A stretch of 24,839 bases of DNA from a virus: positions 1 to 24,839 of IMG/VR virus record IMGVR_UViG_3300032240_001459. One strand, written 5' to 3'. Below, piece after piece: positions 1 to 24,839 of this stretch. The translations under genes and the position numbers were made by a program. The notes below the pieces were generated by a model that worked only from the letters and a program-made list of their open reading frames with translations, ran no database searches and was not told the DNA's origin. Position 1 is the stretch's first letter, and the number at the start of each line of letters is the position of its first letter.

Positions 1-35
1 ATTTCTTAATTAAGGAAAAGGACAGGTAACTATAA

Positions 36-3000
36 ATGGCAATCTCCTCAAGTAAAGACTTTATTGTCTTCCCGAATGACAACTCGGGTCGCGTTTTCAT
101 TAATGAGGCCACATTCACAGCCAGTGGTACCTGGACAGCACCTGCTGGTGTAACTAGCGCCCAGGTTATCCTTGTAGGCGCAGGCGGTGGCGGCGGCGGC
201 GGTTCACGCGAAGTTGCAGGCGGCGGTGGCGCTGGTGGTCAGGTAATCGTCAAGAACATTACCGTAACACCTGGCACAACCTACTCTATGACAATTGGAG
301 CGGGTGGACAAGGCGGTCAGGGTGCTACTACATCTTCGACCGACGTAATTAACACTCTTCCTGGTAACAACGGCTCTGCAACTGTATTTGGTAACATCAC
401 AGTAGCTAACCTTCTTGTTAACGCAGACTTTGACTACAACGTACAGTCATGGGATGCAAACACATTCTTCCGTTCTGTAACTGGTGTTAACGGCGCTTCA
501 GCACTTACCGTATACCCTAACGCTGCAGGTCTTGCACCTGGTCAGTATGTAACTGGTACCTCCATTGGTACATCTGCTCAGATTGTTTCCATCACAGGTA
601 ACATCATTACCGTATCGGTAGCTAACACAGGTACCGTAGCAACGGTTGCAAGCTTTGGTATTAACGAAGTTGTTGTTCAACCATCTAACGTATTTTTCTA
701 CAATATTTCTACTGCTGCGTCAGATATTACATCTAACCCACAGACAGGAAATACCCCAGCTTCACCATACTTTACAAACCTATCAAATAACCTTATTCAG
801 CCAGAAATTGCACAGCTTGAAGAAGCCGCAGTTATTACTAACAACTACATTCGTCAGTATGGAACTGCTCTATCTTCATTCTCAATTACCAACGCTGGTG
901 TTCCTACCAAGCTAGCTGAAATGGTTGGTGGTTATGCAAAGCTTGCTACAGCTGCACTTACCTCTTCAACTGTAACACTTGATAGCACACTTAACGTGTA
1001 TCCAGGCATGTACATTACTGGTACAGGTTTTGCTTCAGGTACAACCGTTCTTTCTGTAGATAGTACAACTCAGATTACAATCTCATCTACAACTACACAG
1101 TTAATGACAGCCCAAGCAGCAGTAGTCTCTTACTCAGGTGCTTTTGGTGTAAACGGTCTTATTGCTGGTACAAGCTCATCAACATCTGCTGGTGCTCCTA
1201 CATGGGTTCAGTTCTCATCAATGAACTCAACCACAACATCTAACGCTACTCAGACAGTTGCTAACTACCAGGGTATTCCTTACATGCCTGGTCAGACTTA
1301 CACACTTTCTGCGTACATGTCTACTAACTCAAATATCAGCACATCAACACCTATCCTATTCCAGATTCGTTCTGCTGGTGCTTCATGGAATGCTATCTCT
1401 AGCACAGCCTATAACACAACAAGCGGTTCTAACTCAGGTACTACTAACTCAATTGACGCGGGTCAGGCTAACGGCTTCTTCGTACGCCAGGCAACACCTG
1501 CAACATTGACAAACTACGGTGGAACATTTGCTACAACAGCAACAGGTTCAAACGGCACTACTAACATCACCGTTGCAGATGCAACTGGTATTTTGATTGG
1601 TATGGCAGTTACTGGTTCTGGTATTCAGACAAGCACAGTTGTACAGGGTGTAACAGGCCTTGTTATCACTCTAAGCCTTGCAACTAACGGAACTCTTTCA
1701 GCAACTGCTGTTACATTTTCTAACCCAGCTGGTGTTCAGATGCTTGGTTCTAACGTAACTGTTGGTCAGACTGGATGGCGCCGCCTTGCAGCAACATTCA
1801 CAACCCCATCAATTGCATCAGCACTTTCTAATGGTGTATACCAGTGGGGTTCAACACCACAGTTTATCCACCCTGTAATTGTGCTTCAGCAGCCATCTGT
1901 TAACTTCTGGATTGACAACATTCAGCTTGAGTGCGGTAACACCGCTACAACATGGCGCCCACCTGTTTACCGTGAGGCGCAGGCTATGATGATGTGGTCA
2001 CAGGCTTCAACAGGTGCAAACCTTGAAACAACTCACAAGTTTGTAAAGGTATCACCAAGCACTAACTACTCAGGTTCTGCATTCGTAGTTGCAACAGGTA
2101 CTTCTAACCAGTACCGTCCAACACGCGCATTTATTGAGTACTTCGATGCTGACTACAACTCACTTCTTCGTACAGAAGGAAACAACGTTTATCTTCCAAT
2201 CTCTGGTGCACGTAACCTAAACCAGCAGATGCCTAACGTTACTTACCCAATACGTGTAGTTGTTAACGCAGCCCTTTCACCTGTAACCGCTGCTTACGCT
2301 CGTTTCGGTATCTTGAACTATCAGGGTGCTCAGACTGGTTCAGCAGGACAGGTTGAATACAGCCTTATTGCTCCACAACTTGAACCAGCTTCAGTGGCTA
2401 CTGTTTACAAGAAGGTTGATAACGTCAACTACTTCTACGCAGGTCAGCCAGGACAGACAGCTATTGTTTCTTCACTTGGAACACTTGCTGCAGAAGGTGG
2501 TGGCGGTGGCGGAACTTACAACACCTACAACTACCACTGGCAGTTTGGTATGGAAGGTGGAAACAACGGCGGACACGCAGCAGTTGGAAGTTACACTTAC
2601 CAAACAAATGCTGGCGGTGGCGCTGGTGCAGGCGGCGTAGGCGGTAACGCTATTGGCTACGGTATTGCTAACCAAACTAACTCACTTGATGGACACCGCG
2701 GTACAGCTGCTCTGTCTCAGCAGATTTGGCCAATGCGCGGACATCAAGGTGGAGCTGCGGTAGTTAACTCAAGCACATATTCACAGTACCTATCATATTA
2801 TGCTGGAAACGGCGGACCTGGTGTTCTACTTAACGGTTTGAACTCTGGCTCACCTCTTGGCCTACCACTTGGTGGTGGAGGAGGCGGTGCTGGTTGGGCA
2901 GCTAATAACTCAACACAGCAGGCTAACCCTGGTCAAGGCCAGAATGGTGGCGGTAAGGGTGCTCCTACATGGCTCTACAACGCTAACAGCGATGGTGGTT

Positions 3001-3713
3001 CTGATTACTACGCTCGTGGTCTTGACGCTATTGCTAACACAGGCGCAGGCGGCGGTGGCGGTGCTTCTAACTGGAACAACGCTCCTTCAACACTTATTAC
3101 CCACTACACAGCTTCTCGTGCAGTTAACTACGAAGCTATCTCATCTGAATACTACAAGTGGAACCCTATCTATAACGCAACCACAACAATTGTTGGTGGT
3201 TCGATTATGTACGGTGCTAACTCACTACGTGTAACTATTCAGGATACAGGTAACGCTAAGGTTACAACTTCATGGCAGCAGTTCCCAATTATGCCTCGCA
3301 TTGCGTTGGTATTCCCTGGTGTTGCTGCTCGTCTAACAACCGCTCCTGGTGGTGTTACATCATCCCAGTTCACAGGTCTACCAAAGCGTGTACGTCCAAC
3401 AGTTCGCTGGAAGGATTACCGTAACACTCTTATCAAAGAAGAGCGCCCAATTTACGATATCCAGTTCACAGCTACTAACTCAGTTACTTACCTAGGTGTT
3501 TCAGGTGTAGCAACTTCAGGATACTGGCAGACACTCAAGGCCCCTGCTAACGCAGCGTTCTTCGATGTATGTTGGGAATTCCTATACATGGATGCAGGCG
3601 ACGTAGTTGACGTTGACTTCTCTTCTTGCCAGTACTATGGCTATGACTCACAAGGTGGAAACGGCGCAGATGGCTTTGCTATGATTCGCTGGTTCGACAA
3701 GGCAGTACTCTAG
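36..3713 (+). CDS. Giant glycine-rich tail fibre/adhesin with nested beta modules
   Basis: A 1225-residue protein, probably an exposed receptor-binding fibre or adhesin. Residues about 25-130 start a glycine-rich phage fibre domain (poly-Gly runs, then PGTTYSMTIGAGGQGG). Gly-rich sequence resumes at about 800-1025 and the domain closes at the very C-terminus with GGNGADGFAMIRW, the usual last strand. Between the Gly-rich parts, residues about 130-800 are jelly-roll, carbohydrate-binding-like sequence (YTLSAYMS, FWIDNIQLECG). A second insertion covers about 1030-1205. Three copies of a roughly 55-residue beta module sit inside the first insertion. Asn is almost always AAC, which suggests high expression. 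The start is supported by AAGGACAGG just upstream. The structural role is confident; the ligand is unknown. Family assignment is from recognition of sequence style, not a search. Confidence 0.9.
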   Translation: MAISSSKDFIVFPNDNSGRVFINEATFTASGTWTAPAGVTSAQVILVGAGGGGGGGSREVAGGGGAGGQVIVKNITVTPGTTYSMTIGAGGQGGQGATTSSTDVINTLPGNNGSATVFGNITVANLLVNADFDYNVQSWDANTFFRSVTGVNGASALTVYPNAAGLAPGQYVTGTSIGTSAQIVSITGNIITVSVANTGTVATVASFGINEVVVQPSNVFFYNISTAASDITSNPQTGNTPASPYFTNLSNNLIQPEIAQLEEAAVITNNYIRQYGTALSSFSITNAGVPTKLAEMVGGYAKLATAALTSSTVTLDSTLNVYPGMYITGTGFASGTTVLSVDSTTQITISSTTTQLMTAQAAVVSYSGAFGVNGLIAGTSSSTSAGAPTWVQFSSMNSTTTSNATQTVANYQGIPYMPGQTYTLSAYMSTNSNISTSTPILFQIRSAGASWNAISSTAYNTTSGSNSGTTNSIDAGQANGFFVRQATPATLTNYGGTFATTATGSNGTTNITVADATGILIGMAVTGSGIQTSTVVQGVTGLVITLSLATNGTLSATAVTFSNPAGVQMLGSNVTVGQTGWRRLAATFTTPSIASALSNGVYQWGSTPQFIHPVIVLQQPSVNFWIDNIQLECGNTATTWRPPVYREAQAMMMWSQASTGANLETTHKFVKVSPSTNYSGSAFVVATGTSNQYRPTRAFIEYFDADYNSLLRTEGNNVYLPISGARNLNQQMPNVTYPIRVVVNAALSPVTAAYARFGILNYQGAQTGSAGQVEYSLIAPQLEPASVATVYKKVDNVNYFYAGQPGQTAIVSSLGTLAAEGGGGGGTYNTYNYHWQFGMEGGNNGGHAAVGSYTYQTNAGGGAGAGGVGGNAIGYGIANQTNSLDGHRGTAALSQQIWPMRGHQGGAAVVNSSTYSQYLSYYAGNGGPGVLLNGLNSGSPLGLPLGGGGGGAGWAANNSTQQANPGQGQNGGGKGAPTWLYNANSDGGSDYYARGLDAIANTGAGGGGGASNWNNAPSTLITHYTASRAVNYEAISSEYYKWNPIYNATTTIVGGSIMYGANSLRVTIQDTGNAKVTTSWQQFPIMPRIALVFPGVAARLTTAPGGVTSSQFTGLPKRVRPTVRWKDYRNTLIKEERPIYDIQFTATNSVTYLGVSGVATSGYWQTLKAPANAAFFDVCWEFLYMDAGDVVDVDFSSCQYYGYDSQGGNGADGFAMIRWFDKAVL
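481..1722 (+). repeat. Three dispersed copies of a ~55-residue beta module in the fibre gene
   Basis: Protein-level repeat within the fibre gene, copies at about 481-657, 951-1133 and 1531-1722. Each follows the pattern: Thr/Ser-rich strand, then G-M/Q-x-V/I-T-G-T/S-x-I/F, then a T-x-V/I-x-x-V segment, then an I-T-V/I/L-S strand and an Ala/Thr-rich end (examples: GMYITGTGFASGTTV and GMAVTGSGIQTSTVV). Modules of this style recur in many phage tail proteins. They lie in separate loops of carbohydrate-binding-like domains rather than in tandem. Confidence 0.7.
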
Positions 3714-3725
3714 GAGGTATGACAA

Positions 3726-4013
3726 ATGGCTAAATTCGCACTTGTAGATAACAACATTATCACCCAGGTACTTGTGGGTGAGACAGAGGCTGACCTAGGC
3801 ACACTAGGTCAACTCTTTGAAACAGTTAAGGTCGATGGTATGGAACCAGAACCTGCTCGTGGATGGGAACGCGTAGATGGCGTTTGGCACCCACCTGTAT
3901 CAAGCGACGCTGCTAAGGAAGCTTGGCATGGCGCTGGATACAATGAAAAAGAAGAAACAGAAGAAGCTAAAGAAGTAGAAGCTCCTAAAGAAGAAAAGAA
4001 AGCGAGCAAGTAA
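3726..4013 (+). CDS. Small fibre-associated protein, acidic/Lys-rich C-terminus
   Basis: 95 residues. The N-terminal two thirds (MAKFALVDNNIITQVLVGE, then RGWERVDGVWHPP) match a style of short phage proteins found next to tail fibre genes, which begin with an 'M-K-F-A-hydrophobic-x-D/E-N' strand and end in a W-x-P-P motif. The last about 30 residues are a low-complexity Glu/Lys tail. AGGAGG lies 8 bases upstream of the chosen ATG; an earlier ATG at 3719 runs into a stop after four codons. The gene sits directly after the fibre gene and overlaps the next gene by one base (TAATG). The role could be fibre attachment or chaperoning, but this is inferred from position only. Confidence 0.85.
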   Translation: MAKFALVDNNIITQVLVGETEADLGTLGQLFETVKVDGMEPEPARGWERVDGVWHPPVSSDAAKEAWHGAGYNEKEETEEAKEVEAPKEEKKASK

Positions 4014-4396
4014 TGGCAATTTCCTCACAGCCAACCGTGTTGGCGCAGTCCAATGATGCCTACATCAATGTGGGGGTAACAGGCCGTCTTCAGACACTTT
4101 CTGCTTCTACAGGGTCAATTAACGTTAACCCAACAAGCGGTTCTTTTATCCGTATTGCTAACCCAGTAGGTGCAGTAACTGTAACCTTCGTGGGCGTACC
4201 TTCAGGATATGGAACTCGTTGGCAGGTTGAAGTAGCAGCTCGTGGTTCAAATGCGGTTACCTTTAACGGAATCACATGGGACAACGGTTCAACTCCTACA
4301 CTAGCTTCAGGTACAGCAAAGTCTATTTTAAACTTCTATTCGCCAGATGGTGGAACAACTATCTATGGTCGTCTAGAGTTTGCATCTGTAGCGTAA
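4013..4396 (+). CDS. Small beta-rich virion protein, fibre-tip-like
   Basis: 127 residues, almost entirely Ser/Thr/Gly/Val-rich beta sequence with no membrane segment. The C-terminal half (ITWDNGSTPTL, then LNFYSPDGGTTIYGRL) resembles the end of many phage tail-fibre or head-fibre proteins, where an 'I-x-W-x-x-G-x-x-P' turn is followed by 'F-x-S-x-D-G-G-x-x-x-Y-G'. It starts inside the stop codon of the preceding gene, so it is translationally coupled to it, and it is the last gene before a strong terminator. Its N-terminus (MAISSQ) resembles that of the large fibre (MAISSS), which might reflect a shared attachment peptide or chance. A minor structural or fibre component is likely. Confidence 0.85.
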   Translation: MAISSQPTVLAQSNDAYINVGVTGRLQTLSASTGSINVNPTSGSFIRIANPVGAVTVTFVGVPSGYGTRWQVEVAARGSNAVTFNGITWDNGSTPTLASGTAKSILNFYSPDGGTTIYGRLEFASVA

Positions 4397-4411
4397 CTAT
4401 TAAGATTAGTT

Positions 4412-4449
4412 CCCCACCGTCCTTAGGGATTGGTGGGGCTTTTCTTTTT
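4412..4449 (+). terminator. Rho-independent terminator after the fibre cluster
   Basis: CCCCACC (4412-4418) pairs with GGTGGGG (4432-4438). An inner TCC/GGA pairing is possible, and CTTTTCTTTTT follows immediately. It closes the fibre cluster 15 bases after the stop codon at 4396. Confidence 0.9.
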
Positions 4450-4466
4450 AAGGATACAATTAGATT

Positions 4467-5525
4467 ATGAAAATAGCCGTTTACACCATTGCTCTTAATG
4501 AAGCTCAATTTGTAGAACGTTGGTATGAGTCCTGCAAAGACGCTGACTACCTAATGATTGCTGATACAGGCTCCGTAGATGGTACGGTTGAGAAGGCAAA
4601 AGAACTAGGCATTAACGTACACATTATATCCGTACGTCCTTGGCGTTTTGATGATGCCCGTAATGCGGCACTTGCATTATTGCCTGATGATATTGATTAT
4701 TGCATCTCATTAGATATGGATGAGCTCCTAGCCCCCGATTGGCGCAAAGAAATAGAGAAAGCTCCTAAGGGAACTACTCGGATTAGATACAACTACACAT
4801 GGAATTTTAATCCAGATGGCACCCCTGGTTTAGTATTTGGTGGGGATAAGATTCATGCACGCCATGGTTACCGTTGGGTACATCCAGTACATGAGTGCTT
4901 GTACACAGACCGCCTAGAAGAAAAAGAATATTGGTCTCAACTAGGATTATGGCACAAAGCGGATGATACTAAATCTCGTGGACAATACCTTCCTCTTCTA
5001 AAACTATCTATAGAAGAAGACCCACACAATGACCGCAACGCTTATTACTATGCGCGTGAGTTGTTCTTTCATGGAAGACTTGAAGAAGCTAAAGAACAAT
5101 TCCTTCGTCATTTAAGTCTTCCACGTGCAGTTTGGAAAGCTGAACGAGCATCTTCTATGCGATATGTAGCTAAATGTTCTACAGATGAAGATGAAAAGTT
5201 AAAGTGGTGGAAGCTTGCAATACAAGAGGAGCCTGGCAAAAGAGAAGCTTATGTAGAGCTAGCTCAATATCATTACGATAAAGGTAGTTTAAATGAGTGT
5301 TACTTATTAGCTAAAAAAGCAATTAATATTAAAGAACGACAATTAGATTATTTAAATGAAGCATTTGCTTGGGGCTCAACGCCATATGACCTAGCTGCTG
5401 TGTGCGCTCATTGGTTAGGAGAAAGCGCTAAAGCACTTGAGTATGGTGAGAAAGCGGTGGAGTTAAGCCCTACAGATGAACGTTTAATTAGTAACCTAGA
5501 GTTCTACAAGCAGGGGGTTCAATGA
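4467..5525 (+). CDS. Family 2 glycosyltransferase with C-terminal TPR-like repeats
   Basis: 352 residues. The N-terminal half is a GT-A glycosyltransferase: NE at 11-12, DTGSVDGT at 33-40 (nucleotide-sugar loop), FDDARNAAL at 61-69 and the metal-binding DMD at 83-85. From about 190 the sequence turns into helical pairs of TPR style (RNAYYYARELFFHGRLEEA; AYVELAQYHYDKGSLNECY; ALEYGEKAVELSPTDERL), an arrangement common in GT2 proteins that modify proteins or surface glycans. AAGGA precedes the ATG, and the stop overlaps the next gene as ATGA. Its place between fibre and neck genes suggests glycosylation of a virion protein; phage-encoded glycosyltransferases acting on capsid or tail proteins are known in actinobacteriophages. 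The acceptor here is unknown, and host surface glycan modification is an alternative. Confidence 0.92.
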   Translation: MKIAVYTIALNEAQFVERWYESCKDADYLMIADTGSVDGTVEKAKELGINVHIISVRPWRFDDARNAALALLPDDIDYCISLDMDELLAPDWRKEIEKAPKGTTRIRYNYTWNFNPDGTPGLVFGGDKIHARHGYRWVHPVHECLYTDRLEEKEYWSQLGLWHKADDTKSRGQYLPLLKLSIEEDPHNDRNAYYYARELFFHGRLEEAKEQFLRHLSLPRAVWKAERASSMRYVAKCSTDEDEKLKWWKLAIQEEPGKREAYVELAQYHYDKGSLNECYLLAKKAINIKERQLDYLNEAFAWGSTPYDLAAVCAHWLGESAKALEYGEKAVELSPTDERLISNLEFYKQGVQ

Positions 5526-6067
5526 GAGCGCATATGCCTGGTGGACGTTTTGATGCAGATTATGAGACCACCGCTCTTCTTAAAGGCGTAGATGCCGACC
5601 TTAAATTTCCTGTGGGAACTAAGTGTGATTGGTATATTTGGAATCCTACTGGAACTGTTACAGACCCCATTTACGATGTTGGGCAAGACCTTACAAACGT
5701 ATATGGAGGAAAAGTGTGGACTGGCCCATATAAACTTCCAGTTGTTAGAGCAGTTATTAAACAAGGTAGTATTAAAAACTCTCAAGCTGGATACTATGGA
5801 ACTGACTCGTTACACCTTACTCTCAATGCTGAAGATGTAGAGCGTGTTGCTTCTGGAGTTATTGGTAACCCAGACCTTCAAGCAAGAGGCCGAATTATTT
5901 GGAAAGGTCAAGTTTATAGACCGTATTTTGTACAACAGGCGGGGATTGTTGCTGAAAGATATACCCTCTTGATTGTAGAATGTATGCAGGTTATGCCTGA
6001 CGAAATGGTTAATGACCCACAATTTGCTGCGTACGCATCTGGCGTACCTGATACATACGACCAGTAG
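5522..6067 (+). CDS. Probable neck/head-tail connector protein (unproven)
   Basis: 181 residues, soluble, with no signal peptide or membrane segment. I do not recognise the family with certainty. Visible features are an N-terminal extended segment (MPGGRFDADYETT), a mixed alpha/beta core, and a C-terminal half of beta strands (RGRIIWKGQVYRPYFVQQAG, then ERYTLLIVECMQVMPDEM) reminiscent of small head-completion or stopper proteins, in which a strand 'I-x-W-x-G-x-x-Y' is common. The order of the following genes (gp10-like protein, tail terminator-like protein, sheath) fits a neck role. The ATG is embedded in the stop of the glycosyltransferase gene, so expression is coupled. The coding call is firm; the function is inferred from position. 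Confidence 0.85.
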   Translation: MRAHMPGGRFDADYETTALLKGVDADLKFPVGTKCDWYIWNPTGTVTDPIYDVGQDLTNVYGGKVWTGPYKLPVVRAVIKQGSIKNSQAGYYGTDSLHLTLNAEDVERVASGVIGNPDLQARGRIIWKGQVYRPYFVQQAGIVAERYTLLIVECMQVMPDEMVNDPQFAAYASGVPDTYDQ

Positions 6068-6075
6068 GAGACATA

Positions 6076-6357
6076 ATGGCAATAGTTCATGTTAATAAAA
6101 CAGTAGCCGCTACAGCTACTTTACTTACAACTTTAAACACTGGAACCGAATACACCGCGGTTTCCATTCAAAATAACGACTCAGCTTCTATTTTTATTGG
6201 TGATGCCACAACAGCCACTACAGGAGCTAATAAGGGTCACGTAGTAGCGGCAGGAGCCACCTACCAATTATGGCTTCGCGCTTCTGATGCTGTTTACGCT
6301 ATTTCAGCGGCTGGCACAGCGGCAAACGCAGTCTCGGTTCTTTACTCACAGGTATAA
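6076..6357 (+). CDS. Small beta-sandwich virion protein (decoration-like)
   Basis: 93 residues, Ala/Thr-rich and all-beta in appearance (AVSIQNNDSASIFIGDA; GATYQLWLRASDAVYAIS). A pattern of 'V-S-I-x-N-x-x-x-x-x-I-x-I-G' followed by 'G-x-x-Y-x-L' and 'V-Y-A-I-S' is seen in small phage proteins annotated as head or tail decoration. AGGAGA lies 6 bases before the ATG and overlaps the end of the preceding gene. A surface structural role is likely, but the protein could belong to the head, neck or fibres. Confidence 0.85.
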   Translation: MAIVHVNKTVAATATLLTTLNTGTEYTAVSIQNNDSASIFIGDATTATTGANKGHVVAAGATYQLWLRASDAVYAISAAGTAANAVSVLYSQV

Positions 6358-6358
6358 A

Positions 6359-6499
6359 ATGCCTTTTAAGTCAGAGGCTCAAAAGGGTTGGATGTATGCC
6401 AACCACCCACAGATGGCAAAACAATGGCAGGAGCACACCCCTACAGGTAAGAAGCTTCCTGCTAAACTTAAGAAGTCCAACAAATCGAAAGGCAAGTAA
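6359..6499 (+). CDS. 46-residue conserved basic phage protein (MPFKSEAQ... type)
   Basis: The start ATG at 6359 lies two bases after the previous stop and gives a 46-residue protein beginning MPFKSEAQKGWMYANHPQMA. This 'PFKSEAQ-x-x-W-M-x-x-x-x-P-x-M-A-x-x-W' motif recurs in tiny proteins of many phages; to my knowledge its function is not established. The C-terminus is Lys-rich (KKLPAKLKKSNKSKGK). A longer upstream in-frame reading exists but would overlap the preceding gene deeply, so the short form is preferred. It heads a run of three very small Lys-rich genes that ends at the terminator at 6903. Confidence 0.85.
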   Translation: MPFKSEAQKGWMYANHPQMAKQWQEHTPTGKKLPAKLKKSNKSKGK

Positions 6500-6500
6500 T

Positions 6501-6671
6501 ATGTGCAAATCATGTGGTTGTGGTTGTTCAAAGCCAAACTGTAATGGCGCTTGTAAGAAGAAAGGCGCTAAGAGCCTTTCACCTAAGCAAAAGAAAATTG
6601 CTGGCAAAGCTGGCGACCCAAAGAAAATTGATGCAGCTGATTTAGCTGCCCTAAGAAAGAAGAAGAAATAG
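6501..6671 (+). CDS. 56-residue Cys-motif, Lys-rich protein (copy 1)
   Basis: It begins MCKSCGCGCSKPNCNGACKK: six cysteines in 18 residues, in a CxxCxCxxxxCxxxC arrangement that could hold zinc or a metal cluster. A basic segment follows, with SLSPKQKKIAGKAGDPKKID and an end in ALRKKKK. The 'SPKQKKIA...KIDAADLAALR' part resembles small phage proteins of unknown function. The ATG at 6501 is one base after the previous stop, with AAAGG just upstream. It is probably a paralogue of the following gene, which has the same CxxCGCG start and an SPxQK motif. DNA or RNA binding is a guess from charge only. Confidence 0.85.
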   Translation: MCKSCGCGCSKPNCNGACKKKGAKSLSPKQKKIAGKAGDPKKIDAADLAALRKKKK

Positions 6672-6895
6672 TGTGCGCTACATGTGGTTGTGGAATGAAG
6701 GGCAAGATGTCAGGCAAGAAGCCTATGTCAAAGTCTGCTGATAAGAAACAAGATGCTAAAGCAATGTCTGGAATGAGCCCCGCTCAAAAGGCTAAGTTTA
6801 AGAAGGAAGATGCCAAGATGGATAAGAAGAAGCCATCCGCCAAGGCAGATGTAAAGATGGACAAAGCTCTAGCAAAGAAGATTAAAAAGAAGTAA
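6671..6895 (+). CDS. 74-residue Cys-motif, Lys-rich protein (copy 2)
   Basis: The GTG start at 6671 overlaps the last base of the preceding TAG. The protein begins MCATCGCGMKGKMSGKK and carries GMSPAQKAKFKKEDAKM, paralleling the CxxCGCG and SPxQK elements of the gene before it. It lacks that gene's second Cys cluster, so metal binding would need two chains. The remainder is Lys/Ala/Met low complexity and ends in KKIKKK. No acidic or hydrophobic core is visible, so it may be disordered and bind nucleic acid or an acidic partner. It is the last gene before a strong terminator. Confidence 0.82.
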   Translation: MCATCGCGMKGKMSGKKPMSKSADKKQDAKAMSGMSPAQKAKFKKEDAKMDKKKPSAKADVKMDKALAKKIKKK

Positions 6896-6902
6896 TTCGC
6901 TT

Positions 6903-6928
6903 AGGCCCCCGAAAGGGGGCCTTTGCTT
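6903..6928 (+). terminator. Rho-independent terminator after the small Lys-rich genes
   Basis: AGGCCCCC (6903-6910) and GGGGGCCT (6915-6922) form a perfect 8-bp stem around a GAAA tetraloop, followed by TTGCTTT. It lies 8 bases after the stop codon at 6895. Confidence 0.9.
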
Positions 6929-6938
6929 TATCCTTATA

Positions 6939-6959
6939 TTGAATCCATGCGGGATTCAA
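6939..6959. repeat. Perfect 8-bp inverted repeat downstream of the terminator
   Basis: TTGAATCC (6939-6946), a 5-base spacer, then GGATTCAA (6952-6959). No T-run follows on + and no A-run precedes it, so it is not a second simple terminator. It lies in the only real intergenic gap of the structural block, upstream of the gene at 7003. It could be an operator, an RNA processing site or a 5' leader hairpin. Confidence 0.55.
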
Positions 6960-7002
6960 AGCTTCACCCTTGCGTTGTACCTTGCGAAATACTGGAGATG
7001 TC

Positions 7003-7170
7003 ATGTCCGAAAAAATCTCATCAGCCTCTGATAGTGAATTCAGAGAAGAGATTGGAAAGAACATCCCTGGTAAGGCTGCCAGTATTGCTAATTGGGCTGG
7101 AGTTATCGCGGGTTACAAGTTAGGGAAGCATCTTGCCAAGCGAGATAAACAGCGTAGACGAGCTCGTTAA
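7003..7170 (+). CDS. Small basic protein of unknown function
   Basis: 55 residues from the ATG at 7003, which has GGAG 5 bases upstream; a TTG 33 bases earlier in frame has no comparable ribosome site. A charged N-terminal helix (DSEFREEIGKNIPGKAAS) is followed by a short, weakly hydrophobic stretch (IANWAGVIAGYKLGKHL) and a strongly basic end (KRDKQRRRAR). The hydrophobic stretch is short for a membrane span but possible. It is the first gene after the terminator and its 3' end is overlapped by the next reading frame by 38 bases. I do not recognise the family. Confidence 0.7.
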   Translation: MSEKISSASDSEFREEIGKNIPGKAASIANWAGVIAGYKLGKHLAKRDKQRRRAR

Positions 7171-7468
7171 TACCTACGCAAAAGAAGCAGCGTCAGATAT
7201 GACGACTGAGATTCGCCACAGCGCAATTACAGCTGGGTGGCCCCAAGATATTGCCATGTCCCTTTCTGTTGTTTTTGAAGACGGTCAACTACGTATTGAT
7301 TACCCAGAGAGCATGCAAGAGAAAGTTCATGATGAGGAGTACGGAACCCCGTCTAAACCCCCTACTTCAGTAATAAGAAGCTTTATGTATCGCTGTGATA
7401 AGTATATTGAAAATGTTTTAAATGGTGAGATTGTTGATGAGCTAGTAGTAGAGGGAGACATATTCTAA
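7133..7468 (+). CDS. Head-tail connector/tail-completion protein, HK97 gp10-like
   Basis: 111 residues from a TTG at 7133, with AGGGA 6 bases upstream; the alternative ATG at 7199 would remove 22 residues of a helix (VDELVNTYAKEAASDM) that fits the family, so TTG is preferred but not certain. Motifs include SAITAGWPQDIAMSLSV, then YP, then EEYGTPSKPPTSVIRSF. The E-Y-G-T/P-x-x-P element is typical of the HK97 gp10 type of neck or tail-completion proteins that sit at the head-tail junction. The gene lies directly before the tail terminator-like gene and overlaps it as TAATG, the expected order. If the TTG is used, it overlaps the upstream small gene by 38 bases. Confidence 0.8.
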   Translation: MPSEINSVDELVNTYAKEAASDMTTEIRHSAITAGWPQDIAMSLSVVFEDGQLRIDYPESMQEKVHDEEYGTPSKPPTSVIRSFMYRCDKYIENVLNGEIVDELVVEGDIF

Positions 7469-8136
7469 TGGGAAATCCTTTTCTTATTGCAGAAGATGAA
7501 GCTATTAAAACCTATCTTCAAGGCATGACTGTTACTGATGAGAAGTCCGAATCAGCTACTGGCAACACAGGTGTTAGCAAGGTCCGCCCTATAAAAGTTT
7601 GGTTTGGGTACCCTGATGTTGAAATTGCAACACAGACCTATCCTTTTATTACTATTGACCTTGTAGATATTGTGCCCGCTAATGACCGTCAAACATCTGG
7701 ACGTCTTAGCGATAGCGACTACAGAGGAACTATTGCTTCTGTACCTGGACAATCTTATGAATATGACATACCTGTTGCTTACGACCTGGTATATCAGCTA
7801 ACCACGCATGCACGTCATCCACGTCATGACCGTTCTATTCTTTTTCAAATGTGGAATAAGTTTCCATCTAAGTTCGGCAAGCTAGCCGTCTCTAACCAAC
7901 TTGGTACAGAGGCTGCTGTGCGTAGCATGTTCGTAGATGGTTTTGTAAAGCGCGATACGTTCAATAGCGAAGACGGTGGAAACCGACGACTATTGCGTAA
8001 CGTCTTTACTGTAAGAGTGGTAAGTGAAATGACTCCAGCAGTTGCTGCACAAGCAAGTAAAGCAACTGAATCTGTGATTATTAACGTACCAACAAACAAT
8101 TCGTCTATCCCTTCGGCATACACAATCGTCAAATAA
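7468..8136 (+). CDS. Probable tail terminator/tail-completion protein
   Basis: 222 residues. An N-terminal helix (EDEAIKTYLQGM) is followed by strands PIKVWFGYPDVEI and YPFITIDLVDIVP, a disordered loop, then IPVAYDLVYQLTTHARHPRH and a C-terminal helix and strand. The arrangement 'hydrophobic-x-F/Y-x-x-P...YPFITI-x-L...L-x-Y-x-L/I-T-x-x-A' matches tail-terminator-type proteins that cap the tube and sheath at the neck. It is directly upstream of sheath and tube, the usual place. The start is fixed by TAATG overlap with the preceding gene. The tail sheath initiator, or another neck component, is the main alternative. Confidence 0.8.
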   Translation: MGNPFLIAEDEAIKTYLQGMTVTDEKSESATGNTGVSKVRPIKVWFGYPDVEIATQTYPFITIDLVDIVPANDRQTSGRLSDSDYRGTIASVPGQSYEYDIPVAYDLVYQLTTHARHPRHDRSILFQMWNKFPSKFGKLAVSNQLGTEAAVRSMFVDGFVKRDTFNSEDGGNRRLLRNVFTVRVVSEMTPAVAAQASKATESVIINVPTNNSSIPSAYTIVK

Positions 8137-8174
8137 ACGGAACCTATGTATAACTTATCTAAGGAGACTATCTA

Positions 8175-9677
8175 ATGGCATTTCAACGCCCAGGGGTATA
8201 CGTTCAGGAAACGTTAAACCCTATTCAACCCGTTCCTGGAGCAAACTCTGATTCAATTGCTGCTTTTGTTGGTGTAGAAGAGCAAGGACCAGTTAACACT
8301 CCAACTCTTATTACTTCTTGGAACCAATACGTAACAAATTTTGGTTCCTGGAATTCAACAGTAGGCAATGATTTGCCACTTGCTGTTTATCAATTCTTCT
8401 CTAATGGAGGAAGTCAGTGCTACGTAGTACGCGCTGCAAACAGCTCAACTTCAGCGGCTCGTTCACTTAACGACCGTGCTGTTAGCCCATCTGCAACTTT
8501 GCAGATTCAAGCTAAAACAACTGGACGTTGGGGAAACAACCTTAACGTATCTATTTCTAACTCTGTTACAACTGGTTATTTTGATATCACTGTATATAGT
8601 GGTGGAACAACAGATTCTAACATTGTTGAGACTTTTACTGGTTTAAACATGACATCTACAGATACTTACTACGCACCATCAGTTGTTAATGTACTTTCAA
8701 ACTACATTCTTTTGGTAGACCTTAACTCTGGAAACACAGGAAGTACTCGTAACCCAGCAGTTGTTGCTAATCAAACACTATCAGGCGGTAGTAATGGAAA
8801 TACGCTAGGGCTTTCAGATTACTCAACTGCTTATTCATCATTTGACACAGTTCTACAGTCTTTGGTTTTGAACGTTCCAAACCAGACAGCAGCAAACATT
8901 GTTAATGCAGCTATTTCATATGCTGCTGGACGTCAGGATGTATTTGTAGTAATTGATGGTATTGATGACACACCTGCTAACCAGCTAACATTAGCGGGTA
9001 CATACACAGCTTCATCATATGCTGCTGTTTACTACCCACCACTAGTAATTGCAGACCCAACTTTGGCTGTAGGTGCGGCAACAGGTCGTACACTAACAAT
9101 TGGTGCAGGCTCAGCAGTACTTGGTCTTATCTCAAGTACAGATGCCTCACGCGGAGTATATAAAGCTCCTGCGGGTCTTCAAGCTCGCCTTGCTGGTGTT
9201 GTATCAGCTCGTTCACTTACAAACGCTAACCTAGACTCATTAAACAGCGCGGCTGCTCCAGTCAACGCTATTCGTTACGTTCCTGGTTCGGGTTATGTAG
9301 TAATGGGTTCACGCACACTTAAGGGCGGCTACGTAGATAAGTATGTACCAGTTCGTCGTACTCTTATCTACTTAACAAAGTCTCTTAAGGACCTTACAGC
9401 GTTTGCAATCTTTGAGCCTAACAATGAAACATTGTGGCGTCGTTTAGAGGCAACCATAAATGGATTCCTTACACAATTTTGGTCACAAGGTGGCCTACGT
9501 GGCGGAACACCAGACCAAGCATTCTTCGTAAAAGTTGATGCTGAGAATAACCCTCAGTATTTAATTGATAACGGAGAAGTTCATATCGAAGTTGGCGTTT
9601 CTCTACAACGTCCAGCTGAGTTCGTAGTTATTAAAATTGGGCAGTTTGACGGTGGAACCACCGTTACTGTGGCGTAA
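8175..9677 (+). CDS. Contractile tail sheath protein
   Basis: 500 residues, the major sheath subunit that contracts around the tail tube during DNA ejection. The N-terminus FQRPGVYVQETLNPIQPVPG is the classic sheath start. A C-terminal domain has NETLWRRLEATINGFLTQFW, then GGLRGGTPDQAFFVKVD, then NGEVHIEVGVSLQRPAEFVV, which are the interlocking helix and strands that link sheath rings. Residues about 100-250 are a Ser/Thr-rich exposed domain. AAGGAG is 8 bases upstream of the ATG. Codons are strongly biased (AAC, TAC, GGT, CGT), fitting a high-copy protein. The tube gene follows after 14 bases. Confidence 0.98.
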   Translation: MAFQRPGVYVQETLNPIQPVPGANSDSIAAFVGVEEQGPVNTPTLITSWNQYVTNFGSWNSTVGNDLPLAVYQFFSNGGSQCYVVRAANSSTSAARSLNDRAVSPSATLQIQAKTTGRWGNNLNVSISNSVTTGYFDITVYSGGTTDSNIVETFTGLNMTSTDTYYAPSVVNVLSNYILLVDLNSGNTGSTRNPAVVANQTLSGGSNGNTLGLSDYSTAYSSFDTVLQSLVLNVPNQTAANIVNAAISYAAGRQDVFVVIDGIDDTPANQLTLAGTYTASSYAAVYYPPLVIADPTLAVGAATGRTLTIGAGSAVLGLISSTDASRGVYKAPAGLQARLAGVVSARSLTNANLDSLNSAAAPVNAIRYVPGSGYVVMGSRTLKGGYVDKYVPVRRTLIYLTKSLKDLTAFAIFEPNNETLWRRLEATINGFLTQFWSQGGLRGGTPDQAFFVKVDAENNPQYLIDNGEVHIEVGVSLQRPAEFVVIKIGQFDGGTTVTVA

Positions 9678-9691
9678 AGGAGAGCCCATAA

Positions 9692-10348
9692 ATGACAAGT
9701 AGTATAGTAAACCGCTTTTCAACGCTAGCGACTGACCCGCTACGTTCCTTCCGATTCTATGCGGAATTCACAAAGTGCGGAGGCGATGATGTATTTGATA
9801 AGCGAATCCTCAATAGCTCTGCAAACAAACCAGCAACCACAGGTGTTTCTGATGGTTGGATTGGTGGCTTTAGCCAGATTTCTGGTTTGAGCATTAATAC
9901 ACAGTCAATCCCTTACCGTGAAGGTGGCTATAACACCACTGTTCACCAAGTACCTGGAATGACAACCTTTACACCTCTTACATTCCAGCGCGGCGTTCTT
10001 TATGGAAATGACCAAGCAATCACATGGATGCGCGGCCTTTTTGGTGCTGCATCAGGTGAAGGACTACAGATGCGTTCAGCAGTTGCTACTCGCAACTTCC
10101 GCGTAAATATTAATATTTACGTAATGGACCATCCAAATGCTAATGGGTCTGCAGCTGGTACAGCGGATTCTAACTTCCCTCGTATGGGCTTCAAAGTTCA
10201 TAACGCATGGATTAGCACGCTAAACTATACAGACCTAAATGCTGCTGATGGAGCAATCCTTTACGAATCAATGACTTTGGTTCACGAAGGTCTTTCAGTA
10301 TTCTTTACAGATGAAAAGTACGCTCGTAAAGACGGAGTAAAGAAGTAA
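9692..10348 (+). CDS. Tail tube protein (gp19-like)
   Basis: 218 residues, the subunit of the rigid inner tube. Family features are DPLRSFRFYAEF near the N-terminus, WIGGFSQISGLSINTQSIPY, then the conserved TFTPLTFQRGVLYGND, and a C-terminal beta segment ending LVHEGLSVFF. This is the gp19/Hcp-type tube fold found in phage tails and contractile injection systems. AGGAG lies upstream. It is immediately downstream of the sheath, the invariant order in contractile tails. Codon use is as biased as the sheath's. Confidence 0.97.
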   Translation: MTSSIVNRFSTLATDPLRSFRFYAEFTKCGGDDVFDKRILNSSANKPATTGVSDGWIGGFSQISGLSINTQSIPYREGGYNTTVHQVPGMTTFTPLTFQRGVLYGNDQAITWMRGLFGAASGEGLQMRSAVATRNFRVNINIYVMDHPNANGSAAGTADSNFPRMGFKVHNAWISTLNYTDLNAADGAILYESMTLVHEGLSVFFTDEKYARKDGVKK

Positions 10349-10371
10349 ACCAAACTTACTAGGAGTATAAA

Positions 10372-11166
10372 ATGTCAGACATTATTACCGATGCACAACT
10401 ACTAGCACAATTTGCAGAGAAGGCAATGGAGGAGCCCGCAGCAGTCATTAAGACGCGGGCCCCTTCAGAGTCTGAAGTACAACTGCCAGGTGGATTTATT
10501 GACCTTGATGGCGTATTACACACCACGGCAGAGGTTAAAGAACTAACAGGAGCAGATGAAGAAGCGGTTGCAAAAGCTGGTTCTTCAGGCAAAGCTCTTA
10601 ACGTTCTTTTATCTAGAGGATTAGCAAAGCTTGGGGACAAGCCCGCTACCTCAAACGACCTAGATATGTTGCTATCGGGTGACCGTGACGCAATACTTTT
10701 AGGTATTCGTAGGGTTACATTTGGTGACAGTGCTGAGATGAGAGTCAAGTGCTTTACGTGCTCTGACGAACATGACACCTCTATTAACTTAAAAGAGGAT
10801 GTTCCAGTAAAGTCATTAGATAAACCTGAAGAAGACCGTACGTGGGATATGGATACAAAGCTAGGACCAGTAACTGTATCCCTTCCAAACGGAATTACAC
10901 AAAAACGGTTGATGGAAAATTACGATAAAACATCAGCTGAAATTAACACCCTTCTACTATCTGGTTGCATTCTTTCACTAAACGGATTTCCATCTGCAGG
11001 TGCGACTACTGCCCTATCTCTTGGTATGGCTGACCGCACAAAAATAATCGACGAGATTATTAAACGTAACCCAGGCCCACGCCTTGGGGAGGTGAAAAAA
11101 GCTTGCAAGGCATGCGGAGAGGATATTGACCTACCGCTTAGCTTGCTTGATTTGTTTCGTATTTAG
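10372..11166 (+). CDS. Tail assembly chaperone, first frame (gp26-like)
   Basis: 264 residues. The gene lies between tube and tape measure, the standard place for chaperones that coat the tape measure before tube assembly. Two Cys pairs, CFTCSDEH near residue 125 and CKACGED near the C-terminus, could form zinc knuckles. The end, DLPLSLLDLFRI, follows the 'C-x-x-C-G...F-F/R' pattern of the T4 gp26-like baseplate/tail chaperone family. The N-terminus is acidic and probably flexible. AGGAG lies 6 bases before the ATG. A second frame overlaps its 3' end and may be expressed by frameshifting at UUU-C (11155-11158). Confidence 0.85.
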   Translation: MSDIITDAQLLAQFAEKAMEEPAAVIKTRAPSESEVQLPGGFIDLDGVLHTTAEVKELTGADEEAVAKAGSSGKALNVLLSRGLAKLGDKPATSNDLDMLLSGDRDAILLGIRRVTFGDSAEMRVKCFTCSDEHDTSINLKEDVPVKSLDKPEEDRTWDMDTKLGPVTVSLPNGITQKRLMENYDKTSAEINTLLLSGCILSLNGFPSAGATTALSLGMADRTKIIDEIIKRNPGPRLGEVKKACKACGEDIDLPLSLLDLFRI

Positions 11167-11311
11167 CGAAGCAGATTACGAAGACCTATTAGACCAGTAC
11201 GAAATTCTAACAAGAAGTTTTGCTGGTTGGACGTTAGCAGACATACGCGCTCTATCAGCTCGTGAAAGACAGAACTGGTTGGAACGCTCTAAACGATTTA
11301 GAGGAATGTAA
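11126..11311 (+). CDS. Tail assembly chaperone, second frame (start uncertain)
   Basis: The meaningful protein is the roughly 48 residues after the upstream stop: SEADYEDLLDQYEILTRSFA, then GWTLADIRALSARERQNWLE and a basic end. This helical 'L-x-x-R-E-R-x-x-W' segment fits the small second-frame chaperone domain encoded just before tape measures. No ATG or GTG is available near its beginning. The only starts are TTG codons inside the upstream gene; the one at 11126 has GGAGAGG ending just 3 bases away, which is too close to be comfortable. Either it starts at that TTG or it is made as a +1 frameshift extension of the upstream protein. The stop overlaps the tape measure ATG (TAATG). Confidence 0.72.
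   Translation: MTYRLACLICFVFSEADYEDLLDQYEILTRSFAGWTLADIRALSARERQNWLERSKRFRGM
11155..11158 (+). other. Candidate +1 frameshift site UUU-C in the tail chaperones
   Basis: The first frame ends TTG TTT CGT ATT TAG. The second frame is +1 relative to it. On TTT-C the Phe tRNA (anticodon GAA) can slide from UUU to UUC with full pairing, giving ...DLF-VFSEADYED. The stop of the first frame is only three codons downstream of the slip codon. No experimental or comparative support is available here. Confidence 0.35.
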
Positions 11312-13557
11312 TGGCAAAAGAAGATTTTAACCTTGGTGGTTCTAAGGCTGGCTCTGTTATATCGCAATTGCGTACAGGCCTATCTTCTTTACGTCAAGAA
11401 ATCAACTTACTTAAAAATGACACTGGCGGTTGGGTTAATACCTTATCTAGCGGTGTTAATAAAATGCACGGTGGTAGCGGAGGAGCTAGCTCTAACCAAG
11501 TAGCTCCCTATCCAACTTTTAGTTCACGAGGAGAACTACCTCCTCCTGGCGGCACTAGTAGCAATATTGTATTTAATCAAGGCTCTACTGCTGTTACACC
11601 GTATGTAGGTGGACCAAACGGAAACGGCGTCGGAAGCGGAAGCGGTGGCGGCGGAGGAATTAGTCGTGGAGCTTTATTTGCTGGTTCCGTTGGTGCAATC
11701 CAAGCCATGCCTGGAACTAAAGAAGCTGTTGAAATGCAGCTTGCTACATCTCGTATGGTGTTTTATCAGCAGCAAGCAAGTTTTCAAGCTGGCGGTTTTG
11801 GCGGAAACAAAGGTGTAAACCCTATTGGTTCTGGTTTCCTTGGTTTAGGCGGAGGAAAAGGACCAGGTGGAGATTACAACCAAGCTACGGCTTTTATGCA
11901 AAAACTGCAAAACAGCGGAACCACTACTAGTAAATTTGATGCAGCTAAAGCTTTTGACACTGCACGTCAATACGGTATTGGTGGGCCAAACCTTTCTGCT
12001 GTAATGGAAGGCAATGCTCAAATGTCTAACATTACTCCTGGTATTGGTATTGAAGGAGCTACCCGAGCATACGGCGCCGTTCAACAAGGTCGTAGCGTAA
12101 ATATGCTTCGCGGTATTGGTATTAAAATTCGTGGTGAAGATGGTTCTATGAAACCTATGCCACAAATTATTGACGAGCTTTGGACTAAAATTACCAGAGA
12201 AATGATGGGCGGCGGAGCCGTTACCGTTAAAGATGTTGCTATATCTTTGCAACCAGGTAACGCGCTTGCTTCTATGCTTGACCAATATTTTGGTAATGAC
12301 CCACTACTTCGTAAGCAAGTAGAAGACGGACTTATGATGAAAGCTCGTACTGGTGGAGCAAAGATGGCTGGAGCAGATTTAAAAAAATCTGCTTTATCAA
12401 CTGGAGCATCTACCTCAGCTGTGCAGTCGCTTAGCGAAAGAATTACCGAATCTTCAAAAACTCTACAACAAGTTGCTCCTACTATGGCTGGAGCGTTTAC
12501 TTTTGCTAATAGAATTTTAAGTCACATGACAGGGTTCTTTAATTTAATTGACCGTTTTACTGGAATCCTTAAGGGAATTGCTGGATTTAAAGCTGGGGGA
12601 GACACCTTATTAAGCGGTGGTGGCATTGGTGGGGGATTCTTTGCTTCAACTTTGGGTCGCATACCTATTATTGGTAACCTATTTAAAGCTGAAGGCGGAC
12701 CCGTAGGAGAGCAAAAACCATACATTGTTGGAGAACGTGGGCCTGAGCTCTTTGTTCCTAAAGTTGATGGAACAATTGTTCCAAACCATGAGTTAAAGAA
12801 TAATCCTTTCCGTGCAAATGGTGGAAACGTAACAGCTGGAGGGTATGGACTTACTGATAAATCCACACCTGAAGAATGGGCCAAAGCAATGTTGGTTGGA
12901 CTTAATGCCCCTACTAACAAAGACAGCATTGATGCATTAAAGACATGGGCACGTTTTGAAGGCGGTAACTGGAAAAACTCTGCACATTACAACCCTTTAA
13001 ATACAACGTATGGCATGCCTGGTGCTGAAGACATGAACAGTGCCCGAGTGAAGGCCTATCAAAATTGGGAACAAGGAATTCAAGCAACTATTAAAACACT
13101 TACTGGCTCTAATGCAGATAAGCGTGGGTATAGCGCTATTATTGCCGCATTACGTGAAGGTAAAGATAAAGAAACTATTTTAGATGCTATTAATAAATCT
13201 GCTTGGGTTCATGGAGAGGGGCGTCCAAGTAATTATCAATTTAATGGCTCTAGTTCCGATTACTCTGCTGGAAGTATGTACAAAGGCTCTGGGGGAACAG
13301 CTACTAGCACTGCTGGTGAAAAGTTTAGTATGTCTAAGTTTTTTAGTGAAGGTGCAAATTCTAATAAAAACTTGCTTTCTGACTTTGTTAAAGGTTTTAG
13401 TAAAAACTCTAAACCAGATACATCTAACGCAAACACCTATAACTATGGCGGTGTGACAGTTAACCTATCTGGTGGTGGAAGTCCCGAAGCTAACGTAGCG
13501 GCTCTTAAGGCTGCATTATCAAGCAATGAGACGCTAGCAAAGGCGGCACAATCATGA
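11311..13557 (+). CDS. Tape measure protein with lysozyme/transglycosylase-like domain
   Basis: 748 residues. It fixes tail length and leaves the tail ahead of the DNA. The Gly/Ser-rich N-terminal region is followed by helical, Ala/Met-rich sequence and a short hydrophobic stretch near 400-430. The hallmark GGPVGEQKPYIVGERGPELF, then VPN, at about 462-495 is typical of tape measures. Residues about 521-643 form a lysozyme-like domain: FEGGNWKN with a candidate catalytic Glu at 550, then NPLNTTYGMPGAEDMNS, then YQNWEQGIQATIKTLTG, a pattern known in actinophage tail and lysin proteins. It would open peptidoglycan during injection. It starts in the TAATG of the chaperone frame and overlaps the next gene by ATGA. 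Confidence 0.95.
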   Translation: MAKEDFNLGGSKAGSVISQLRTGLSSLRQEINLLKNDTGGWVNTLSSGVNKMHGGSGGASSNQVAPYPTFSSRGELPPPGGTSSNIVFNQGSTAVTPYVGGPNGNGVGSGSGGGGGISRGALFAGSVGAIQAMPGTKEAVEMQLATSRMVFYQQQASFQAGGFGGNKGVNPIGSGFLGLGGGKGPGGDYNQATAFMQKLQNSGTTTSKFDAAKAFDTARQYGIGGPNLSAVMEGNAQMSNITPGIGIEGATRAYGAVQQGRSVNMLRGIGIKIRGEDGSMKPMPQIIDELWTKITREMMGGGAVTVKDVAISLQPGNALASMLDQYFGNDPLLRKQVEDGLMMKARTGGAKMAGADLKKSALSTGASTSAVQSLSERITESSKTLQQVAPTMAGAFTFANRILSHMTGFFNLIDRFTGILKGIAGFKAGGDTLLSGGGIGGGFFASTLGRIPIIGNLFKAEGGPVGEQKPYIVGERGPELFVPKVDGTIVPNHELKNNPFRANGGNVTAGGYGLTDKSTPEEWAKAMLVGLNAPTNKDSIDALKTWARFEGGNWKNSAHYNPLNTTYGMPGAEDMNSARVKAYQNWEQGIQATIKTLTGSNADKRGYSAIIAALREGKDKETILDAINKSAWVHGEGRPSNYQFNGSSSDYSAGSMYKGSGGTATSTAGEKFSMSKFFSEGANSNKNLLSDFVKGFSKNSKPDTSNANTYNYGGVTVNLSGGGSPEANVAALKAALSSNETLAKAAQS

Positions 13558-14768
13558 CAGCAAGTGTAGTACCACCAACAGCTTTAAAGAAAAATACGGC
13601 GGCGGTTAACAAGCAAACTACTAGCTCTAAAAGCTCTGCCCGAATCAATAAGCTTCCTAGCGCACATTCAGTATCTGTTGCTGGAAAAATTGGAGCTGTC
13701 GCATTAGGTACGTTTGCCCTTGCAACTGGCGCGGGAGAACTTGCATTAGCTGGCGGAGCTTTATACCTTGCTTTTAATCGTATGGGAAACAACGACACTT
13801 CTAACACCTCAGCTGAAACAGTTGTTAATACTCCTGGAAGTTTTCCAGACCCTAAGTTTGAATACAATCTTCCTCCACATGCTTGGAGTTTGCCTGTGCG
13901 CCCTATTGATGTACAGGGTGGGGAAATAGCGGAAAACGGTAAATTAACTGGAGTACCTAATATCTACTCAAGAGCTAATGATGCGGGTAGAGAGGTTCAT
14001 AGAAGTCGTAGAGGAGTTATCTGGTTTTGGGACAATGGAGATAAAATTTCTTCAGTTGATGCTTCTGGTAAAGTCACTACAGCTAAACAAAAACAAGCTG
14101 AGGCTGATAAAGCTAATAAAACCAAGAACAGCCAAGCTGGACAAAATAGTCATGCGTACGGTTTTCAGTTCTTGTGGAACCCTGAACAAATTACATCTAG
14201 CATTGCTAGAAATATGGATGTTACTCCTAGCTCTGCTGACCGTTTCCGCTCTGTAGCAGGTGCTTTTCCTGGACAAGAAAGTTACACCTTTACTATTGTA
14301 TTAGATAGAGTAAATGACTTTGCTTGCATTAAATCTTTAGCTGGGGCTAAAAAATCAGCTAGAACTTCTTATCCAATTTTTCCAAAAGAAATTATTGATT
14401 ATTACAAATATAGTTTGTATCAAGTAGGTGAGTCTAAAATAAGAGAGCAGTTGTATAACCTATCTCGTTATGGAACAATGGCTGACCTTGAATACCTATT
14501 TAAAGCTTTAAATGGCAATGGCGCTGGTCAAGGCGGTTCTCAAACTGAATGGACTACCCTTCTTAAGAAACCTACTGCAAATATTGGTTTTCTATCGCCT
14601 ACACTTTTAGCATTTAGATTTGGTAGCGACGCTCTTGAGGGTCCTTCTTTTGTTGGGTGGATTACTAACCTATCAATTAATCATACGTTTTTTACAGAAG
14701 ACATGATTCCTCTTCGTACCACTGTTAGCTTCTCTTGTGATGCCTTTGCTGGCTCTACGGTTGTTTAG
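13554..14768 (+). CDS. Baseplate hub/tube adaptor, contractile-injection tube-like
   Basis: 404 residues. The C-terminal half (about 195-404) has the pattern of contractile-injection-system tube/hub adaptor proteins: YGFQFLWNPEQITSSIARN, then ESYTFTIVLDRVNDF, then a helical region, and finally LLAFRFGSDAL, then FVGWITNLSINHTFF, then IPLRTTVSFSCDAF. Such proteins join the tube to the hub and are followed by a LysM protein, as here. The N-terminal 200 residues are unusual: a basic Ser/Thr leader, then a hydrophobic Gly/Ala stretch at about 46-74 (GAVALGTFALATGAG, then LALAGGALYLAF) long enough to span a membrane, then a linker. The ATGA start couples it to the tape measure. Confidence 0.85.
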   Translation: MTASVVPPTALKKNTAAVNKQTTSSKSSARINKLPSAHSVSVAGKIGAVALGTFALATGAGELALAGGALYLAFNRMGNNDTSNTSAETVVNTPGSFPDPKFEYNLPPHAWSLPVRPIDVQGGEIAENGKLTGVPNIYSRANDAGREVHRSRRGVIWFWDNGDKISSVDASGKVTTAKQKQAEADKANKTKNSQAGQNSHAYGFQFLWNPEQITSSIARNMDVTPSSADRFRSVAGAFPGQESYTFTIVLDRVNDFACIKSLAGAKKSARTSYPIFPKEIIDYYKYSLYQVGESKIREQLYNLSRYGTMADLEYLFKALNGNGAGQGGSQTEWTTLLKKPTANIGFLSPTLLAFRFGSDALEGPSFVGWITNLSINHTFFTEDMIPLRTTVSFSCDAFAGSTVV

Positions 14769-14776
14769 GAGATACT

Positions 14777-15058
14777 ATGACTATCTATACAGGTTCTCGT
14801 TACGAATACTCTCTTATTGATTTCTTTGCTGTTAAATCTGGTGGTAATGAGAACCCCACTGTTTTCTATGACTTTCCAGATATTGGATACCTTTCTTACT
14901 ATAGCCACACTTTTGTAACTGGGGAACGTTTGGACCAACTTGCGTTTAAATATTACAAACGCCCAGGTCTTTGGTGGTTAATCATGGACCACAACCCTGA
15001 AATTAAAAACCCTTTTGATATTGAACCAGGAACTATATTAAGGATTCCTCGTGTATAA
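14777..15058 (+). CDS. LysM baseplate protein (gp53-like)
   Basis: 93 residues. Central YYSHTFVTGERLDQLAFKYY followed by WWLIMDHNPEIKNPFDIEPG and ILRIPR is a LysM-type fold as used in T4 gp53-like baseplate proteins, where it holds wedges to the hub instead of binding cell wall. AGGAG lies 6 bases before the ATG. The stop overlaps the GTG start of the next hub gene by 8 bases (GTGTATAA). Its position between the hub adaptor and the gp27-like hub matches contractile baseplates generally. Confidence 0.93.
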   Translation: MTIYTGSRYEYSLIDFFAVKSGGNENPTVFYDFPDIGYLSYYSHTFVTGERLDQLAFKYYKRPGLWWLIMDHNPEIKNPFDIEPGTILRIPRV

Positions 15059-16388
15059 AGCTATAACAGTTGATTTTCCAGATAGCACTTATGCACCTAC
15101 TGCCGTGTATAAAGCTGTTCTTTATCAAAAAGTATATGAACATGAAATGATGGTTCTTACTTTTAAAGACTGGGACATTACCTACGACACTATTCGTCCT
15201 GGTGCACCAGTACAAGCAAAAATTTATGGGTCAAAAACTAATAGAGACTTTGTTGGGTATATCCACCACATTGAACCCACTTCTAGTCCAGGCACTTCTT
15301 TTACAGATGTAGTTTGTATTGGGGGCTCTTTTCCTATGAAACAAGCATCACAAAAAGTTTATAGAAATTGTACAGCTAATCAAGTACTTAAAGAAATGTC
15401 TATAAAACACGGTTTAAGTTTTTATGGAATTCCACACCCACGTATTTTTGACCAAATAGCCCATGCGGGATACACCGATTGGCAAATGGCTGTACGTTTA
15501 GCTAAACAAATTGGTCACACTTTAAGGGCTGAAAATACAGAAATTTACTTTGAACCTATTCTTCACGACTATGCAAAATATAGAGCCGAAGCAATTAGGT
15601 ACACGATGCGAGATGCCCATAAACCAGAAGGCTCAACTCTGTACTCATTTAGACCATTGATTGGTGAGTCTTTAGAGTTTGATGGGGACATGAAAGCCGC
15701 TGTTGCTATTAGCGGAGTAGACAGGGCCTCAAAAGAAGCGCTGTCACAAACTAAACAACAGAGAAACCCTAAGACAAAATCTAAATCGCAAGAGGAGTTC
15801 TTTGACCGATTTAGCTCTTTAGTTGTTGCTCCAAACTCAGACGTTGCTAAACATGAGGCTAACGCTGCTGAAGCAAGAAATTCTTTTCCATATAGAGGTA
15901 CAGCAACAGTGCTTGGTGAACCAAACATTCGTCCAAATATGCCTGTTTACTTAGATGGAGTTGGCCCTACTTATTCTGGGTATTGGACCGTTTTAGGGGC
16001 TGAACATACAATTGTTGAAACTGAAAGAAATGTCTACACCTATACAACAACTATAATGTTAGGTTCAGATTCTGTAGGACTTGCTACTCGTTGGGTAGAT
16101 GGAAGCGCTATTGATGGACCAGCTACTAGAGCGTGTAGAACTATAAAGCCTGGAGTTCGGCAAACTAAAGTAAAGCCTAAAAGTAATCTTGCCTACAAAG
16201 GAACTAAGAGCAATGCTAGAAATGTAGGAAGTTTTGGTAAAATTAACAATAGAGTCAAAGTAACTAAGAACGTAAAAGTGCCTGGGGTATGGAAAACAGC
16301 TAACCCAACGCCTACTACTGTCTTTGTTCAAACAACAATTAAATCTGCAACAGTAGCTAATAGAGTAAGGAGTAGAGAAGCGCTATGA
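15051..16388 (+). CDS. Baseplate hub protein (gp27/gpD-like)
   Basis: 445 residues from a GTG start overlapping the preceding stop. Hub features are KVYEHEMMVLTFKDWDITYD, then PVQAKIYGSKTNRDFVGYIH, then VCIGGSFPMK and a domain starting NCTANQVLKEMSIKHGLSFY, then YTDWQMAVRLAKQIGHTLRA. This is the two-barrel layout of gp27/gpD/VgrG N-terminal hubs. FPYRGTATVLGEPNIRPNMP, then YWTVLGAEHTI, completes the second barrel. A basic, Lys/Thr-rich C-terminal tail of about 80 residues (from about 360) has no hub counterpart that I know and may contact the peptidoglycan or neighbouring subunits. It is followed by the spike gene with an ATGA overlap. Confidence 0.92.
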   Translation: MYKAITVDFPDSTYAPTAVYKAVLYQKVYEHEMMVLTFKDWDITYDTIRPGAPVQAKIYGSKTNRDFVGYIHHIEPTSSPGTSFTDVVCIGGSFPMKQASQKVYRNCTANQVLKEMSIKHGLSFYGIPHPRIFDQIAHAGYTDWQMAVRLAKQIGHTLRAENTEIYFEPILHDYAKYRAEAIRYTMRDAHKPEGSTLYSFRPLIGESLEFDGDMKAAVAISGVDRASKEALSQTKQQRNPKTKSKSQEEFFDRFSSLVVAPNSDVAKHEANAAEARNSFPYRGTATVLGEPNIRPNMPVYLDGVGPTYSGYWTVLGAEHTIVETERNVYTYTTTIMLGSDSVGLATRWVDGSAIDGPATRACRTIKPGVRQTKVKPKSNLAYKGTKSNARNVGSFGKINNRVKVTKNVKVPGVWKTANPTPTTVFVQTTIKSATVANRVRSREAL

Positions 16389-16891
16389 TTGATGAGCGTA
16401 GATTTTACGGCATTTACTTAGGAGTATGTGCGGATGTTGAAGACCCCGATAAGGACAGTCGTATTCGTTTACAGGTTCCTCAAGTACTTGGTCAAGAGAT
16501 TACCGAGTGGGCTAGAGGATGTTTGCCTATTACGGCTAACAGTAACCACCCTGACCACCTAGAACATACAGCTGCTCAAGTAGCGGCCTTGTTAGTTGCA
16601 CACGGAGACCATGCAATAGCAGGAACAACGGGGTCTGGTGGTACGCCTTCCCATACACATAGCTTTAGTTATAACGCCGTGCACCAAGAACACACGGGAA
16701 ACCTAACTTCCCTTAAACATGCACATGTAACAACTGTTGATAAAGATAACAAATGGAATGATGACCAAGAGACAAACCAGACTCCTGAGCATACACCGCA
16801 TAGACTAGTACCTGCGATTGGGCAAAAAGTATGGGTTATGTTTGAAGGCGGAGACCCTAATTATCCAGTATGGATGGGAGTGGAACTATGA
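16385..16891 (+). CDS. Baseplate spike, gp5/gpV OB-fold with His-rich insertion
   Basis: 168 residues. The OB fold is clear: FYGIYLGVCADVEDPDKDSR, then IRLQVPQVLG, then WARGCLPIT, and after an insertion VPAIGQKVWVMFEGGDPNYP, then VWMG. The protein stops just after the OB fold, so the usual C-terminal beta-helix spike is missing. Instead, about 80 residues are inserted before VPAIGQ; nearly all of the protein's 13 His residues lie here, with two HxH motifs (His 90/92 in SHTHS and 112/114 in KHAHV). HxH motifs bind iron at the tip of P2 gpV-type spikes, so this insertion may be the tip. The gene overlaps its neighbours on both sides. Confidence 0.9.
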   Translation: MIDERRFYGIYLGVCADVEDPDKDSRIRLQVPQVLGQEITEWARGCLPITANSNHPDHLEHTAAQVAALLVAHGDHAIAGTTGSGGTPSHTHSFSYNAVHQEHTGNLTSLKHAHVTTVDKDNKWNDDQETNQTPEHTPHRLVPAIGQKVWVMFEGGDPNYPVWMGVEL

Positions 16892-17295
16892 CAGAACGTG
16901 CTATTTCTTTGCCATTCTCTTTTAACTCTACTGGACAAGTAGCTTATTCAACCGATGAAAGAAAGATAATTCAAGACAGGGTAGTACTAGCTGTTATGTC
17001 TCGTCTAGGTGAAAGAGTCATGCGTCCAAATTTTGGAAGCGAAGTTCACTATGCAACATTTGAATCTCAAGGAGAAGCTGCATCTATAATTACTCAAGCA
17101 GTTTCTGTGTGCTTTAGCACTTGGTTTGGGTATCTTGAGCTAGAAGATGTTCTTCCGTCAGTAGACGCAGACGGGGTTTTACAAATTGAAGTTACATATA
17201 AAAAAGCTTTGCAAAAAATTAGCGAATCTTTACTAATAAAGACTTCGTTGTTTACAAGGTCTGGTGACCTAATTAGAGAGGCATATAATGGCTAA
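16888..17295 (+). CDS. Baseplate wedge protein gp25-like
   Basis: 135 residues from the ATG at 16888, inside the TGA of the spike gene with GGGAG 7 bases upstream; an in-frame ATG 18 bases earlier would extend it into the spike gene without benefit. Features of the gp25/gpW family are DERKIIQDRVVLAVMSRLGE, RVMRPNFGSEVHYATFE and a helix and strand with VLQIEVTYK. gp25-like proteins form the inner wedge and start sheath assembly. An 8-base overlap couples it to the gpJ-like gene. Confidence 0.95.
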   Translation: MTERAISLPFSFNSTGQVAYSTDERKIIQDRVVLAVMSRLGERVMRPNFGSEVHYATFESQGEAASIITQAVSVCFSTWFGYLELEDVLPSVDADGVLQIEVTYKKALQKISESLLIKTSLFTRSGDLIREAYNG

Positions 17296-19054
17296 CAACT
17301 ACATTCCGCAAGTAGATTACACCTCAAGGGATTACGCTTCTATCAGAGAAGAACTTATTGCTCTTATCCCTTACTTTGCCCCCCAGTGGACTAACCGCGA
17401 CCCAGCAGACTTCGGCATGACCTTAATTGAGTTGTTCTCTTACCTAGGTGACCAACTTAATTATTATATCGACCGCTCTGCTAATGAAGCTTTTATTAAT
17501 ACAGCAAGCCAAAGAGATAGTGTACTTCGTCTATCAAGACTATTAGGATATGTACCAACAGAAGCTACCGCATCTACAGTTACCCTTACTTTCCAAAACT
17601 CTAGTGCCTCAATTATTACGGTACCAGCTAAAACTCAGGTAGCAACTAGTGTGGTGTCTAATGGGGAAACAACTCAAATTGTATTTGAGACTGATAGCGT
17701 TGTAAATGTTCCAGCTAAAGCTGCTGGTGTAAACGGCTCTATAACTGTAACTGCAACACAGGGTGAGTCAAAAGGTTACGGGTTTGACGCAGACAACGGC
17801 TCTATTGGGCAGTCAAATGGCGCCCCTAATCAGATATTTCAAATTCCTAACTATCCAGTAATTAATAACAGTGTGGAAATTCTTGTGTCTGGTGTTAAGT
17901 ACACACAAGTTCCTTACCTAATTGACTACCAAGACTACGACCCTGTGTTTAGTACTGTTACTAACGCTGATGGGATTACTTTTGTATTGTTTGGTGACAA
18001 TATCAGTGGACGTATTCCAAATAACGGAGCAGAAATTTATGCAACTTACCGTGTGGGCGGTGGAGCAATAGGAAATGTTTCTGCAAACACTATTAAGTAC
18101 ATCATTACTACTGGACTTCCACTTGGACTATCCGTACTTAACCAAAACGTTGGACAATTGTCTGGAGCAGCAACAGGCGGAGGAGACCCAGAATCTACAG
18201 ACTCTATTAGGATTAACGCTCCAAAAAGCATTCGTGCTTTAAACAGAGCAGTGTCTCTATCTGACTACTCTTCTCTAGTTATTCAAGTTCCTGGTGTTGC
18301 AAAAGCTAACTCCGTAGCGGATGTTTATAGCAGCATTACTATCTATATTGCGCCATATGGTGACTCTGGTTTGCAATCAGATGGAGTAACTTCATCTACA
18401 GTGTTTAACAATTTGGCTACAGACATTGCTAACTACTTTGTAGATAAGACGCCTCCTGGAACAACAATTACTTTGCAACCCCCTACTTATGTAGACGTAA
18501 GAGTAAAACTTAATTGCGTTATTCAATCTCAATATCGTTCTGCTCAAGTTATTACTAATATTAATTCTGCATTAAAAGAACTATTTGCTTTTGATAATGT
18601 GTCTTTTAATGACCAGATTACAATACAAGACGTGCTTGGAGTATTATCTGAGGTAGAAGGTGTATCCCGTTCTACAATTAATAAGCTTATTAGAAAAGAC
18701 GAAGATAAAGTCTTTTCTATTAATAACAAAGCTTTAACAGGTAACGTAGCTACCCTTACTACTTCTGCAACTCATAATTATAAAATTGGAGAGACCGTAC
18801 TAATCTCTGGTGTTGATGCAACATTTAATGGCACCTTTGTTATTACAGACGTAGGAAGTAATACAATTTCATACTCATGTATTTATACCAATGTTAGCTC
18901 AACAGCTGTAAGCCCTGTTGGTAAAGCTTCTTTACTAACTATGAAAGATATTATTTGTTTAACAAATGAACTACCACAGCTTGAAACTACAAAAGTAGCT
19001 GGAGTTTCTACAATTATTGGTATTGATTTAACAACTAGTGGGGGCATTAGTTAA
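17288..19054 (+). CDS. Baseplate wedge protein gpJ/gp6-like with inserted module
   Basis: 588 residues. The N-terminus has VDYTSRDYASIREELIALIP, then DPADFGMTLIELFSYLGDQL, then YIDRSANEAFINTASQRDSV, then LRLSRLLGY, the signature of the gpJ/gp6 wedge family. The middle is a beta domain and RAVSLSDYSSLVIQVPGVAK is the conserved core. At about 482-550 a foreign-looking beta module (THNYKIGETVLISGVDATFN, then GTFVITDV) interrupts the C-terminal region, after which normal sequence resumes (MKDIICLTNELPQLE). The gene begins in an 8-base overlap with gp25 and ends on the first base of the next gene. Confidence 0.95.
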   Translation: MANNYIPQVDYTSRDYASIREELIALIPYFAPQWTNRDPADFGMTLIELFSYLGDQLNYYIDRSANEAFINTASQRDSVLRLSRLLGYVPTEATASTVTLTFQNSSASIITVPAKTQVATSVVSNGETTQIVFETDSVVNVPAKAAGVNGSITVTATQGESKGYGFDADNGSIGQSNGAPNQIFQIPNYPVINNSVEILVSGVKYTQVPYLIDYQDYDPVFSTVTNADGITFVLFGDNISGRIPNNGAEIYATYRVGGGAIGNVSANTIKYIITTGLPLGLSVLNQNVGQLSGAATGGGDPESTDSIRINAPKSIRALNRAVSLSDYSSLVIQVPGVAKANSVADVYSSITIYIAPYGDSGLQSDGVTSSTVFNNLATDIANYFVDKTPPGTTITLQPPTYVDVRVKLNCVIQSQYRSAQVITNINSALKELFAFDNVSFNDQITIQDVLGVLSEVEGVSRSTINKLIRKDEDKVFSINNKALTGNVATLTTSATHNYKIGETVLISGVDATFNGTFVITDVGSNTISYSCIYTNVSSTAVSPVGKASLLTMKDIICLTNELPQLETTKVAGVSTIIGIDLTTSGGIS

Positions 19055-21846
19055 TGTCACGTTACGGTTTAGATTACTATTCCAGTAGTACATTTCCATT
19101 AAGCTACTACGGAAGCGACAACCCACTTAATTACGATGCTTCCCCAGTTACTGCTTTGTCTTCTGGTTATAACCAAATCACTGTGACTTGGACTACCCCT
19201 AAAGGGTCTTGGGCAAGTCTTAAAATTATTAGAAGCCCTTTTGGTTTTCCAGTAAACATCTCTGATGGTGAATTGATTTTTGAAACTACTAGACGTGCCG
19301 ACCCTGAAAACTACACAGATAGCATTGCTAGTACTGATACTAAGTTTTATTACTACTCAATATTTGTATATGACACAGTACAGTTAACTTGGATTTTAGC
19401 TGGAAGAACAGAAGGACTATCTGTAAAAAATTATGGGACTTCTGACAAACTGTATGAGTACCTACCACAGATATACAAGTTAACTACGCCATACATTGCA
19501 ACAGAATCTACTGAGAACAATGACTTACGCAATTTTTTATCTTTATTTGGTTTTCAATTTGACCATACCCGCGCCTTAACAGAGTTAATCACCGACCGTT
19601 ATAACTTTGAAAACTTAACAGGAACTACTATTCCTCTTCTTCTTAACCAATTTGGTTTACGTTATGAACCAGAAATTGGGTATCAGCAAGCGCGTATTTT
19701 GGTAAGAGACTCTGTTCAACTTACAAAAGAAAAAGGCTCTAGCCAAGGTTTAAGAGAGTACATTAAAGACTTTACAGGATGGGCTTGCCCCGCCCCTATA
19801 GATGGAACTCCCAACCCTAGTACTGATGGATTGCAAATTGGTCATAATCTTATGCTTGATTACAACGACTCTTCTTTTGAAGAAAGTATTGGGCATTGGA
19901 CATCCTCAGATTCTTCAGCATATTTAAACCAAATAAGTGTTAAAAAAGTGTCTACATACTCAACTGCAAGTAATAACTTAAGATTAAATATTGGTACACA
20001 TGGGTACAAGATTAACGATAAGTTTACTATGAGTGGATTTAAGATTCCTAAATACAACTTTTCTAGCCCAGCTACCATTGCTGGAACAGGGGATGGCTAC
20101 ATTGAAGTTGTTATTACAGCTCCAGATGTGTCAACTACCTCTGCTTACAATGACGACCTTCAAGATTACCCAACAGTAACCCCATACCCAGCACCATACT
20201 CAGAGCCAACAGCCCCAGCTTTATACCCAAATAAGCAAAAGGGATATCTATCTATTGGAAACAGCGGCTCTTCTTCAGCAGCTATCACAGTCTCATGCGG
20301 AAGTGCTTCACCAATAACTTTAGGCGTACCTGTTACCTCTGGCGATACCTACACCTTTAGTGCATATAGTGCAGCTAGTGTTACTGGTCGCTCATATACA
20401 GTAGGAATTAACTGGTATGACCGTTTTGGAGTTCTTATGTCTACAGTTACTGGAACACCAGTTACAAATGCGACTGGCTCTATTTCATCAAGAGCTACTG
20501 TAACTTCGCAAGCACCTGCAGCTATTACACTCAATACGTTTTCTTCTACAGCAGGTAGTGGTTATACAAATGGTACTTACACAAATGTACCTTTAACCTA
20601 TGTAAGTGGTAAACAGTTTACAATTGCTCCAAAAGCAAACTTTACTATTTCTGGTGGCGCTGTTCAATCTATGACAGTAGTTAATGGAGGTAAAGGCTCT
20701 GATACAACAACTGTATTTTCTTTTAATAAAGCCTCTATAAGTAGTGCTGGGGGGTCTGGGTTTCAAGTATCGGTTGTAAGAGTACAAGAGTCCTATTATG
20801 CAGCTCCTATTATCACAGTCTCTGGTGTAGCAAATGCAGCAAGCTATGAACGTCATTACTTTGATGCTTGTCAGTTTGAAATGGCAAGTTCTGTAACAGA
20901 ATTTGATGAGGCACGTCAAGTTCATATAACAATGAAAGCAAATCGCATTAACGAATTAAAGAACCCTACGTTCTACAACAGTGGTGGTGTAACCCCTTGG
21001 TCAATTACTAACGCAACTACTGCGGCAGTGTCTACTGAAAACTCACCTATTGCAGATGTTTACGCAATTGAGGGATATCAAAGAGGCGGAACAACCGTAA
21101 GCGTTACTCTTACAAAAGTACACTCTTATAAGATTGGTGACACCATATATATTTATGGGTTACCTAGCGGGTATAACGGAGTTCAAACTGTTACTAACGT
21201 TACAGATTTTACATTTGATTTTACTAAATCTGGAAGCGTAACAATAGGTTTTACATCTGTTACTGGTGGATTTGTTCAAAAAAGCGGAGAGTGTCTAGCT
21301 GTAACTAGTACGGGCGGAACCGTTAAGGTGCAGTCTTACACCAACAACACCCAATACACGCCTATCTACTACCCATCAACTGATTACACATTTAGTATCT
21401 ATGTTAAAAGTGCTAGCGCAAATGCTAACGTTGAGATTACTTGGTATGACATTAACAAATCCTCTATCTCAAGCAGCACAGGAAACGCCCTTCAACTTAG
21501 TGACGCGATAAACTGGGGAAGAGTTTCTCTTAAAGCTATTGCTCCAGCTACAGCGGCCTACGCAAGCGTTGCATTAGTTTGGACAAGCCCACCAGTGGGT
21601 AATGTTATATATGTAGATGATGCTTTGTTTGAGAACAGTTCTTTTGTACTTCCATACTTTGATGGAAACACGGGGCCAGGTTCTACAGCGGAGTTGTTCT
21701 GGGAGGGCTCAGCCCCTAACGCCAGCCGTAGTCATTACTACAAAAATCGTGTGGCTATTGCTGACCGCCTTGCCAAAGGTGCCCTTAATGACTGGCTTAT
21801 GAGCGGTTCTACCTACGCCCTATACCTAGCACAGCCTCAGACGTAG
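19054..21846 (+). CDS. gpI-like tail protein fused to adhesin modules
   Basis: 930 residues. About 25-130 is a fibronectin-III-like strand set (YNQITVTWTTPKGSWASLKI). About 133-245 is the phage tail protein I-like region: LYEYLPQIYK, then RNFLSLFGFQFDHTRALTEL, then LLLNQFGLRYE, then VQLTKEKGSSQGLREYIKDF. The rest is a chain of carbohydrate-binding-like jelly rolls (YTFSAYSAAS; YTFSIYVKSASA, then VIYVDDALFE), interrupted by small beta modules at about 306-364, 500-581 and 677-743. The C-terminus (FWEGSAPNASRSHYYKN) is an ending often seen in minor tail proteins. It probably attaches to the wedge by its N-terminus and presents glycan-binding modules outward. It starts on the stop of gpJ (TTAATG). 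Confidence 0.92.
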   Translation: MSRYGLDYYSSSTFPLSYYGSDNPLNYDASPVTALSSGYNQITVTWTTPKGSWASLKIIRSPFGFPVNISDGELIFETTRRADPENYTDSIASTDTKFYYYSIFVYDTVQLTWILAGRTEGLSVKNYGTSDKLYEYLPQIYKLTTPYIATESTENNDLRNFLSLFGFQFDHTRALTELITDRYNFENLTGTTIPLLLNQFGLRYEPEIGYQQARILVRDSVQLTKEKGSSQGLREYIKDFTGWACPAPIDGTPNPSTDGLQIGHNLMLDYNDSSFEESIGHWTSSDSSAYLNQISVKKVSTYSTASNNLRLNIGTHGYKINDKFTMSGFKIPKYNFSSPATIAGTGDGYIEVVITAPDVSTTSAYNDDLQDYPTVTPYPAPYSEPTAPALYPNKQKGYLSIGNSGSSSAAITVSCGSASPITLGVPVTSGDTYTFSAYSAASVTGRSYTVGINWYDRFGVLMSTVTGTPVTNATGSISSRATVTSQAPAAITLNTFSSTAGSGYTNGTYTNVPLTYVSGKQFTIAPKANFTISGGAVQSMTVVNGGKGSDTTTVFSFNKASISSAGGSGFQVSVVRVQESYYAAPIITVSGVANAASYERHYFDACQFEMASSVTEFDEARQVHITMKANRINELKNPTFYNSGGVTPWSITNATTAAVSTENSPIADVYAIEGYQRGGTTVSVTLTKVHSYKIGDTIYIYGLPSGYNGVQTVTNVTDFTFDFTKSGSVTIGFTSVTGGFVQKSGECLAVTSTGGTVKVQSYTNNTQYTPIYYPSTDYTFSIYVKSASANANVEITWYDINKSSISSSTGNALQLSDAINWGRVSLKAIAPATAAYASVALVWTSPPVGNVIYVDDALFENSSFVLPYFDGNTGPGSTAELFWEGSAPNASRSHYYKNRVAIADRLAKGALNDWLMSGSTYALYLAQPQT

Positions 21847-21858
21847 TAGACTGCTCCC

Positions 21859-22137
21859 ATGCTGGAGCTAATACTTATTGGATGCTTTACTGGATTCTTC
21901 CTAGCTACTATACGTAACCTGGTAGATGTTCTAAGTATCTTTATTCCTATTTCCATAATTAACTCTGTATCTTCAATTATATTTGCAGGTATTGGAACAT
22001 ATTTAGTTGAAGTTTCAACTATAAAGCTCCAGCTACTATATACCGTAGCTGGAGGGTTTTTAGGAGCCAGCTTGCTTGCAATTGTAGAACGCATTTCTAC
22101 CTATAGACCTCCAGTTATCAACAGTGCTAGGGAATAG
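21859..22137 (+). CDS. Small three-helix membrane protein (holin-like candidate)
   Basis: 92 residues with three hydrophobic segments at about 2-19 (LELILIGCFTGFFLATI), 28-50 (IFIPISIINSVSSIIFAGIG) and 58-77 (LQLLYTVAGGFLGASLLAIV), and a short polar C-terminal tail. Size and topology would suit a holin or another small phage membrane protein, but no lysin gene is adjacent, so holin is only a possibility. There is no good ribosome site; the ATG is 12 bases after the previous stop, so re-initiation is likely. A strong terminator-like hairpin (22027-22061) lies inside its coding sequence, near the start of the third segment. Confidence 0.75.
   Translation: MLELILIGCFTGFFLATIRNLVDVLSIFIPISIINSVSSIIFAGIGTYLVEVSTIKLQLLYTVAGGFLGASLLAIVERISTYRPPVINSARE
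22027..22061 (+). terminator. Terminator hairpin inside the membrane-protein gene
   Basis: CTCCAGCTAC (22027-22036) and GTAGCTGGAG (22045-22054) form a perfect 10-bp stem with an 8-base AT-rich loop, followed by GGTTTTT (22055-22061). It has all the elements of a rho-independent terminator yet lies about 76 bases before the stop of the gene at 21859-22137. It probably marks the end of the tail operon. Confidence 0.7.
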
Positions 22138-22148
22138 GTGTAGGATGC

Positions 22149-22170
22149 GAGGACTTCAAAGGAGGTCCTT
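22149..22170 (+). promoter_or_regulatory. Hairpin around the ribosome site of the acidic-protein gene
   Basis: GAGGAC (22149-22154) can pair with GTCCTT (22165-22170) immediately before the ATG at 22171. The loop exposes most of a strong AAAGGAGG site (22158-22165). The gap 22138-22170 holds no gene. Confidence 0.4.
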
Positions 22171-22839
22171 ATGGACAAGTATTACGTACTAGTAGTTGGT
22201 AACGGTTCTACAAGTCGCCAGAATGTAGAAGCGCTTATGGAAGACCATTACTATGCTAATGGTGACAGCGGGGTTCTTGTTATCCCTGTAGATAAAGCTC
22301 CCACTCAATCTCAAATATTTGTAGCACAGTTTGCTAAAGAAAAAAATAAAGAGATTGTTTTTGTAGCAAATGAAAACACTAACTTAACAAACGTCCCAGC
22401 ATCTTCGGTTGTAATTGATGACGACCCTCTAAATAAAGCCGTAGAGATTGTTATTGGCGAAAAGGTATCTGCGTTTCTTCTATGGTCAGATGATGACCAA
22501 ACTTCATTAGAGGCGCTATCGGCTTGTAAGAAGGCCAACATCCCATGCTTTGACTTAACCAACGGCCTGACCGTTATTAATGCTGCAGATAGCATTCCAG
22601 ATACACAGAAGATTAAATTCCCAGATGCAGAAATCATTAAGGAAAGGACATCGGTGGATGCGGAGAAAGAAGAAGTCGACGAGGAAGAAGACTACGAAGA
22701 AGAGTTTGACGAAGAAGACGACGACAGCGAAGACGAGGACTATGAAAATCTCTACGCGGGGGTCGAAGCGATAGCCCGTATCTTTGCCAGGGTTTTTTTA
22801 GAGGAAATGGAAGCGGCCAAGAATGGCCCTAAGTCCTAA
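22171..22839 (+). CDS. Rossmann-like protein with highly acidic C-terminal stretch
   Basis: 222 residues. The N-terminal about 140 residues look like an alpha/beta Rossmann-type domain: KYYVLVVGNGSTSRQNVEAL, then SGVLVIPVDKAP, then KEIVFVANE, then SAFLLWSDDDQTSLEALSAC, then NIPCFDLTNGL. Similar 'GNGSxSRxNVEAL' and 'DLTNGL' proteins occur in actinophages as far as I recall, without a firm function. Residues about 160-195 are an almost uninterrupted Asp/Glu tract, followed by a helix (AIARIFARVFLEEMEAA). Such acidic tracts occur in DNA mimics and partner-binding tails, but that is speculation. A very strong AAAGGAGG precedes the ATG. It is the first gene after the tail-block terminator and overlaps the next by 17 bases. 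Confidence 0.88.
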   Translation: MDKYYVLVVGNGSTSRQNVEALMEDHYYANGDSGVLVIPVDKAPTQSQIFVAQFAKEKNKEIVFVANENTNLTNVPASSVVIDDDPLNKAVEIVIGEKVSAFLLWSDDDQTSLEALSACKKANIPCFDLTNGLTVINAADSIPDTQKIKFPDAEIIKERTSVDAEKEEVDEEEDYEEEFDEEDDDSEDEDYENLYAGVEAIARIFARVFLEEMEAAKNGPKS

Positions 22840-23716
22840 GGCTTTAGGGCTGCTCCTACACGTGTACGCAGAGGGGGCCGTAGGAGGCTCTAGAAGGCTC
22901 TCTAAGGACTTTGGGGTGGGTAGGGTGTATGTCGAGTCAGGCTTGATAGAACTGCGCTCTAACGACCTTGTAAGCCTTGTAAAGGGCAAAACCGACAAGG
23001 GTAACTACTGGGCTCAAGTTGAGATAACTGAGGCAGGGGCAGACCTTGTAAAAGCGCTGTCCAAAAAAGGTAAGCTCCGTTGTCGAAAATCAACAACGGA
23101 CCCGTTGTCGAAAACCAAGCCATCTATTGAACAGAATAGCAATCTAGCTAATTATCCTAATAGTAAAGATGCTAATTCTTTTAATAGTAAAAATACCCCC
23201 GAAGGGGAAAAAGAAAAAGAAACTTATACAGGAGTAGAAAATATGTTAGGCACAACGCCAATGGACCCAGATGATTTAGCTGCCGAGATTGCCAAGGACA
23301 AGGAGCGCAAGAAGAAGCAGACTGCCGAAGAGAAGAGTCAGAACTATCAGAAGCGTAAGTCAGACCGCGAAAATCGCTCTGTAAAAGATTGGAGCCCTGC
23401 CGATACCGTCAACTACTTCGCGCAACAGTGCAACCTCTTGTGGCATATAAAGGAGTTCCGTGTTGATAGGGCTGCATTTGTTAGTGCTGTAAAGAATTTC
23501 CGCGACACGTTTGACACCGACGGGGTGCTTGAAAAAGAACTTATTGACCGATATTTTGACAGCATCAAACATGATACTAAGAAAAACGACGGAGAAGTTT
23601 TGTGGAAAACTTTTATTAAGTACGCCCCACTTCGCGTTGAAGAGATACGTCGTGATAGTGTTGCTGAAGACTTAGAAGCAGCAGAGACAGTAAGAGCTAG
23701 TAGAAAGGGTTTGTAA
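22823..23716 (+). CDS. Winged-helix replication initiator-like protein
   Basis: 297 residues. About 1-80 is a winged-helix DNA-binding domain: LSPKALGLLLHVYAEG, recognition region SRRLSKDFGVGRVYVESGLI, then LRSNDLVSLVKGKTDKGNYW as wing and strand. About 85-140 is a low-complexity linker with an 8-residue repeat starting Asn-Ser at 105, 113 and 121. About 155-185 is Lys-rich, and about 190-297 is a helical domain (WSPADTVNYFAQQCNLLWHI). The layout (DNA-binding head, linker, C-terminal domain, helicase loader next door) is like lambda O or DnaD-type initiators. The linker DNA carries iteron-like repeats. The start is inside the upstream gene without a clear ribosome site. It runs TAATG into the loader gene. 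Confidence 0.88.
   Translation: MALSPKALGLLLHVYAEGAVGGSRRLSKDFGVGRVYVESGLIELRSNDLVSLVKGKTDKGNYWAQVEITEAGADLVKALSKKGKLRCRKSTTDPLSKTKPSIEQNSNLANYPNSKDANSFNSKNTPEGEKEKETYTGVENMLGTTPMDPDDLAAEIAKDKERKKKQTAEEKSQNYQKRKSDRENRSVKDWSPADTVNYFAQQCNLLWHIKEFRVDRAAFVSAVKNFRDTFDTDGVLEKELIDRYFDSIKHDTKKNDGEVLWKTFIKYAPLRVEEIRRDSVAEDLEAAETVRASRKGL
23077..23114. repeat. Direct repeat with inverted half-copy (candidate origin element)
   Basis: CCGTTGTCGAAAA occurs perfectly at 23077-23089 and 23102-23114, 25 bases apart. Between them lies ACAACGG (23093-23099), the inverted complement of the repeat's CCGTTGT. Hence there are three copies of the 7-base core in a 32-base span (23077-23108), in + / - / + orientation, inside the initiator gene. 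Confidence 0.65.
23123..23194 (+). repeat. Iteron-like 24-bp tandem repeats in an AT-rich stretch
   Basis: AATAGCAAT at 23135, AATAGTAAA at 23159 and AATAGTAAA at 23183 recur at exactly 24-base steps. The last two units also share GCTAATT at 23147 and 23171, and the first unit is degenerate. The stretch is AT-rich. The period is a multiple of three, so it also encodes an 8-residue repeat (NS..AN..). It resembles the iterons of lambda-type origins lying within the initiator gene. Confidence 0.65.
23189..23207 (-). terminator. UUCG-tetraloop terminator on the minus strand
   Basis: Read on the minus strand, CCCC (23207-23204), TTCG loop, GGGG (23199-23196), then TATTTTT. The C(UUCG)G loop is exceptionally stable and is followed by five U. 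It would stop leftward transcription into the repeat region. On the + strand it is followed by A-runs and would not terminate. Confidence 0.5.
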
Positions 23717-24402
23717 TGTACGACTTAGCAAAACAAAAAGTACGTCGCAAAGCTTGGATTCAATCTTCCAACATACCTAAAGCTCGTCTTGGTTGGACGT
23801 TAGATGATTGTAAAGATACTCATCCTGATGACATAGAAGATATTAAAAAATGGATTGGTCACCTAGACCGCGGCTCAGTTGTTCGCGCTTCTGGAGAGGA
23901 CAATTGCGGTAAGGGTTTACTATTTGCTGGCAAGCCAGGGCGCGGTAAGTCAACAGTGGCTGCTTCTATCCTTCAGACAGTTATGCTCAATTCCCCCCTT
24001 CTTGCGTTTGACGTTGAAGAGGGTGGGGTTTTAATTCGTCCTTGCTACTTTATGACCTTTAATGACGTGCTTTCTTTATCAGGCCGTTTAATGGATAGCC
24101 CGACAGACTGGGAAGAAGTCCTCTACTATGGTGTCTTAGGCGAGGCTCATGACTCCTATAACATCAGAGTCCTAGTGATAGACGATGTTGGCAAAGAGCA
24201 TTCCAGCCTAAGCGGTTGGCAAAAAAACGTATTGCATCATGTGTTGCGTAATAGATTTAATCGTGGTTTGCCAACTATTGTTACTACTAACGTTATGTTG
24301 GAAGATTGGGGCACACTGTATGGTGATGCAACAGAAAGCTTTGCTAAAGAAGCCTTCCACTATTTCAATATGGTTACTAACAAAGGAGACCTACGAGAAT
24401 GA
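23716..24402 (+). CDS. DnaC-type AAA+ helicase loader
   Basis: 228 residues. Walker A is GKPGRGKST at 72-80, Walker B is RVLVIDDVGKEH at 151-162, and a sensor-1-like TIVTTN lies at 187-192, preceded by VLRNRFNRGLP, the usual DnaC/IstB order. The N-terminal 60 residues are a basic helix and a helical region that would contact the helicase or the initiator. Such loaders deposit the replicative helicase on the origin. It follows the winged-helix gene by TAATG and overlaps the SWIM gene by ATGA, forming one replication operon. A zinc-binding N-terminal domain of some DnaC/DnaI proteins is absent. The helicase itself is not in the window and could be the host's. Confidence 0.95.
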   Translation: MYDLAKQKVRRKAWIQSSNIPKARLGWTLDDCKDTHPDDIEDIKKWIGHLDRGSVVRASGEDNCGKGLLFAGKPGRGKSTVAASILQTVMLNSPLLAFDVEEGGVLIRPCYFMTFNDVLSLSGRLMDSPTDWEEVLYYGVLGEAHDSYNIRVLVIDDVGKEHSSLSGWQKNVLHHVLRNRFNRGLPTIVTTNVMLEDWGTLYGDATESFAKEAFHYFNMVTNKGDLRE

Positions 24403-24707
24403 GCAAGGTAATGGATACTAAACTTGTACAAGTTTTTCTAAGTCAGACACAGACACCTGGACCAGGTATCTATGAGGTGTCAGTCGATGATGACAACAAG
24501 TTTTATTGCACTTGCCCAGGTTTTCAAGGTCGCAACACATGTAAACATGTTAAGTTTGTAACTGCCCGTGTTAAGTCTAACGGCGGAGATAATTACCCAT
24601 TAGAGTTTTCTAGCCGTGCAACTAAAGATGATGTTGTAAAGGCTAAACAATCTAAAGAAGAGTTTAGAGATTTCGTCATAAGATTTGGCAAGATTGAAGT
24701 CTTCTAA
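24399..24707 (+). CDS. SWIM zinc-finger protein
   Basis: 102 residues, a compact SWIM domain: FYCTCPGFQGRNTCKHVKFV, with ligands Cys37, Cys39, Cys48 and His50 (CxC...CxH). SWIM fingers bind DNA or proteins and often accompany recombination or helicase enzymes. Here it is a stand-alone protein in the replication operon, with a basic/acidic helical C-terminus (DDVVKAKQSKEEFRDFVIRF). AAAGGAG is 10 bases before the ATG. A second Met at codon 5 is an alternative start. Its stop overlaps the next start by one base. Confidence 0.92.
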   Translation: MSKVMDTKLVQVFLSQTQTPGPGIYEVSVDDDNKFYCTCPGFQGRNTCKHVKFVTARVKSNGGDNYPLEFSSRATKDDVVKAKQSKEEFRDFVIRFGKIEVF

Positions 24708-24839
24708 TGAAAAATGGGGATATCAGTAACGAACTCCCCAAAAGGATACTAGTTACCACAGACATTATTATGGATGTGGAAATTAACATAAAAAAGAAGT
24801 TGTTAATTATCCCATCTGTTAAGATAAATAAAAAGTTTA
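24707..24839 (+). CDS. Partial gene running off the window end
   Basis: An ATG at 24707 overlapping the SWIM gene's TAA (TAATG) opens a frame that has no stop in the remaining 44 codons. The visible protein begins MKNGDISNELPKRILVTTDI and continues with strands rich in Ile/Val/Lys (LLIIPSV). This is too little to identify a family. The tight coupling suggests another replication or recombination protein. The first codons contain a 6-bp inverted repeat (TGGGGA at 24715, TCCCCA at 24735). Confidence 0.6.
   Translation, partial: MKNGDISNELPKRILVTTDIIMDVEINIKKKLLIIPSVKINKKF

Follow-up and report, generated by a model that had tools for sequence, protein, structure and literature searches.

To judge from its layout and from sequence comparison, the segment at about nucleotides 23076 to 23207 of the window is probably a cis-acting replication origin of the lambda ori/SPP1 oriL type, lying within the codons for the linker of an initiator gene. 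The window is the whole stretch of virus DNA analysed here, 24,839 nucleotides in length, corresponding to positions 1-24,839 of IMG/VR record IMGVR_UViG_3300032240_001459. The features of the locus are the following:

22823..23716, + strand: initiator gene (ORF call), 297 aa, with winged helix, disordered linker and helical C-terminal domain
22823..23065, + strand: codons of the winged-helix DNA-binding domain (residues 1-81), the presumed iteron reader
23076..23116, + strand: upstream array of 25-nt pitch, made of the dyad TCCGTTGT-cgaaaatca-ACAACGGA at 23076-23100 and a second copy of CCGTTGTCGAAAA at 23102-23114
23135..23191, + strand: AT-rich zone, with AATAGY-N6-GCTAATT at 23135-23153 and 23159-23177 and AATAGTAAA at 23183-23191
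23197..23207, + strand: hairpin CCCC-GAA-GGGG, a weak local version of the hairpin of the relatives
23230..23234, + strand: Shine-Dalgarno sequence AGGAG of an internal start, with a counterpart in 21 of 22 relatives
23243..23716, + strand: in-frame internal gene from Met141, 157 aa, a predicted free C-terminal protein
23716..24402, + strand: DnaC-like helicase loader gene (phrog_50, E 8e-26; IstB, PF01695)

In the AlphaFold2 model of the initiator (overall pLDDT 72.6), residues 87-144, encoded by nucleotides 23081-23254, are disordered (pLDDT < 50) and residues 149-296 form a helical C-terminal domain, so that a winged helix is joined to a separate helical domain as in phage O-like/DnaD-like initiators. 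The repeats and the AT-rich tract thus lie inside the initiator coding sequence and between the codons for its two domains, as the earlier note had placed them. Fold matches of the model to winged-helix structures reach Z 10.2 and include the DnaD N-terminal domain (2v79), while the C-terminal domain had no convincing solved relative among the structures compared. The window copy of the initiator matched no Pfam or PHROG family; those of two relatives did, L148 matching phrog_678 ("replication initiation O-like"; 5.5e-7) and another initiator PHROG, phrog_270 (3.3e-5), and L126 matching phrog_270 (0.0012). The gene probably serves to start DNA replication and, because one relative matches replication-initiation PHROGs, a distant homology to the O-like family is possible; the convergence with lambda that had been proposed earlier is accordingly not established. 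The DnaC-like gene, correctly recognised beforehand as the immediate neighbour, gives the locus the downstream helicase-loader gene of lambda- and SPP1-type origins, and in a relative (G003) genes for a DnaB helicase, a primase, a helicase, a DNA polymerase and a recombinase are found beyond the loader.

When used as a protein query in a direct search, the initiator retrieved zero relatives from viral contigs or phages, and relatives were found with the loader as bait, by direct plus profile search; no relative was found in the bacterial/archaeal genome collection. All loci long enough to show one carried a homologous initiator ORF directly before the loader. We compared 22 representative relatives, which fall into 20 clusters less than 85% identical and of which the most distant share about 25% identity with the window; since these 22 lineages share ancestry, the p-values given across lineages overstate their independence. 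The locus belongs to a large family of phages with contractile tails, uncultured and not lambdoid. As a null model we resampled the codons of each gene from its own usage while keeping the protein.

Within the window, CCGTTGTCGAAAA occurs at 23077 and 23102, 25 nucleotides apart (2 copies in 24.8 kb, against 0.01 expected), with the inverted 7-base core ACAACGG-AC-CCGTTGT at 23093-23108, so that the 13-base direct repeat and core reported previously are both present; the 25-nt repeat exceeds the synonymous null (p 0.003). Downstream of it, AATAGYAAW recurs at 23135, 23159 and 23183 in the exact 24-base steps that had been described, these being its only + strand copies in the window, and the whole window holds 8 copies against 1.87 expected. 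The first two units are 19-bp hyphenated dyads, AATAGY-N6-GCTAATT, for which 2 matches were found and 0.00 expected in the window. The AT content is 70% in this zone and 55% in the ORF, and 5-mer repeats of the window alone are above synonymous nulls (p 0.009-0.044). By itself the window is modest evidence; the strength comes from the relatives.

Comparison of the 22 lineages revealed that (i) all of them carry AATAGC in the linker, with 33 in-frame copies against 2.7 expected from the proteins, (ii) the same word occurs in the second frame 4 times against 0.26 expected, the third frame being one that would give a stop codon, (iii) ATAGCA and GCTAAT show a similar excess over synonymous expectation, and (iv) the words are spaced by 8, 15, 16, 17, 18, 24 and more nucleotides. 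For AATAGC the z value is 14, with 22 of 22 lineages, whereas the top-scoring words of three control segments elsewhere in the genes had z 9.2, 7.9 and 6.1 and were never shared by more than 12 lineages. The repeats are therefore under selection at the DNA level, synonymous sites included and beyond the protein, as in lambda- and SPP1-type origins, while the linker protein diverges, which is the pattern that the earlier note had named as support for an origin. In nine long contigs the relaxed 19-bp unit was found only at the initiator locus, and a search for the two-unit pattern over all IMG/VR contigs returned 17 contigs, all of them known members of the phage family. Only the full 19-bp unit has this power: by the density of generic TAGC-like 5-mers, the locus did not stand out in most contigs. 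In the winged-helix codons of the relatives, CTTGTA, GGCCTT and CCTTTC are moderately above synonymous expectation (z 8-9; 7-12 lineages), possibly a further DNA-level signal near the gene start.

The locus thus holds two classes of repeats, the AATAGC words common to all lineages and an upstream array that is specific to each. In about half of the relatives an array of lag 24/25 precedes the AT-rich zone, the sequences being mutually unrelated (CCGTTGTCGAAAA in the window, ACCGTTGCGGAAAAC in L018, GACGGAGTGCCAAAA in L148), and in about half of the lineages none is detectable. The lag is 25, and thus out of frame, in the window, L018, L002 and L031. The pitch of the arrays is that of lambda iterons, and in the window the first array unit is, like those iterons, a dyad with an A-tract centre; when arms of at least 5 are required, the window and L148 alone have this dyad in perfect form, and we make no family-wide claim for it. 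We presume that these arrays are lineage-specific iterons, and their differences between lineages would fit an initiator co-evolving with its own site.

In almost every lineage a hairpin separates the AT-rich zone from the internal start, mostly with a stem of 6-10 bp and often with a 3-nt loop. Over its 11 stem types the combined p against synonymous resampling is 9e-15, and a repeat of the analysis gave 3e-12, compared with 0.50, 0.88 and 0.43 for three segments elsewhere in these genes. Stem positions switch among GC, CG, AT and TA by compensatory changes, so that the sequence changes and the pairing stays. In the window the hairpin noted earlier does exist at 23197-23207, but its stem has only 4 bp and is the weakest of the set (p 0.05-0.23 against synonymous resampling). 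DNA hairpins are stabilised by triloops closed by C-G, and a triloop of this kind would suit a single-stranded DNA signal; it is also possible that the hairpin acts as RNA.

Following the hairpin, AGGAG-N8-ATG at 23230-23245 forms an in-frame internal start that had escaped the earlier note. An in-frame Shine-Dalgarno sequence and start codon follow the hairpin in 21 of 22 lineages, while the remainder of these genes has such a combination at 16 of 6008 codons, and they are kept at the same place, as expected of two-in-one initiator genes, with the start codon varying among ATG, GTG and TTG. The strength of the Shine-Dalgarno sequence per lineage is not significant against synonymous resampling, though its position is conserved. 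The C-terminal part is predicted to fold alone (pLDDT 82). Most likely, on this comparative evidence, the initiator gene also makes a free C-terminal protein of about 157 aa, which could help or limit loading.

Taken as an origin, the segment would work as follows. The winged helix of the full-length protein would bind the upstream array of 24/25-nt pitch, and the adjacent AT-rich AATAGC/GCTAAT zone would be the site of unwinding and loading, with the hairpin forming on the exposed strand or marking the border. The C-terminal domain would then pass the site to the DnaC-like loader encoded by the next gene, which would bring the phage DnaB-like helicase. The Shine-Dalgarno sequence and start behind the hairpin may, in addition, release the C-terminal domain as the free protein.

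Three other explanations of the locus were weighed. The earlier caution that a protein repeat might account for the 24-base period is answered by the relatives, which use the words in other frames and at other spacings, and by the lag of 25 of the window 13-mer; for these reasons the period is not that of a protein repeat. A pattern that is merely the shadow of a protein repeat or of a conserved linker peptide (SIxQNSxxANxPxS) would account for the conserved Asn-Ser of that peptide and for a period that is a multiple of three, but not for the presence of AATAGC in 22 of 22 lineages when just 7.2% of the Asn-Ser codon pairs in the contigs are written AATAGC, nor for the same word in other frames, the 25-nt repeats and the non-triplet spacings. 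Already contradicted by the synonymous-site tests, this explanation is scarcely credible. Alternatively, the hairpin, spacer and Shine-Dalgarno sequence could be a translational control element that only starts the short protein, the AT-rich words keeping the mRNA open, with no origin involved. The start kept in 21 of 22 lineages, the hairpin ending 11-45 nt before it and the position of that hairpin on the mRNA strand all agree with such an element, which nevertheless leaves unexplained the AATAGC words upstream of the hairpin, in several frames and in all 22 lineages, and the lineage-specific 24/25-nt arrays further upstream; moreover, the distance from hairpin to start varies over the whole of that range, and a search of Rfam gave no family match. 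We regard it as unlikely.

The winged helix could also recognise the segment for autoregulation or partition, with the origin elsewhere. In fold it is similar to MarR/PadR-type regulators and to a plasmid centromere-binding protein (4rs8, Z 9.3), and operators are typically dyadic repeats; yet no excess of promoter or terminator sites beyond chance was found around the locus, an operator inside the linker codons of its own gene, far from the gene start, would be odd, and a helicase-loader gene follows. The best candidate for an origin elsewhere, the TTATCCACA sites at +30 to +41 kb, looks promoter-linked, and this explanation appears very unlikely. An intragenic origin is the reading that we prefer; a lambda-like origin nested in the initiator linker, as proposed in the earlier note, is supported by the layout and by DNA-level selection, which makes origin activity of the segment probable.

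Perfect DnaA-box-like TTATCCACA sites were seen in six relatives (G001, G003, G004, G005, G009 and G010; 3-11 per contig), mostly about 30-41 kb after the loader, dispersed and nearly all in one orientation. The sites are embedded in a longer motif that they have in common, TGTGGATAACTnnnTnAAC, and most of them lie no more than about 150 nt ahead of a leftward gene; they are probably a promoter-linked element of leftward operons; dispersed and linked to promoters in this way, the clusters were rejected as a rival origin. The window, with a single TTTTCCACA at 23601, lacks a DnaA-box cluster of the oriC type, and a second origin was not found. The GC-skew inflection suggested previously as a check does occur, as a break lying -1258 to 0 nt from the locus in 9 of 9 long contigs, but fourfold-degenerate sites show no step there, and GC skew was for this reason rejected as support for an origin; the break, which falls at a module border, comes from protein content.

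The closest precedents are lambda ori and SPP1 oriL for the arrangement and pIGRK for the internal start. The lambda origin lies in the middle of initiator gene O, in a flexible linker between the DNA-binding and loader-binding parts (PMC6022878, PMC7466680), and its iterons are imperfect inverted repeats of roughly 19 bp (PMC7466680). The present locus shares with it the position between two initiator parts, presumed dyad iterons with an A-tract followed by an AT-rich region, and the loader gene next (PMC6022878, PMC7466680), and differs in the sequences of these iterons, in having a second set of words, common to the family, in its AT-rich part, in the covarying hairpin and conserved in-frame internal start, and in belonging to contractile-tailed phages outside the lambdoid group. 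In the Bacillus phage SPP1, oriL lies in gene 38 for the origin-binding protein, followed by the loader gp39 and the DnaB-type helicase gp40 (PMC6316719). Repeats and an AT-rich element within the initiator gene, with a loader after it, are common to both (PMC6316719), whereas the loader here is DnaC-like (AAA+), a second origin is not found and the sequences are unrelated. The repR gene of plasmid pIGRK encodes full-length RepR and, from an internal start, the N-terminally truncated in-frame RepR' (PMC6854812). One initiator gene would likewise give two in-frame proteins here, as predicted; in contrast, both RepR forms interact with DNA, while the predicted short form here is without the winged helix, and for the plasmid there is no description of an origin lying between the two starts (PMC6854812). 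The sequences and the hidden internal start are what is new here; that start, placed after the probable origin, and the words shared across the family are the unusual features of the locus.

The BRock-group Streptomyces phages are distant relatives (sheath 38-39%, loader 31%). They have a protein of about 155 aa that aligns with the initiator C-terminal domain (hhalign P 2.1e-5, probability 77), encoded directly before the loader or one small gene before it (BRock gp115, LuckySocke gp109), and its gene is the probable counterpart of that domain, in these phages a separate gene without a winged helix and in which nested repeats were not found. BRock gp108 was considered as a separate winged-helix gene and rejected, as it does not match. 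This probable counterpart, annotated as hypothetical, lies next to the loader at L174:4292-4753, at L191:1501-1974 and in relatives.

A two-layer origin in a two-in-one fusion gene is a fuller account of the locus, which, taken as a whole, we advance only tentatively. The winged helix would read the lineage-specific iterons, while the loader, helicase, primase or a host factor would read the family-wide AATAGC/GCTAAT element and the triloop-type hairpin, and the internal start behind the origin would yield a free protein that recruits the loader and tunes initiation. On this view the gene would have arisen by fusion, an origin and a ribosome-binding site that once lay between genes having turned into linker codons without losing their functions, a history that is plausible. 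With a probable counterpart present as a separate gene in Streptomyces phages that are in culture, both the idea of a fusion and the part played by a free C-terminal protein can be tested. If the origin is real, a broad family of uncultured contractile-tailed phages lacking any annotated one would gain a testable origin whose repeats are distinctive enough for the family to be found from its DNA only. The locus would also suggest that nesting the origin in the disordered linker of the initiator is a solution that recurs, combined in this case with a second protein made from that gene.

Some further observations concern the neighbourhood and the relatives. One relative contig (G002, the contig of L017) measures 96.9 kb with a 252-nt direct terminal repeat and is probably a complete genome map. 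The gene at 22171-22839, immediately upstream of the initiator, overlaps the initiator start and encodes a very acidic C-terminal tail; it matched no Pfam or PHROG family, and carries a tandem repeat, GAAGAAGAC, that recurs at the same place in several relatives. Directly after the loader, a gene at 24399-24707 encodes a small SWIM zinc-finger protein and is present in relative G003 too.
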